Shown here one piece after another: positions 1 through 64,000 of a stretch of DNA of 64,000 bases. Numbering within the stretch: the first letter of the stretch is position 1; each line of letters begins with the position of its first letter. The translations under genes and the position numbers were made by a program. Location of the stretch: NCBI GenBank assembly GCA_958295735.1, contig OY282369.1:2952983-3016982 (forward strand). Direction: 5' to 3'. A model generated the notes under the pieces. The model was not told the DNA's origin, made no database searches, and saw only the letters and a program-made list of their open reading frames with translations. Origin of the DNA: an uncultured Candidatus Cenarchaeum sp. GTDB taxonomy: Archaea > Thermoproteota > Nitrososphaeria > Nitrososphaerales > Nitrosopumilaceae.

Positions 1-982
1 TCTCGATCTTGTACCTCTTCTTGCTGACGTTCGCGTTCCACTCCTTTTGCGCGGCGGTCAGCTCTTTCTTCGCGGTCCTTTTTACCGGGTTCACGGGGAC
101 GATTCCGGGAAGGCGCTTCTCGGATCCCTGGAACCCCGAGTCCCCGATCAGCCTTATCCTCTCCTTCTCGGGCGTGTCCGGATCCGCCATGCTCGGGAAC
201 GTCTCTGCCAGCCCCTCCAGCATCACGATGTCGTTCCTGCTGCCGGGAAGCGTCTTGCTCATGTGCACGGTCACCGTCCTCCGGTTGGTGACCGTCAGCG
301 TGTTCGTGCAGTGCGTCTTGTTCTTGCGGGTATAGTATTCCCTCTGCTCCGCCTCGTCGGAAGGCCGCACGTGGGGCACCCGCGTGCCGTCGACCGTCAG
401 GTCGCCGCCCTTCTTGCCGGGCATGAACTTCTTGCGCTCCTCGTCGGTCTCGCAGGCCGCTATCTCCTTGGAGATGTTCTTGGGCGTGGGCAGCACCTCC
501 TCCATCACCCGCTCGTTCAGCTCCAGGTGCCTGCAGACGGTGCTCTGATCCACCCCGAACAGGCCGGCAAGCTGATCCTGCGACGGGTCGGCCTTGATGC
601 GTATCAGGAAGAGGTACACGGTGTGCTCGTAATCCAGCTTGCACCTGTTGCCCCGGGCCGACGCGGTGCTCGCGCAGTTCCTGAACAGCGGGGTCTTGTT
701 CATGCGCTCGATCGCCTCTATATAGTCGGCCACCACGAGCTTGATCTCCTCCGGCGCCAGCCCGGTCCAGCACTTCGACTGCACGGGGTCGTTCATGATG
801 CGGTGCAGCCACTCGGCCGAGTGCATGAGCGCGGGATCGCCGCGCTGGAGCCTCTTTTCGGCGGCTGGCGACTTCCAGAGCGCCCTCTCGCCCTCCCGCT
901 CCGCCTTCAGCCGCTTTATCTCGTTCTTGGCCATGGCGAGCTGCCGCTTGAGCGAGTTTGGCATGCCATACTGTCGCGCCAT
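1..982 (-). CDS. IS5/DDE_4-type transposase, C-terminus outside window
   Basis: Reading leftward from the ATG at 982 there is an open frame of about 327 residues running off the window edge. An in-frame TAA lies nine bases upstream and AAGGAG precedes the ATG by two bases, which fixes the start. The N-terminus is charged and helical (residues 10-35). A helix-turn-helix follows at about 133-153 (SQDQLAGLFGVDQSTVCRHL). The DDE core then shows TVDGT (Asp198) and GDSGFQG (Asp281), typical of the DDE_Tnp_4 nuclease fold. The third acidic residue would lie beyond the edge. The gene points away from the CRISPR array, and its likely TATA box (TTTATTG, about 1023-1030) lies just beside the terminal repeat. 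The insertion may mark the end where the array stopped being maintained. The family call is from motifs only; the exact IS group is unknown. Confidence 0.8.
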   Translation of the reverse strand, partial: MARQYGMPNSLKRQLAMAKNEIKRLKAEREGERALWKSPAAEKRLQRGDPALMHSAEWLHRIMNDPVQSKCWTGLAPEEIKLVVADYIEAIERMNKTPLFRNCASTASARGNRCKLDYEHTVYLFLIRIKADPSQDQLAGLFGVDQSTVCRHLELNERVMEEVLPTPKNISKEIAACETDEERKKFMPGKKGGDLTVDGTRVPHVRPSDEAEQREYYTRKNKTHCTNTLTVTNRRTVTVHMSKTLPGSRNDIVMLEGLAETFPSMADPDTPEKERIRLIGDSGFQGSEKRLPGIVPVNPVKRTAKKELTAAQKEWNANVSKKRYKIE

Positions 983-1022
983 GGCTCCTTAACCCGTGGT
1001 GTGAGCTTGTTTTGGCATTTGG

Positions 1023-1031
1023 TCAATAAAC
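1023..1031 (-). promoter_or_regulatory. Likely TATA box of the transposase
   Basis: On the minus strand this reads GTTTATTGA, an archaeal TATA-like element about 43 nt upstream of the transposase ATG. That would leave a short leader containing the AAGGAG ribosome site. It directly abuts the degenerate end of the terminal CRISPR repeat. Confidence 0.4.
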
Positions 1032-1035
1032 ATAA

Positions 1036-1071
1036 ACTCTAATGGGGCCGCAACATGAGAGTTGCGGAAAG
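1036..1071 (-). repeat. Degenerate leader-distal terminal repeat
   Basis: The last repeat keeps the 31 bases at 1041-1071, but the segment at 1036-1040 reads ACTCT instead of GCTTC. On the crRNA strand this corrupts the 3' end of the repeat (the handle). Such decay is typical of the oldest, leader-distal repeat and supports leftward transcription from a leader at 28999-29168. Confidence 0.85.
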
Positions 1072-2249
1072 TAGAGGCCTCCTCCTTTACCGAGGGGCGG
1101 GCGAAGGCTTCAATGGGGCCGCAACATGAGAGTTGCGGAAAGTGCTTCTTGCGCTCCCGCTTGGCGGCCTGCTGCCGGCTTCAATGGGGCCGCAACATGA
1201 GAGTTGCGGAAAGCCCTTTCCGCCCGTATTACGGGAGGAGGAGGGGGGCGCTTCAATGGGGCCGCAACATGAGAGTTGCGGAAAGCGCTGCGCGCCGCTC
1301 ACCAGACCGATCGCGATCATGCTTCAATGGGGCCGCAACATGAGAGTTGCGGAAAGCTATCCAAGAACTAGAACGGCGCGGCGTGGATCCGGCTTCAATG
1401 GGGCCGCAACATGAGAGTTGCGGAAAGATGGTCCGCTAGGCAGTGTGTGGATTCACTCATTGCTTCAATGGGGCCGCAACATGAGAGTTGCGGAAAGCGC
1501 CTACTATGCCAGGATGAAGGTGGAACAACCCGCTTCAATGGGGCCGCAACATGAGAGTTGCGGAAAGCAGAACCATGATAAGAAATAAAGTCGGGGCGTA
1601 AAGCTTCAATGGGGCCGCAACATGAGAGTTGCGGAAAGTTCGACGGGGAGGTCGAGGAGGATGTCGCAGAATGCTTCAATGGGGCCGCAACATGAGAGTT
1701 GCGGAAAGTGGAACGGCGAGGCCTCGGCGATCGCGGGGTTCGCCGAGCTTCAATGGGGCCGCAACATGAGAGTTGCGGAAAGCCTGCCCTTCCGCGTCAC
1801 CGTATATGATTCCGAGGAGCTTCAATGGGGCCGCAACATGAGAGTTGCGGAAAGCGCAAGTGCGTCTTCATGCAGCGCCCCCAGGAGCCCTGGCTTCAAT
1901 GGGGCCGCAACATGAGAGTTGCGGAAAGCGGGAGCGCGGCGTTCAGGTGGCCGCCGCCCAGCGCGCTTCAATGGGGCCGCAACATGAGAGTTGCGGAAAG
2001 CGCCACGATACGGCTCAACGACGGCGTGAAGATCAAGCTTCAATGGGGCCGCAACATGAGAGTTGCGGAAAGCCGGTTCTTTGCGCCCGATCCGCCGCAT
2101 TGGAGAGCTTCAATGGGGCCGCAACATGAGAGTTGCGGAAAGTCGAAATCGTCCGTGTTGGCGTAGTCTATGACGGGCTTCAATGGGGCCGCAACATGAG
2201 AGTTGCGGAAAGGCCACGGCGCCCCTCGCGGCCGTGCGCGCGTTGGGAT

Positions 2250-3292
2250 GCTTCAATGGGGCCGCAACATGAGAGTTGCGGAAAGGGGTTAGCCACCACG
2301 GGTTTCTCGGCGTACTGGTGCTTCAATGGGGCCGCAACATGAGAGTTGCGGAAAGCTTTATGGTGCGCAATGTATGACATAATATCGTACACGCTTCAAT
2401 GGGGCCGCAACATGAGAGTTGCGGAAAGTGTAACCTGCATGGTTCAACGGGTTAAACGCCAAATTGCTTCAATGGGGCCGCAACATGAGAGTTGCGGAAA
2501 GCGCGACGCGATGGGGAGCGAACTGACATGAACCAGCTTCAATGGGGCCGCAACATGAGAGTTGCGGAAAGCAACCCGTGGGCGATCCAGTACGACGCGG
2601 CGCCCGCCGCTTCAATGGGGCCGCAACATGAGAGTTGCGGAAAGCCTAAAGCGACTTAAAGAAAAAATAAAGCCGGCGCCGCTTCAATGGGGCCGCAACA
2701 TGAGAGTTGCGGAAAGGCACGTCCTCGACGGGCGCGAGGCACGCAGTCAAGGCTTCAATGGGGCCGCAACATGAGAGTTGCGGAAAGGCGGATGGCGAAC
2801 GCGACCACCTTGAACTGGGCGGCGCTTCAATGGGGCCGCAACATGAGAGTTGCGGAAAGGCAGAACGCGCTAGTCGAGCTCACGCCGGTTCAGGATGCTT
2901 CAATGGGGCCGCAACATGAGAGTTGCGGAAAGCAGGGCGGAGACGCCGTGCTCGGTAATCTCGATCCCGCTTCAATGGGGCCGCAACATGAGAGTTGCGG
3001 AAAGCTACCGCCAGCGCACCGCGAAAGGCTACAGCGACGTGCTTCAATGGGGCCGCAACATGAGAGTTGCGGAAAGACTCCCTGCGCGACGCCGCTCTCG
3101 TACGTCGGGGCGCTTCAATGGGGCCGCAACATGAGAGTTGCGGAAAGCGAAAAGACCGTGCCGCTCTCCGCCCTGCCGAAGGAGGCTTCAATGGGGCCGC
3201 AACATGAGAGTTGCGGAAAGCCGTTCGGGGGGTGCCCGCCCGCCGCGGCCCCGTTGCTTCAATGGGGCCGCAACATGAGAGTTGCGGAAAGT
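2250..3292 (-). repeat. 14-spacer CRISPR block, copy A (identical to 7971-9013)
   Basis: Fourteen consecutive spacers and their fifteen repeats, starting with the spacer at 2286 and ending with the one at 3221-3256, recur in the same order at an offset of 5,721 bases. The translated frames of both blocks are the same throughout. Flanking spacers differ on both sides, so the boundaries are repeats, as expected for unequal recombination within the array. Confidence 0.95.
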
Positions 3293-6200
3293 CGGCGGAG
3301 GGCGCGACCCATTGGGCGGCTCCTCCCGCTTCAATGGGGCCGCAACATGAGAGTTGCGGAAAGGAGGAAGGCGCACGTGGCGAGCCTCAAGCTGCAGGGG
3401 CTTCAATGGGGCCGCAACATGAGAGTTGCGGAAAGCCATCAAATTCATGAATTTCGTCGCCCCTTCCGCCGCTTCAATGGGGCCGCAACATGAGAGTTGC
3501 GGAAAGCGTACGAGCGCCCCGAGGGGCACTACCGGAGAGAGCTTCAATGGGGCCGCAACATGAGAGTTGCGGAAAGACGCGCCGTTTGGGAACGGGAGAT
3601 GCGCCGGTAGAGCTTCAATGGGGCCGCAACATGAGAGTTGCGGAAAGTGGCTGAGCAACATCGACCGCGACCCGACGCTCGCCGCTTCAATGGGGCCGCA
3701 ACATGAGAGTTGCGGAAAGTAGGCGAAGGAGACGACGAACACGAAGTATGGCGGGCTTCAATGGGGCCGCAACATGAGAGTTGCGGAAAGGCCGACGGCG
3801 GGCACGGCTTCTACCCCCGACGCGAAGCTTCAATGGGGCCGCAACATGAGAGTTGCGGAAAGTTGTTCGGATCGGCAGTCGTCTTGTAATCTATGGGCTT
3901 CAATGGGGCCGCAACATGAGAGTTGCGGAAAGGTGCCCTCCTCTACTCCCACCTCGTTGGGCTTGCCGCTTCAATGGGGCCGCAACATGAGAGTTGCGGA
4001 AAGAGCGCGCCGCAGAACGTAGCGGCCGTCGACGTGGCGCTTCAATGGGGCCGCAACATGAGAGTTGCGGAAAGTTGTCGGCTAGCCTGGTCTCACGGTC
4101 CGCTTCCTGGCTTCAATGGGGCCGCAACATGAGAGTTGCGGAAAGTTGGATAGTAGTCAAAGCCGATCCGTGAAAGTCGGGCTTCAATGGGGCCGCAACA
4201 TGAGAGTTGCGGAAAGGAGCCGCTGGAGGTCTCGGGCAACCCCGTGTACCTGCTTCAATGGGGCCGCAACATGAGAGTTGCGGAAAGACCTCCGTCAGGC
4301 CGGGGAACTCGTCGCGGAGCCGCTTCAATGGGGCCGCAACATGAGAGTTGCGGAAAGCATAACTCTCGGCCATCATGTACCGGCGGACAGCGCTTCAATG
4401 GGGCCGCAACATGAGAGTTGCGGAAAGCAGGCCGAAACGCGCATAGTCGACGGGCGCATAGTCGCTTCAATGGGGCCGCAACATGAGAGTTGCGGAAAGA
4501 CGTTCATCGGGGACCCCCCCGTTTGGACGTGTTAGCTTCAATGGGGCCGCAACATGAGAGTTGCGGAAAGCGCCCTGATGATCGCGAACCTCCGCTACCT
4601 GAAGGAGCTTCAATGGGGCCGCAACATGAGAGTTGCGGAAAGTATGGCCGAGCGCGCAAGGCCGCGCGACGGAAGAGCTTCAATGGGGCCGCAACATGAG
4701 AGTTGCGGAAAGTCACCAACGCCGTCGACCCCGCCAAGTTCGTGGCCGCTTCAATGGGGCCGCAACATGAGAGTTGCGGAAAGCGGGCGCCGCCGGCGAA
4801 TCCGTCTACGTTCTGGGGGCTTCAATGGGGCCGCAACATGAGAGTTGCGGAAAGCAGAAGGCATGAGCGAGGACGCCGGCGGCATGATGCTTCAATGGGG
4901 CCGCAACATGAGAGTTGCGGAAAGCGGCACGTCGGGTCAAGGCGAAACCGCGACGTTTGCGCTTCAATGGGGCCGCAACATGAGAGTTGCGGAAAGGTAT
5001 TCGGCCAGCTGTGTTTCAGTAGGTGCCTCGTCGCTTCAATGGGGCCGCAACATGAGAGTTGCGGAAAGCAAGGTAAGCGTTCCGGGGAGGGAGATAATAA
5101 ATGGCTTCAATGGGGCCGCAACATGAGAGTTGCGGAAAGCGGCCACGGCTATCGAAGCGTCGACCGCCCCGCCCGCGCTTCAATGGGGCCGCAACATGAG
5201 AGTTGCGGAAAGGCGGGCGACGCCATCGTCGTCGCGAAAAAGGGGATGCTTCAATGGGGCCGCAACATGAGAGTTGCGGAAAGAGGTGCGGAACGGCGGG
5301 CACCTCCGGTGCGGGACCGCTTCAATGGGGCCGCAACATGAGAGTTGCGGAAAGTCGCCTCGGACATACGTATTCGATACGTAGGGCCGGCTTCAATGGG
5401 GCCGCAACATGAGAGTTGCGGAAAGCAATAGCGCGACGGACGTGAACGTCTTCAACGGGATGCTTCAATGGGGCCGCAACATGAGAGTTGCGGAAAGCAG
5501 TACGGCGTGTCAGTTCATTTCGACACGAAGGGCTTCAATGGGGCCGCAACATGAGAGTTGCGGAAAGAAGAAAAAACGGAAGAGGGTCTTCCCTCTAAAA
5601 AAGCTTCAATGGGGCCGCAACATGAGAGTTGCGGAAAGCAGGAGGTCGAGGACGGCAGTACCGAGTACGGAGTGCTTCAATGGGGCCGCAACATGAGAGT
5701 TGCGGAAAGACCGGCGGGCCCTCGCCGTTCCGGGCGGCAGCCTGGTGCTTCAATGGGGCCGCAACATGAGAGTTGCGGAAAGCGCGTTATTTCGCAGGAA
5801 TTGACTTCGCGGGCAGGCTTCAATGGGGCCGCAACATGAGAGTTGCGGAAAGGTGGATCTGTCGCAGGTGTGTAGCGCGGGGCGAGGAGCTTCAATGGGG
5901 CCGCAACATGAGAGTTGCGGAAAGTTGCGATAACCAAGCGTTGGGGCAAGACCGAAAAAGGCTTCAATGGGGCCGCAACATGAGAGTTGCGGAAAGCCAA
6001 AATAAACTTCTTCCCGCTAGCCCTCCGAGCATGCTTCAATGGGGCCGCAACATGAGAGTTGCGGAAAGTTCACGACATTTTTGACGGCGGGCACGAGCGT
6101 GATCAGCTTCAATGGGGCCGCAACATGAGAGTTGCGGAAAGCGCCGACCTGTTCTGCGAGGAGCACAACGTCGACGCTTCAATGGGGCCGCAACATGAGA

Positions 6201-7970
6201 GTTGCGGAAAGCATCAAGGAATTTTTGGACGACCTGCCCATCTACCGGCTTCAATGGGGCCGCAACATGAGAGTTGCGGAAAGGCCAGGGCGGAGGCATC
6301 GGGATGAACCTCCGGCAGGCTTCAATGGGGCCGCAACATGAGAGTTGCGGAAAGAAAAAATGGCCCATCCCCTCTTTTCGATCATCAACGGCTTCAATGG
6401 GGCCGCAACATGAGAGTTGCGGAAAGTCGCAAACCGCCATCGCGGTGGAGGTGAAGATGCTGGCTTCAATGGGGCCGCAACATGAGAGTTGCGGAAAGCG
6501 GCCGGGTGGGAGGCCGTCGCGAGCGCGGCCGCGCTGCTTCAATGGGGCCGCAACATGAGAGTTGCGGAAAGCACACATGTGTGTAAGTAATAAAAAATAG
6601 AGAGAGGGCTTCAATGGGGCCGCAACATGAGAGTTGCGGAAAGCGGAACTTGGCTAATACCGGGTCTGCGCGGCAAACAAGCTTCAATGGGGCCGCAACA
6701 TGAGAGTTGCGGAAAGCGGTCAGCATGCTGGCGCTCCGCCAGGGCGCGGAGCTTCAATGGGGCCGCAACATGAGAGTTGCGGAAAGCGCCGCCCCGCGGG
6801 CCCTGCTGAATCCCCCCCGCCCGCTTCAATGGGGCCGCAACATGAGAGTTGCGGAAAGAGGACATAGTCCACGGTTTCAGGACGGTTTACCGGAAGCTTC
6901 AATGGGGCCGCAACATGAGAGTTGCGGAAAGCGGCCGTTCCCGAGCACGCGCCAATGTCAGTGTCAGCTTCAATGGGGCCGCAACATGAGAGTTGCGGAA
7001 AGCCAAGTGTACGGGCCGATGTACGGCAGGTGGCCCTGCTTCAATGGGGCCGCAACATGAGAGTTGCGGAAAGGCGCGTATTCTGCTTGACCCGGAACGG
7101 AAGGAAAGGCTTCAATGGGGCCGCAACATGAGAGTTGCGGAAAGCTAGAATATACCGCTTCCCAAAATTTCAAAAAGAGGCTTCAATGGGGCCGCAACAT
7201 GAGAGTTGCGGAAAGTATGATCAGGAGGTAAGGGGGATGTTCGTCGGGAGCGGCTTCAATGGGGCCGCAACATGAGAGTTGCGGAAAGCGGGCCGCGATC
7301 TCCCCACAGGTCCGAGACCTCGGCGCTTCAATGGGGCCGCAACATGAGAGTTGCGGAAAGTGCTCACCGCGCTCGTTGACCTCCGCAAGGTCGAGCTTCA
7401 ATGGGGCCGCAACATGAGAGTTGCGGAAAGGGGAATACAGGTTCGACGAATACGACATGCACGATGCTTCAATGGGGCCGCAACATGAGAGTTGCGGAAA
7501 GTCCATCGTATCGCGGACGCAGACCGCGCCGTCCTCCGGCTTCAATGGGGCCGCAACATGAGAGTTGCGGAAAGCGGGATGATGGGGATGTGTCGTTGAC
7601 GGAAGAATATGCTTCAATGGGGCCGCAACATGAGAGTTGCGGAAAGCTCGGCAGAAAGGCATGACATTCGGAAGCAATTTGCTTCAATGGGGCCGCAACA
7701 TGAGAGTTGCGGAAAGCCCTCTACTCGGACGCGGAGCTGGACACCAAAATTGAGCTTCAATGGGGCCGCAACATGAGAGTTGCGGAAAGGCGTTTTCATC
7801 GTGTACGTGTTGGTGAGCGTGAGGGCTTCAATGGGGCCGCAACATGAGAGTTGCGGAAAGCCGTAGTACGTCCAGTTGTGATGCGCGGGACGGCCGAGCT
7901 TCAATGGGGCCGCAACATGAGAGTTGCGGAAAGTCCCCGCGGCCCACACGTCGCGGGCTATGCGCTGATT

Positions 7971-9013
7971 GCTTCAATGGGGCCGCAACATGAGAGTTGC
8001 GGAAAGGGGTTAGCCACCACGGGTTTCTCGGCGTACTGGTGCTTCAATGGGGCCGCAACATGAGAGTTGCGGAAAGCTTTATGGTGCGCAATGTATGACA
8101 TAATATCGTACACGCTTCAATGGGGCCGCAACATGAGAGTTGCGGAAAGTGTAACCTGCATGGTTCAACGGGTTAAACGCCAAATTGCTTCAATGGGGCC
8201 GCAACATGAGAGTTGCGGAAAGCGCGACGCGATGGGGAGCGAACTGACATGAACCAGCTTCAATGGGGCCGCAACATGAGAGTTGCGGAAAGCAACCCGT
8301 GGGCGATCCAGTACGACGCGGCGCCCGCCGCTTCAATGGGGCCGCAACATGAGAGTTGCGGAAAGCCTAAAGCGACTTAAAGAAAAAATAAAGCCGGCGC
8401 CGCTTCAATGGGGCCGCAACATGAGAGTTGCGGAAAGGCACGTCCTCGACGGGCGCGAGGCACGCAGTCAAGGCTTCAATGGGGCCGCAACATGAGAGTT
8501 GCGGAAAGGCGGATGGCGAACGCGACCACCTTGAACTGGGCGGCGCTTCAATGGGGCCGCAACATGAGAGTTGCGGAAAGGCAGAACGCGCTAGTCGAGC
8601 TCACGCCGGTTCAGGATGCTTCAATGGGGCCGCAACATGAGAGTTGCGGAAAGCAGGGCGGAGACGCCGTGCTCGGTAATCTCGATCCCGCTTCAATGGG
8701 GCCGCAACATGAGAGTTGCGGAAAGCTACCGCCAGCGCACCGCGAAAGGCTACAGCGACGTGCTTCAATGGGGCCGCAACATGAGAGTTGCGGAAAGACT
8801 CCCTGCGCGACGCCGCTCTCGTACGTCGGGGCGCTTCAATGGGGCCGCAACATGAGAGTTGCGGAAAGCGAAAAGACCGTGCCGCTCTCCGCCCTGCCGA
8901 AGGAGGCTTCAATGGGGCCGCAACATGAGAGTTGCGGAAAGCCGTTCGGGGGGTGCCCGCCCGCCGCGGCCCCGTTGCTTCAATGGGGCCGCAACATGAG
9001 AGTTGCGGAAAGT
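7971..9013 (-). repeat. 14-spacer CRISPR block, copy B (identical to 2250-3292)
   Basis: Second copy of the duplicated run of fourteen spacers. The first spacer (8007) matches 2286 and the last (8942-8977) matches 3221-3256. The spacer after the block (from 9014) differs from the one after copy A (from 3293). Because the copies show no divergence, the duplication is recent, or it could be an assembly artefact in this highly repetitive stretch. Confidence 0.93.
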
Positions 9014-12000
9014 CGCCTCCGCCCGCCGGCAGGTCGACCGGATCATAGCTGCTTCAATGGGGCCGCAACATGAGAGTTGCGGAAAGAGGGAGCACCACCG
9101 AGTCGTCTTCTATTGGTCGATGCTTCAATGGGGCCGCAACATGAGAGTTGCGGAAAGCATAACTACGGGCCCCGGCCTCACGTACGCATACAAGCTTCAA
9201 TGGGGCCGCAACATGAGAGTTGCGGAAAGTCAGAGTGGACGTTCGAGTTGAGGGACGCCGACGGGCTTCAATGGGGCCGCAACATGAGAGTTGCGGAAAG
9301 GAGCTGCTCCAGCTCCTTCTTGACCTTGCGGAGGTGCTTCAATGGGGCCGCAACATGAGAGTTGCGGAAAGCATCATGGCGTCCGTCCGCGACCGCGCGG
9401 AGGCGTGGCTTCAATGGGGCCGCAACATGAGAGTTGCGGAAAGGTAGCTTTATTGCCCGCAGGTTCTAGGCAAAATGCCGCTTCAATGGGGCCGCAACAT
9501 GAGAGTTGCGGAAAGCCTTTTTCGGGAGTATCTCGTGCGGTTTCGATCCCAAGCTTCAATGGGGCCGCAACATGAGAGTTGCGGAAAGTGACCCGGAACG
9601 GAAGGAAAGAAAACAAGGAGCAAAGCTTCAATGGGGCCGCAACATGAGAGTTGCGGAAAGGTGCAGGCGCTCGTCACGCGGCGTCGGCCCCCGCAAGCTT
9701 CAATGGGGCCGCAACATGAGAGTTGCGGAAAGCCGGTGACGGACTCCGTGCTGGGCGACGCCGTGGAGCTTCAATGGGGCCGCAACATGAGAGTTGCGGA
9801 AAGCAGGACGATCGTCGCGTCCATGTCCCCGAGGGCGCGCTTCAATGGGGCCGCAACATGAGAGTTGCGGAAAGTTGATTGCATGCGAGGAAGCCCGAGA
9901 AGAGGCAGCCGCTTCAATGGGGCCGCAACATGAGAGTTGCGGAAAGGGGAGCGTGGACGGCTGCGCGGCGACGCCCCGCGTGGCTTCAATGGGGCCGCAA
10001 CATGAGAGTTGCGGAAAGCTGCCCCGTCGTAGAAATTAAGCGGTTCAAGATATCGCTTCAATGGGGCCGCAACATGAGAGTTGCGGAAAGATGATACCGA
10101 AGGGGGAGCGCAGCAATTCATAGACGCTTCAATGGGGCCGCAACATGAGAGTTGCGGAAAGCGCTGCCCGTGGTGGTGAGCAGGCCCCCCGCCAGGGCTT
10201 CAATGGGGCCGCAACATGAGAGTTGCGGAAAGAAAAAAATGCCACATCCTTTATTTTCCCTCATCAAGTGCTTCAATGGGGCCGCAACATGAGAGTTGCG
10301 GAAAGCCGCCGTGGGCGCGGGCGGGCGGGCGCGCGGGGAAGCTTCAATGGGGCCGCAACATGAGAGTTGCGGAAAGTCGAGGAAGAGAAAGCCGGCATGC
10401 TGGCCAAAGCGCTTCAATGGGGCCGCAACATGAGAGTTGCGGAAAGCAGCCACCCGCAAGGGGGCCGGGTGGCTCCGGCCCGCTTCAATGGGGCCGCAAC
10501 ATGAGAGTTGCGGAAAGGCAGCTGGCACACCGCGAACTTGACCCGCCGCTTCTCGCTTCAATGGGGCCGCAACATGAGAGTTGCGGAAAGCTGGATCTCG
10601 TACGACTCCACGCGCTGCTTCAGCAACTCGCTTCAATGGGGCCGCAACATGAGAGTTGCGGAAAGCTAACCAGGAGGCTAGGGGAGGTGATGTTTGATGG
10701 CTTCAATGGGGCCGCAACATGAGAGTTGCGGAAAGCGATTTCCAAGTAGTATATCACGCCGTCCAAAGTGGCTTCAATGGGGCCGCAACATGAGAGTTGC
10801 GGAAAGGATCAGATCAACAAGATCACGGCGAACGTGGTCACGGGGCTTCAATGGGGCCGCAACATGAGAGTTGCGGAAAGTACACGCAGGCGCAGTGCTC
10901 CCGCCTGGCCTCCGCGGCTTCAATGGGGCCGCAACATGAGAGTTGCGGAAAGATGGTTCAGCAGTTGCCCACCGAAACCGAGGGGGAGCTTCAATGGGGC
11001 CGCAACATGAGAGTTGCGGAAAGCAATTCCGAGCAGCTGCGCTATCTGTCTATGGTTGGCTTCAATGGGGCCGCAACATGAGAGTTGCGGAAAGTTAATG
11101 GTACTTTTTCTACCCCGTGGACATGAGCGCGCTTCAATGGGGCCGCAACATGAGAGTTGCGGAAAGCGCATCTTAACGGCCCGCACGGTCACCACCATGG
11201 CGCTTCAATGGGGCCGCAACATGAGAGTTGCGGAAAGCGCTAAGCTGCCGTCGAACGTGTAGTCGCCCGTGCCGCTTCAATGGGGCCGCAACATGAGAGT
11301 TGCGGAAAGTCATTCAGGTGCTTAACCTGCTCGACTGCCGTGGTGGCTTCAATGGGGCCGCAACATGAGAGTTGCGGAAAGCTGCGGTAGCCCGCCAGAT
11401 AACTACTCTGGCCTGGCTTCAATGGGGCCGCAACATGAGAGTTGCGGAAAGCGCGGCGGGCGGTGGACGAGGCGCGCGGCGGCAGCGGGCTTCAATGGGG
11501 CCGCAACATGAGAGTTGCGGAAAGCGGCCGGCATGAGCGGCGACCGACCGCCGGAGGGCGGCTTCAATGGGGCCGCAACATGAGAGTTGCGGAAAGCCTT
11601 AGGTACTTTTTCACCTCGTCCCACATGAACTCGCTTCAATGGGGCCGCAACATGAGAGTTGCGGAAAGCTCACGTGGCTATACCTGCGGACGATGGCGAT
11701 AAAGCTTCAATGGGGCCGCAACATGAGAGTTGCGGAAAGTGGCCACCTTGCGGTAGCATCTGTCGCGGCCCCCCGCCGCTTCAATGGGGCCGCAACATGA
11801 GAGTTGCGGAAAGGCCCGCGATAATATGAATGTCGGGAGCAGACAGTAGCTTCAATGGGGCCGCAACATGAGAGTTGCGGAAAGGATCCAACACTATAAC
11901 CCCCAGTCCCCCACGTAAAGCTTCAATGGGGCCGCAACATGAGAGTTGCGGAAAGCAGCAAACTGCGCGTAAGGGACTGGGCCTTGAAGCCGCTTCAATG

Positions 12001-15000
12001 GGGCCGCAACATGAGAGTTGCGGAAAGCCGACCAGCGGGACGCCAAGCTGCTCGCCGAGGCGCCCGCTTCAATGGGGCCGCAACATGAGAGTTGCGGAAA
12101 GTAGAGGAGGCCCTAACGTACATGTTGCCGGAGACGCTGCTTCAATGGGGCCGCAACATGAGAGTTGCGGAAAGTTCCCCGAGGATGATCCCTCGAAGCA
12201 GGAGGAGGAGCTTCAATGGGGCCGCAACATGAGAGTTGCGGAAAGGCCCGCGGGAGTGCCCTGGGCACCTGGAGGCACGTGGCTTCAATGGGGCCGCAAC
12301 ATGAGAGTTGCGGAAAGCAATCCCCCCGCCCCCTGCGTCGACGGGAAGGACCATGCTTCAATGGGGCCGCAACATGAGAGTTGCGGAAAGCCGGCACCAC
12401 AAGAGCCGGCGGCCCCGAAAGGGAGCTTCAATGGGGCCGCAACATGAGAGTTGCGGAAAGTTTGCATGGAACGGCACTATCCGACAATAGTATTCGCTTC
12501 AATGGGGCCGCAACATGAGAGTTGCGGAAAGCGTTCAGCGACTCGTTCCGCTTGGCTATGCCCTCCAGCTTCAATGGGGCCGCAACATGAGAGTTGCGGA
12601 AAGCTGCTCATAACGATCCACGTCCATTGATGGCGCATGGCTTCAATGGGGCCGCAACATGAGAGTTGCGGAAAGCGAGTAGCGTCGGCCCACGTGTTCT
12701 CTTTCTCGGGCTTCAATGGGGCCGCAACATGAGAGTTGCGGAAAGGCTCTGCGAGCCCATTACGCGATCAGCCGCCCCAGGCTTCAATGGGGCCGCAACA
12801 TGAGAGTTGCGGAAAGGCGCGCCGCGCCACCAGGCGGCCCCGTTCGCGGAGGCTGCTTCAATGGGGCCGCAACATGAGAGTTGCGGAAAGCAGGCTGGCG
12901 AGGATTTCATCGGTGGGCAGCCACCCGCTTCAATGGGGCCGCAACATGAGAGTTGCGGAAAGCGCACGTGCCCCGTTCCCTGGCGGGGCAGAATAGCTGG
13001 CTTCAATGGGGCCGCAACATGAGAGTTGCGGAAAGTCGTAACCCACGATCCCCAGCCCCGCCCGATCAATGCTTCAATGGGGCCGCAACATGAGAGTTGC
13101 GGAAAGCCCCAGCGGGAGGCCTCCTCGATGGCGCGCCGCACCGCTTCAATGGGGCCGCAACATGAGAGTTGCGGAAAGTACATTCCCACCACCTACGGAG
13201 TGGTGGGAGCCAATCCGCTTCAATGGGGCCGCAACATGAGAGTTGCGGAAAGCATCATGCACCGGGCCGCCTGCACGTGCCTCAATGCAGCTTCAATGGG
13301 GCCGCAACATGAGAGTTGCGGAAAGGGGGAATGCGTGGGTTGACCGCCAGCCTCACGGCGAGGCTTCAATGGGGCCGCAACATGAGAGTTGCGGAAAGCG
13401 TCCACGCGGCGCTGAGGCGCGAGGACAGCGTGTTGCTTCAATGGGGCCGCAACATGAGAGTTGCGGAAAGCTGACGAGCCGGTCGCTGCACGGCGGGCAA
13501 AAATGCTTCAATGGGGCCGCAACATGAGAGTTGCGGAAAGGTATAGCCGGTAGGCTAGCAATGAGCCAACAATACGCTTCAATGGGGCCGCAACATGAGA
13601 GTTGCGGAAAGCAGTATGCCGGAGTCGTTCGCGCCCCGCCGCCTCATGTGCTTCAATGGGGCCGCAACATGAGAGTTGCGGAAAGTCAATGAGGCGTGGA
13701 TCGCCTCATGCGCGGCATGGCTTCAATGGGGCCGCAACATGAGAGTTGCGGAAAGTACCGTGCGCGGAGACATAAAGAAATTAGTGGATGCTTCAATGGG
13801 GCCGCAACATGAGAGTTGCGGAAAGCCTCGGCCCGCCGCAAAGAGGCCGGCTACGACCTGCTTCAATGGGGCCGCAACATGAGAGTTGCGGAAAGTCCTA
13901 TGCTGCTAGTCATGCCGGGAGCTGGTCCATCGCGCTTCAATGGGGCCGCAACATGAGAGTTGCGGAAAGCCAGCACACGGCCAAGACGCTCCAGCCCATC
14001 AGCGCGCTTCAATGGGGCCGCAACATGAGAGTTGCGGAAAGGTCTATGAGGTAGCGGATGCCGTCCACCTCCACCCAGCTTCAATGGGGCCGCAACATGA
14101 GAGTTGCGGAAAGGCATCCGTGGTGTCATAGCTCACGCTCCACCACACGCTTCAATGGGGCCGCAACATGAGAGTTGCGGAAAGGCTCATGCTTTAGGGT
14201 ACTGTTTGGGGGGGTAATGCTTCAATGGGGCCGCAACATGAGAGTTGCGGAAAGCCCGCCCCGTGTTATCGATGTACGACTTTATCTCATTGCTTCAATG
14301 GGGCCGCAACATGAGAGTTGCGGAAAGGCGCTCGGCATGCCAAGCGCGGGCGAAGTGGGGGAGCTTCAATGGGGCCGCAACATGAGAGTTGCGGAAAGAT
14401 GAATGCAGAAATGGTCTGCCCTAAGTGGGCAGCGCTTCAATGGGGCCGCAACATGAGAGTTGCGGAAAGTCCTATGCTAGTCATGCCGGGAGCTGGTCCA
14501 TCGGCTTCAATGGGGCCGCAACATGAGAGTTGCGGAAAGCTACCCCAAGACGTTCGACGAGTGGGCGCGAACCAGCTTCAATGGGGCCGCAACATGAGAG
14601 TTGCGGAAAGAAAAATGAAAAATGCCCCGAAGGGCGGTGGTTCTAGGCTTCAATGGGGCCGCAACATGAGAGTTGCGGAAAGCGGAACCGCCGCGTGCGG
14701 GCGGGGGACGGGGAAATGCTTCAATGGGGCCGCAACATGAGAGTTGCGGAAAGGAGATGAAGGCCTACTGGAAGAAAAAGAGTGCGGAGCTTCAATGGGG
14801 CCGCAACATGAGAGTTGCGGAAAGTGCGGTTGGGCGACGAGGTAAGAACGCCCGTTGGGCTTCAATGGGGCCGCAACATGAGAGTTGCGGAAAGCGGGAC
14901 AACTTGCTTAGCAAATTGTGGCAATCCGAGCTTCAATGGGGCCGCAACATGAGAGTTGCGGAAAGGAACTCGTACTCCAAGAGGGGAACGACTTCACGAA

Positions 15001-18000
15001 GCTTCAATGGGGCCGCAACATGAGAGTTGCGGAAAGCGCGGCCAAGAAGGCCGCAGTCGAGGCGGAGCGGGCTTCAATGGGGCCGCAACATGAGAGTTGC
15101 GGAAAGAATATCAGAATTACCCCTTGATCGAAATCCCCCATGGGCTTCAATGGGGCCGCAACATGAGAGTTGCGGAAAGGCGGAACGGCACCGGGCGGGA
15201 TTCACGTGAAAGAGCTTCAATGGGGCCGCAACATGAGAGTTGCGGAAAGCCTCGACGCTTCCTCCCACTCGCGCTTGGCGCGCTCGCTTCAATGGGGCCG
15301 CAACATGAGAGTTGCGGAAAGCGGCCGTCCCTGTAGAGCGCGCCCATCTGGGCGTTAGCTTCAATGGGGCCGCAACATGAGAGTTGCGGAAAGCCGGTCA
15401 CCGGCTTCGACATAAACATCAACCACACGCTTCAATGGGGCCGCAACATGAGAGTTGCGGAAAGAAATGCGTGAAGCGCTTGCAGGACTTTAGCAATTGC
15501 GCTTCAATGGGGCCGCAACATGAGAGTTGCGGAAAGTGCCTGCTCTATGCTGACCGGCTCATGCTCCATCATGCTTCAATGGGGCCGCAACATGAGAGTT
15601 GCGGAAAGTGTGAGCAGGGGGCTCGACTGCTCCTCCTGCGCCGCGCTTCAATGGGGCCGCAACATGAGAGTTGCGGAAAGTATTCTGGCTGCGCGGATCT
15701 TCGCGCGTCTATTACACGCGCTTCAATGGGGCCGCAACATGAGAGTTGCGGAAAGTATGAGCCGGCCCACTCCGTGATGGACGCCGGGGGGCTTCAATGG
15801 GGCCGCAACATGAGAGTTGCGGAAAGATGGGATTGGCGGGGGGCTCGCCTTCGACGCGCCGCTTCAATGGGGCCGCAACATGAGAGTTGCGGAAAGGCGA
15901 TCGCGCCGCCGAGCGGAGATCGCACCGTCCTGCTTCAATGGGGCCGCAACATGAGAGTTGCGGAAAGACGGCGGGCGCCGCGACCGCTTGCCGTTCGCCG
16001 TTGCTTCAATGGGGCCGCAACATGAGAGTTGCGGAAAGCCTCTGGGCCTATCGTGTCCTCGAAAGAGACCAGCGCTTCAATGGGGCCGCAACATGAGAGT
16101 TGCGGAAAGTTGTCCATCCTGGAAGTGTTCGAGAAAAGGAGGGTGCTTCAATGGGGCCGCAACATGAGAGTTGCGGAAAGTCGCCGAAAAGAACCGCCGG
16201 AAGCCCGCCGGAGCCCGCTTCAATGGGGCCGCAACATGAGAGTTGCGGAAAGTTAGCGGGCCGTTGGTACCTATCTCCCCGGAAGCGGCTTCAATGGGGC
16301 CGCAACATGAGAGTTGCGGAAAGGCATACACGTCTATCTGCCCGTCGTATTTCAAGTGCTTCAATGGGGCCGCAACATGAGAGTTGCGGAAAGGAACCAC
16401 TTCGCACCCTGCTTTTTTAGCGGCATGTCCATGCTTCAATGGGGCCGCAACATGAGAGTTGCGGAAAGACCGTCACCGAATGGCCGGTAAGCGTGCCGAA
16501 TAGCTTCAATGGGGCCGCAACATGAGAGTTGCGGAAAGGTTCTACAGGAAAGAAATTACCGCGCAGTCGACGGGCTTCAATGGGGCCGCAACATGAGAGT
16601 TGCGGAAAGTCGAGAACCAGGGCAAGGGGGGCCAACCAGATAGGCTTCAATGGGGCCGCAACATGAGAGTTGCGGAAAGCGCCCGTTCCACGAAGAAGAT
16701 CATCGAGGAGATGGAGCTTCAATGGGGCCGCAACATGAGAGTTGCGGAAAGCGCGTCCGTGGGTTCCCTCATGCCTTGCCCTCCACGCTTCAATGGGGCC
16801 GCAACATGAGAGTTGCGGAAAGCGGTCAACCAAATAAACGGGAATTGGAAAATTCGAGCTTCAATGGGGCCGCAACATGAGAGTTGCGGAAAGCATTAGT
16901 TTCAGCGTGTCCATGTAATCGCCCTGCTTGCTTCAATGGGGCCGCAACATGAGAGTTGCGGAAAGATTAGTCATTTCCTCGCTCCTGAGAGCGTTGCTTC
17001 CGCTTCAATGGGGCCGCAACATGAGAGTTGCGGAAAGAGGACGGCGGGATGACCGACCGGCCGGACGAGGATCGGCTTCAATGGGGCCGCAACATGAGAG
17101 TTGCGGAAAGGCGTACGTGTTTGGAGGGGCGACGGGCGTGGGGAAGCTTCAATGGGGCCGCAACATGAGAGTTGCGGAAAGACGGGCAGGCCGGTCTGTT
17201 CGTCCTTTACCAACATCTCGCTTCAATGGGGCCGCAACATGAGAGTTGCGGAAAGAACAGTTTAGGTATCACGGAAAAATGTATGAGATTGCTTCAATGG
17301 GGCCGCAACATGAGAGTTGCGGAAAGATACGAGCCGGCGTACGCGGTGATGGACGCCGGGGGGCTTCAATGGGGCCGCAACATGAGAGTTGCGGAAAGAA
17401 TATCCCGTACCACACTACTGCGGCCGCGATCGACAAGCTTCAATGGGGCCGCAACATGAGAGTTGCGGAAAGCAGGCGAAAAAACAAGCGGAAGCAATCG
17501 CCCACGGGCTTCAATGGGGCCGCAACATGAGAGTTGCGGAAAGCCCAACCGGAGCACGTTCGGCGTCGGCGCGCTGTCGCTTCAATGGGGCCGCAACATG
17601 AGAGTTGCGGAAAGGTAGAGGCCTCCTCCTTTACCGAGGGGCGGGCGAAGGCTTCAATGGGGCCGCAACATGAGAGTTGCGGAAAGCCGAACTGATGGCC
17701 GAATGGGAGGCAGCTCAGCACGCTTCAATGGGGCCGCAACATGAGAGTTGCGGAAAGCGGCCGAGGCCGACGAATGGGCCAAAGACCACAAAGGGCTTCA
17801 ATGGGGCCGCAACATGAGAGTTGCGGAAAGTGCCGCAAAGTCGCTGCCGCCGAGATCTCAGGATCCGCTTCAATGGGGCCGCAACATGAGAGTTGCGGAA
17901 AGCTTGGGGGAACCGGCCCGCAGCTGGTAGCGCGTTGGCTTCAATGGGGCCGCAACATGAGAGTTGCGGAAAGCAAGAGGAGATCCGAGAATCAATGCTG

Positions 18001-21000
18001 CGTGGTTATGCTTCAATGGGGCCGCAACATGAGAGTTGCGGAAAGAAAGGACAGGCTGACTAACGCGACGGCCGCCACGTGGCTTCAATGGGGCCGCAAC
18101 ATGAGAGTTGCGGAAAGGCCGGCCCGGAGCGTCGAGGACAGCGCCAGCGACAAGCTTCAATGGGGCCGCAACATGAGAGTTGCGGAAAGCCCAAGAAGGG
18201 GGAGGAGCCGGCCAAGAAGGAGGAGCTTCAATGGGGCCGCAACATGAGAGTTGCGGAAAGCGATTATCCTGGTGATCATGTTCCGGTGGCTGGTGAGCTT
18301 CAATGGGGCCGCAACATGAGAGTTGCGGAAAGGAGCAGGGGCCGTAGCGTGTGTATATCAAGATAGTGCTTCAATGGGGCCGCAACATGAGAGTTGCGGA
18401 AAGTCGTGATACCGACGGCAACCGCGACGACGGAACTGCCGCTTCAATGGGGCCGCAACATGAGAGTTGCGGAAAGTAACCGTAACTGCCAACAGGGGCG
18501 CGGGGAATCCGCTTCAATGGGGCCGCAACATGAGAGTTGCGGAAAGCGCGTGGCATCGTCGGCGGCATCTGCCATCCGATCGCTTCAATGGGGCCGCAAC
18601 ATGAGAGTTGCGGAAAGTCTAACGTAATCTCCAACTCGTTGAACTGGTCCAGCTTCAATGGGGCCGCAACATGAGAGTTGCGGAAAGTGAAATCGGCCAA
18701 CTGCGTGCGGAGCAAAGTTTCAGCTTCAATGGGGCCGCAACATGAGAGTTGCGGAAAGGATCAAGAATGCAGACCCGAAAAAGCCGGTATTCGAGCTTCA
18801 ATGGGGCCGCAACATGAGAGTTGCGGAAAGCAAATTGTTCCAAGTCGGAAAGGCAATCCCGAAAGGCTTCAATGGGGCCGCAACATGAGAGTTGCGGAAA
18901 GGACGTGTATCACCGCGAAGTCGATCCGGCATACGAGCTTCAATGGGGCCGCAACATGAGAGTTGCGGAAAGCGCATCTATGAAGCCGCCTATCCTACTT
19001 ACCGTGGGCTTCAATGGGGCCGCAACATGAGAGTTGCGGAAAGGACAACGGGGGCGAGACTCCGATCCTGGACCAGTTGCTTCAATGGGGCCGCAACATG
19101 AGAGTTGCGGAAAGTGGATCTGCCGCAGGTGCGTGGCGCAGGGCGAGGAGCTTCAATGGGGCCGCAACATGAGAGTTGCGGAAAGATCTGCTGGGGCGGC
19201 AGGTCGTTCGGCGTGAAGGCCGGCTTCAATGGGGCCGCAACATGAGAGTTGCGGAAAGCCTAGCGGCCGGCCCGCTTTTTCTTTTTTGAAGCAAGCTTCA
19301 ATGGGGCCGCAACATGAGAGTTGCGGAAAGTTGTTGCTGCCGCGTCCGCCTTGTCTGCACGGCCCGCTTCAATGGGGCCGCAACATGAGAGTTGCGGAAA
19401 GCCGAATACGTGCGGGTCCGCTTGTCATGCGTCATGGCTTCAATGGGGCCGCAACATGAGAGTTGCGGAAAGCGGGGACGCCTGCTCCCCACCCCCCTGA
19501 ACACCCCGCTTCAATGGGGCCGCAACATGAGAGTTGCGGAAAGCTCTCTCTCTCTCTCTCTCTCTTACTCAAGAAGGCTTCAATGGGGCCGCAACATGAG
19601 AGTTGCGGAAAGTAGCGGCCCACGGCGGCCCGGCAGCGTGCCGGGAAGCTTCAATGGGGCCGCAACATGAGAGTTGCGGAAAGGCACCCAGGGCCAGCAG
19701 TCCTTCGGTGCCATGACAGCTTCAATGGGGCCGCAACATGAGAGTTGCGGAAAGTGGTAAAGGAGTTCATGGACGATCTCCCGCTGTACAGGCTTCAATG
19801 GGGCCGCAACATGAGAGTTGCGGAAAGGCGATTCCGGGGATGGGTTGCACGGCAGCAAGGGCGCTTCAATGGGGCCGCAACATGAGAGTTGCGGAAAGCC
19901 GAGGTCGTCGGCATGCTCACGCTGGAGGAGCAGCTTCAATGGGGCCGCAACATGAGAGTTGCGGAAAGTCGGCGCTCATCGAATCGGCGCTACAGTCAGG
20001 CGTGCGGCTTCAATGGGGCCGCAACATGAGAGTTGCGGAAAGTCTTACGGAAAGCTAGACCACAAAAGGACGATCAAGCTTCAATGGGGCCGCAACATGA
20101 GAGTTGCGGAAAGTGCGGACTTGGGCGCGGTCGATACTCTGTACTCAATGCTTCAATGGGGCCGCAACATGAGAGTTGCGGAAAGCGCGCAAAGTCGAGC
20201 GCGTTGACGGGATAAACTCGGCTTCAATGGGGCCGCAACATGAGAGTTGCGGAAAGTCACGCCTCTTATGGACGATCCCGCAGACTTGCAAGCTTCAATG
20301 GGGCCGCAACATGAGAGTTGCGGAAAGGCGGTTGGCCTCGGGGCCGTCCGCTAGACCGCCCCGGCTTCAATGGGGCCGCAACATGAGAGTTGCGGAAAGG
20401 GGCGGAGGGTTACCAATATGGAAGAACCGAATTGGCTTCAATGGGGCCGCAACATGAGAGTTGCGGAAAGGATGAACAGGTTCCGCCCGCCCAGCGGCCT
20501 CCTCGCGCTTCAATGGGGCCGCAACATGAGAGTTGCGGAAAGTCCAGCTGGGCCAACCTGGTCAATTGCTCCCGCCAGCTTCAATGGGGCCGCAACATGA
20601 GAGTTGCGGAAAGCATTTGTGCTTCTGTTCCTGTCATTAGATACCCTGTGCTTCAATGGGGCCGCAACATGAGAGTTGCGGAAAGTCTTACCTGAAAAAG
20701 GAACAAAACGAATACAAGAGCTTCAATGGGGCCGCAACATGAGAGTTGCGGAAAGATCCTTGCGGGGCGGCGCGCATCCGTGCTGAAGCGGCTTCAATGG
20801 GGCCGCAACATGAGAGTTGCGGAAAGCTCGAATGGTACTTCCGGACGTCCATCTACGAAGCAGCTTCAATGGGGCCGCAACATGAGAGTTGCGGAAAGGT
20901 TCCGGGATCCGTGGATTCCCGCGCTGTTCACCGAGCTTCAATGGGGCCGCAACATGAGAGTTGCGGAAAGGGGGCCCATCCTGACCGCGTTCGCGTTCAG

Positions 21001-24000
21001 GTGGGGGCTTCAATGGGGCCGCAACATGAGAGTTGCGGAAAGCCCGTTCCCCGTGGCCGTGATGGTGGACGTGGTGCGCTTCAATGGGGCCGCAACATGA
21101 GAGTTGCGGAAAGTCTACGAACGATCTCGTCCTGATCTTTCATGGCAAGCTTCAATGGGGCCGCAACATGAGAGTTGCGGAAAGTCCCCAGAACCATGAT
21201 GAATGAAAAAGAAAAGATGGGCTTCAATGGGGCCGCAACATGAGAGTTGCGGAAAGTGAGGACAGACTGGATCGTCGACCATTACACGGCGCTCGCTTCA
21301 ATGGGGCCGCAACATGAGAGTTGCGGAAAGCTCTCGTTCGTGCTGGCCGACCGTGCCACGTGGTCGCTTCAATGGGGCCGCAACATGAGAGTTGCGGAAA
21401 GGCTGTCGCCGGCCACCCAGAACACGCTGAGGAGGAGCTTCAATGGGGCCGCAACATGAGAGTTGCGGAAAGCGGCATGACCGGCTGCCATGCCGAGGCG
21501 AAAGGCCTGCTTCAATGGGGCCGCAACATGAGAGTTGCGGAAAGTCCGATCCTTCCCACCTCATTCGCGGTGCCCGACTCGCTTCAATGGGGCCGCAACA
21601 TGAGAGTTGCGGAAAGTCAAAGTGTCCGCGGCCACGACTTTTCCGACCACGCTTCAATGGGGCCGCAACATGAGAGTTGCGGAAAGAACCAAGAACGCGG
21701 AAATGGCAGGCCTGCTCTTGGCTTCAATGGGGCCGCAACATGAGAGTTGCGGAAAGCTCCCGGGCGCGCACGTGGCGCACGGGGATAAAGGTGCTTCAAT
21801 GGGGCCGCAACATGAGAGTTGCGGAAAGCAAGGAGCAGGTGCGCGCCGGCAAAAAGTCCCTCGCTTCAATGGGGCCGCAACATGAGAGTTGCGGAAAGGT
21901 GGCATTGGTCGCCAAGCCGGCCTACGGGGAAAAGCTTCAATGGGGCCGCAACATGAGAGTTGCGGAAAGCTGCAAGGGCGCGTGCGCGCCCGGCGGCCGC
22001 ATGTCTAGCTTCAATGGGGCCGCAACATGAGAGTTGCGGAAAGTTATCGGTACCTTTTTGAGGGTACAACATGAGCGCGCTTCAATGGGGCCGCAACATG
22101 AGAGTTGCGGAAAGAGCCCGGCCGCTGAATCCCCGCGCGCGCGTCCTCATTGCTTCAATGGGGCCGCAACATGAGAGTTGCGGAAAGTCGGGCCGTCGAG
22201 AGAAACGGCAAGTGGTTTTACGAGCTTCAATGGGGCCGCAACATGAGAGTTGCGGAAAGTTGTTCGCTAGTCGGTCTGGACGGGTACCAATATGGCTTCA
22301 ATGGGGCCGCAACATGAGAGTTGCGGAAAGGTACTGAGAATCGTGGGCAACGCCGCAAAGCAGCACGCTTCAATGGGGCCGCAACATGAGAGTTGCGGAA
22401 AGCTCGATAACCCGATCCGGTCTGCAAGGCATGGATAAAGCTTCAATGGGGCCGCAACATGAGAGTTGCGGAAAGGTCGATGAATCGACTCATAAGCGGC
22501 GCCGACTGGGAAAGGCTTCAATGGGGCCGCAACATGAGAGTTGCGGAAAGCGGCATCCTCGGGCGGCAACTCGCCGTGCAATTGACGCTTCAATGGGGCC
22601 GCAACATGAGAGTTGCGGAAAGAACTGCTGCCCGGAAGCGCCGAAATTTTCCCATGTGCTTCAATGGGGCCGCAACATGAGAGTTGCGGAAAGTAAGTCA
22701 AACTAGGTTATAGTATAGGCAATGATTGAAGCTTCAATGGGGCCGCAACATGAGAGTTGCGGAAAGACGACGAAAATCGATGCCGTCACCGGCGACAAAA
22801 AGCTTCAATGGGGCCGCAACATGAGAGTTGCGGAAAGTTGAAAAATCGATCGCCTACCGCTTGCTCTACTGGTTCGCTTCAATGGGGCCGCAACATGAGA
22901 GTTGCGGAAAGTTGTAGTACTTCTCGCCGCAGACGTAGCACTCGGCGCTTCAATGGGGCCGCAACATGAGAGTTGCGGAAAGTGGTACAGCAATCAGGCC
23001 ATACCCCCCTCCCCGTAGCTTCAATGGGGCCGCAACATGAGAGTTGCGGAAAGCCGTGCGGAAGCAGGCGCTGAAGGCCCCGTACGAGTTGCTTCAATGG
23101 GGCCGCAACATGAGAGTTGCGGAAAGCTTTCCTGTTTATTCGCCCCTGCCTCAAATTCATGCTTCAATGGGGCCGCAACATGAGAGTTGCGGAAAGCAGA
23201 ACAGGAACGGATTCTGAAATGAACCGCAGAATGCTTCAATGGGGCCGCAACATGAGAGTTGCGGAAAGCCTCCCGAGGAGGACGAGGAGGAACTCCCGCC
23301 AGGGCTTCAATGGGGCCGCAACATGAGAGTTGCGGAAAGCTCGAAACCACCATGACGAACATACCGAAAAGGCTGCTTCAATGGGGCCGCAACATGAGAG
23401 TTGCGGAAAGTCATCAGAATTGTTTCACCTGACAATAGTGGTAGGGCTTCAATGGGGCCGCAACATGAGAGTTGCGGAAAGAGGCGGATGTCTCCTGTCG
23501 TAGTCGCACCCCTTGCGCTTCAATGGGGCCGCAACATGAGAGTTGCGGAAAGCCATTTCAAATCCTACTTGCGGTCTCATACTTTGTAGCTTCAATGGGG
23601 CCGCAACATGAGAGTTGCGGAAAGGCAGCCGGCGGCGCCATACTAGGCGCCCACCACCTGCTTCAATGGGGCCGCAACATGAGAGTTGCGGAAAGCGGAT
23701 CATAGCCGCGTACAACGAGTCGAGGGAGGAGCTTCAATGGGGCCGCAACATGAGAGTTGCGGAAAGCCAGCCCATACTAGCCCCCCCAGCGCCCCGTGTA
23801 AAGCTTCAATGGGGCCGCAACATGAGAGTTGCGGAAAGTAAGGCGGCCGCCATGCGCCATAGAGCCAATGCTGCTTCAATGGGGCCGCAACATGAGAGTT
23901 GCGGAAAGTCGTGCAGTTGCGGGCGGGACAGTGGATAGTGATACGCTTCAATGGGGCCGCAACATGAGAGTTGCGGAAAGCCTTCATGAACCTGTCCAGT

Positions 24001-27000
24001 TCGTCCCTGGCCCCGAGCTTCAATGGGGCCGCAACATGAGAGTTGCGGAAAGGCGGCCAGCAACATCAACCCCGCCACGTGGCACGAGCTTCAATGGGGC
24101 CGCAACATGAGAGTTGCGGAAAGGCGGAACGGCGGCCGCCCCACGGCGTTCCTCCTCACGCTTCAATGGGGCCGCAACATGAGAGTTGCGGAAAGTTGTT
24201 CATGGTACGGGAAGCCACCGGTGGTGGTCAGCTTCAATGGGGCCGCAACATGAGAGTTGCGGAAAGCAGAATCGGGGTCTCGCCCCCGTTGTCGTCCGTG
24301 ATGCTTCAATGGGGCCGCAACATGAGAGTTGCGGAAAGTCCACCTCCCCTCCCCCCACCTCTTCCCTGCGGCGCTTCAATGGGGCCGCAACATGAGAGTT
24401 GCGGAAAGCGCGTTGCGGACGGAGCCCGCCTCCGCCATCTTGCCGCTTCAATGGGGCCGCAACATGAGAGTTGCGGAAAGCCACCTCGATAACGCTCCCC
24501 CAGGACTTGTTCGTGAGCTTCAATGGGGCCGCAACATGAGAGTTGCGGAAAGAATAGCCGTACGTGGCGGCCCCTATCATGGGCGACGCTTCAATGGGGC
24601 CGCAACATGAGAGTTGCGGAAAGTCGTTGCCGTCTTCATGGGGATTTTCATTAACAAGAGCGCTTCAATGGGGCCGCAACATGAGAGTTGCGGAAAGGGC
24701 GCCGACATGTTCAAAACCGGAATTACGGAGCAGGCTTCAATGGGGCCGCAACATGAGAGTTGCGGAAAGTGCGACGAATGCGGTTCTACCGATTTCAAGG
24801 AACCGCTTCAATGGGGCCGCAACATGAGAGTTGCGGAAAGCATGAAGGGCGAGTTGAGGCATCATTACAAGGATCAAGCTTCAATGGGGCCGCAACATGA
24901 GAGTTGCGGAAAGCCACACCATAGCCGCCACGGGCCTGCACGGGGACAAGCTTCAATGGGGCCGCAACATGAGAGTTGCGGAAAGTTATACGCTAGGATG
25001 GGCGCCTCGTGGTGGGTTTTGCTTCAATGGGGCCGCAACATGAGAGTTGCGGAAAGTTATACCCTAATTCCGACCCTAGCAACATGAACGGCTTCAATGG
25101 GGCCGCAACATGAGAGTTGCGGAAAGGCGCCCTGATCGTGGCGGCCGGATGGGGCGCCAAGGCTTCAATGGGGCCGCAACATGAGAGTTGCGGAAAGTAC
25201 GAGTACAAAATGCGGGGCTGGGGAAGGTGCAAGGCTTCAATGGGGCCGCAACATGAGAGTTGCGGAAAGTCCGCTACCGCCGGATAGCCATCCCGAACCG
25301 CGTGATGGCTTCAATGGGGCCGCAACATGAGAGTTGCGGAAAGAACTGATCACGCTGACGGCGGCGCGCAACCTCGACGCTTCAATGGGGCCGCAACATG
25401 AGAGTTGCGGAAAGCCGTTCGGGACGGTTACCCGTCCGTAGCACAGCAGCTTCAATGGGGCCGCAACATGAGAGTTGCGGAAAGCAAGAAGTAACTACCA
25501 GATAGACATCGGTACAGAGGCTTCAATGGGGCCGCAACATGAGAGTTGCGGAAAGCCCAGCGCCAGCAGAGGGAGATGTACTCCGGCTGGGGGCTTCAAT
25601 GGGGCCGCAACATGAGAGTTGCGGAAAGGGGGCTCCCCGAGCGGACCACGCGTAGTGTAAAACGCTTCAATGGGGCCGCAACATGAGAGTTGCGGAAAGG
25701 CCGAGGGCCGAGAAATTTCCAACCTTGAGGAAACGTGCTTCAATGGGGCCGCAACATGAGAGTTGCGGAAAGTATCTGAAAGAGCGTTTTCTCTTCGATC
25801 AAGGACAGCTTCAATGGGGCCGCAACATGAGAGTTGCGGAAAGCCAAGTGGAAGAAGCAAAATATAAAATTGCAGAATAAATGCTTCAATGGGGCCGCAA
25901 CATGAGAGTTGCGGAAAGCGCCGCGCCGTTGATCCTGAATACCGAGACAAATTGCTTCAATGGGGCCGCAACATGAGAGTTGCGGAAAGCGCGGCGCCGA
26001 TCGACAGGCTCGCGTCCGTGCACGTGCTTCAATGGGGCCGCAACATGAGAGTTGCGGAAAGTGGCTAAATGCAGTAATCCGCTTCGGTCTGAAATTGCTT
26101 CAATGGGGCCGCAACATGAGAGTTGCGGAAAGCCTAGCCTTTCGGGGGGATGGCGTGGCAAAGACCTCGCTTCAATGGGGCCGCAACATGAGAGTTGCGG
26201 AAAGTCGCTTACGATTGAAAGAATACTGGAATTAGCCGGAAGCTTCAATGGGGCCGCAACATGAGAGTTGCGGAAAGTGGTAGTTCACCTGCCGCACGGC
26301 ATCGCGGCAGTCGCTTCAATGGGGCCGCAACATGAGAGTTGCGGAAAGCCATAGCGAGAGTGATAAATTCGGTAAAAGGGATGCTTCAATGGGGCCGCAA
26401 CATGAGAGTTGCGGAAAGCGGATATCGCACGTACTACGATCCAGCCACGAAATGCTTCAATGGGGCCGCAACATGAGAGTTGCGGAAAGTGAATCGCTCG
26501 TATTGGATTGCAATCGGAAAAAGGGCTTCAATGGGGCCGCAACATGAGAGTTGCGGAAAGCACGTGCGCCATGACTGGCTAAACGCCTCGGCGTTGCTTC
26601 AATGGGGCCGCAACATGAGAGTTGCGGAAAGAAGCACGGCCGATTCAGCAACGTTCCGGCATTGTGCGCTTCAATGGGGCCGCAACATGAGAGTTGCGGA
26701 AAGTTGCGGATAACATCGGAGCAATACTTCGTTATTGAGCTTCAATGGGGCCGCAACATGAGAGTTGCGGAAAGCAAAGGGCCGGCAGACCGAGGCCACC
26801 GAGTTCTTGGTGCTTCAATGGGGCCGCAACATGAGAGTTGCGGAAAGATGTTCAAGACAACTGCCGATTATCCGCCGTGCATGAAGCTTCAATGGGGCCG
26901 CAACATGAGAGTTGCGGAAAGGAGGCTGCGGCGGCAGATGCAAAGGCGGAGGCGGGGCTTCAATGGGGCCGCAACATGAGAGTTGCGGAAAGCCGGTATG

Positions 27001-28998
27001 GCAGCAATATTACGCGAGCACGGAGGAGCTTCAATGGGGCCGCAACATGAGAGTTGCGGAAAGCTGCCAACAATAGACCTTATAAGAGTTTCAGATAATG
27101 CTTCAATGGGGCCGCAACATGAGAGTTGCGGAAAGACGTGGCGGACGACGACCCGCTATGGAAAGATCTCCGGCTTCAATGGGGCCGCAACATGAGAGTT
27201 GCGGAAAGTTCCTTACTCCGCAGTCGGTAAGCGCGAGCAAGTCGCTTCAATGGGGCCGCAACATGAGAGTTGCGGAAAGTAAAAATGATGTTTGTCGTTA
27301 TACGCTCCTATGACGCTTCAATGGGGCCGCAACATGAGAGTTGCGGAAAGCCGAGGAGAACGTGGTGTCGCCGTCGCCCCCGAAAAGGCTTCAATGGGGC
27401 CGCAACATGAGAGTTGCGGAAAGTCAGCGCCGCCGGCCTCGATCCCGCCGCGGTAAAGCGGCTTCAATGGGGCCGCAACATGAGAGTTGCGGAAAGCGAT
27501 CTGTGCGGGATCGACACCGAGGAAGCGGCGGGCTTCAATGGGGCCGCAACATGAGAGTTGCGGAAAGCGCTGAACCGTGGTTTCCATCGAGCCCCTCGAT
27601 CGTGCTTCAATGGGGCCGCAACATGAGAGTTGCGGAAAGATCAGATCAAAGCGCAGGAAAAAGCCGCAATCGTGCTTCAATGGGGCCGCAACATGAGAGT
27701 TGCGGAAAGCGACGCCGCGAGCGGTATTGGCGCGGGCCCTGCTGAGCTTCAATGGGGCCGCAACATGAGAGTTGCGGAAAGGTGCACACGCCGCAAAACA
27801 AGCTGTTCGCGATCCTGGCTTCAATGGGGCCGCAACATGAGAGTTGCGGAAAGATCTTGTCTATTTGTTCCTCTATTACCCGCTGGACGAGCTTCAATGG
27901 GGCCGCAACATGAGAGTTGCGGAAAGCCTTTACCAACGAGCAGAGGCTGAGGGACGAACAGGCTTCAATGGGGCCGCAACATGAGAGTTGCGGAAAGAGT
28001 ATCAGACTAGTGTCAAAATCCCACAAAGTCGTGCTTCAATGGGGCCGCAACATGAGAGTTGCGGAAAGGCCAAGCGGCGCCGCCGGTGGGAACGACGCCA
28101 GGAGCTTCAATGGGGCCGCAACATGAGAGTTGCGGAAAGTTCCTGTTTTACCGCGAGGTCGGCAGTGTACGTTTCGCTTCAATGGGGCCGCAACATGAGA
28201 GTTGCGGAAAGTTTGATGATGATGTATCTGAAAACAAGAGACGACTTGCTTCAATGGGGCCGCAACATGAGAGTTGCGGAAAGTGCGGCGGGGGGATCCA
28301 CGCGACCGCGACACCGAGCTTCAATGGGGCCGCAACATGAGAGTTGCGGAAAGCTTATATCCCCCCCGCGCGGGGGGAAGCGTGACGGCGCTTCAATGGG
28401 GCCGCAACATGAGAGTTGCGGAAAGCAGGAGCACGCGCCCGCCGTGGTTTGAAATCAGCGCTTCAATGGGGCCGCAACATGAGAGTTGCGGAAAGAAGCC
28501 ATCAATGGGGCCATCGATGAGGCCGCATGGGCTTCAATGGGGCCGCAACATGAGAGTTGCGGAAAGAAGCTCACCAGGCAGAAGATCCCCAAGATCGAAA
28601 AAGCTTCAATGGGGCCGCAACATGAGAGTTGCGGAAAGTAGTAATTATTGGGTAGTTATAGGTTTCGGCGGGTGCTTCAATGGGGCCGCAACATGAGAGT
28701 TGCGGAAAGAACACGGCGGACCCTGCGGTGGCCAGCACGACCATGCTTCAATGGGGCCGCAACATGAGAGTTGCGGAAAGCACGACGCGCTGAACGCGCT
28801 CTTGGAGTGGCGCAAAAGCTTCAATGGGGCCGCAACATGAGAGTTGCGGAAAGCCGGAGGGAAACCGTTCGTTTTTGGAAGGCGAGCAGGCTTCAATGGG
28901 GCCGCAACATGAGAGTTGCGGAAAGCATACGTCCTAGTGCTTGTTCCTGCAGACCTCGGCTTGCTTCAATGGGGCCGCAACATGAGAGTTGCGGAAAG

Positions 28999-29168
28999 CC
29001 TCCCGCGCGGGCAGAATCCGATGGCGCTTGGGGCGGACGGACCCCGTGCGCCCTGCCGGGCGCGGGTTTCCGGGACGCATACTGTACGTGCGCCGCAACT
29101 GGCGTTCCATTATATATTGCGGTTGCGAGCGCCCGCGCGTCTCGCTCCGGGCACTGGACCGCTCGCGG
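28999..29168 (-). promoter_or_regulatory. CRISPR leader and promoter
   Basis: This gene-free 170-bp stretch separates the leader-proximal repeat (28963-28998, perfect consensus) from the cas2 stop. On the minus strand it holds an AT-rich TATA-like box, GCAATATATAATGG at 29107-29120, in an otherwise very GC-rich context. That would place a transcription start near 29085 and yield about 85 nt of leader before the first repeat. New spacers are expected to enter at 28998. Confidence 0.75.
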
Positions 29169-29441
29169 CTATATAATGATGGCCACCTTCCTCTCTATGG
29201 ACTTCTGGGCCCCCATGGTCGACACTGCCGTGCTTTCCTTCGCGGCGTCGCCCGTGTTGACCACGAGCACCCTGTCCTCGTCCAAGTTGAGTATGTCCCT
29301 CAGGTCCCTGTGCATGTAGGCCAGCTCCCTCCGGCTCAGCTCGCAAGAAAACACGGAGTACTGGACGGGATCGCCGTACCCGAGCATCTTCTTGTGGGTG
29401 CGCACCAGCCGCCGCGGGTCCCGCACGTCGTAGCACACCAC
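29169..29441 (-). CDS. cas2: CRISPR-associated protein Cas2
   Basis: A protein of about 90 residues with the Cas2 ferredoxin-like signature: a first strand ending VCYDVRD with the conserved Asp, then QYSVFSCELSRREL and a final strand RVLVVNT. Cas2 dimers bridge two Cas1 dimers in the spacer-integration complex. No ATG is available. The GTG at 29441 leaves an unusually short first strand; a CTG at 29456 would restore the usual RYVVCYDV length. The cas4-cas1 stop TGA (29463-29465) is in the same frame only seven codons upstream of the GTG, so cas2 is probably translated by coupling, or it is the broken tail of a former fusion. The stop is TAG beside the leader. Identity as Cas2 is firm; the start is not. 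Confidence 0.88.
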   Translation of the reverse strand: MVCYDVRDPRRLVRTHKKMLGYGDPVQYSVFSCELSRRELAYMHRDLRDILNLDEDRVLVVNTGDAAKESTAVSTMGAQKSIERKVAIII

Positions 29442-29462
29442 GTACCTGTTGCGCAGTGCCGG

Positions 29463-31106
29463 TCACCTCGTCATGAACGGCGGGTACGCCGGTATCTCGC
29501 CGGCCACGTGCCTCGCGAGCAGGCGGACCTGCGTGGCCAGTATCCTCCGGTAGCTCGCGGAATAGCCCAGCAGCGCGTGCCTTACCGTGGTGTCCATGCG
29601 CCGCTCGTACGCTCTGATCACCTTTATCCGCCCGTCGTTGGTGAGGTTGACGCCGAACTTCGTGATGATCATGTCGGACTTTGCGATGGAGCCGTTGTTG
29701 ACAAGCGTCAGGCACGTCGAGTCCGCGATGATCGGGCGGAACTCCTCCATGATGTCCAGCGCCAGGGACGGCTTGCCGTATTTCGGCATGTGTAGAAACC
29801 CGAGGTACGGGTCGAACCCCGCGCAGAGGGCGGCCACCACGGCCTGCCGGCACAGCAGCGAGTACAGGTAGGAGAGCAGCGCGTTCACCGGATCCTTCGG
29901 GGGCCGCCGGTTGCGCTCCTCGAACTTGAACGCCTCGGAGTCCGACTTTATCATTCCCGAAAACGCGCCGAAGTACATGCGCGCTGCCGCCCCCTCCATA
30001 CCCAGCAGCGCCTCGTACTGCTTCGCGGCCGCGGCCCGCTCCGCCAGCCGCTCCATCCCGTCCAGCACGTCCTTCGGCGGCGACGCGTGGTTCCGCCGGA
30101 GCATGGTGATGCTGTTGCGGATCTTGCCGTGCACCACCTGGCGCGCCACGGCCATCCGGCGCGCGCTGCTCTGGTGCGCCGCGTACTGGCGCAGCCGCAG
30201 GTCGACGTTCTTGCTGATGGTTCCCGTCGTGATTCCCTCAAATCGGCCGCCGTAGGACATGTGGCATATCGGGATATCTTCGCGGCACAGCCGCCTTGCC
30301 GCCTGCGTGGTGACCTGCACGTTCCCGTACAGCGTCAGGGCGGAGACGTCTAGGAAGCGCACGCTGGACGCCTCCCCGGCTCGCGGCGTTATCACCATGC
30401 GGTCGCCGGACAGGGAGACCCTGGCGCCCTGGTCCTGCACGTACACCGGCATCGCGTCGTCCCTGATGGGGAACATGCGCCTGACGCTGTCGGGGTCCAC
30501 CTTTTCCGCCCCCTCCGAGAGCGCCCGGGTCTCGTCGGGCAGGCATATGCCCACCAGGGAGCACCGCGGGCACTTTGGGCTGTCCACCAGCGGCGGCGGT
30601 ATGGTCCCGCCCGCGGCGGTCTCCCTCATGTCGTGCAGGCACTTCAGGGTCGCGGCCACCGTCTCGTCGTCGAACTCCACATCTACCCTCTTCCTGGACG
30701 TGACGTAGTACACAACGCCCTTTGTGCACGCGTAGCCGTTGGCGCGCAGCAGCAGACCCTGTGCGCACAGCTGCACGATATGGCTGTCGTACGCCCGGCG
30801 CGGGTTGTCGGGGATCCGGCCCCGCTTGTACTCGACGGGGACCGCGTTCTTGCCCTGCAGTTCCAGGAGGTCGGCCTTGCAGGTCAGGCCCAAGGCCTCG
30901 TCCGAAAGGTTCACCGATGTCACGTGCACCAGGTCCTCCTCGCCGGCATCCCTGTGCTTGTCGAACCCCGATGGGGCATCGACGTTCCTGTGGTGGTTTT
31001 CCCCCTCCACCACCTCCTCGTTGTACGCGAACTCCTGCTGCACCCACTCCATGTACCCGAGCCGGGGGCAGTACGCGTGCTGCGTCAGCATCCTGACGGG
31101 AACCAT
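29463..31106 (-). CDS. cas4-cas1: Cas4-Cas1 fusion, CRISPR adaptation nuclease/integrase
   Basis: A 547-residue two-domain protein. The N-terminal Cas4 part (about 1-195) is a RecB-like, iron-sulfur nuclease that trims prespacers and selects the PAM. It shows Cys13 and the cluster Cys179, Cys182 and Cys188 (KCPRCSLVGIC), with nuclease residues near Asp79 and Glu92-x-Lys94 (VEYKRGR). The Cas1 part (about 215-547) is the spacer integrase, with metal ligands in MEGAAARMYF (Glu371), GFLHM (His439) and LALDIMEEFRP (Asp451/Glu454). Such fusions are known mainly from type I-G (formerly I-U), some I-B and type V systems. The ATG at 31106 follows a TATA box (31147-31153) by about 40 nt and opens directly on the Cas4 domain; the open frame further upstream is GC-driven. 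No cas6, cas3 or effector gene lies nearby. Confidence 0.95.
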   Translation of the reverse strand: MVPVRMLTQHAYCPRLGYMEWVQQEFAYNEEVVEGENHHRNVDAPSGFDKHRDAGEEDLVHVTSVNLSDEALGLTCKADLLELQGKNAVPVEYKRGRIPDNPRRAYDSHIVQLCAQGLLLRANGYACTKGVVYYVTSRKRVDVEFDDETVAATLKCLHDMRETAAGGTIPPPLVDSPKCPRCSLVGICLPDETRALSEGAEKVDPDSVRRMFPIRDDAMPVYVQDQGARVSLSGDRMVITPRAGEASSVRFLDVSALTLYGNVQVTTQAARRLCREDIPICHMSYGGRFEGITTGTISKNVDLRLRQYAAHQSSARRMAVARQVVHGKIRNSITMLRRNHASPPKDVLDGMERLAERAAAAKQYEALLGMEGAAARMYFGAFSGMIKSDSEAFKFEERNRRPPKDPVNALLSYLYSLLCRQAVVAALCAGFDPYLGFLHMPKYGKPSLALDIMEEFRPIIADSTCLTLVNNGSIAKSDMIITKFGVNLTNDGRIKVIRAYERRMDTTVRHALLGYSASYRRILATQVRLLARHVAGEIPAYPPFMTR

Positions 31107-31146
31107 CTCCGGCGAATCGGCCACGGCGCGAAGCGGCGCGCTCGCG

Positions 31147-31153
31147 TTATAAA
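31147..31153 (-). promoter_or_regulatory. TATA box of the cas4-cas1/cas2 operon
   Basis: Minus-strand TTTATAA in a GC-rich surrounding, about 41 nt upstream of the cas4-cas1 ATG. It is the only AT-rich element between the divergent gene at 31423 and cas4-cas1. Confidence 0.6.
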
Positions 31154-31422
31154 CATGGCGAGCGCCGGCGCGTGCGAGGCCACGTACAGTCCGGGCGCGC
31201 GCGGAGGCGCCCGCGCCGATCAGGGACAGCGCCCGGCGGGGGAAGCGGCCGGCCCCACGCCCGCGTGTCCGCCGTTTGGGTTGCGGGCGAGGATCCGCGG
31301 GGCCGCCCGCCCTTTCGCCGGCGCGGATCCGGATCGGCGGTTGCGCCTCCGCGCCAGCAGCCGGCGGGCGCGAGGACCCGCGCGACCGAACAGCACAAAT
31401 CTGCCCCGTCCCGCCGTGCGCC

Positions 31423-31677
31423 ATGTCAGGGAGCGGCGCGGGAAGGGGCAGGAGCAGGCACTGCGTCGACTGCGGGGCCAGGCTGGTGTACTATCCGCGG
31501 CTGTCCAACCCGAAGGCGCCCGCGGGGGACCGCGTCCTGACGTACGCCTGCCCCGACTGCACGGCCGACTTCGGCAGGCCCAAGCTCCTCGCCGTGCGCC
31601 GGAGCCCCGAGGGTGAGCACGCCGAGACCGTCGAGGTGTCCATAACCCAGAGCGGTGTAGACTTACGTCCATCGTGA
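31423..31677 (+). CDS. Small zinc-ribbon protein, 3' end altered by a MITE
   Basis: An 84-residue protein of unknown function with two CxxC knuckles (Cys14/Cys17 in HCVDCG and Cys43/Cys46 in ACPDCT), the pattern of a zinc ribbon. The ATG at 31423 is chosen because the zinc ribbon starts just after it and the upstream open frame is low-complexity GC sequence. The last residues (GVDLRPS) are encoded by the left terminal repeat of the 92-bp element at 31655-31746. Removing the element and one copy of its flanking direct repeat gives a frame ending VSITQSD-stop, so the present C-terminus is an insertion product. It is divergent from cas4-cas1 and is not obviously part of the CRISPR system. Confidence 0.7.
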   Translation: MSGSGAGRGRSRHCVDCGARLVYYPRLSNPKAPAGDRVLTYACPDCTADFGRPKLLAVRRSPEGEHAETVEVSITQSGVDLRPS

Positions 31678-31746
31678 TCTGGGCGTGAGATCATGAGGTG
31701 GCTTGCCGTTGCTAGGCGCGGTTCCGGTTTGGACGTAAGTCTACAC
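31655..31746. mobile_element. 92-bp MITE with perfect 16-bp inverted ends
   Basis: The left end GTGTAGACTTACGTCC (31655-31670) is the exact reverse complement of the right end (31731-31746). The 8-bp direct repeat CCAGAGCG flanks both sides (31647-31654 and 31747-31754), as expected of a target-site duplication. The 60-bp core has no coding capacity, so the element must be mobilised in trans. It sits in the last codons of the zinc-ribbon gene and just upstream of the promoter of the next gene. A decayed relative lies at 39698-39789. Confidence 0.88.
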
Positions 31747-31798
31747 CCAGAGCGATTAAAAACGTTCATAAGCCACAGCCCAAGCGGCGGCGCATGTC

Positions 31799-32089
31799 AT
31801 GGAGCAGGCGCAGCTTCTGGTCGCGGCGGGGCGTACCCTGATGGGCGACTTTGATTCGTACCAGCGAAGGCGCAGTTCGTGGTGGTTCCTCCTCCCCATA
31901 TTCCTCAGCCTGCTCGGAGGCATCATCTCCTATTTCGTCCTGCGGGCGGACGATCCCAGCAAGGCGAAGAACTGCATGTATTTGGGGATCGTCGTAGCCG
32001 CATTGCAGGTTGGAATAAACATAGTGCTCATCGGCGAGGTGGCGCTCATCGCCGACATGTTCAACGCGGAGACGGAGCCGCTCCAGTAG
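31799..32089 (+). CDS. Small two-TM membrane protein
   Basis: A 96-residue protein with a soluble N-terminus and two hydrophobic segments: WWFLLPIFLSLLGGIISYFVL (about 28-48) and a second at about 59-85. A DDPSKAKNC loop joins them. The arrangement, a tryptophan-rich entry to the first helix followed by a short Asp-rich loop, resembles small membrane proteins often seen in Thaumarchaeota (recalled, not searched). ATG at 31799; an out-of-frame ATG at 31794 is ignored. A TATA-like ATTAAAAA lies at about 31755-31762, now immediately next to the MITE insertion, which may have changed its upstream promoter region. Function unknown. Confidence 0.75.
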   Translation: MEQAQLLVAAGRTLMGDFDSYQRRRSSWWFLLPIFLSLLGGIISYFVLRADDPSKAKNCMYLGIVVAALQVGINIVLIGEVALIADMFNAETEPLQ

Positions 32090-32190
32090 GATCCCGCGCG
32101 ACGATCGGCCGGATATTTCGGAACTCGAGACCGGCAACATTCCGCGCGCGGCCCCAAGCTAATAATTGGGGCGGCGCCGCCGCGCCGGCG

Positions 32191-32640
32191 GTGGACGCAT
32201 CGGGGCGGCTGAAGGCCGACGTGGAGAGGTGGCTCGTGCAGCGCAGCTACCGGCCCAGGGAGGCGGGCGGCGAGCTGTTCAAGTTCGTCGTGGACGACAC
32301 GGGGCGGTTCGGCAACCGCCTGGTGGCGTTCGGGCCGCGCGGCCAGCCCGGGGTGCTCGTGGTGGGGGCCCTCTGCCCGCTCGGCATGAGGCAGAACGCC
32401 CGGTACGCCCGGTTCACGGGGGCCGAGGCGGCCGCGTTCGCCTCGCGGCTGCGCCAGTTCTGCGGCACCGTGCGGGCCGTCCACCGCGTCCACGAGGAGC
32501 CGGACGGCAGGGTGATCGTCGGCGTCTACATCGTGCTGGACGGGAAGGGCGGCATGCGGCACGATGCCGTGACGGATGCGGCCGAGCGGGCCGTGCGCAT
32601 GGGCGAAGAAACCTCGGAGTGGCTGGCCAAGGCCATCTGA
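32191..32640 (+). CDS. Conserved soluble protein, possibly DUF2299-like
   Basis: A 149-residue protein beginning MDASGRLKADVERWLVQR from a GTG at 32191, about 30 nt after an AT-rich TAATAATT at 32160-32167. An amphipathic first helix is followed by alternating strands (ELFKFVVDD, VLVVGALCPL, RVIVGVYIVLD) and a closing helix (AAERAVRMGEETSEWLAKAI). The layout recalls the archaeal DUF2299 family of about 150 residues, but the similarity is at the level of pattern only. There is no signal peptide or membrane segment. Frame and codon bias clearly favour this strand over the overlapping open frames. Function unknown. Confidence 0.65.
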   Translation: MDASGRLKADVERWLVQRSYRPREAGGELFKFVVDDTGRFGNRLVAFGPRGQPGVLVVGALCPLGMRQNARYARFTGAEAAAFASRLRQFCGTVRAVHRVHEEPDGRVIVGVYIVLDGKGGMRHDAVTDAAERAVRMGEETSEWLAKAI

Positions 32641-32920
32641 GCCCCGCGGCGCGGGCCGGCGGGCGCGGAGGCTCCGCCGATCCGGGCCCGCGCCAAGCGG
32701 AGCCGCGGCCGGCCCCGCGCGCGCGAAATGCGGCTGGGGCTCCGGGCGTTTTACGGCGGGGCCGCCCGCCGATCATCATGCTCGCCCGCGCGCGCGAAAT
32801 ACGGCGGGGGGCTCCGGGCGCCCGTACGGGCCGGAGCCGGCCCCCGGCGCCCGAAAGCTAAACCCCCCCTGCCGGCCCCCCCGCTCAGGCGCGGCGCGCC
32901 ATGCTGCAGATCGGGCGGAT

Positions 32921-33037
32921 CGAGGGGGGGTTTAGCTTCCGCGCCTGCGCGGGCGATGCAACCGCCGAAAGATGGGGGTAGCTCAGCTCGGGACTGCCGA
33001 TCGTTTCGGGGCAGGCGTGAAAGCTAAACCCCCCTCG
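32921..33037. repeat. Possible MITE-like inverted repeat pair
   Basis: CGAGGGGGGGTTTAGCTT at 32921-32938 is matched, inverted and one G shorter, by AAGCTAAACCCCCCTCG at 33021-33037. A third copy of the core lies at 32855-32868. The 117-bp unit has no coding capacity. It may be a second non-autonomous element, or a set of regulatory sites; no target duplication is evident. Confidence 0.4.
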
Positions 33038-33060
33038 AAACGGGGCCCCGGGCCCCGTTT
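33038..33060. terminator. Perfect 11-bp-arm hairpin
   Basis: The arm AAACGGGGCCC is followed by a single C and then its exact reverse complement GGGCCCCGTTT, and a T run follows. The structure resembles a strong hairpin terminator, but no gene ends immediately upstream, so its role is unclear. Confidence 0.35.
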
Positions 33061-33259
33061 TCCGGCCGTTTCGGGCGAAAAAGGCGCGCCCGGGAGGCGC
33101 GATCCTCGCCGGAAAGGGTAGGGGTCCGGGGGCCGATCCGGCGCCGGCCGCTCCGCCGCATCGCGCGCGGGAGGGCCGGATCCGCGCCCCGGCGGGGGCT
33201 TTGCGCAGTACGGCCGGCCGGCGCGCCGGCGCGGCCGCTCCGCCCGCCCGCCGGTCACA

Positions 33260-33268
33260 CTATATACC
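33260..33268 (+). promoter_or_regulatory. TATA box for the DUF4352-like gene
   Basis: CTATATACC lies about 24 nt before the ATG at 33288. This is the spacing of a leaderless archaeal transcript. Confidence 0.65.
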
Positions 33269-33287
33269 GCCCGGACTTCCGAGCCGC

Positions 33288-33770
33288 ATGTCCGGAACCG
33301 TCGTCGTGGTGGTGGCGGCGATACTCGCGTCCATAGGCATAGCCATCTACTTTTACGACCTGTACCAGCCGAAGTTCATACACGCCGACGCGGGCGACCC
33401 CATACAGGTGGGCCCCGTCAAGTACGTGATAGAGTACGCCGGCACGCACGAGGGCAGCGAGGAGACGCCGCCCGCGAACACCTTCGTGAAGATCCGCATA
33501 AGCGCGACCAACCTGCTCGACGAGGAGACCAGGATGTCCGGCGGCCAGTTCTACATCATCGACGAGGACGACGACAAGACCCAGCCCGTCTACGGGAGGT
33601 TCGACGACAAGGACCTGCTCGACTACTACCTGCAGCCGGGCAGGGAGTCGGCGTGGACCACCCAGTTCGACATACCGTTCGACGAGGGCGCCGAGTACAA
33701 GATAGGCATACTGCCGACAAAGCTGCAGGCCTCGCGCGACATCGGCATAGTCTGCCTGCTGAACTGCTAG
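33288..33770 (+). CDS. Membrane-anchored DUF4352-like exported protein
   Basis: A 160-residue protein. Residues 4-22 (VVVVVAAILASIGIAIYFY) form one N-terminal membrane segment or uncleaved signal anchor. The rest is an extracytoplasmic beta domain: VGPVKYVIEYAGTHEG, then FVKIRISATNLLDEETRM, GGQFYIIDEDD, and a closing AWTTQFDIPF...YKIGIL. This strand order, with a conserved 'long-term interactions between added strands' pattern, is that of telokin-like DUF4352 domains found on archaeal and bacterial surfaces. ATG at 33288 is positioned for a leaderless transcript. Its stop is followed 26 nt later by the first of four related hairpin repeats. Ligand or partner unknown. Confidence 0.75.
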   Translation: MSGTVVVVVAAILASIGIAIYFYDLYQPKFIHADAGDPIQVGPVKYVIEYAGTHEGSEETPPANTFVKIRISATNLLDEETRMSGGQFYIIDEDDDKTQPVYGRFDDKDLLDYYLQPGRESAWTTQFDIPFDEGAEYKIGILPTKLQASRDIGIVCLLNC

Positions 33771-34840
33771 CGGCCGCGCGGAAGGGGCCGAAAGGCGGCA
33801 TTTCCAAACCCGAATTCAGAAACGCGCGGGATCGCCCCCCCGCATGCAAGGCGCGGCGCCGGCCGATGCGCGGGGCGCCGCCGGCGGGACGCGTTCCCGG
33901 CCGGCGGCGCCGGAGCGGGGGCCGCCCCTTTTCCGCGCGCCGCCCTGCCGCGCGGCAGTTGCGCGGGGGAAGCCAAAAGGCGATATTTCCGAACCCGAGT
34001 TCAGAAACATCCCGGATCGCCCGCAACCGGCGGGGTCCCCGGCCGGCGCCCGGCCCTTTTCCGCGCGCCGCCCCGCCGGCAGGCGCGGGGGCGGGCGCGT
34101 CCGCAAATGTTGCCGGATCGCGCGGCCGGCGGCACCCGCGCCGCGGAAGGCGGCGGAGGGTCCCGCGCCGCGGAAGGCGGCGGAGGGTCCCGCGCCGCGG
34201 AAGGCGGCGGAGGGTTCCCGCGCCGCGGCGATCCCGCGCGCCGCCGCGGGCGGCAGCCGCGCCTTTTCCCGGCCGCGAGGCGAAGCATGCCGCTGGCATT
34301 CAAGGTGCCGCATCCTGCCGCGTTTTGCGCCGCGCGCCTTTTCCCGGCTGCGGGGCGAAACGTGCCGCCCCCCGCCTGCTCCGCGGCGAGGCCGGCGGGA
34401 ACCCGCACGCGGAGCCGGCTGCGGGGCGAAACGTGCCGCCCCCCGCCCGCGGCAGCAGCCGCCAGGCTTCAGGCCGCCCGGATGCGCGCCGCCCTGCCGC
34501 GCGGCAGTTGCGCGGGGGAAGCCAAAAAGCGACATTTCCGAACCCGAGTTCAGAAACATCCCGGATCGCCCGCCCGCATCCGGCAGGGTTCCTAGCCGGC
34601 GCCCGGCCCTTTTCCGCGCGCCGCCCCGCCGGCAGGCGCGGGGGCGGGCGCGTCCGCAAATGTTGCCGGATCGCGCGGCCGGGCGCGGGGGCGCGCTTTC
34701 GCCTCCCGGCGCCGCCCGCCCTCGTCCCGGGGAGGCCGGCGCCGGGCGGGGCCCCTTTTTCGCGCCCCCGCCCTCCCGGCGGCGGTCCCGCGGGACGGGG
34801 GCGCGGCGGGCCCGCGTTTCCGAACCCGAGTTCGAAAACG
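33771..34840. repeat. Repeat-rich gene-free interval
   Basis: No credible gene is seen here; the long open frames are products of about 75% GC. The interval carries four copies of a hairpin motif, TTTCCGAACCCGAGTTCAGAAA-like (33797-33836, 33981-34021, 34530-34570 and 34814-34852). A module of about 195 bp is present twice (33935-34128 and 34484-34680), and three tandem 27-bp units occupy 34138-34218. It lies between the ends of two convergent genes. Confidence 0.75.
34138..34218. repeat. Three tandem 27-bp units
   Basis: The unit GCGCCGCGGAAGGCGGCGGA plus GGGTCCC occurs three times in a row with one late substitution (GGGTTCC). It encodes nothing recognisable in any frame. Confidence 0.8.
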
Positions 34841-35263
34841 TCACGGATCGTCCGGCCGCAGCGCGGGCATCACGTGCACGCTGGCGGGAAGGATCCACAG
34901 CGTCGTGCGCCTCTCGCCGGGCCTCCTGAACGGGTACCTGTCCCTTCCCATGTACCGCCTCGCCAGCTCGTCCGCGTACGCATAGTCGTAGTCCGGCGCT
35001 ATCCGCGCCACGCGGCCCCTCGCGGAGGCCATGTCCAGCGGGTCCTCCGAGCTCACCACCGAGACGGCCACGCGGGGATCGCGCAGCACGTTGCTGTGCT
35101 TGACGCGCCCCTCCGCCGTGCTCACCAGCACGTGGCCGCCGCCGAAGCCGGCCCACACGGGGGTGAGCTGCGGCGAGCCGTCGGGCATTATGGTGGACAG
35201 GTACGCCAGGTTGCGGGCGCCCAGCAGCCTGGCCAGGGAGTCCAGGCCGCCCGGCCGCGCCAT
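34841..35263 (-). CDS. PPOX-class F420/FMN-dependent oxidoreductase-like protein
   Basis: A 140-residue split-barrel flavin-binding protein of the Rv1155/TIGR03618 type. The first strands read LGARNLAYLSTIMPDGSPQLTPVWAGF, the classic opening of this family. VLVSTAEGRVKHSNVLRDPRVAVSVV (cofactor phosphate contacts around the Lys/Arg) and a C-terminal RYPFRRPGERRTTLWILP strand pair follow. Such enzymes reduce unsaturated or quinone-like substrates with F420H2 or bind FMN. The ATG at 35263 starts directly before the first helix; extra upstream codons in the open frame are arginine-rich GC sequence. The TGA stop lies inside the fourth copy of the hairpin repeat. It is convergent with the gene at 33288 and may follow the regulator at 35391 on the same strand. 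Confidence 0.8.
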   Translation of the reverse strand: MARPGGLDSLARLLGARNLAYLSTIMPDGSPQLTPVWAGFGGGHVLVSTAEGRVKHSNVLRDPRVAVSVVSSEDPLDMASARGRVARIAPDYDYAYADELARRYMGRDRYPFRRPGERRTTLWILPASVHVMPALRPDDP

Positions 35264-35348
35264 CAGGGAGCGGAACCCGCGCCGGCGCCCCCTCCCCGGG
35301 CGCCGGCCCGTCCGCCGCATCCGCCGGCGCCCCCTCCCCGGGCGCCGG

Positions 35349-35384
35349 CCGCGGGGGCGCGGTTCCCGTTCCGCGCCCCCGCGG
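35349..35384 (-). terminator. 14-bp perfect hairpin after the regulator gene
   Basis: CCGCGGGGGCGCGG and CCGCGCCCCCGCGG are exact complements around the 8-nt loop TTCCCGTT. The hairpin begins seven bases after the stop of the leftward regulator gene. There is no strong T tract, so it may act in 3'-end stability as much as in termination. Confidence 0.5.
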
Positions 35385-35390
35385 CCGCGG

Positions 35391-35909
35391 TCAGCCCTTG
35401 TCCCCCGCCCCGCGCTCCATGGCCCGGGCCACGGCCCTGTTCACTATCTCCACCATCACGTACTGCGAGTACCGCGGATCCGGCTTTTTTTTCGCCTTTG
35501 GGGCAATCGTCACCTTCGGGGCTATCGACTTCAGCACGTCCTCGATCTGGGCGGAGGCGGCGCGGATGGCTGACGAGTACCGCGAGTCAAAGTCGTCGGG
35601 GGCGTTGAACCCCAGCAACCTCGTGGTCGTGCCGTAGTATTTTGTCACCGCGCCGCGCGCCTCCTCGATCCTCGCCACCTCCACGAGCCCGGCCTCCCTG
35701 AGCACGTCCAAGTGGTGCCGGACGGTCGTCAGCGCCCTCGGCCGCCCGGATCTCTTCAGGTGGCCCGCTATCTGCTCCGCGTTCAGGGCGCTGCGGTAGA
35801 GGAGCTCGACGATCCTCAGCCTGGACGGATCCTCCAGGGCCTTCGCCTGCTCGATGCTGGTGGTCACTATCCGGTTCACCCTGAGCTGCTTGCGTAGTAG
35901 CGTCGACAT
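35391..35909 (-). CDS. ArsR-type winged-helix transcriptional regulator
   Basis: A 172-residue protein. A winged helix-turn-helix occupies about residues 18-90: KALEDPSRLRIVELLYRSALNAEQIAGHLK is the ArsR-like opening, RALTTVRHHLDVLREAGLVEVAR the recognition helix, and a beta wing follows. The C-terminal part (SSAIRAASAQIEDVLKSIAP, then a basic PKAKKKPDP stretch) is probably a dimerisation and contact region. No metal-binding cysteines are visible, so it is not a classical metal sensor. Start: ATG at 35909, preceded directly by an in-frame GTG at 35912. It is well separated from its neighbours; its targets cannot be deduced. Confidence 0.85.
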   Translation of the reverse strand: MSTLLRKQLRVNRIVTTSIEQAKALEDPSRLRIVELLYRSALNAEQIAGHLKRSGRPRALTTVRHHLDVLREAGLVEVARIEEARGAVTKYYGTTTRLLGFNAPDDFDSRYSSAIRAASAQIEDVLKSIAPKVTIAPKAKKKPDPRYSQYVMVEIVNRAVARAMERGAGDKG

Positions 35910-36040
35910 CACTGCATTACCTTGCCTACCCCTCCCCGGCTGCCCTTATCTGCGGCATCGTCACATATTGTTGTCAAACTGGGTGGTTTTTTTTGGCCGC
36001 GCCGGGGGCGCGTGCAGGATCGCGGCGCCGCGCGGGCGGG

Positions 36041-36420
36041 AGCGGCGTCATGCAAGTAGGAGCGGCGTTATGCAAGTAGGAGCGGCGTTATGCAAGTAGG
36101 AGCGGCGTTATGCAAGTAGGAGCGGCGTTATGCAAGTAGGAGCGGCGTTATGCAAGTAGGAGCGGCCCTACGCGGGTGGGAGCGGCGTTATGCAAGTAGG
36201 AGCGGCCCTACGCGGGTGGGAGCGGCGTTATGCAAGTAGGAGCGGCCCTACGCGGGTGGGAGCGGCGTTATGCAAGTAGGAGCGGCCCTACGCGGGTGGG
36301 AGCGGCCCTACGCGGGTGGGAGCGGCCCTACGCGGGTGGGAGCGGCCCTACGCGGGTGGGAGCGGCCCTACGCGGGTGGGAGCGGCCCTACGCGGGTGGG
36401 AGCGGCCCTACGCGGGTGGG
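36041..36420. repeat. Minisatellite: 19 tandem 20-bp units, two variants
   Basis: Nineteen units of exactly 20 bp all start AGCGGC. Nine are of type A (AGCGGCGTTATGCAAGTAGG, the first with GTCATG) and ten of type B (AGCGGCCCTACGCGGGTGGG). They run as a block of A (36041-36160), then alternate B and A (36161-36280), then a block of B (36281-36420). The period is not a multiple of three and all three frames stay open, so the apparent Gly/Ala/Arg-rich proteins are not real. Confidence 0.95.
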
Positions 36421-36440
36421 AGCGGCGCGGCATCCGCCGG

Positions 36441-36565
36441 GGAGGGGCCACGGCCGCCGGGGAGGGGCCACGGCCGCCGGGGAGGGGCCACGGCCGCCGG
36501 GGAGGGGCCACGGCCGCCGGGGAGGGGCCACGGCCGCCGGGGAGGGGCCACGGCCGCCGGGGAGG
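36441..36565. repeat. Second 20-bp minisatellite
   Basis: The unit GGAGGGGCCACGGCCGCCGG is repeated six times and partly a seventh. It keeps the same 20-bp period as the adjoining array but has an unrelated sequence. A single bridging unit (36421-36440) mixes the two. Confidence 0.93.
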
Positions 36566-36673
36566 TCAAGGCGGGCGGTTCCCGATTCGAGTCGGAGGCC
36601 CGCCGCGCGCGCGGGGCCCCGCGCCGGCAGGCGGACGGCGGGGTTCCCGATCCCGGGAGCCGCGCCCGGCCCG

Positions 36674-37080
36674 TCAGAGCGCGCGGCCGGTCAGGCGCAC
36701 GTACGCGGCCGCGTACCTGGCGGTCATCATGGAGATCACCTCGGCGGGGATGGCCGGGGGCGTCGGATCGCGGCCGGCCGCGCGCTCGGCCTCGAACCGC
36801 TCCCTGCGCCCGTTCTCCGAGAGCCGGCCGCGCAGCGCCTGCTTGTCGTACGCCCCCTGCGCCCAAGTGGCGGCACATACTGCAGAGCATGGCGCGGCCG
36901 CGCAGCGCCTGCTTGTCGTACGCCCCCTGCGCCCCATGCTGCCACTCGTGGCCGGTGCCGGCCTCGCCGCGCGGCGCCTGCTTGTCGTACGCCCCCTGCG
37001 CCCTTCCCGGCGAGTGCCCGTCCGCGGGCCAGAGCCTGAACTCGTCGGGGCCCATAGAGTCCCCCAGCACCATTACTGGC
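36674..37080 (-). pseudogene. purC 3' fragment with an internal triplication
   Basis: This stretch repeats the end of the intact purC at 38611-39441. [20 protein letters not shown], then AQGAYDKQ, then [18 protein letters not shown] and finally RLTGRAL with the same TGA all match the real gene with scattered substitutions. The N-terminal three quarters of the enzyme, including the ATP site, is missing. A 35-bp piece coding for [12 protein letters not shown] is present three times (36830-36864, 36900-36934, 36969-37003), about 69-70 bp apart, which breaks the frame. It is a partial duplication that has since expanded internally, and it is not functional. Confidence 0.85.
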
Positions 37081-37187
37081 GATTGGCGGTAATTTCGCAT
37101 CAAACGCCGCGCTCCAGACGCGCGCGGATGTCGATCTTGGCGGAGCATCAGAAGAGATCGCGATTAAATTCGTCCCGCGCGATCTAA

Positions 37188-37201
37188 AAACCTAAAGGTT
37201 T
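37188..37201. promoter_or_regulatory. AT-rich palindrome upstream of the IS630-like relic
   Basis: AAACCTAAAGGTTT is a perfect inverted repeat 28 nt upstream of the ATG at 37229. It may be the promoter or part of the inner end of the former insertion sequence. Confidence 0.35.
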
Positions 37202-37228
37202 AAGCGGCAAAGGTGTGAGGGGTATGGC

Positions 37229-37783
37229 ATGGACGAGACAGATATCCTCACGGAGGCCATGCGCGCCGAGAAAAGCATTAAGCTGTATACCAGGATCTCG
37301 GCAGTGCGTTACGTGCTGCTGGGACATCCCGCGTCAAACGCAGCCACATATGCGGACGTGACGCAGCGCACGGTGCAGTTGTGGGTCGAAAGATTCCGCG
37401 CAGACGGGGTGGACGGCCTCCGTGACCTCCCCGGCAGGAGGGGCCACCCGGAGTGCGATCCAGCCAAGGTGGCAAAGCACGCGCTCGTTCTGAGCAGGAA
37501 GAACGCGCTCACGCCGAAGAGCCCGACCTACGCCTTACCAGCCTACTCAAATCGGGGACGATCGATCCCACGCAACAAGGCCAAAAATGCGGGCGGTTAC
37601 TGCCAGCCACGCGTGCCCGTCGACAGCCGGGTGCCGGTACGGGAATGCGCCAGCTGGGTTGCGAGTTGCCATGATGGCAACGGGTTCGATTTCAGCCCCT
37701 CAAGAGCGCATTATCAGCCGGTCTGCAACTTAATTCAATCGGATCCGGGAAACAAAACCTGCCACGCGCTGCTTGCAAGCTAG
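37229..37783 (+). pseudogene. IS630-family transposase relic
   Basis: The first 90 or so residues form a typical IS630/Tc1-like N-terminus: MRAEKSIKLYTRISAVRYVL, a helix-turn-helix (ATYADVTQRTVQLWVERF) and the family phrase GVDGLRDLPGRRGHP. After LTPKSPTYA the frame no longer resembles a transposase and no DDE catalytic domain follows. The remaining 250 bases show a 17-bp palindrome (GTTGCCATGATGGCAAC, 37665-37681) and nothing I recognise. Its GC content is clearly lower than its neighbours, which suggests more recent arrival. It is a truncated element, not an active gene. Confidence 0.7.
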
Positions 37784-37813
37784 GCGGTGTTCCCTCCCGC
37801 GCTTATTCCGGAA

Positions 37814-38008
37814 ATGCTGTCGTGGGCGGCGCTGGGGTTGGGCCTGGTTTTCCTGCAGGCCCAGGACGGCGGGTGGGAAGGCGGGAGCGGGGTCGAGGGA
37901 CCGCCGCAGCCCCCGCAACTCTCGATCATCAGTTGGGGGATCATACTGTCCGTCGGCGTGGCGCTCGGCATCGCAGTGGGCTTGCGCGGAAAAAAGAAGC
38001 GGCGCTAG
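37814..38008 (+). CDS. Very small exported or membrane protein
   Basis: A 64-residue frame from the ATG at 37814: a hydrophobic N-terminus (MLSWAALGLGLVFLQAQDGG) like a signal peptide, a Gly/Pro-rich linker, a membrane segment (IISWGIILSVGVALGIAVGL) and a basic tail RGKKKRR. This layout (signal, short linker, TM, positive stop) matches small surface proteins of Thaumarchaeota. No homologue is recalled. An upstream in-frame GTG at 37787 could add nine residues. Support is from composition only. Confidence 0.5.
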   Translation: MLSWAALGLGLVFLQAQDGGWEGGSGVEGPPQPPQLSIISWGIILSVGVALGIAVGLRGKKKRR

Positions 38009-38610
38009 CCGCCGCCCCGCCGGCGGGTACCCCGTCCCGCGCGCGCCGCGCGGCCGCGCCGGGAGGCTCCCGCGGCGGGTCCCGCGGGCGGATGCCTTCC
38101 GGCGCGCGCCGGACCGGCGCGCCGCGGTGTCCGCCGCCCCGCGGCAGCCCGCGGTTTTGGGGCGCTTTTCCCCGCATCGGCGGCCTTGCGCCCGGAAGCG
38201 CCTCCCCTCCCCCCCCCCCGACAATGCCCGATGCCGAACTCAAAGTCCGCCCTCCGCGGCCCGCGCTGCTCTTCCGCGCCAGCCGGGATCGCCGGCGGCC
38301 CGCGCCCCCCTCCTCCCCCGCGGGCGGCTTCCGCCCGCGATCCTCCGCGCGATCGCGCGGGCCGCCCCGCGGCGCGGCCTCCCGGCGGGCCTCCGGCGGC
38401 CGGGCTCCCGGCACCGGAAAGATCGGCGGGAGCGCCCCGGCGCGGGGCCCGCCCGCCCCGGGCCCCCCGCGCCCCTCCCCCCCGCGGCCGCGCGGCGGGG
38501 GCCGGGCGGCATCCTTTCGGGCGCGCGCGGAAAGCGCGGGGCAGGTTGCCCCGTCCCCGCACTGCGGGGCCGCCGGCCTCCCGCCGGCCGCGCGGGCGGC
38601 GCCCGGCCCG
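38009..38610. other. Gene-free, extremely GC-rich interval
   Basis: About 600 bases of C/G-dominated sequence, including a run of ten C at about 38210. Many long open frames exist, but none has a recognisable domain or balanced composition. I see nothing functional here. Confidence 0.6.
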
Positions 38611-39441
38611 TCAGAGCGCGCGGCCGGTCAGGCGCTCGTACGCGGCCACGTACCGGGAGGTTATCTCGGAGATCACCCCGGCGGGGATGGCCGGGGGCGC
38701 CGGATCGCGGCCGGCCGCGCGCTCTGCCTCGAACCGCTCCCTGTGCCCGTTCTCCGAGAGCCAGTCGCGCAGCACCTGCTTGTCGTACGACTCCTGCGCC
38801 CTTCCCGGCGAGTACCCGGCCGCGGGCCAGAGCCTGAACTCGTCGGGCCCTATGGAGTCCCCCAGCACCAGCCCGCCGTCCAGGCGCCCGAACTCCAGCT
38901 TGAGGTCCGCCAGCACGAACCCCGCCCGCGCGGCCGCGCGGGACACGGCCCCGTATATCCCGAGCGATGCCGAGCGGAGCGCGTCGAACTCGCCCCCCGT
39001 GACCAGGCCGGCCCCGACGGCCCCCGCCCTGTCCACCGGGACGTCGCGCGCGGCCTTCGTCGTGGGATCGAACACGGGCGAGGGCAGCCTGGCGGCCAGC
39101 CTCGTGTCGGCGCCCCCCGGGACCAGGCCGGCGGCGGCGCCGCGCCGCAGCCTCTCGGCCAGGCTGCCGTACACGTACCCCCTCACCACGCACTCCATCG
39201 GGACCATCTCCATCCTCCTGACCCTGATCTCCGTGGCCGACACCCGCTCCACGAAGTGGCTGGGGACGCCGAGGCTACGGAACCAGTGCTCGGCGAACCC
39301 GCACAGCACCTCGCCCTTCCTCGGCACGCGCTCGGCGAACCGCACGTCGTACGCGGATATGCGGTCGCTGAACCTGAACACCAGCCCCGACGCGCCGTCC
39401 TCGTAGATGTCCTTGACCTTCCCGGACGCCAGGAACCGCAC
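38611..39441 (-). CDS. purC: SAICAR synthetase (phosphoribosylaminoimidazole-succinocarboxamide synthase)
   Basis: A 276-residue enzyme that joins CAIR and aspartate with ATP to give SAICAR, step eight of de novo purine synthesis. Visible family motifs in order: GKVKDIYE at the ATP lid, [21 protein letters not shown] (the ECVVR signature), DLKLEFG, and [11 protein letters not shown] in the active site, ending with [11 protein letters not shown]. Length is near the bacterial and archaeal norm (about 235-290). The GTG at 39441 is the only start that precedes the first motif, and a TATA-like TAGATAAC at about 39463-39470 sits 25 nt upstream, so the message is probably leaderless. It is transcribed alone, 9 kb from purSQLF. 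A damaged copy of its 3' end lies at 36674-37080. Confidence 0.95.
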
Positions 39442-39697
39442 GCGCGGGGGGGCCGCCGCGGCGTTATCTACCTAGCGGGGGGCGCCGGGCGCGCCTGCCT
39501 TCCCGCATCCCGACGCGCCGGTTCCCCGCGCGGCGGCGCCGCCTCCGGTTCCGCCGCGCCGGCGCGCGGATCCGCCGCGCCGGCGCCGCCCGGCCTGCGG
39601 ATCCCGCCGCCCTGCCGGGATCGCGCGGCGCGCGGGCCCGCCGGGGCGGCCCCGGGCCGCGGCGGGGGGGAGGCAAGCGCGTGCCGGCCGCGGCCTG

Positions 39698-39789
39698 GCG
39701 CGGGCTCGCGCCCGTCGCGATCCGGGCGCGGGATCGGGGGGCGGTTTGCTGCCGCCGGGCGCGGTTCCGGTTCGGACGCAAGCACACGC
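39698..39789. mobile_element. Decayed copy of the 92-bp MITE
   Basis: This stretch aligns without gaps over 92 positions to the MITE at 31655-31746, from the left end (GCGCGGGCTCGCGCCC against GTGTAGACTTACGTCC) to the shared GGCGCGGTTCCGGTT and the right end. I count about 28 differences, roughly 24 of which are T to C or A to G. The inverted ends have lost much of their match and no target duplication is left, so the copy is inert. It ends nine bases before the stop of the membrane protein at 39799. Confidence 0.8.
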
Positions 39790-39798
39790 GGCCGGCGG

Positions 39799-40365
39799 CT
39801 ACGAGCGCGCGGTGCGCCTCGCGCCGCCCTCCCGCCGGCGCGGGCCCCGCGCGCCGCCCGCCCCGTCGGTCTTTATGGCATCGGCCACGCCGGCCAGCGT
39901 GCCGTTGGTGGAAACCAGCACGCCGCGCGTCTCGGCCCCGTCGGCCTTCAACTCGGCCGCAGCCGAGGCGATGGCCTCGCGCGTCTCGGCCGACTCCGAG
40001 GCGATGGCCTCGCGCGTCTCGGCCGACTCCGAGGCGATGGCCTCGCGCGTCTCGGCCGACTCCGTTGCTACGGACTCCCGGATACTCTTCCCGACCTGCT
40101 CGCTGCTGCACGACGTCAGCAAGCCGACGAGCCCGATCGCGATAAACGCCACCCCCTGCAGGAGGACGGGCGTGTTCGAAATTTCGCCGAGGGCGACGAG
40201 GACCCAACCCGAGGCCATGAATCCCCAGCACGCCGCGCGCTGCTTACCCGCCGGCACACCCTTCGCGCGCTTCAGCCGGCCCCCGAGCGACGCGTGCAAG
40301 TTCACTGGTGTCACGTACTGCTTTACGTATTTGGATATTTTGCGGTGCGCGGTAGTCTGCCTCAT
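39799..40365 (-). CDS. Membrane protein with an 11-residue repeat coiled coil
   Basis: A 188-residue protein from the ATG at 40365. A basic N-terminus (about 1-45) is followed by two close hydrophobic segments, CWGFMASGWVLVALG and VLLQGVAFIAIGLVGLL (about 46-85). Next comes a helical stalk with the unit ESAETREAIAS repeated three times exactly at DNA level (33 bp), with degenerate units before and after. The tail is Arg/Gly-rich and ends beside the MITE relic. The stalk has heptad-like spacing and is probably a coiled coil. The layout resembles small membrane proteins with holin- or sensor-like stalks, but no family is recognised. The repeats suggest length variation by slippage. Confidence 0.6.
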   Translation of the reverse strand: MRQTTAHRKISKYVKQYVTPVNLHASLGGRLKRAKGVPAGKQRAACWGFMASGWVLVALGEISNTPVLLQGVAFIAIGLVGLLTSCSSEQVGKSIRESVATESAETREAIASESAETREAIASESAETREAIASAAAELKADGAETRGVLVSTNGTLAGVADAIKTDGAGGARGPRRREGGARRTARS

Positions 40366-40434
40366 AATCGCGCCTACGACGGCCGCGGCGGGGCGGTTTT
40401 CACGCCTGAAATCCGAGTTATGGGATGGACTAGT

Positions 40435-40540
40435 GCGCGGCGTATGGGGTCACGCATCCGTCCGTCACGGGCGCGGAAACGACTTTGCTGTTCTTGATTC
40501 GCGCCTGAGGAGCGGGGGGTGCTGACCCCATGCTGCGCGG
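40435..40540. repeat. Imperfect inverted repeat pair, possible small element
   Basis: GCGCGGCGTATGGGGTCA (40435-40452) and TGACCCCATGCTGCGCGG (40523-40540) are near-complementary (15 of 18). The intervening 70 bases are less GC-rich and non-coding. GGGGGGTGCTGACCCCAT at the right end recurs at 46179-46196 beside the IS481-like relic, so these may be ends of one element family. Confidence 0.4.
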
Positions 40541-40632
40541 CGCGGGGACCGCGCCCCGTCACAGGTCCCGGCCCGCGCCCCGCGCGCCTCCCCCCCCCCC
40601 CGCGCCGGCCGGGGCCGCGGACGCCCGGCGGC

Positions 40633-40998
40633 CTACGAGCCCATCATGCCGACCATCTTCGGCGGCTCGCGGTAGGCCTTGCTCACGAGCACGCCGGGGT
40701 CGGCCGTCACCACGACGAACTCCATCGGGCTCTCCGGCGGGGGGGAGACTATCACCTTCTTGCCCGGATCGAGCGCGCCCAGCTCCAGGACGCCCCCGCC
40801 CCCGAAGTTCACCCTCACGTTGGTGAGGCGCTCGCCCCCCGTGTTCTGCACCGTCACCCGCCCCGTCACGAACAGGTTCTGCCTGTCTATGAGCGGGTCG
40901 ACGAAGATCGCGTGGTCCTGCGTGGCGACCGTCCCCCGCATCAGGTCGGCGCCGAAGACGACGGCCATCGCCGCCACCGCCGCCACGCCGAGCGCCAC
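40633..40998 (-). CDS. Small membrane-anchored extracytoplasmic protein
   Basis: A 121-residue protein from a GTG at 40998 (no other start is possible before an in-frame TAG upstream). An N-terminal hydrophobic segment, ALGVAAVAAMAVVFGADL, anchors or exports it. The rest is a compact beta domain: NLFVTGRVTVQNTGGERLTNVRVNFG is the pattern of an immunoglobulin-like or CARDB-type strand pair, followed by LGALDPGKKVIVSPP and EFVVVTADPGVLVSK. A TTAATA box at 41043-41048 lies about 45 nt upstream. It may bind or stabilise a surface partner; function unknown. Confidence 0.65.
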   Translation of the reverse strand: MALGVAAVAAMAVVFGADLMRGTVATQDHAIFVDPLIDRQNLFVTGRVTVQNTGGERLTNVRVNFGGGGVLELGALDPGKKVIVSPPPESPMEFVVVTADPGVLVSKAYREPPKMVGMMGS

Positions 40999-41048
40999 GA
41001 GCGCCTTGTACCCGTCCGTGCGCCAAGTGCCGGCGGGGCGCTATTAAG

Positions 41049-42033
41049 GATGCCGGGGGCGCGGATCCGGGGGGCGGGCCCGCGGATGCCGGCGGCGCCG
41101 GGACGGGCGGCCGGCGGGCCGCCCGCTCGCCGGCAGCCGGCCGCCGGGGCGTCCGCGGCTCCGGACGGGGGGCGATGCGCGGCAGGCCGGGGGATGCGGC
41201 CGCGGCTCCGGACGGGGGGCGATGCGCGGCAGGCCGGGGGATGCGGCCGCGCCGCGCGCCGGCAGCGCCGGAGGGCCGGCGCGGCGAGCCCTGCGCCGTC
41301 ACGCCCGCCGGGAGGAAAGGGAAGGCCGCCGCGGGCTGGCGCCGCGCCGGCCGGACGGGGCGGAGTCGGGGCCCGCGCATCGGCGATCCCCTTCCCCCGG
41401 GCTGCCGCTCCCGCGGGCAGCCCCGCCGCGTCCCGGCGCCGTCCCGCCCGTCACGCGCGCGGGCGCGGCGGCGGGCCCGGGAGGGAAGGCCCCGCGGAGC
41501 CGTGACTCCGCGCGCGGTCGCCGCGGCCGTTCTTTCCCCGCGGACGCGGGGGCGCCGCGGACGCGGGGGCGAACCGGCGCGGCAAGGATCGGCGGGCGGC
41601 CGCGCGGAAAAGGCGGGCGCGGCCGGCGCCGGACCGATGCCGGTTTTTCGGCCCCCGCGCCCCGCGGGGCGGCGCGCGCGCCGGGGGGAGAAAGCGCCGC
41701 ACGGGGGGTCGCGGGGGGCCGCGCGCCCGCCGGCCGCGGTCGCCAAAACGGCTCTTGATCCGGGCCCGCGCCCGAGGAGCCGGGGCTGCCGGCCCCGTGC
41801 CGCCAGGAATGCGAGGCCGCGCGCGCGCCGGCCGCGGGCGCGAAAGCGCCTTCGCTGACCGGATCCGCGCCCGCGGGGCGGGGGCTGCCGGCGCGGCCGA
41901 GGCCAGCGGGGCGGCCGGCGTGCTCGGGGATCGGATTCGCGCCCGCGGGGCGGGGGCTGCCGGCCCCGTGCGCCAAGAACGGGCGGTTGTTTAAACACCG
42001 CCGCGGCGCAGCGCGCGCGCGGGCGGGGCGGCC
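41049..42033. other. Gene-free GC-rich interval with tandem repeats
   Basis: No credible gene. A 47-bp unit starting CGCGGCTCCGGACGGGGGGC is present twice in tandem (41154-41247). Three diverged copies of a segment around GCCCGCGGGGCGGGGGCTGCCGGC occur at about 41765-41800, 41867-41900 and 41938-41970. The last leads into the TATA box of the first paralogue (TGTTTAAACACC, about 41987-41998). Confidence 0.6.
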
Positions 42034-42363
42034 GTTGACGAGTCCGACGCCGCGCGGCTGATCTGGCGGTACGAGTACAACCGGGAGGAGACGCTGCGGG
42101 TGCTCGGCCACGCGGAGCCGGACAACACCATACACGCGGCAGAGTACGACTTTGCGAAGTGGCGCGGGATCCCGCGGGAGACGACGCGCGCCGTCCTGGA
42201 GGACTGTGCCAGGAACCCGGAAAAGTGCGGGGAACTGCTGAAAAAGCACGAGGGCGGGAGGATCCGCTTCCCGGAGGGCGGGCCGCACAAGCATGGCGAC
42301 CTCACGGCCGCCATGGACAGGCTCAACCGCGCGACGGGCGCGGCGCGCCGCGGCGGCCCGTAG
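42034..42363 (+). pseudogene. Unknown-family paralogue 1, start codon lost
   Basis: The frame from 42034 reads VDESDAARLIWRYEYNREETLRV and continues through YDFAKWRGIPRETTRAVLED to LTAAMDRLNRATG. It is clearly the same family as 42717, 47429 and 47929. Its promoter motif (TTTAAA at about 41990) is in place, but where the others have GTG about 25 nt later only GCG codons are found, consistent with a T to C change of the start. A GTG inside the frame (42100) would remove the first 20 or so family residues. It is best read as a recent pseudogene. Confidence 0.65.
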
Positions 42364-42389
42364 CAGACGAGGCGGCCGCGGCGGGGATT

Positions 42390-42560
42390 CCGGGAGCGGG
42401 CGCCGCGCACGGCGCCGAAGCTTCCGGGCGCGAGGCGGCGGGGGATCGTCGCGAGCTTCCGGGAGCGGGCGCCGCGCACGGCGCCGAAGCTTCCGGGCGC
42501 GAGGCGGCGGGGGATCGTCGCGAGCTTCCGGGAGCGGGCGCCGCGCACGGCGCCGAAGCG
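42390..42560. repeat. 68-bp tandem repeat downstream of paralogue 1
   Basis: GGCGCCGAAGCTTCCGGGCG recurs at a 68-bp period (about 42411, 42479 and a partial third). The sequence between is identical in the first two units. It is non-coding. Confidence 0.75.
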
Positions 42561-42687
42561 CCGGGAACGCGGCCGGCGGGCCGGCGGGCCGGCCGGTTTC
42601 CCCGCCGGTTCCCCGCCGGTTCCCGCGGGCCGGCATTTCTTGCCGCGCGGACGGGGGCCGGCGGCCTTGCGCGCCGCGGGGCCGCCG

Positions 42688-42695
42688 CTTAAATG
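42688..42695 (+). promoter_or_regulatory. TATA box of paralogue 2
   Basis: CTTAAATG lies 22-29 nt before the GTG start. The same box and spacing recur at 47903-47910 before paralogue 4 and, as TTTAAATA, before paralogue 3, so the family keeps its promoter with its gene. Confidence 0.6.
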
Positions 42696-42716
42696 CGGCC
42701 GCGGCGCGGCGCGCTC

Positions 42717-43040
42717 GTGAGCGTAGACGAGTCCGACGCCGTGTTGCTGATCTGGCGGTACCAGAAGCATCTGAGGCAGACGCTGCGCGTGATCGACGAT
42801 GCGGATCCGAACGACGTCATACACATGGTGGAGTACGACTTTGCGAAGTGGCGCGAGATCCCGCGGGAGACGACGCGCGCCGTCCTGGAGGACTACCTCG
42901 AGGACCCGAAAAAGTACGAGGAACTGCTGGCAAGTCGCGAAAGCGGGAGGATCCGCGCCCCGGAGGGCGAGCCGTACAAGCCGGGCGACCTCACGGCGGC
43001 CGCGGACAGGCTCATACGCACCACTGGCGGTCGCGGCTGA
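42717..43040 (+). CDS. Unknown-family paralogue 2
   Basis: A 107-residue acidic protein of no family known to me. It is all-helical by appearance: VDESDAVLLIWRYQKHLRQTLRV, then DDADPNDVIHMVEYDFAKW, the invariant core REIPRETTRAVLEDYLEDP, KKYEELLASRESGRI, and a C-terminal helix DLTAAADRLIRTTGG. It has no membrane segment or cysteine motif. The GTG at 42717 follows its TATA box at leaderless spacing. At least six related loci lie between 42034 and 48610, three of them intact and well conserved, which implies selection on the protein. It might be a DNA-binding or protein-binding adaptor, but nothing in the sequence shows its role. Confidence 0.75.
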   Translation: MSVDESDAVLLIWRYQKHLRQTLRVIDDADPNDVIHMVEYDFAKWREIPRETTRAVLEDYLEDPKKYEELLASRESGRIRAPEGEPYKPGDLTAAADRLIRTTGGRG

Positions 43041-43254
43041 CGCGGCGCGGCACGCCGGCCCGCGGCGCGGCATCTTTCCCGCCGCCGCATCAAGGCTCCC
43101 GGGGGCCTGCTTCGCGGTAGGCCCCGCGGCGCCCGGGCTCCTGCAAGGCCGAGGCGCGGGCGGGCCGGCCGGCGGGAGGGCGGCCACAACCGGCGCCCGC
43201 CGGTTTCCAGCCGGCCCCGCGCGCCGCGGAATCGTTGCCCAAATGCCTCCTCGG

Positions 43255-43495
43255 CGCCGCACGGGCGCGGGCGCGGCAGGCGGGGGCGACGCCGGGCGGA
43301 TGGGCCGGGGGCTCGAGGAATACCCGGAATGGGAACGGCTGATGCGCGACGCGGAGCAGCGCCACGTGATGCCCGTGGCGGGATGCGGCCTTACAATGTG
43401 GCGCTAGATCCCGCGGGAGGCCGCGCGCGCCGTCCCGGAGGACTGCGGGAACCCGAAAAAGCGCGGCGGGATGCTTGAAAGGCGCGCCTGGAGGT
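43255..43495 (+). pseudogene. Decayed unknown-family paralogue 5
   Basis: The stretch MWR-stop-IPREAARAVPEDCGNPKK (about 43396-43465) matches the family core MEYDFAKWREIPRETTRAVLEDYLEDPKK with an in-frame TAG. Upstream, LEEYPEWERLMRDAEQ is a diverged front part, and CCCAAATG at about 43236 corresponds to the CTTAAATG box of the intact copies with TT changed to CC. The copy is dead. Confidence 0.65.
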
Positions 43496-43896
43496 CGCCA
43501 GCATGCTAGCGCGGATCGATCGCGCTGCCGCGCGCCCAGTTCGGCCCGGCCGCTCTCCCGCCGCGCCCCTGCCGCGAGCCCGCCGGGCAGCGGAGGGCGA
43601 AGCCGGACGCGCGCCCCGCGACCAAGTGGCCTCCCCCGCCCGCCCGCCTGGCCCGCGGAACGGCGCGGCCCGTCCCCCGCGCCCGCCGGGGCGCGCCCGG
43701 CGCCGCATCCGCGGCGCCGCGAAGGACGGCGCGCATCGAAGCGGCCCGCCGGCGCTCCCGGGCGCGCCCGGCGTCGCGCGGCCCGCGCGCCCGGATCGGG
43801 CCTCCCGCGCGCGGGGCGGCCATTCGGGGCGATGCAACCGCCACCCGCGCGCGCCCGCCGCGCCTGCCCGATCCCGCCCTGACGCGGAACGGGCAT
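43496..43896. other. Gene-free GC-rich interval
   Basis: About 400 bases of Arg/Ala/Pro-rich open frames on both strands with no domain. It is downstream of both flanking genes. I see no feature in it. Confidence 0.55.
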
Positions 43897-44766
43897 TTAG
43901 CCCGCCCGACGCGCGGCGAACTTGGCCCGCAGTTCGTCCCTGTCCGCGGCGGCGCACGCGGCGATCGACCCGCACGCGGCGACCAGCTCGTCCGCCGCGC
44001 CAGGATCCCGGCTCAGCGTCGTGATGCTTAGCAGGCCCGCATCCCGCAGGGGGATCCCCCGGGGGATCCTCACTTCCAGATCGTCCAGGTGTGCCAGCGA
44101 CATGGGATTCGACATGGACTCGTGCGCGGAGCCCTGCTTCGTGGCGAACGCGTCGTAGGTGACGGGGACCGCGCCCTGCGCCCTCAGGGCCGCCGCATCG
44201 AACCTCAGCAGGATGTCGCCGTAGTCGAGCGCGGTTATCTCCAGCACCGAGAGGGACACGAACCCGAACGCCGCCCCCGTCCTGTTGCCGCCCCTCGCGG
44301 ACGGCGCGCCCACCCCCACCGCGCGGTGCGACAGGATCGAGTCGAGCTCGTCCGAGTGCGTTCCCCTGAAAAGCAGGTCCGACGTCTCCAGTCGGCTCCG
44401 CACGATCCTGTTGGCCTCGTCCCGGAATTCAAGCATCTCGAGGTACTTGTTCCCGATCTCCGCGCTGCGGCTGACGGCATCCAGCCAAAGCCCGCGCGCC
44501 GCAACGGGATCCGCGTCTTTGGCGCGCTCGACGGTGGGGGACAAAAACAGGTCGCGGATGCGGGAGCGCGGCAGGTTGAGCATGCTGGCGTACTCGCCGG
44601 CCAGCCCCTCCCTTTCAACCACCCCCCAAGCGCCCCTTACGAGCGTGTCTACCGACTCGCGCGTCTTCGTGACCGCCCGGTACACCTCGCCCTCGTCCGT
44701 CCGCCTTGCTTGGTCGTCCCCGCGCGTGCTGCCGGGAACGCCGTCCCGGCCTCCCGCGCACGTCAA
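43897..44766 (-). CDS. Candidate ADP-ribosyltransferase-fold protein
   Basis: A 289-residue frame. The N-terminal half (about 28-125) is helical. The C-terminal half carries an order of motifs like the R-S-E class of ADP-ribosyltransferases: LLFRGTHSDELDSIL (Arg134), GFVSLS (Ser171/Ser173), then YGDILLRFD and finally LEVRIPRGIPLRD (Glu231), which resembles the EVL-PRG strand of that fold. If correct it would move ADP-ribose from NAD onto a protein or nucleic acid. The usual second Glu/Gln two residues before Glu231 is an Asp here, so activity is uncertain. The start is unclear: TTG at 44766 or a later GTG. A strong TATA box (44855-44863) lies about 90 nt upstream. It stands alone in the accessory zone without an obvious immunity partner. 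Confidence 0.5.
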   Translation of the reverse strand: MTCAGGRDGVPGSTRGDDQARRTDEGEVYRAVTKTRESVDTLVRGAWGVVEREGLAGEYASMLNLPRSRIRDLFLSPTVERAKDADPVAARGLWLDAVSRSAEIGNKYLEMLEFRDEANRIVRSRLETSDLLFRGTHSDELDSILSHRAVGVGAPSARGGNRTGAAFGFVSLSVLEITALDYGDILLRFDAAALRAQGAVPVTYDAFATKQGSAHESMSNPMSLAHLDDLEVRIPRGIPLRDAGLLSITTLSRDPGAADELVAACGSIAACAAADRDELRAKFAARRAG

Positions 44767-44854
44767 CGGCGGCGCGTCCCCCGGGCGCCGCCTGCGCCGT
44801 GCGGGGGATCGCGCGGATCGCGTGAGCCGGCCATCCCACAGTACTGTACATTAC

Positions 44855-44863
44855 TATATTTAA
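44855..44863 (-). promoter_or_regulatory. TATA box upstream of the ART-like gene
   Basis: Minus-strand TTAAATATA is the most AT-rich element in several kilobases. It would direct leftward transcription into the gene at 43897-44766 with an untranslated leader of about 65 nt if the TTG start is used. Confidence 0.55.
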
Positions 44864-44869
44864 CCAATG

Positions 44870-46193
44870 CGGCGCGGTCGGCCCTTCCCGCGGCCGCGCC
44901 CGAAAGCCGCCGGCCCGTGGCAGATCGCCGCGCCGGCGACTTTTCTCGGCGGCGCGGGCGAAAAGCGCCGCCGGCCCCCGCGGCCGCGGGAAGCGCGGCG
45001 GGGTTGCCGCGCGGGGCGCCCTCCCGGCTCGTCAAGCCCGCACCCGCCCGCAGCAGGGCGGCGCGCCCGCGTCACGGGCCGCCTCCGAAGCGCGCCGCCG
45101 ACCCGGACGCAACGAGTCAGGCCACGTCCGGCGGGCCGGGCCCGGCTGGTGCGCCCAAGCCACCAGCATCCGGACCGGCGCAACCGCCCGGCTTCGGCAA
45201 CGACAGCCGCCGGCCGTCCGCGGCGGGACCTGGCGGATGCGCCGAGGCGGCGCCGGTCCGCATCCGGCGCCGGATCGGCGGGCGGGGGAGGGCGACCGCG
45301 CGTCGAAAGATCCCGAATCCGCCGGGGATCGCGCGGCGCGCGGGCCAGGCGTGACGGCCGGGAGACGCGGCGAGCGGCGCGAAAGGGAGGAAAGGAGGCA
45401 GGTCCGCACCGCCGGGAGCACAAAGCCGGCAACCCCCGCCCCGCAGGCGCGAACCGGGATCAACGAATGCGCTTTCACTCCCGTGGCTGGCGAGTGCGCG
45501 GCCCCGTACCGCCCGGATCGGTTAACGCAAAAGTGGCGGAATCCGCCGCCGGGGCCGGCCGCGAAGTTCGACGGGCGGACAGCCAAAAGATGCATGTGGG
45601 ATGGTCCCCGGGGGCCTTTCAGCCGCCACGAAAAAAAAAAAAAGCCGCCCCGGACGCGCCAGAACAGAGCCCCGCCAATACGAGCGAACCGCCGACACGG
45701 TCGTCGGGGGCGCGGGCGCCGGCAAGTTCTCGGACGCCCCCGACGCGCCGCGCAGGCCGAGCAACATGGCCGGGCGCGCCCCGGATGCGGCCGCGGGCGG
45801 GGCGGCCGCGGGCGAGGGGGCGGGCGGGAGGCGCCGGCGGGGGCCCGCGCGGCCGGCGCCGTCCCGCCGTCGGGCGGGGGGCCGCGCCGGGCGGGGGCCC
45901 GCGCGGCGCCGGACGGGACGGCGGGGGCGCCGCGCGGGTTCGGCGGCGCCGCGGGGGGATCGGGGAAAAGGCGGGCCGGGGGATCGACTTCCACGGGATG
46001 CGCCGCCGCGACGAAAAGCCGGGCCCCTGGCCCGCGCGCGGCGGCCACGGGAAGCCAAAGTCCGAGGCATTCTGCAAGGCGCACTGCGCCGCACGGCGCC
46101 CCGCGGGCGGCCAGTGACCCACCATACGCATGCGGCCGCGCGGGGGCCGCGCGCGCCCGAACCGCGCCCGCGCGGGGGGGGGGGTGCTGACCC
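44870..46193. other. Gene-free interval, possible eroded sequence
   Basis: No recognisable gene in 1.3 kb. The middle part (about 45440-45730) is less GC-rich than its surroundings and includes a run of 13 A at 45631-45643, so it may be an eroded gene or insertion. Open frames on both strands are Arg/Gly/Ala-rich and unlike any family I know. Confidence 0.5.
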
Positions 46194-47389
46194 CATACCC
46201 TGAGGGAGTGCGTGTGGTCCCAAAACCAGCATGTGCCCCCCCACGGGGGGCGATCCGGACGGGAGGGGAAAGCGGAGCGGGAGCGAAGGCGCGCGGGTCT
46301 GATCCGCGCGAGGGGCGGCGGAAGCGGGCGGGCGGCGCGCCCGCGCCACGGGAAAGCTTGGCGATTTTTAGGCGGAATGGACTGTCAGGCAAAGGCGGAA
46401 GGGGTACACGGCCAACGCCCGGATCGCGGAGACCGCGGGAGCGTCCGAGATGCGGGCCCGAAAGCTCCGGGCAAAACACCGGCACTCCGGTCCCGGCCGC
46501 CCGGCGTTTCGTCCCCCCGGCAGGCCGGCAGGCGGGCCGCGCGGGCGCGGGGAGCACTGCGATACTCGGCGCACGCCAGGGATGCAGGCGCGGGGCCGGG
46601 CGCCCGGAGGCCGACATTGGGCGCCTTGCCGGAATCCATATTCCGCACAACACCATACGCGGGGCAATGCGGGAGGAGAACCCGGCCGCGGCGCGCCGCA
46701 AAAAGGGCAGGCGGCACAAGCGGGTCCGGCACGAGGGGGACTGCCAGAACCCCGCGCGGCGCGCCGATTCCGAGCAGCTTTGCGGCGGGAGGCGGCCGGT
46801 TTCGCACGCGGGCGGCGCATCCCGGTTCATGGCGGGCTTTGGCGCGTTCCCTGGCGCCGCCGCGGAAAGCGCGCCGGAGGCGCCCGGGCGGGCCGTCGCG
46901 GATCGCGGCAGGCCCCCCTCGATCCTCCCCGGCCGCGGCCCGCGGTTCTGCCACGGCGGGTCCGCGGGAAAGAAGCGCGGCTCGCCCGGGTTCGGGGCGG
47001 GGCCGGCGGCCCCGGGCATCGGGCGGATCCCGCGCGGGGCGGGGCGCCCGCGGGCGGGCGGCAAGCCCGGGAGGTCCCGCGGCGGGGTGCGGCGGTGGCT
47101 GCCCACGTTCGCGGCGGAGTCCGCCGGGAGGACCGCCAAGCGGGGCAGTCCGGGCGGCCGCGCGGGCGACGTCTTCCACGCGGCGGGAAGGCGCGATCCG
47201 ACGACGGGGCTCGTCGACTGGCACTGCAGCGATCGCGCCCGCGAATCCCCGGACCCAGAGTCCGCGGAGGCTCCCGCCGTGGCGTTTGCCCGCAAGATGC
47301 CCGCGGCCGTGGGAGCGGGGGCGGGCAAGGGGGGAGAATCAGGCGCGTGGGGGGCATACTGATTTTGGGACTCCGCATACCCTGAGGGA
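46194..47389 (+). mobile_element. Relic IS481-like insertion sequence with ends and target duplication
   Basis: The direct repeat CATACCCTGAGGGA flanks the element at 46194-46207 and 47376-47389. Just inside lie matching inverted ends, GTCCCAAAACCAGCATG (46217-46233) and the complement of 47355-47371 (GTCCCAAAATCAGTATG), 15 of 17 identical and extending into a C run. The interior (1.17 kb) is the length of an IS481-type element and carries one transposase frame on the plus strand. The duplicated site shows that the element truly inserted here. Confidence 0.75.
46590..47320 (+). pseudogene. Eroded IS481/rve-type transposase, frame still open
   Basis: Phrases recall an integrase core in the right order: HIPHNTIRGAMREENP, RRKKGRRHKRVRHE, ASRFMAGFGAF, GRPPSILP, RFCHGGSAGKKRG, LPTFA, TGLVDWH and PAVAFARKMP. 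Positions that should carry catalytic aspartates are changed (for example GASRF and ILPGRGPRF where D-A-S-R-F and L-T-D-x-G are usual). Substitutions mostly exchange A/T-rich codons for Gly, Ala, Arg and Pro codons. Because stop codons are A/T-rich, this drift leaves the frame open from 46130 to 47362 although the enzyme is clearly dead. The family call is by motif recall. Confidence 0.65.
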
Positions 47390-47428
47390 TTGGTTATTGT
47401 TTAAATACCGCCGCAACGCAGTCTGCGC

Positions 47429-47761
47429 GTGAACGCAACGGGCGTAGACGAGTCCGACGCCGTATTGCTGATCTGGCGGTACCAGAAGCATCTGAGGCAG
47501 ACGCTGCGCGTGATCGACGATGCGGATCCGAACGACATCATACACATGGTGGAGTACGACTTTGCGAAGTGGCGCGAGATCCCGCGGGAGACGACGCGCG
47601 CCGTCCTGGAGGACTACCTCGAGGACCCGGAAAAGTACGAGGAACTGCTGGCAAGTCGCGAAAGCGGGAGGATCCGCGCCCCGGAGGGCGGGCCGCACAA
47701 GCACGGCGACCTCACGGCCGCCATGGACAAGCTCAACCGCACGACGGGCGGGCGCGGCTGA
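47429..47761 (+). CDS. Unknown-family paralogue 3
   Basis: 110 residues starting MNATGVDESDAVLLIWRYQK from a GTG at 47429, about 25 nt after TTTAAATA (47400-47407). It is almost identical to paralogue 2 through the core IHMVEYDFAKWREIPRETTRA and ends AAMDKLNRTTGGRG. It differs from paralogue 2 mainly in the C-terminal third (GGPHKHGDL for EPYKPGDL). The promoter begins immediately after the right-hand target duplication of the IS481-like relic. Its 494-bp unit, including the 3' flank, is duplicated as paralogue 4. Function unknown. Confidence 0.75.
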   Translation: MNATGVDESDAVLLIWRYQKHLRQTLRVIDDADPNDIIHMVEYDFAKWREIPRETTRAVLEDYLEDPEKYEELLASRESGRIRAPEGGPHKHGDLTAAMDKLNRTTGGRG

Positions 47762-47928
47762 CGCGGCGCTTTTCCGCCCGCCGCGCCGGGGCTCCCGGCA
47801 GGGGCCGTTCCCCGGGAGGCGCGGGGGGGGGGGCGCCGTTCCCGCGGGCAAGCATTCCCTGCCGCGCGGCCGGGGCTGCCGGCTTCGCGCCGCGGGGCCG
47901 CCGCTTAAATGCGGCCGCGGCGCGGCGC

Positions 47929-48255
47929 GTGAACGCGGTAGACGAGTCCGGCGCCGTGCTGCCGATCCGGCTGTACCAGAAGCATCCGAGGCAGACGCTG
48001 CGCGTGATCGACGATGCGGATCCGAACGACATCATACACATGGTGGAGTACGACTTTGCGAAGTGGCGCGAGATCCCGCGGGAGACGACGCGCGCCGTCC
48101 TGGAGGACTACCTCGAGGACCCGGAAAAGTACGAGGAACTGCTGGCAAGTCGCGAAAGCGGGAGGATCCGCGCCCAGGAGGGCGGGCCGCACAAGCACGG
48201 CGACCTCGCGGCGATCGTGGACAAGCTCAACCGCACGACGGGCGGGCGCGGCTGA
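47929..48255 (+). CDS. Unknown-family paralogue 4
   Basis: 108 residues from a GTG at 47929, which lies about 20 nt after CTTAAATG (47903-47910). The first helix is diverged (ESGAVLPIRLYQKHPRQ against ESDAVLLIWRYQKHLRQ), but the core from DDADPNDIIHMVEYDFAK to ASRESGRI is identical to paralogue 3. Changes of Leu to Pro and Trp to Arg in the first helix are T to C transitions and may be early decay. It is a tandem copy (494-bp offset) of the preceding gene, with the same downstream sequence up to about 48375. Confidence 0.65.
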   Translation: MNAVDESGAVLPIRLYQKHPRQTLRVIDDADPNDIIHMVEYDFAKWREIPRETTRAVLEDYLEDPEKYEELLASRESGRIRAQEGGPHKHGDLAAIVDKLNRTTGGRG

Positions 48256-48484
48256 CGCGGCGCTTTTCCGCCCGCCGCGCCGGGGCTCCCGGCGGGGGCC
48301 GTTCCCCGGGAGGCGCGGGGGCGCGCGCCGTTCCCGCGGGCAAGCATTCCCTGCCGCGCGGCCGGGGCTGCCGCCCGAACGCGGCCGCGGCGCCGCGCCG
48401 CCGATCCGGCGGTCCGGGACGCCCGGAGGGAGGCGCGGGGGACGATCGCCGCGGGGCCGGGGGCCGCGGCGGGCGCGGCGCCGG

Positions 48485-48610
48485 GGGCCGCGCGCGCCGA
48501 CCCGGAGGACCATACCAGGAACCCGAAAAAGTGCAGGGAATGCTGGAAAAGCGCGGGGGCGGGAGGCCCCGCTTACGGGAGGGCAAGCCGCGCAGGCCGG
48601 CGGCCCCGCG
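48485..48610 (+). pseudogene. Fragment of the unknown family, paralogue 6
   Basis: PEDHTRNPKKCREC and the following ...GRPRLREGKPRRP-like text correspond, with frame changes, to the LED-x-NP-x-K and GRIRAPEGGPHK parts of the family. Nothing of the first half remains. It lies directly downstream of paralogue 4 in a GC-rich stretch (48256-48760) that otherwise contains no gene. Confidence 0.5.
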
Positions 48611-48760
48611 GCGGCCCCGCGGCGGCCCCGCGGCGGCCGCGGGCGGGCCCACGAAAGCGGCGGCCGGGCGCGTCGCGCAGACTTGCGCCCGCCGCGATCC
48701 GGGCGCGGCCCCGCGGGCGGGCCCGCCGCGATCCGGGCGCGGCCCCGCGGGCGGGCCCGC

Positions 48761-50218
48761 CTACGGGGCGGCCGGCGCCCCGCGGCGGGGCTGCCCGGCC
48801 TTGCCCCCCGCGAACCCGGGATCGATGCCGAGCGGCGAATAGTCGCCCGTGTGGCACGTGAAGCACATGGAAGAGCGCGGGATCCCGACGGCCGCGGCGA
48901 GGTTCTCGGCGTCGTTGTACCCGAGGAAGTCGGCCCCGATGTCCGAGCGCACCTTCTCCACGACCTCCCCCTCGGACATGCCCCTGCCGCCGTCGTGCGC
49001 GGCGAGCTCCTCCCGGGACGGGAAGTCGATCCCCGCGTAGCACGGGAACCGTATCGTGGGGTACGTCACCAGCATGCTTATCCGCCGCGCGCCGGACCGC
49101 CTCAGCGCCTTTATGATGGCGCGCGAGCTGGTCCCCCTCACCAGGCTGTCGTCCACGACCACCACGTGCCGCCCTTCTATTATCTCGCGTATGGGTATTA
49201 TCCACCGGTTGATCTCCACGCGGTCGCTCTGGTGCGGCTCGATAAAGCTGCGCAGCGGCCCCTTCTTGCTGTACCTGTCCTTCAGCAGCCCCTCGTCGAA
49301 GGGGATGCCGAGCTCCTGCGCGTAGCCCAGGGCGGCCGGCCGCGCCGAGTCCGGGACGGGCACCACCAGGTCGGCGCCCCGCAGCGGGAACTTCCTGGCG
49401 AGGAACTGCCCTATCCTCTTGCGGGCCACGTACACGTTGGCGCCCTCCATCCTGCTGGACGGGTGCGCAAAGTACGTGAACTCGAAGGAGCAGTGGGCCC
49501 GCCCCGCGTCCTCCGAGAAGGACTCCGAGGCGGCCCCCGCCCCGTCCAGTTTCAGGAGCTCGCCGGGCCTGACGTTCCTGTCCAGGGAGGCCCCTATGGC
49601 CGAGAGCGCCGACGACTCGGAGGCCACCACCATGGCGCCGTCGGGCCTGGAGCCGAGCACCATCGGCCTGAAGCCCTTCGGGTCCCTGGCTGCATAGACG
49701 GCCCCCCCGTCCGACAGGAACGCAAAGCAGTACGAGCCGACCATCTCGCCCTTCAGGACGGACATGGCGGGGCCCATGCCGCCCTTTTCCTCCACCAGCG
49801 CGGCCAGCCGGCGGGCCGCCGCCAGCGTGTCGCTCGCGCTCTGCGGGGTGAAGGTGCAGCCGCCGGCCATCCCGGACAGTTCCGCGCCGTTGTTTATGGT
49901 CCCGTTGTGCGCCACGCACAGGCCCCCCACCTTCAGCGGCTGGGCGCACTCCAGGCCGCTCCCGCCCACCGTCGAATACCTGACGTGCCCGATGGCCGAG
50001 CGGGAGCGGTACTCGGCGGCCAGCCGGCGGAACTCGCGCGCCGAGTCCGAGACCAGCCCCGTCCTCCTCGCCGGCTCCTTCCCCGGCACGGCCAGCCCCC
50101 ACGCCTCCTGCCCCCTGTGCTGCAGCGCGCGCAGGGCGTCTATGGCCATCGGGACCGCGTTGGTCCCCTCCGCGCCGTATATCCCCACGACGCCGCAGTT
50201 CTCCCTGGCGCCGCCCAC
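48761..50218 (-). CDS. purF: Amidophosphoribosyltransferase (glutamine PRPP amidotransferase)
   Basis: A 485-residue enzyme for the committed step of purine synthesis, PRPP plus glutamine to phosphoribosylamine. The N-terminus MGGARENCGVVGIYG has a seven-residue propeptide before the Ntn nucleophile Cys8. The PRPP loop is VVVVDDSLVRGTSS. Cysteines in AHCSFEFTYFA, FPCYAGIDFPS and CFTCHTGDY match the four ligands of the [4Fe-4S] cluster in the Bacillus-type enzyme. The start GTG shares one base with the purL stop (TAGTG), so the genes are translationally coupled. It is the last gene of purS-purQ-purL-purF. Confidence 0.96.
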   Translation of the reverse strand: MGGARENCGVVGIYGAEGTNAVPMAIDALRALQHRGQEAWGLAVPGKEPARRTGLVSDSAREFRRLAAEYRSRSAIGHVRYSTVGGSGLECAQPLKVGGLCVAHNGTINNGAELSGMAGGCTFTPQSASDTLAAARRLAALVEEKGGMGPAMSVLKGEMVGSYCFAFLSDGGAVYAARDPKGFRPMVLGSRPDGAMVVASESSALSAIGASLDRNVRPGELLKLDGAGAASESFSEDAGRAHCSFEFTYFAHPSSRMEGANVYVARKRIGQFLARKFPLRGADLVVPVPDSARPAALGYAQELGIPFDEGLLKDRYSKKGPLRSFIEPHQSDRVEINRWIIPIREIIEGRHVVVVDDSLVRGTSSRAIIKALRRSGARRISMLVTYPTIRFPCYAGIDFPSREELAAHDGGRGMSEGEVVEKVRSDIGADFLGYNDAENLAAAVGIPRSSMCFTCHTGDYSPLGIDPGFAGGKAGQPRRGAPAAP

Positions 50219-52450
50219 TACCGCCCCCCCCAGGGCGGCCGGCGCCAGGCCCGCGACGCCTCCGCGGAGGGTATCGAGGCCTCGCCGCCCTCCAGCCCGC
50301 CCCCCCCGAACCGCACGTGTTCCCCGCCGAACCGGCCTATCCGGGCCCACCGCAGCCCCCCGCTCCCGGCCAGCAGGGCTTCCAGTCTCGCGGGGTCCCG
50401 CGCGGCCAGCAGGTACCGCGAGTGCGTCTCGGAGAACATGAGGCCGGCCGGGGAGGGGGGGCCCGAACGGGGGACGAGGCCCAGGTCCACCGAGCAGCCC
50501 GCCGGGGGCGGATCGCCCGGGGCGCCGCGCACGCACATCTCCACGACCGCGGCCGCCAGCCCCCCCTTGGAGCAGTCGTGGGCGGCCCCGGCCAGCCCCG
50601 CCCGCACGGCGGAGAGCACGGCCGCCGAGGCGGCCGCCGAGGCGGCCGCATCCACGCGGGGGACGCGCCCCCCCGCGAGCCCCCGCGCCGCCAAGTATTC
50701 CGAGCCGCCCAGCTCCCCCGGGTCCGTCGGCCCCACCGCGAGCAGCGCGTCCCCGTCCCGCGGCCGCCGCGGCCCCAGCGGGGCCTCGCCCTTCCCGGTC
50801 AGCCCCAGCACGCACACGACGGGGGTCGGCCGTATGGGGCCCCGCGGCGTCCCGTTGTAAAAGCTGACCTTGCCGCCCACGCACGGCACCCCGGAGGCGC
50901 GGCCGTACTCCGACAGGCCGCGGATCGACTCCAGGAACGACCAAAAGACCGCGGGGTCCCCGGGATCGCCGAACTGGAGGTGGTCCACCATCCCGGCCGG
51001 CGCGGCGCCCGCGCACACCACGTTGCGGCAGGCCTCCTCGAAGCATCCGGCCGCGCCCCTGCGCGGATCCGCGGCGCAGTGCAGCGGGTTTCCCGTCCAT
51101 CGACACGGCGAGATGCCTGCCGTTGTCCAGCCGGAGCGCCGCCGCGTCCCCGCCCGGCCCGACCGCGGTCCGCAGCCCCACCCCCCAGTCGTACGCGCCG
51201 TGCGCCCACTCGCTGGAGCGCACGTTCGGGGACGCCAGCAGGGCGCGCAGCGCCTCCGAGGCCCCGCCGGCCGAGGTTGGGAGCGGGGGCGGGGCCGCAC
51301 GGGGGGGGGCGGGCGGCTTTTCCGCCCTCCTGCGCGCGGGCGGCGCGTTGGCCAGCAGCCGCGCCGGGATGCTGGCCAGCACATTCCCGGCGCCGTCCCG
51401 CACCCGCACCAGCCCGTGCCCCGCGGCCTCCCCTATCACCGACCAGCGCACGCCGAGCCTCCCGCATATGCCCCCGAGCTCCCCGACCGCGCCGGGCCGC
51501 GCCACCACCAGCATCCGCTCCTGCGACTCGGAGACCATCACCTCGGCGGGCGACATGCCCGGCTCCCGCGCGTGGACGGCGGACGCGTCCACGTCGATCC
51601 CGACGGAGAGCGCGTCGGCCGCCTCCGACACGGCGCAGGCCAGCCCGCCCCCGCCCACGTCCTTCACGGCCCGCACGATCCCGGCGGCGCGGGCCTCCAG
51701 CACCGCCTCGATGACGAGCTTTTCGGCGAACGGGTCGGGCACCTGCACGGCCGCCCTGTCCCCCCCGCCGCGCAGCGCGCCGGAGGCGAACTGCGAGCCC
51801 CCCATGCCGTCCCTGCCGGTCGGGCCCCCCAGCAGCACGACGGCATCGCCGGGCCCCGCCTCGTTCCGCACGAGCCGGTCCCTCCTGCCGAAGCCGACGG
51901 CGGCCACGTCCACCACGGCGTACCCCGCGTACGACGGGTCGAAGGCGATCTCCCCCCCCACCGTCGGCACGCCTATGCAGTTGCCGTAGTCTGACACGCC
52001 GGCCGCGGCGCCCCTGAGCAGCCACGCCGCGCGGGGGTCTGACATGGGATCGCCGAAGCGCAGCCCGTCCAGCACGGCTATCGGGCGCGTGCCGGACGAC
52101 AGTATGTCGCGCACCACCCCGCCGACCCCGGTCGCCGCCCCCCCGCGCGGCTCGACGGCCGACGGGTGGTTGTGGCTCTCTATGTGCACGGTAACGACGT
52201 AGCCGTCCCCCGCGTCCAGTATGCCCGAGTCGTGCCCGCTCATGCGGAGCGCCAGCGGGCCCTCCCGCGGGAGCTCCCGCAGGTGCTCCCTCGACGACTT
52301 GTACGAGCAGTGCTCCGACCACTCCGCCTCGGCCATGCGCAGCTCCAGGTATGTAGGCTCCCGCCCCAGCCCGGCCGCCAGCAGCCCCAGCTCCCTCGCG
52401 TCCAGCGCCGCGCGGCGGGCCGGCGCCGCCGCCGGGCCTGCGGGCGTCAG
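50218..52450 (-). CDS. purL: FGAM synthase large subunit PurL, with a one-base frameshift
   Basis: About 744 residues of the ATP-dependent subunit converting FGAR to FGAM with ammonia from PurQ. Motifs: LGREPTYLEL, EWSEHCSYKSSREH, ESHNHPSAVEP, SSGTRPIAVLDGLRFG, KDVGGGGLA and, after the shift, DCSKGGLAAAVVEM. At 51089-51091 the minus strand has GGGAAACCC where one A fewer gives the conserved VSMDGNPLHC; the extra base moves the second half (DPRRGAAGCFEEACRNVV to the TAG at 50218) into another frame. Sequencing error or a true mutation cannot be told apart here. No ATG, GTG or TTG precedes the family start; CTG at 52450 overlaps the purQ stop (CTGA) and is the best candidate. Confidence 0.9.
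51089..51091 (-). other. Site of the purL frameshift
   Basis: A three-base T run (plus strand) between GGG and CCC. Upstream the frame reads LAVSMDGK, downstream the adjoining frame reads NPLHCAADPRRG. Deleting one T joins them into the expected DGNPLHC. Confidence 0.9.
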
Positions 52451-53148
52451 GCCGCCGCCGCCCCCCCGCAGGCGGCCGCCAGCGACCGGAACAGCAGCGA
52501 CGCGGGGCCGCAGCCCAGCGGGTTCACGCCGGGCTCGGCGGCCCGCTCCGGGTGCGGCATCATCCCCAGCACGTTCCCCTCCTCGCTGCAGACGCCGGCT
52601 ATCCCGCCGGACGAGCCGTTCAGGGCCGCCCCGCCCGCGTACCGGAACGCCACCTGCCCGTTCCTCCGCAGGCGCTCCAGCGTCTCCCCGTCCGCGTAGT
52701 ACCGCCCCTCGCCGTTGGCCGACTGGACGGGCACGCGCGCGCCGGGGCGGTACATGGAGGTGAACGGCGTGGAGCAGTTCTCCGCTATTATCTCGGTCCA
52801 CCCGCACCTGAACCGCGGCGGGTCGTTCCGGAGCAGCGCCCCGGGCAGCATGCCGGCCTCCGCGAGCACCTGGAAGCCGTTGCAGACGCCCAGGACGGGG
52901 GCGCCGGCGGCGGCCATCCTCCTAACGTCCGCCATGACGGGGCTGCGCGCGGCGATGGCGCCGGCCCGCAGCCTGTCGCCGTACGAGAAGCCCCCCGGCA
53001 GCACGACGGCATCCGGGGCGCCGGCCCCGGCGGGCAGGCCCTTCGCGTGCCACACGAGCCCCGCGTCGAGCCCGAAGACGTCGCGCAGCACGTGGAGCAT
53101 GTCGCGATCGCAGTTGCTGCCAGGAAACACGACGATCCCGACCCTCAC
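52447..53148 (-). CDS. purQ: FGAM synthase glutaminase subunit
   Basis: A 233-residue class I glutamine amidotransferase that supplies ammonia to PurL. It has the oxyanion-side VVLPGGFSYGD, the nucleophile elbow GVCNGFQVL (Cys near residue 88), and the His-Glu pair in MMPHPERA near the C-terminus. It starts at a GTG (53148) 25 nt after a TATA-like ATTAAATAA that overlaps the purS stop, so it may have its own leaderless promoter as well as being read from purS. The stop overlaps the purL start by two bases. Confidence 0.95.
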   Translation of the reverse strand: MRVGIVVFPGSNCDRDMLHVLRDVFGLDAGLVWHAKGLPAGAGAPDAVVLPGGFSYGDRLRAGAIAARSPVMADVRRMAAAGAPVLGVCNGFQVLAEAGMLPGALLRNDPPRFRCGWTEIIAENCSTPFTSMYRPGARVPVQSANGEGRYYADGETLERLRRNGQVAFRYAGGAALNGSSGGIAGVCSEEGNVLGMMPHPERAAEPGVNPLGCGPASLLFRSLAAACGGAAAA

Positions 53149-53166
53149 GCGCGCCGGCCGGCCGCG

Positions 53167-53176
53167 GCTTATTTAA
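53167..53176 (-). promoter_or_regulatory. Internal promoter for purQ-purL-purF
   Basis: Minus-strand ATTAAATAAG between purS and purQ, with the purQ GTG 19-28 nt downstream. This is the standard archaeal TATA spacing for a leaderless start. Confidence 0.55.
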
Positions 53177-53467
53177 TCACTGAGGTCCGCCGGGGCCGGC
53201 CGCGGCCACCGAGATCCTGCTCACCGCGGGGTTGTACACGCGGAGATCGTCGCACATGCGGCGCGCCGCCTCCTCGGCGGAGGAGGCGGAGGCGGCCCGC
53301 ACCCCGAGTTTGAGCATCTTGGCCGTGCGCACCCACTCCACCGACGAGGCCTCCCAGCCCCGCCCCGCCCCCCCGTTCATCACCAGATCCTCCAGTATGG
53401 TGGAGCCCTCCGGATCGCCCACGCCGGGCCTGTTCTCTATCACCACGCGCACCTCGAAGACGGGCAT
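53177..53467 (-). CDS. purS: FGAM synthase small subunit
   Basis: A 96-residue protein that bridges PurL and PurQ in the three-part FGAM synthase. It has the typical opening FEVRVVIENRPGVGDPEGSTI, a long central part, and a closing MCDDLRVYNPAVSRISV. It is slightly longer than many PurS (about 80) because of the segment around VMNGGAGRGWEASSVEWVRT. The ATG at 53467 sits 25-30 nt after TTTATTG (53491-53497). First gene of the purSQLF cluster. Confidence 0.93.
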   Translation of the reverse strand: MPVFEVRVVIENRPGVGDPEGSTILEDLVMNGGAGRGWEASSVEWVRTAKMLKLGVRAASASSAEEAARRMCDDLRVYNPAVSRISVAAAGPGGPQ

Positions 53468-53490
53468 CGCGGGGGCGCGCGCGTATGGTG

Positions 53491-53498
53491 CAATAAAC
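53491..53498 (-). promoter_or_regulatory. TATA box of the purSQLF cluster
   Basis: Minus-strand GTTTATTG, the only AT-rich stretch between purS and the giant gene. It lies 24-31 nt from the purS ATG. Confidence 0.65.
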
Positions 53499-53638
53499 GC
53501 TTGCGCCGGGCGGGCGCGGGGCCGGCGCCCCCCCCCCCCCCCGCGGCGCCCCGCGCCCGAGCCGGCCCGGGCGGGGAGCCTCCCCGCCGCCGGCGTCGGC
53601 CCCGAGCCGGTCCGGGCGCGGGGGGGGGGGCGCCGGCC

Positions 53639-56600
53639 TCACACGCAGTTGGCGACGAACGTGACGGTCTGCGATATGGTGTCGGCCTCGAGCGTGTCCA
53701 GATCCCCCAAGTTGATCCGGAAGTCGACGTCCACGCTGCCGCCCGGCGGCGTCCCGCCCGGTATCGCCGTATCCGCGGCCAGCGGGGTCGAGTCGGCCGG
53801 CCTGGGGGAGGCGCCGCCCAGGCCCACGGCCATCTCCGTGTACGAGAACGGCAGCGGTCCCGGCAGGGGGGCGCCGTCCCTGAACTGCGTCCAGTCCGTG
53901 GCGGACACGGACACCGCGGGCATCGGGCCGGTTCCTATGTTCGTCACGGTCTGCCGCGCCGGCCTGCTCGTGCTCCCCGCGGACAGCTCGGGGAGGGCGA
54001 GCGCCGACTTTTCCAGATCTATCCCGCACGCGTCCAGGCCCCGGAGCAGCTCTGGGGCCCGCGCCCACTCCGCCGATGCGTCGGACACGGACCATATGCC
54101 GTACGTCACGGGCAGCCGCAGGTCGCCGTTCCCGTCCATGCCCGTGCGGCCGAGCGGGCCGCCTTCCAAGTTGGCCGCTCCCGCTATATTGCCCCCCGCG
54201 AGGGACGGGTCGCCCCCGGCCCCCACCAGGGCGCCGCCCAGCGCGCGGACGGCCTCGTACGCGGCGTAGGCCGGCGTGGCAGACGCGGCGGGGACCAGCG
54301 GGGCCGCGATGCGGTCGATGTAGTCCGTCATGCTATTGCGCTCCACGGCGAACTGGACGGCGGACAGCCGCGTATCGCGGGCCAGCTGTATAGCCGCCGC
54401 ATCGGCCGTTATGGCGGGGGACGCGGCCACCCCGCTCCCCGCGCCGGCCCCCGCGCCGCCGACGGCGAACCATGCCGACCTCTCCCGTATGGCGCCGCCC
54501 GCCGGCGCGCTGCCGGCCATCGCCGCGAGCTCCGCATCCGAGCCCATATACACGACGGCGACGCTCCTGGCCGTCCCGCTCCCGGCGGCCGCCGCCACGG
54601 CGGTTTCTACGGGCGCGGCCGCCGCGCCGCCGCCGCCCGCAACGAACTCTACGGGCTCGCCGAAGGATATCCCGAGCGGCCCTATGTCCGATTCCAGCGA
54701 TTCCAGCAGGCCGTAATCTGGGCCGTGCAGGCCGGCCTGCACCACGGGGACTATGGCGCCGTACCCGCCCCGCGCCACCTCCGTCGCGAGCGCCCTGGCC
54801 ATGTGCGCCGCGCCGGGCTCCATTCGGAATATGGGATCGCCCCCTACGGCAAGCGAGCGCGCCGCCGACGAGTGCGATATTATGGTGATGCCGTTCTCCG
54901 AGGCGTACCCGGCCATGCCGGCCAGCGCCGTATCGGAGGCCGGGCCCACGTACAGTGAGGGGCCGCTCCCGCCGCCGTGCGCCCCGCGGAGCGCCGCCGC
55001 GCCGGAGGCGCCCGCCGGGAGATCGTGCTCGGACACGCTGACGTAGAACTGGTAGCCGCGCTCCTCCGAGACGGCGTTGAAGGCGGCGGCCCCCAGCCTC
55101 GCCGCCCCCATGGAGGGGTCGCCGGCGCCGCGCGCGAACACGCCCACCTGCACGGGCTGCTTGCCGGCCTGCCCGGTCCCGTCGGGCCCGCCGGTGTACT
55201 TTGTGCCGGGATTCTCGACGGGGTTCCCGAAGGCGTCCGTGACGTTCGCGGACAGGTCGAATCCCACGGCGGAGCCGGCCGCGGCGGTCGTGCTCGCGTT
55301 CGCGTTCCACGATATTATCACGTTGTTCCCGAACGCGGCCGCCTCGGAGGCGCCGCCGCGGTTCCCCGCTACCGCGGCGCCGTCCACCGTGATGTTCGCG
55401 TAGTGGGAGGGGACGGCAAGCACCGGCTCCGAATAGACGGCGGCTATAGAGCTGCCGTTCAGCACGAATGCCAGCAGGAAGGTCGGGCGGTCGGGATCGC
55501 GCGCGACGTCCAGCGGCGCCCGCTCCGGCGCGTGCGCCGAGCGGCCGTCGGTGACGAAGCCGGCGGGCAGCAGCAGCGTGGTGGACTCTAGATCCGAGAA
55601 CGCGGTCGCGTCCAGCGCCGCCCGCGCCCGGTCGGACACGAGAAGCACGAAGGTCCTGTCCCCCGCGCTGCCGGACTCTACGGATATGACGTCGTCGGCG
55701 GACAGGGAGACCGAGGCATCGCCTCCCCAGCTCCGGCCGCGGATCTCGATCATTCCGGGGAACGATTCCGCGCCGGGCGCGGTCGTGGCCTCGTCGAACG
55801 TTATGACGAGCCGGCCCGCGGCGGCGCCGGCCGGCGCCAGGTTGAACGCCGCCGCGGCGAGGCGCGGGGGCGAGGTATCCGGCGCGTACGCGAGCGGTGC
55901 GTCCGACTGGCCCGGCGCGTACGAGTTGCCCGGCGCGTCCGACACGAAGGCGGCGGGCAGCTCTATGGCGGCGGATCCCAGGTCCGCCGCGTTGAGCTCT
56001 ATACGCTTGGCGCCCGTTATGTCCAGCGCGAACGTCGCGTCCCCCGCGCGTCCCGATGCCACGGAGGGAACGTCGCTGCCGGACAGCGCCACCCCCCCGC
56101 CGTCGCCTCGTATTATAATCTCCCCGGACAGCGGCGCGGCCGGCGCGGTTGCAACCGCCTCGTCAAACTCGAGGGTAAGCAGGCCGTTCTCTCCTGCAGT
56201 CAGGTCAAGCACGGCGGATGCGAGCACGGGGGCCTGGCCGTCCGCCAGCGCCTGCCGGTACGCCGTGCCGTTGCCGATGTGGTTGCCCGAGGGATCCGTC
56301 AGCGCGGCCTGGTCTATGGTCACGGTGCCGGTGGCGTCGCGCGCCGCGGGATCGCCGTCGAACTGTATGGTGTGGGTGGCGGTGCCGTTGCCCTGCAGCT
56401 CGCCGATCGGCTGGCGCGCCGTGCCGCCTATGACAATTGCGCTGTACGGCGAGCCCACGGCGTTCGCGGCTTCGCTGTAGCGTATGGTTGCCTGCAGGGG
56501 GCCGGTGATCGCGGCCGACAGAACGGTCGCGTTTGTGCCCGGGCGCGCGCCGTTGTATTCTATCAAGAACTGCGCCGCCGCGGTGTTGTTGTTTCCGCCC

Positions 56601-59600
56601 GCATCCGCGGCCACGTTTGCCGGGACGTCGACCGTCACGGTCCCGTTGGCCGAGGGCGAGACGGCAAAGGTGTACGTCGTGGCGTTGACGGCAACGAAGC
56701 TGCCCTCGTCGATGCCGGTGGCGGCTCCCGAGATCTCGATGCCGCTCGCGTTGAACCCGGTGACGGGCCTGTCGAACGTTACCGTGAAAGCGATCGGCGA
56801 CTCGCTGGTCGGGCCCGGCCCCGCGTCGGAAGTGATTGTAGGGACAGGGGGCTGGGGAGCGGCAGGGGGCGCGCCGTTGTATTCTATCAAGAACTGCGCC
56901 GCCGCGGTGTTGTTGTTTCCGCCCGCATCCGCGGCCACGTTTGCCGGGACGTCGACCGTCACGGTCCCGTTGGCCGAGGGCGAGACGGCAAAGGTGTACG
57001 TCGTGGCGTTGACGGCAACGAAGCTGCCCTCGTCGATGCCGGTGGCGGCTCCCGAGATCTCGATGCCGCTCGCGTTGAACCCGGTGACGGGCCTGTCGAA
57101 CGTTACCGTGAAAGCGATCGGCGACTCGCTGGTCGGGCCCGGCCCCGCGTCGGAAGTGATTGTAGGGACAGGGGGCTGGGGAGCGGCAGGGGGCGCGCCG
57201 TTGTATTCTATCGAGAACTGCGCCGCCGCGGTGTTGTTGTTTCCGCCCGCATCCGCGGCCACGTTTGCCGGGACGTCGACCGTCACGGTCCCGTTGGCCG
57301 AGGGCGAGACGGCAAAGGTGTACGTCTTGTTGTCGGCGGTCGCAAAGCTGCCCGCGTCGATGCCGGTGGCGGCGCCCGAGATCACGACGTCCCCGGCCTC
57401 GAACCCGGTGACGGGCCTGGTAAAGTTCACCGTGAATGCGATCGGCGGCTCGCTGGTCGGGCCCGGCCCCGCGCCGGACGTGATTGTCGGGATCAGTGCC
57501 GAGGTGTCGCGCGTTATCGAGAGCCGTTCCGCCGCGTCGTTGTCGTTGCCGGCCAGATCCCGCGCCGCGCCCGCCGGGACGTCGACCAGTATCGTGCCGT
57601 CTGACGTCAGCGCGACGACGAAGGTGTACGTCATGTTGTCGGCAGTCGTGAGGTTGCCCGCGCCGCCGTGCTCGGCGGTGCCCGTGATCGCGATGCCGCT
57701 CGCGTTGAACCCGGCGACCGTGTCGCTGAACCTCACCGTGAAGGTGATCGCCGAGGCGTTGGTCGGGCTGCCCTGATCGGCAGTGACCGTCGTGCTCGGG
57801 CCCTCGGTGTCGTACGTCACGGACAGGTCCGCCGCGGGGCTGGGGTTGCCCAGCGCATCCCGCACCGCGTTCGGGGCGACCTCGACCGTCACTGTCCCGT
57901 CCGTGGTCGGCGCGACGGTGAACGTGTACGCGGCGCCGGTGCCGTCAAAGTCGGCCACGGGGCCCGGATCGGCGTCGCCCGAGAGCGCGATGTGGGTGGC
58001 GTTGAACCCGGTGACGTTCTCGTCAAAGGTCACCGTGAAGTTGATCGGCGAAGCGTTGGTGTGGAGGCCCTGCGGGGACGCGACGGTCGGGATCGGGCCC
58101 GTCCTGTCTATCGTAATGCTCACGGTATTGGACTCGTTGCTCGGGTTCCCTGCCGCGTCCAGCACGCTGCCCGCAGGCATGGTTACCGTGAGCACGTCCC
58201 CGTCGGCCGGGCCCGTCACGTTGAACGCGTACTCTGTGTCGAATATGCTTACGGTGTGGTTGCCCCTATCGGACACGTATACGCGGCCCGCGCCGTCGGC
58301 CGCCACGCCGACCGGCCTGTTGAACGGGCCGGGGAGGTCGGCCACGTAGTTCCGGGCGGAGTCGAAGATCTTGGTCCTGTTGTTTCCCGTGTCGGCCACG
58401 TACACGTTGCCGGAACCGTCCGCCGCCACGCCGGCCGGCCTGTTGAACGGGCCGGGGAGGTCCGCGATGTAGTTCCTGTCGGGGCCGAATGCCAGGACGC
58501 GGTTGTTGTTCGTGTCGGCCACGTACACGTTGCCGGAACCGTCCACCGCCACGCCGGCCGGGAGCCTGAACGGGTTGCCTGGCGGCCCGGTGAGGTTGGC
58601 GACGGGCGCCCTTTCGGAGTCGAAGATCTGGACTACTGCCAGGGTCGTGTCGAGAACGTACACGTTGCCCGCGCCGTCGACCGCCACGGCGTCCGGCGAG
58701 TCGAGCGTGCCGGTGATGCCGGGCTGCCGGACCATGTCCGAGTCGAACACGCGGACGGTGTCGTTTATCACGTCGGTCACGTATATGTTGCCGGAACCGT
58801 CGACCGCGATGCCCCTCGGAGAGTGGAACGGGCCGGGGAGGGAGGCGGAGTGGTTCCCGGAGGAGTCGAACACCTGGACGCGGTTGTTGTTCGTGTCGGC
58901 CACGTAGATGTTGCCGGAGCCGTCCACCGCCACGCCGCTCGGGGCGTTGAATTTGGTGTTGTCCCTCAATGGCAGGAGGCCGCCAAAGCCGCCGAAGGTC
59001 GCGACGTGCTGCGGCGCCAGGCGCGGGTCCTGCACCGTCCCGGAAGAGGCGTCGATGGAAGATACATCGACGGCGGAGGCGCCCATGTCCTCGTCAAACT
59101 TGACGGTGAACGGCACCGCGTCCAAGCTGGCGGGGCCCGGCGCCGCCGCCGCGGCGATCGTCGGGGTCGGCGATGCGCCGTCGTACGTTATCCAGAACCT
59201 GGCCGCCTTTGTGCTGGGGCGGTCCAGGGCGTCCAGCGCCGCGCCGTCCGGGACGTCGACCCGCACGGTCCCGTCCGTAGATGGCTCGACGTCGAACGTG
59301 TACGTCGTGGCGCTGGCGTTTGTAAAGTTGGCCACGGGGCCCGGGTTGGCGTCGCCCGAGAGCGTGATGTTCCCTGCCGCGAACATGGTGACCGGCTTGT
59401 TGAAGGTGACCGTGAAGGAGATCGGCGATTCGCCGGTCGGGCTGGGCCGCGCGGCCGTGATTACGGGGATCGGGGCCGAGGCGTCGTATTCTATGGAGAA
59501 CCGTTCCGCCGCCGCGTTGTCGTTGCCCGCCCTGTCCTCCACCGCGCCCTCTGGAATGTCGACCTGTATGGTCCCGTCGGCCGTCGGCGAGACGCCGAAC

Positions 59601-62600
59601 GTGTACGCCGTGGCGTTGAGCACGGCAAGGCCGTCCACGCCGCCGTGTGTGGCGTTGCCCGAGAGCACGATGTCCCCTACCTCGAACCCGTCGACCGGCT
59701 CGCGGAAGTCCACCTCAAATACGATCCGCGAGGCGTCGGTCGGGCTGGACTGCGCGGCCGAGATGATCGGGGTGGGCCCCGTCCTGTCTATTGTAATGCT
59801 CGCGGTGTTGGATTCCACGTTGCCGTTTCCGGCGGTGTCCCGCACGCGGCCCGCCTGCATGCTTACGTTGAGCACCTGCTCGTCGGCCGGATCTACCACG
59901 TCAAAGGCGTACGCGGGAACGAACGCCTGGACGGTGTGGTTGCGGTTGTCTACCACGTACACGCTGCCCGTGGAGTTGTCGACCGCGATGCCGTTCGGGA
60001 GGACGAACGTGCCGGGGAGGGCGGCCACGTGTTCTCTGTCAGGGCCGAATATCTGGACGGTGCCGTTGCCCCCGTTTACCACGTATACGTTGCCAAAGGC
60101 GTCGGACGCCATGCCGCTTGGGCTGTCGAACGGGCCGGGGAGGGCGGCCACGTGGTTCCCGGCGGAGTCGAACACCTGGACGGTGCCGTTGCCCTGCATT
60201 GCCACGTATACTTTGCCCGCGCCGTCGGCCGCCACGGCGCCTGGAAATGCGTCGGGCACGCTGGCGAAGAGGCTGCCTTCGGGGGCCCGGGTGGCGGAGT
60301 CGAAGATCAGGACGGTCCCTAGGCCCAAGTCGGACACGTATACTTTGCCCGCTGTGCCGTCGACCGCCACGCCTTGCAGAAAGTTGAACGGGTCGGCGGG
60401 AACGAGATCGGCAGTGTAGTTACCGTCGGAGTCGAATACCTGGACGGTACCGTTGCCCGAGTTTGCCGCGTATATGTTGCCCGCGCCGTCGATCGCCACG
60501 CCGATAGTGTTGTTGAGTGGGCCGGGGAGGGAGGCGGCATAGTTCCCGTCGGAGTCGAATACCTGGACGCGGCTGCTAGTCCCGGTGGGCGTGTCTGACA
60601 CGTATATGCTACCCGCGCTGTCGATCGCGACGGCGCTAGGAGTTATGAACTGGCCGGCTTCCGTTCCTTGGCTGCCGATGTACGCATCGAGTTTCGGGAG
60701 CGCGCGCAGGTTCTCCACACTCCCCGATGTGACGTTGATGTCCGAGTCGTCGAAGGTGGAGGCGTTTATGCCCTTGCTGAACTCCAGCGTGAACGGCACT
60801 ATACTCAGGCTCGCGGGGCCGGTCGCCGTAGTGGCGAACGTCGGCGTCAGTGCGTCGCGCGTTATCGAGAGCCGTTCCGCCGCGTCGTTGTCGTTGCCGG
60901 CCAGATCACGCGCCGCGCCCGCCGGGACGTCGACCAGTATCGTGCCGTCGGACGTCGGCGCGACGACGAAGGTGTACGTCATGTTGTCGGCAGTCGTGAG
61001 GTTGCCCGCGCCGCCGTGCTCGGCGGTGCCCGTGATCGCGATGCCGCTCGCGTTGAACCCGGCGACCGTGTCGCTGAACCTCACCGTGAAGGTGATCGCC
61101 GAGGCGTTGGTCGGGCTGCCCTGATCGGCAGTGACCGTCGTGCTCGGGCCCTCGGTGTCGTACGTCACGGACAGGTCCGCCGCGGGGCTGGGGTTGCCCA
61201 GCGCATCCCGCACCGCGTTCGGGGCGACCTCGACCGTCACTGTCCCGTCCGTGGTCGGCGCGACGGTGAACGTGTACGCGGCGCCGGTGCCGTCAAAGTC
61301 GGCCACGGGGCCCGGATCGGCGTCGCCCGAGAGCGCGATGTGGGTGGCGTTGAACCCGGTGACGTTCTCGTCAAAGGTCACCGTGAAGTTGATCGGCGAA
61401 GCGTTGGTGTGGAGGCCCTGCGGGGACGCGACGGTCGGGATCGGGCCCGTGTTGTCGTACGTTATGGAAAAGCTCGCCGCCGTGTTGTTGCTCCCGTCCG
61501 CATCCCGCGCCACGTTTGCCGGGACGTCGACGAGCAGCGTCCCGTCGGTCGTGGGCGAGATGGCAAAGGTGTACGTCCTGTTGTCGGCTGTTGCAAAGCT
61601 GCCCTCGTCGATGCCGGAGGCGATGCCCGAGATCGCGACGTCCGTGGCCCCGAACCCGGTGACGGGCTTCGTAAAGTTCACCGTGAATCTGATCGGCGAG
61701 ACGTTGGTCGGGTCGGGCTGCGCGGACGTGATTGTCGGGATCGGGGGAGCGGCGGGGAGCGCGCCGTTGTATTCTATCGAGAACTGCGCCGCCGCGGTAT
61801 TGTTGTTTCCGCCCGCATCCGCGGCCACGTTTGCCGGGACGTCGACCGTCACGGTTCCGTTGGCCGGGGGCGAGACGGCAAAGGTGTACGTCGTGGCGTT
61901 GACGGGATCGAAGCTGCCCTCGTCGATGCCGGAGGCGATGCCCGAGATCTCGATCTCGGTTGCCACGAACCCGGTGACGTTTTCGCTGAAGGTGACCGTG
62001 AACCCGATCGGCGACTCGCTGGTCGGGTCGGACTGCGCGTCGGACGTGATTGTCGGGACCGGGGCGGTGTCGCGCGTTATCAAGAGCCGTTCCGCCGCGT
62101 CATTGTCGTTGCCGGCCAGATCCCGCGCCGCGCCCGCCGGGACGTCGACCAGTATCGTGCCGTCGGACGTCGGCGCGACGACGAAGGTGTACGTCATGTT
62201 GTCGGCAGTCGCAAAGTCGCCCGCGCCGCCGTGCTCGGCGGTGCCCGTGATCGCGATGCCGCTCGCGTTGAACCCGGCGACCGTGTCGCTGAACCTCACC
62301 GTGAAGGTGATCGCCGAGGCGCTGGTCGGGCTGCCCTGATCGGCAGTGACCGTCGTGCTCGGGCCCTCGGTGTCGTACGTCACGGACAGGTCCGCCGCGA
62401 AGCTGGGGTTGCCCAGCGCATCCTCCACCGCGCCCGCGGCGACGCGGACGGTCACTGTCCCGTCCCTCGCCGGCATTGTGGAGAACGCGTACGCGGCGCC
62501 GCTGCCGCTAAAGTCTGCCACGGGGCCCGGATCGGCGTCGCCCGAGAGCGCGATGGCGCTGGCGTTGAACCCGGTGACGGGCTCGTCGAAGGTCACCGTG

Positions 62601-64000
62601 AAGTTGATCGTCGGGGCGTTGGTGTGGAGGCCTTGCAGGGACGCGACGGTCGGGATCGGCCCGGTGGCTATGGCGATGCTCACGGTATTGGACTCGGCGT
62701 TCGGGTTCCCCGCCGCGTCCAGCACGCGGCCGGCCGGCACGCTCACGGTGAGGTTCTGCCCGTCGGCCGGATCCTCCACGCTGAACTCGTACGCGGCATC
62801 GTATATCATGACGCGGTCGCGCAGCGTGTCGGCCACGTATACTGTGCCCGAGGAGGCGTCGACCGCGACGCCGTACGGATCGCCGTACCCGTCGGGGAGG
62901 TCGGCGACGTGGGCGCGGGTGGTGGAGTTGAAGATCTTGACGCGGTCGGGTTGCCCCTCCGCCACGTATCCCTCCGCCACGTATATGGCGCCCGAGGGGC
63001 CGTCGGCCGCGACGGCGAGCGGCTTGGTGAGGCCGGTGATGTTGCCGATAAGGTGCAGGGAGGAGTCGAAGATCTGGACGCGGCTGCGGAACGTGTCGGC
63101 CACGTATATGTGGCCCGTGGAGGCATCGACCGCGACGCCGACCGGGCGGTCAAATTCGCCGGGCAGGTCGGCGACGTAGTTCCGGGAGGAGTCAAACACA
63201 CGGACGGTGTGGTCGTTCCAGTTAGCCACGTATATGCGGCCCTCGCCGTCGACCGCGACGTCGATCGGGCCGCTGAATGGGCCGCGGAGATCGGCGACGT
63301 GGTTCCCGTCGGAGTCGAATATTTGGACGGTGCTGTTGCCAGAGTTCGCCACGTATATGCGGCCGGCTGCGTCGACCTCCACGCCCCACGGGCTGCTGAA
63401 CGGGCCGGGCAGGTCGGCGAGGCGGTTCCCGGAGGAATCGAACACCCGGACGGCATTGTTGTCGCTGCTTGCCACGTAGATGGTGCCCGAAAAGCCGTCG
63501 ACCGCCACGTCGCGCGGCCTGCTTAACTCGCCGGCATCTCTGGTGATGGTCTGGTTGAAATGCAGCGCCGCGCGAAAGCCCTGCACCGCGCCGGACGAGA
63601 CTTTGATGTCGGACGCGGCGAGGGTGGCGGCGTCCACGGCCTCGCTGAACCTCATGGTGAACGGCACCGATCGCAGGTTGGCCGGGCCGGACACCGTCGA
63701 GGCGATCGCGGGGGTCGGCCCCGCGCCGTCGCTCCTTATCGAGAACCGGGCCGCCTCGCTGGGGTTGCCCGCGGCATCCTCGGCCGCGCCGGAGGCGATG
63801 CCGACCGTGACTATTCCGTCCCCCGCGGGCGAGACGTCGAAGGCATAGACGGAATCGCTGCTGTTCGTGAGGTTGGCCGCGCCGCCGGCGGGCGCGGCAT
63901 CGCCCGACACGGCGACGTCCGTCAGGTCGAACCCGGTGACGTCCTCCCCGAAGTTCACGCGGAAGTTTATGGTGGAGGCGTTGGCAGGGCCCGCCCGGGT
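53639..64000 (-). CDS. Giant Ig-like/NHL/periplasmic-binding-like surface protein, N-terminus outside window
   Basis: A single open frame of 3,453 visible residues, still open at the window edge. From N to C: Ig-like modules of about 100 residues (SPI-FTV-F--PVTGF-ASDI, then TYTFAVSP-ADGTVTVDVPA, then D-AGN-N-AA) alternate with three NHL propellers at about 62790-63560, 59900-60680 and 58220-58990, with blades like GVAVDGSGNIYVADT and VQVFDS. A run of near-identical Ig modules lies at 56550-57500. Diverse beta modules follow, and the last 450 residues (about 53900-55170) look like a type-1 periplasmic binding domain: VQVGVFARG, IISHSSAA, FRMEPGAAHMARAL, AIVPVVQAG and TPAYAAYEAVRAL. Many N-x-S/T sites fit an exported glycoprotein. 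No C-terminal anchor is seen (ends TFVANCV). A likely role is adhesion or ligand capture at the cell surface; that is inference. Confidence 0.85.
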   Translation of the reverse strand, partial: TRAGPANASTINFRVNFGEDVTGFDLTDVAVSGDAAPAGGAANLTNSSDSVYAFDVSPAGDGIVTVGIASGAAEDAAGNPSEAARFSIRSDGAGPTPAIASTVSGPANLRSVPFTMRFSEAVDAATLAASDIKVSSGAVQGFRAALHFNQTITRDAGELSRPRDVAVDGFSGTIYVASSDNNAVRVFDSSGNRLADLPGPFSSPWGVEVDAAGRIYVANSGNSTVQIFDSDGNHVADLRGPFSGPIDVAVDGEGRIYVANWNDHTVRVFDSSRNYVADLPGEFDRPVGVAVDASTGHIYVADTFRSRVQIFDSSLHLIGNITGLTKPLAVAADGPSGAIYVAEGYVAEGQPDRVKIFNSTTRAHVADLPDGYGDPYGVAVDASSGTVYVADTLRDRVMIYDAAYEFSVEDPADGQNLTVSVPAGRVLDAAGNPNAESNTVSIAIATGPIPTVASLQGLHTNAPTINFTVTFDEPVTGFNASAIALSGDADPGPVADFSGSGAAYAFSTMPARDGTVTVRVAAGAVEDALGNPSFAADLSVTYDTEGPSTTVTADQGSPTSASAITFTVRFSDTVAGFNASGIAITGTAEHGGAGDFATADNMTYTFVVAPTSDGTILVDVPAGAARDLAGNDNDAAERLLITRDTAPVPTITSDAQSDPTSESPIGFTVTFSENVTGFVATEIEISGIASGIDEGSFDPVNATTYTFAVSPPANGTVTVDVPANVAADAGGNNNTAAAQFSIEYNGALPAAPPIPTITSAQPDPTNVSPIRFTVNFTKPVTGFGATDVAISGIASGIDEGSFATADNRTYTFAISPTTDGTLLVDVPANVARDADGSNNTAASFSITYDNTGPIPTVASPQGLHTNASPINFTVTFDENVTGFNATHIALSGDADPGPVADFDGTGAAYTFTVAPTTDGTVTVEVAPNAVRDALGNPSPAADLSVTYDTEGPSTTVTADQGSPTNASAITFTVRFSDTVAGFNASGIAITGTAEHGGAGNLTTADNMTYTFVVAPTSDGTILVDVPAGAARDLAGNDNDAAERLSITRDALTPTFATTATGPASLSIVPFTLEFSKGINASTFDDSDINVTSGSVENLRALPKLDAYIGSQGTEAGQFITPSAVAIDSAGSIYVSDTPTGTSSRVQVFDSDGNYAASLPGPLNNTIGVAIDGAGNIYAANSGNGTVQVFDSDGNYTADLVPADPFNFLQGVAVDGTAGKVYVSDLGLGTVLIFDSATRAPEGSLFASVPDAFPGAVAADGAGKVYVAMQGNGTVQVFDSAGNHVAALPGPFDSPSGMASDAFGNVYVVNGGNGTVQIFGPDREHVAALPGTFVLPNGIAVDNSTGSVYVVDNRNHTVQAFVPAYAFDVVDPADEQVLNVSMQAGRVRDTAGNGNVESNTASITIDRTGPTPIISAAQSSPTDASRIVFEVDFREPVDGFEVGDIVLSGNATHGGVDGLAVLNATAYTFGVSPTADGTIQVDIPEGAVEDRAGNDNAAAERFSIEYDASAPIPVITAARPSPTGESPISFTVTFNKPVTMFAAGNITLSGDANPGPVANFTNASATTYTFDVEPSTDGTVRVDVPDGAALDALDRPSTKAARFWITYDGASPTPTIAAAAAPGPASLDAVPFTVKFDEDMGASAVDVSSIDASSGTVQDPRLAPQHVATFGGFGGLLPLRDNTKFNAPSGVAVDGSGNIYVADTNNNRVQVFDSSGNHSASLPGPFHSPRGIAVDGSGNIYVTDVINDTVRVFDSDMVRQPGITGTLDSPDAVAVDGAGNVYVLDTTLAVVQIFDSERAPVANLTGPPGNPFRLPAGVAVDGSGNVYVADTNNNRVLAFGPDRNYIADLPGPFNRPAGVAADGSGNVYVADTGNNRTKIFDSARNYVADLPGPFNRPVGVAADGAGRVYVSDRGNHTVSIFDTEYAFNVTGPADGDVLTVTMPAGSVLDAAGNPSNESNTVSITIDRTGPIPTVASPQGLHTNASPINFTVTFDENVTGFNATHIALSGDADPGPVADFDGTGAAYTFTVAPTTDGTVTVEVAPNAVRDALGNPSPAADLSVTYDTEGPSTTVTADQGSPTNASAITFTVRFSDTVAGFNASGIAITGTAEHGGAGNLTTADNMTYTFVVALTSDGTILVDVPAGAARDLAGNDNDAAERLSITRDTSALIPTITSGAGPGPTSEPPIAFTVNFTRPVTGFEAGDVVISGAATGIDAGSFATADNKTYTFAVSPSANGTVTVDVPANVAADAGGNNNTAAAQFSIEYNGAPPAAPQPPVPTITSDAGPGPTSESPIAFTVTFDRPVTGFNASGIEISGAATGIDEGSFVAVNATTYTFAVSPSANGTVTVDVPANVAADAGGNNNTAAAQFLIEYNGAPPAAPQPPVPTITSDAGPGPTSESPIAFTVTFDRPVTGFNASGIEISGAATGIDEGSFVAVNATTYTFAVSPSANGTVTVDVPANVAADAGGNNNTAAAQFLIEYNGARPGTNATVLSAAITGPLQATIRYSEAANAVGSPYSAIVIGGTARQPIGELQGNGTATHTIQFDGDPAARDATGTVTIDQAALTDPSGNHIGNGTAYRQALADGQAPVLASAVLDLTAGENGLLTLEFDEAVATAPAAPLSGEIIIRGDGGGVALSGSDVPSVASGRAGDATFALDITGAKRIELNAADLGSAAIELPAAFVSDAPGNSYAPGQSDAPLAYAPDTSPPRLAAAAFNLAPAGAAAGRLVITFDEATTAPGAESFPGMIEIRGRSWGGDASVSLSADDVISVESGSAGDRTFVLLVSDRARAALDATAFSDLESTTLLLPAGFVTDGRSAHAPERAPLDVARDPDRPTFLLAFVLNGSSIAAVYSEPVLAVPSHYANITVDGAAVAGNRGGASEAAAFGNNVIISWNANASTTAAAGSAVGFDLSANVTDAFGNPVENPGTKYTGGPDGTGQAGKQPVQVGVFARGAGDPSMGAARLGAAAFNAVSEERGYQFYVSVSEHDLPAGASGAAALRGAHGGGSGPSLYVGPASDTALAGMAGYASENGITIISHSSAARSLAVGGDPIFRMEPGAAHMARALATEVARGGYGAIVPVVQAGLHGPDYGLLESLESDIGPLGISFGEPVEFVAGGGGAAAAPVETAVAAAAGSGTARSVAVVYMGSDAELAAMAGSAPAGGAIRERSAWFAVGGAGAGAGSGVAASPAITADAAAIQLARDTRLSAVQFAVERNSMTDYIDRIAAPLVPAASATPAYAAYEAVRALGGALVGAGGDPSLAGGNIAGAANLEGGPLGRTGMDGNGDLRLPVTYGIWSVSDASAEWARAPELLRGLDACGIDLEKSALALPELSAGSTSRPARQTVTNIGTGPMPAVSVSATDWTQFRDGAPLPGPLPFSYTEMAVGLGGASPRPADSTPLAADTAIPGGTPPGGSVDVDFRINLGDLDTLEADTISQTVTFVANCV
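56551..57520 (-). repeat. Three 324-bp tandem repeats inside the giant gene
   Basis: The segment beginning CGTTGTATTCTATC recurs at 56551, 56875 and 57199. The first two units (108 codons each) are almost identical; the third diverges in its last third. Each encodes one Ig-like module. Such identity shows recent expansion or gene conversion. Confidence 0.93.
57508..58104 (-). repeat. About 597-bp long-range repeat, copy 1 (with 60855-61451)
   Basis: This pair of Ig-like modules is nearly identical to 60855-61451 at an offset of 3,347 bases, with only a few substitutions. The first module of the pair recurs again at about 62070-62400. Confidence 0.9.
60855..61451 (-). repeat. About 597-bp long-range repeat, copy 2
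   Basis: Second copy of the two-module unit described at 57508-58104. It lies on the other side of two NHL propellers, so copies are exchanged across the gene. Confidence 0.9.

Follow-up and report, generated by a model that had tools for sequence, protein, structure and literature searches.

Decay of an IS66-type MITE predominantly by A:T to G:C transitions in a GC-rich archaeal genome

Why does a 92-bp insertion between purC and a neighbouring open reading frame differ from an intact relative 8 kb away almost only by A:T to G:C changes? We addressed this question in the window (the whole 64,000-nucleotide stretch analysed, positions 2,952,983-3,016,982) and in further sequence of the same genome (G000), which consists of one contig of 3,166,131 bases. 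The features concerned are listed below.

31647..31654, no strand: left target-site duplication CCAGAGCG, flanking the fresh MITE copy (boundary test)
31655..31746, + strand: fresh MITE copy, 55% GC, with perfect 17-bp inverted terminal repeats
31747..31754, no strand: right target-site duplication CCAGAGCG, flanking the fresh MITE copy (boundary test)
38611..39441, - strand: purC (SAICAR synthetase), neighbour gene (PF01259, E 2.3e-58)
39698..39789, + strand: decayed MITE copy, 79% GC, flanked by purC and by the 3' end of a 188-aa open reading frame
48675..48766, + strand: probable third copy, less certain, rearranged and strongly GC-enriched, with the left half recognisable and part of that half duplicated

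The ungapped alignment of the fresh copy with the decayed copy over 92 bp showed an identity of 64/92. The initial annotation had put the differences at about 28, roughly 24 of them T>C or A>G, and our recount returned the same figures: from the fresh to the decayed copy there were 15 T>C, 9 A>G, 2 C>T, 1 T>G and 1 C>A. With A>G and T>C expected to make up 25-45% of changes, the probability of at least 24 among 28 would be 1e-5 to 2e-11. The fresh copy belongs to a different internal subfamily than the decayed one, so a few of the 28 differences are subfamily markers. Compared with a copy of its own subfamily that has perfect terminal repeats (G000:C1:2280900), the decayed copy showed 25 differences, namely 16 T>C, 8 A>G and 1 C>A. 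The fresh copy matched it at an nhmmer E-value of 3.4e-4, and blast E-values against other decayed copies were as low as 6e-28; its own target duplication is no longer recognisable. The probable third copy was identical to it at 56/92 positions, second in the window to the fresh copy. More than 10 other copies in the genome are 96-99% identical to the fresh copy, which lies at the 3' end of a zinc-ribbon-like open reading frame and seems to give it the last codons and the stop (31647-31700). The host, a sponge-symbiont archaeon related to Cenarchaeum, lies within a family of marine Thaumarchaeota, and the nearest named relatives of its purC are from sponge-associated and marine Thaumarchaeota.

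Our main reading, to which we assign a probability of about 0.72, is that the decayed copy is one of at least 85 IS66 MITE copies that are decaying by genome-wide, mutation-level A:T>G:C transitions on both strands, with G:C>A:T very rare and, less surely, some event at A:T pairs being fixed as G:C.

The element is 92 bp long, has perfect 17-bp inverted ends (GTGTAGACTTACGTCCA) and makes 8-bp target duplications. Searching 1.09 Mb of the genome with the fresh copy located 85 sites at E<=0.01, and the same query returned no matches in the reversed or locally shuffled sequence. The sample consisted of stretches around the copies and covered about one third of the genome, so 85 copies is a lower bound. 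These stretches were picked around matches to the fresh and the decayed copy, so that the GC-rich query had an influence on their choice, and the spectrum was taken only from copies found with the A/T-rich query. The target-duplication test placed the boundaries best at 0/0, with a mean identity of 6.2/8 (50 copies) that was lowered by a one-base shift either way, and 43 of the 78 distinct copies kept a duplication of at least 7/8.

The same 17-bp ends also border 2.1-2.4-kb elements in this genome, two of which have open transposase frames (674 and 692 residues) that match DDE_Tnp_IS66. One of them (L019:4081-6394) has ends identical to those of the MITE, and its 674-aa frame matches PF03050 at 1e-20. 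Since its ends are common to transposase-bearing IS66 elements, we regard the element as an IS66-driven MITE, which was presumably mobilised in trans, to judge from the shared ends, and whose 92 bp are too short for a transposase gene. In its DDE_Tnp_IS66 transposase, matched inverted ends and 8-bp target duplications the system is like other IS66-family insertion sequences and their derived MITEs, and like such MITEs it is a short, internally deleted relative at high copy number. The element itself is therefore ordinary; what sets it apart is its particular ends and that the family was not found in the 20 relatives searched. A plasmid search with the element gave no match, and a single stretch in all viral contigs was identical to the terminal repeat over 17 bp. 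A second IS66 family in the genome has the ends GTGTGGACTCACGTCCA on both sides, so that a few copies of the MITE may have inherited some of their changes at positions 5 and 10.

We aligned the copies and tabulated the substitution types, with W for A or T and S for G or C. In the terminal repeats (34 sites, 78 distinct copies, 150 arms) there were 365 W>S transitions, split into 187 A>G and 178 T>C, and 6 S>W transitions; these are counts per copy and not per event, and part of the changes are shared by descent. The per-site transition rate was 0.270 for W>S and 0.005 for S>W, a ratio of about 54:1. The other changes in these arms were 9 W>S and 9 S>W transversions, many of them from indel-shifted arms, with 2 W>W and 24 S>S. 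Arms with at most 4 changes showed 177 W>S transitions, 0 S>W, 1 W>W, 2 S>S and no other change. The whole-element spectrum, with perfect-ended copies as ancestors, agreed with that of the terminal repeats. The possibility that other copies would show unbiased changes, which would have told against the initial annotation, was thus not borne out in the 1.09 Mb sampled. The arms changed independently, with no paired-arm co-change of the kind that hairpin selection or arm-to-arm conversion would give, and there was no consistent strand asymmetry by genome position.

An independent family showed the same direction. The IS66 fragment L030 (82% GC) compared with the intact L019 gave 126 W>S and 9 S>W transitions, with 8 W>S and 10 S>W transversions. 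Other IS66 pairs showed a weaker bias (W>S:S>W of 95:32, 91:25 and 66:28, and 11:11 for the short pair L047-L063), as is expected when both copies have aged. All-against-all repeats were set aside as evidence, being unpolarised and mostly coding paralogues, with 52-62% W/S transitions.

Other repeats were also noted in the window. A CRISPR array (1036-28998) holds 391 repeats of 36 nt (GCTTCAATGGGGCCGCAACATGAGAGTTGCGGAAAG), 390 of them identical and a degenerate one at the left end, and is hence uninformative as a mutation record. Its spacer GC is 0.64 at the left end, presumably the oldest, and declines to 0.575 at the right end (rho -0.16, p 0.002). Protein-coding repeats of 300 nt and 123 nt are arranged in long arrays at 56546-63990, some pairs being 97-100% identical, and GC-rich DNA at 35942-36500 contains a tandem repeat with a 20-nt unit that is present about 19 times or more.

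The direction of change was read from several observations. Intact transposase-coding IS66 elements and near-identical young copies (8/8 target duplications) have the A/T-richer matched ends; the changes fall on A/T sites of the A/T-rich form, and its G/C sites almost never vary; and target-duplication identity is lower in copies that have gained more W>S changes (rho -0.36, p 0.0014). C>T decay of a GC-rich ancestor could not have left these G/C sites near-invariant. The reverse polarity, with the GC-rich form ancestral, had been named beforehand as the result that would overturn the interpretation, and these observations run against it. A related account holds that the GC-rich copies make up an old subfamily descended from a separate GC-rich master and are no decay products of the A/T-rich form; it can point to the existence of internal subfamilies and to a terminal-repeat variant with two matching W>S changes at both ends on the autonomous elements L031 and L047. 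We consider it extremely improbable: the intermediates are continuous, the subsets of changed sites differ between copies, the two arms change independently, no copy or element with matched, fully GC-rich ends was found, and the invariant G/C sites of the A/T form are incompatible with C>T decay from such a master.

The composition of the genome at large shifts the same way. The sampled sequence is 70.5% GC, and conserved genes have GC1/2/3 of 0.65/0.48/0.91. At four-fold sites GC is 0.95, compared with 0.76 in the same genes of the congener G001 (the one same-genus genome drawn, 2,045,086 bp). Past stop codons GC reaches 0.78 at +20 to +39 compared with about 0.69 within genes, whereas the congener shows the reverse trend (0.54 after stops, 0.58 within genes). 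The rough neutral equilibrium from all terminal-repeat arms, ignoring multiple hits, is 0.277/(0.277+0.0125) or about 0.96 GC, near the observed four-fold value. As a rough statement, unneeded DNA in this genome drifts toward about 96% GC.

The rate of change depended on sequence context. In the MITE the N-T-N contexts changed most were GTA (0.48), CTA (0.35) and GTG (0.31), and those changed least were CTT (0.03), TTT (0.04) and ATC (0.02); T after G or before A was most changed and sites within A/T runs least, and the IS66 elements showed a similar order. Such a pattern is similar to that of adenine deamination and to that of replication errors left uncorrected (5'-NAC). Both GATC sites of the MITE persist in eroded copies, the one at 39698-39789 included, and ATC-context sites in the MITE, mostly the GATCs, were changed in 4/225. 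In the IS66 elements GATC was changed in 3/88, compared with 22/78 for CATG and 25/92 for GTAC. Other ATC sites there were also low (10/102), and part of the immunity of GATC may be plain context. In DNA of at least 80% GC, GATC was the commonest tetramer of its class (5.72/kb, compared with 2.52 for GATG or CATC, 1.40 for GTAC and 1.30 for CATG), and the congener showed no GATC enrichment. GATC thus keeps its A and T more than like sites do in the MITE, in IS66 and in bulk GC-rich DNA. A gene for a Dam/DpnM-like methylase is present in the genome (E 1.5e-59 to 2dpm); most relatives have Dam-like genes too and show no such effect at GATC. Dam-type methylation as a shield at GATC is our hypothesis.

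If gene conversion or selection for GC were at work, A>C and T>G should be favoured along with A>G and T>C. Transversions per site were 9/1350 W>S and 9/1200 S>W in the arms and 9/2008 and 17/2405 in gap-free copies, and with the L030 counts they showed no clear GC bias, which, on small counts, inclines toward mutation rather than conversion. The initial annotation had left mutation and conversion side by side as the source of a GC-ward bias in non-functional DNA; the copy spectrum supports such a bias, and the transversions incline the choice to mutation. We infer that the force is mutational, rather than selection or GC-biased gene conversion. GC-rich prokaryotes are usually explained by conversion or selection that preferentially fixes W>S changes under an ordinary mutation spectrum (PMC2936535), and the shift of both four-fold sites and intergenic DNA toward GC would fit such an account. 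Part of such an effect on transversions could be masked by an AT-biased transversion input together with the low transversion count, and in less decayed IS66 pairs W>S transversions were somewhat commoner per site than S>W (small counts). Even so we find this account unlikely, given that the MITE and L030 transversions are balanced and that dead 92-bp insertions are poor targets, on which selection is implausible.

We are less sure of the mechanism than of the spectrum, and each step below is put forward conditionally. Some event affecting A:T pairs would be fixed as G:C. Our tentative first choice, given a mutational cause, is that adenine is deaminated to hypoxanthine and escapes repair, and that Dam-type N6-methylation shields the adenines of GATC; deamination is ranked first because N6-methylation would block it. 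Hypoxanthine leads to AT>GC, and archaeal repair of it can use AlkA, family V UDG, EndoV, EndoQ or NucS (PMC8438529). EndoV was not found in this genome or its congener, and NucS was not found in this genome; EndoV is also absent in 8 of the other 19 relatives and NucS in most relatives, some of them AT-rich, so absence is insufficient as the cause. An AlkA-like glycosylase is present, and there are two UDGs, the same copy number as in relatives. With the HhH-GPD profile, the OGG1-like glycosylase of the congener (L209) was not found in this genome; its loss was rejected as the cause, since it would give G>T and not A>G. The second choice, also short of an even chance under a mutational cause, is that T.dGTP and A.dCTP replication errors go uncorrected and G.T mismatches are resolved toward G.C, and the remaining share would go to a polymerase or nucleotide-pool bias of another kind. 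Defective PolB proofreading was rejected, the FDIE, YNGDDFD and YxxxD motifs being intact in L252.

A T:G-mismatch endonuclease such as Vsr might instead repair every G.T to G.C, so that A:T errors become G:C and G:C errors are erased. This would fit a spectrum of transitions only, with W>S up and S>W down. The genome has three Vsr matches, with at least one full-length frame; Vsr is also present in the congener and in 0 of the other 19 relatives first drawn, NucS is absent, and the most changed context here, A before C, is likewise at the top in repair-deficient P. aeruginosa. In a wider draw, however, 33 of 201 genomes of the order carry Vsr, and the 14 sampled span 27% to 63% GC, so that its presence is not tied to high GC. 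In both genomes the neighbour of Vsr is a C5 cytosine methyltransferase, and a GHKL-type ATPase-like open reading frame lies near (L206:5465-7429 and L208:5662-7171); a C5-methylase neighbour is the usual setting of Vsr. The immunity of GATC would also be left unexplained, and we hold this proposal to be improbable.

PF00383 genes number 13 in this genome, compared with 0-2 in each of 20 relatives: one is dCMP-deaminase-like and twelve are relatives of AvcD-type dCTP deaminases (three scanned). All three of these hit PADLOC dCTPase with E-values no higher than 5e-117, the first of them at E 1e-123. Some of the paralogues, which include L017:15625-17121, L058:8463-9986, L024:12221-14965, L066:9619-11340 and L185-L192, begin beside IS66 or MITE ends. 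The twelve could cause the bias if their targets were the nucleotide pools or adenine in DNA, but the known members convert dC nucleotides to dU (PMC10511110), and loss of dCTP should favour G:C>A:T, which makes this very improbable. The initial annotation had suggested looking for deaminase or repair genes that could favour the change; Vsr, the AvcD-type genes and the EndoV and NucS gaps came to light, and none of them alone explains the bias.

Returning to the mutational reading, its strongest form is doubtful, although possible: that one dominant process, either adenine deamination blocked by Dam or G.T always resolved to G.C, turns neutral A:T into G:C almost unidirectionally, with an equilibrium near 96-98% GC. 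In bacteria an AT-directed mutation bias has been reported to be universal, and GC-rich genomes have been ascribed to selection or biased conversion (PMC2936535). Hershberg and Petrov likewise read the neutral direction from weakly selected DNA; the direction here is the opposite one, and in an archaeon. In mismatch-repair-deficient P. aeruginosa 98.8% of mutations were transitions, with A:T>G:C exceeding G:C>A:T (per-site 2941 and 1652, about 1.8:1) and A before C hottest (PMC4702332); the spectrum here is similarly made up of nearly all transitions, but its per-site bias is about 54:1 in the terminal repeats. RIP and repeat-directed mutation also pile up one transition type in repeats. Here the transition is the opposite one to RIP, strand-symmetric and also seen at four-fold gene sites, and the symmetry and four-fold GC indicate that it is not repeat-directed. 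The initial description of the bias as opposite to the usual bacterial one and to RIP therefore holds.

A near-unidirectional bias, if true, would be the most extreme GC-ward mutation bias known to us. The MITE and IS66 copies provide a ready mutation record with a known ancestor, and the immunity of GATC gives a specific clue to the chemistry. For sponge-associated Thaumarchaeota, the same host group, the passages on composition in PMC6697440, PMC7848895 and PMC6790972 report elevated GC (47-67%), state that the mechanism needs investigation and give no spectrum; this 70.5% GC sample supplies one. Why sponge-symbiont Thaumarchaeota are GC-rich, a question left open in PMC6697440, becomes directly testable.

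Follow-up and report, generated by a model that had tools for sequence, protein, structure and literature searches.

Probable GC-ward, transition-specific decay of a dead IS481-like element in a GC-rich archaeon of the Nitrosopumilaceae

In the GC-rich genome of an uncultured Candidatus Cenarchaeum species, we found what is very probably a dead insertion sequence (IS) that has decayed toward GC and has done so specifically by transitions. The window, i.e. the whole stretch of DNA analyzed, comprises 64 kb at 2952983-3016982 of one 3,166,131-bp contig (genome G000), and the IS481-family element occupies 1169 bp of it (46209-47377), with TG as its first and CA as its last letters. Judged by its sequence, this copy is a dead IS derivative, the ancestral frame of which is broken by a frameshift and a TAG codon. 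The features of the locus, in window coordinates, are the following.

46209-47377, plus strand: dead IS481-family copy, TG...CA, 1169 bp (ends, flanking duplication, tblastn to the relative L017, 78% identical copy L002)
46196-46207, no strand: left target-site duplication, TACCCTGAGGGA
47378-47389, no strand: right target-site duplication, TACCCTGAGGGA
46217-46245, plus strand: left inverted end (local alignment with the right end)
47346-47371, minus strand: right inverted end (local alignment with the left end)
46369-46371, plus strand: in-frame TAG within the helix-turn-helix frame
46378-46467, plus strand: N-terminal helix-turn-helix remnant in its own frame (tblastn, L017 residues 9-38, E 2e-5)
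46558-46559, plus strand: 2-nt gap, owing to which the two halves differ in frame (seen in the alignment to L017 and L002; tblastn frame change)
46553-47302, plus strand: decayed integrase-core (rve) remnant (tblastn, L017 residues 69-316, 38% identity, E 6e-39)
46766-46768, plus strand: first catalytic D, kept (GAT; profile alignment)
46931-46933, plus strand: position of the second catalytic D, now Gly (GGC; profile alignment)
47069-47071, plus strand: position of the catalytic E, now Gly (GGG; profile alignment)
46130-47362, plus strand: 410-aa ORF, an artefact of composition in which a non-ancestral frame runs on into the decayed integrase frame

The initial annotation had described a genuine IS481-like element with ends and a target duplication, and this description was borne out by a pair of 14-mers, by the inverted ends and by homology to L017 and L002. 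The window contains exactly two occurrences of the 14-mer CATACCCTGAGGGA, at 46194-46207 and 47376-47389, where 0.02 were expected, and none of 100 shuffles contained two. Since the CA in the right-hand 14-mer is part of the IS end and not of the duplication, the true duplication is TACCCTGAGGGA, 12 bp exact with one additional mismatched base (12-13 bp). The inverted ends are imperfect; their local alignment score of 18 was equalled by none of 2000 random pairs drawn from the element. Directly to the right of the element lies a 110-aa ORF with a weak, sub-threshold match to the Pfam family Imm1 (E 0.009), the DNA of which is repeated several times at 76-95% identity (window 47429-47761, 47905-48396, 42614-43048 and 41987-42347).

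A tblastn search of the window with the intact in-genome relative L017 gave a 250-residue alignment with 38% identity (E 6e-39), in addition to the helix-turn-helix match at E 2e-5. Two other copies are found elsewhere in the genome, L002 (78% DNA identity over 1084 bp) and L003 (83% over 340 bp). In L002 the rve domain still scores above the Pfam cut-off, and IS481 is its best NCBIfam family, with a score under the cut-off. The window element's own frames matched no Pfam family (0/4 frames), its integrase half matched no NCBIfam family, and a search with its DNA in 40 relatives gave no match beyond its own genome. Relatives with a full catalytic triad are present in the same genome (L009/L010, L013-L016 and L017), and they share TG...CA ends with terminal inverted repeats with the window element; target duplications of 14-15 bp were read by eye for L010 and L013. 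The best NCBIfam family of L010, L017, L013 and L018 was IS481 (1.9e-55 to 1.4e-30). As the intact relatives score 168-188 bits and the curated cut-off of NCBIfam IS481 (NF033577) is 224, they are divergent members of the family. In a GTDB scan, 48 related transposase loci came from Nitrosopumilaceae and other archaeal metagenome-assembled genomes, with one record labelled as a bacterium. Target duplications of the IS481 family are reported as 2-15 bp, and the archaeal members ISMac4 and ISA0963-1 have 15-bp duplications, according to the part of the source considered (PMC10045372). The intact relatives have in common with the family an integrase-core transposase with a helix-turn-helix, and the elements here also share TG...CA ends and a duplication of 12-15 bp, within that range; the window copy differs in being dead, with neither the complete catalytic triad nor the single intact transposase frame of an active member. 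On these homologies, the window element descends from an IS481-like transposase.

The loss of the catalytic positions, also claimed in the initial annotation, was confirmed only in part: Gly has replaced the second D as well as the E, but the first D has been kept, so that the triad reads DGG and two of three catalytic residues are lost. We found no intact relatives carrying the same changed residues. Among 48 external relatives scanned, 39 had all three triad positions read, of which 32 were DDE and none DGG; the scan patterns included the first D, and its conservation in this set is therefore partly a product of how the set was selected. The further claim that the element keeps a full open frame did not hold. 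With L017 as the query, the helix-turn-helix homology lies in frame 2, which contains the TAG, and the integrase homology in frame 3, with the 2-nt gap between them; the open frame thus differs from the ancestral one. Nor does the 410-aa ORF keep to the ancestral frame throughout, and its start, at 46130, is outside the element.

Such an ORF can be produced by composition alone. In dinucleotide shuffles of the element the longest stop-free run averaged 336 codons, which makes ORF length uninformative at this locus and supports the warning, given at the outset, against trusting ORF length in this genome. The element itself contains 7 stops in six frames, as compared to a mean of 17 in the shuffles (95% 11-23), a deficit that probably reflects its coding past. 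The idea that GC-ward decay masks pseudogenes as ORFs was likewise supported, both by the counted excess of A:T to G:C changes and by simulation: at 13% divergence, GC-ward decay left 0.9 stops per 306 codons, versus 4.4 with an illustrative AT-biased spectrum.

To count these changes, the branch leading to the window copy was polarised by L002 together with one or more outgroups (W denotes A or T, and S denotes G or C). The excess of A:T to G:C changes that had been proposed was found, with W>S transitions at 57/215 sites and S>W transitions at 10/648, whereas transversions numbered 1 W>S versus 4 S>W. On the L002 branch transitions were 20/176 W>S versus 10/655 S>W and transversions 0 versus 11; the L003 fragment showed little GC-ward excess (12/62 W>S versus 13/272 S>W). 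At codon positions 1, 2 and 3, the W>S changes of the window branch amounted to 20/61, 36/84 and 2/8, and the divergence between the window copy and L002 was 0.18, 0.26 and 0.07. The NG86 dN/dS of this pair was 3.2 (0.242/0.076), and codon positions 1 and 2 were not protected.

A functional or domesticated protein, changed under positive selection, could be read from this ratio, from the long open frame, and from the lack of any indel between the window copy and L002 across 229 codons, which would be surprising if both copies were neutral. We regard this reading as highly improbable. The ancestral frame is broken by the TAG and the frameshift, no family was matched, and divergence peaks at codon position 2. 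Moreover, the dead copies L032-L041 of a sister IS481 family (family A) also have dN/dS of 1.05-2.6, so that such values follow from a GC content of third positions near 0.9. With third positions already about 90-95% G/C, GC-ward drift hits nonsynonymous sites and mimics positive selection; the value of 3.2 is thus an artefact of saturated third positions.

Family A comprises, besides L029, 12 further long copies with identities from 99% down to about 80%. Scoring used the 1080 sites that have the same letter in L029, L030 and L031, and ten older copies were pooled. Their transitions were 531/3169 W>S versus 123/6449 S>W, a ratio of 8.8:1, whereas their transversions were AT-ward (23 W>S versus 82 S>W); the contrast between transitions and transversions was strong (Fisher odds 15, P 1e-32). 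In the six copies that we classified post hoc as GC-ward, as opposed to four others, transversions were 11 W>S versus 45 S>W. A non-reversible 12-rate model described family A better than GTR (lnL -5378 versus -5426; AIC 10828 versus 10916). The ratio varies strongly among the old copies (chi2 114, P 2e-20): several reach ratios of 8-80:1, and L036 and L041 have low ratios of 1.8 and 2.4. The chromosome of 70% GC also contains AT-rich islands of 35-50% GC (L093, L095, L100, L105 and others of the sample), some of which adjoin dead copies with a weak GC-ward bias; copies in such a position may have been brought in by foreign DNA.

The transition specificity of family A is evidence against ordinary gene conversion, or selection for GC, acting alone. 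According to this alternative, mutation is ordinary and any A/T to G/C change is fixed by GC-biased gene conversion or by selection in favor of a high GC content. Both forces should affect transversions as well, but these run AT-ward in the very same copies. On the other hand, higher ratios tend to go with GC-richer flanks (Spearman 0.67, n=10), a strong bias is missing in the youngest copies, as expected of a sieve acting over time, and GC4 of conserved coding stretches is 0.98, which exceeds the GC of dead DNA. Codon selection may therefore act too, and conversion limited to T.G mismatches may be involved; as the whole explanation, we consider conversion or selection improbable.

Another repeat, 2.1 kb in length (L211-L240; e.g. 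G000:C1:115737-117870), has about 18 near-identical full-length copies with inverted ends of roughly 68 bp, and old copies of about 81% GC, the identity of which is 75-78%. Of the copies examined, the three oldest had 167-192 W>S versus 16-27 S>W transitions, counted against the young majority state and thus unpolarised. Their transversions (17-23 versus 13-23) were per site GC-ward, unlike those of family A, and this repeat, being less clean, adds nothing to the argument from transition specificity. L231 and L232 showed no clear GC-ward excess (56-57 W>S versus 45 S>W transitions, unpolarised). In the youngest copies of the repeat we counted 4 W>S versus 5 S>W events, a ratio of about 2:1 on 9 events, and in the youngest copies of family B 12 versus 9 events, also about 2:1 on 21 events, with changes common to two family B copies counted twice because events were tallied per copy. 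These youngest copies reject a constant ratio of 21:1 (P 0.0012 and 7e-6).

That the youngest copies stand at about 2:1 and several old ones at much higher ratios could indicate a past epoch, or an episode in which repeats were the target of hypermutation (through a RIP-like process or a mutator phase), rather than a present genome-wide regime. Against this, the intermediate copy L031, which is only 7% diverged, already shows 11/279 W>S versus 3/583 S>W, and the sequence context of the changes is also seen in low-periodicity DNA at large, which places the process outside repeats as well. We hold such an epoch or hypermutation to be unlikely, although it deserves more weight than conversion or selection.

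The context in question is a preference of A>G changes for an A that has a pyrimidine on its 5ʹ side and G or C on its 3ʹ side (5ʹ-YAS). For YAS versus RAW, the A>G values were 0.57/0.03 in the window element, 0.39/0.05 in the six GC-ward copies of family A, 0.23/0.03 in the other four, and 0.62/0.16 in the 2.1-kb repeat, from which L231, L232 and the young set were left out; the young set, with its 4 events, gave no sign of a context effect. In the low-periodicity DNA of the sampled stretches, A occupied 52% of the A-or-G positions flanked as R_W and 16% of those flanked as Y_S. In G001, the one genome of the same genus (2,045,086 bp), the same flank comparison revealed no purine/pyrimidine effect.

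The genome sample, consisting of 20 stretches of 20 kb and the window, had a mean GC of 0.69. Its least periodic 300-bp windows were widely spread, with a median GC of 0.72, an upper quartile of 0.80 and a 90th percentile of 0.83. In G001, GC was 0.58 overall, 0.55 in the least periodic windows and 0.80 for the GC4 of conserved coding stretches; G003, of the same family, has 0.35 overall. Within the window, the first 29 kb have 58% GC due to the uniform composition of a giant CRISPR array (1036-28998), which consists of 391 repeats of 36 nt, 390 of them identical, and 390 spacers of 33-39 nt (376 distinct, GC 0.61).

The window element is thus very probably a dead IS481-family copy that, once inserted in this GC-rich genome, was no longer maintained and decayed neutrally, mostly by A:T>G:C transitions. 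Such changes shift codons toward Gly, Ala, Arg and Pro and do away with A/T-rich stops, and every frame therefore tends to be open despite the broken ancestral frame. The descent, the ends, the broken frame, the lost residues, the direction, transition specificity and context of the changes and the unprotected codon positions are shown by the data; the cause is an inference. The putative cause is that transition errors of replication go uncorrected, or that T.G mismatches are resolved toward C.G. On balance we slightly favor a mutational process of some kind over selection or ordinary GC-biased gene conversion. The absence of post-replicative mismatch repair is a tentative candidate for the main factor of such a process, and one to which, taken by itself, we give less than even weight.

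Profile searches of this genome gave no match for MutS (PF00488) or NucS (PF01939). NucS is missing in 21 of 25 genomes of the family, including low-GC ones such as G003; since most relatives likewise do without it, its absence may be permissive but is not sufficient, and its loss was rejected as a specific cause. The loss of Endonuclease V was dismissed on similar grounds, as it is missing in 21 of 25 same-family genomes, this one included. Loss of AlkA does not apply, because an AlkA-like HhH-GPD protein is present (L189; the AlkA label is a reading of the sequence). The N-terminal domain of OGG1 (PF07934) had no match here and is present in 34 of 41 genomes searched; its loss would explain AT-ward G>T transversions and not GC-ward transitions, and the AT-ward G>T/C>A transversions are in keeping with the undetected OGG1. 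As the source of A>G changes, an expansion of adenosine deaminases (PF00383) was also discarded. There are 13 matches here, whereas of the other 24 genomes of the family 23 have one match and the last has two, but the extra copies look like anti-phage dCTP deaminase, the direct effect of which would be AT-ward. The twelve extra proteins (L199-L210) are alike in sequence; all three that were scanned match the PADLOC dCTPase, and one of these also matches the NCBIfam anti-phage dCTP deaminase, under the cut-off.

Streptomyces has a GC content of 72%. Corrected by us for this content, the counts reported for a Streptomyces delta-nucS strain give an A:T>G:C bias of about 4:1 (PMC11109965), and the rates of a Pseudomonas mismatch-repair-deficient mutator give 1.8:1 (PMC4702332). 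In the parts of these sources considered, the spectra are transition-dominated with A:T>G:C as the commonest change, as in the old copies here. The youngest copies (2.0 on 9 events and 2.2 on 21 events) lie inside the published range, whereas the old copies exceed it, with 8.8:1 when pooled and above 20:1 in some.

GC-ward decay is the reverse of the usual A/T-ward drift. For bacteria, an AT bias of mutation has been described as universal, in the part of that work considered here (PMC2936535), likewise on the basis of little-constrained sequence; in the present archaeon, transitions go the opposite way and transversions are still AT-ward. A universal AT bias of mutation would leave high GC to selection or gene conversion, and the contrast between transitions and transversions in dead elements separates mutation from these two. 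Seven of 11 sponge symbionts, including a Cenarchaeum-like one, have 47-67% GC (PMC7848895), and elevated GC is noted in shallow-water or several sponge symbionts (PMC7848895, PMC9289680). The parts of these two papers on sponge-associated Thaumarchaeota that we examined deal with GC content and lifestyle, and contain no substitution spectrum or mutational explanation. In the open literature, the scope of which leaves out most subscription journals and bioRxiv, no title or opening abstract described GC-ward IS decay in Thaumarchaeota.

Taken together, it is a possibility to which we give not quite even weight that in this archaeal lineage a transition-specific mutational process with the YAS context has pushed unconstrained DNA past 80% GC, that graded dead transposons record this process, and that standard tools mistake the dead genes for long, positively selected ORFs. 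In the sampled stretches, some of the low-periodicity DNA stands at 80% GC or more, versus 69% overall. In practice, neither ORF length nor a dN/dS above 1 is evidence of a gene in such genomes, and the process could render the GC enrichment of sponge-associated Thaumarchaeota, so far unexplained, testable.
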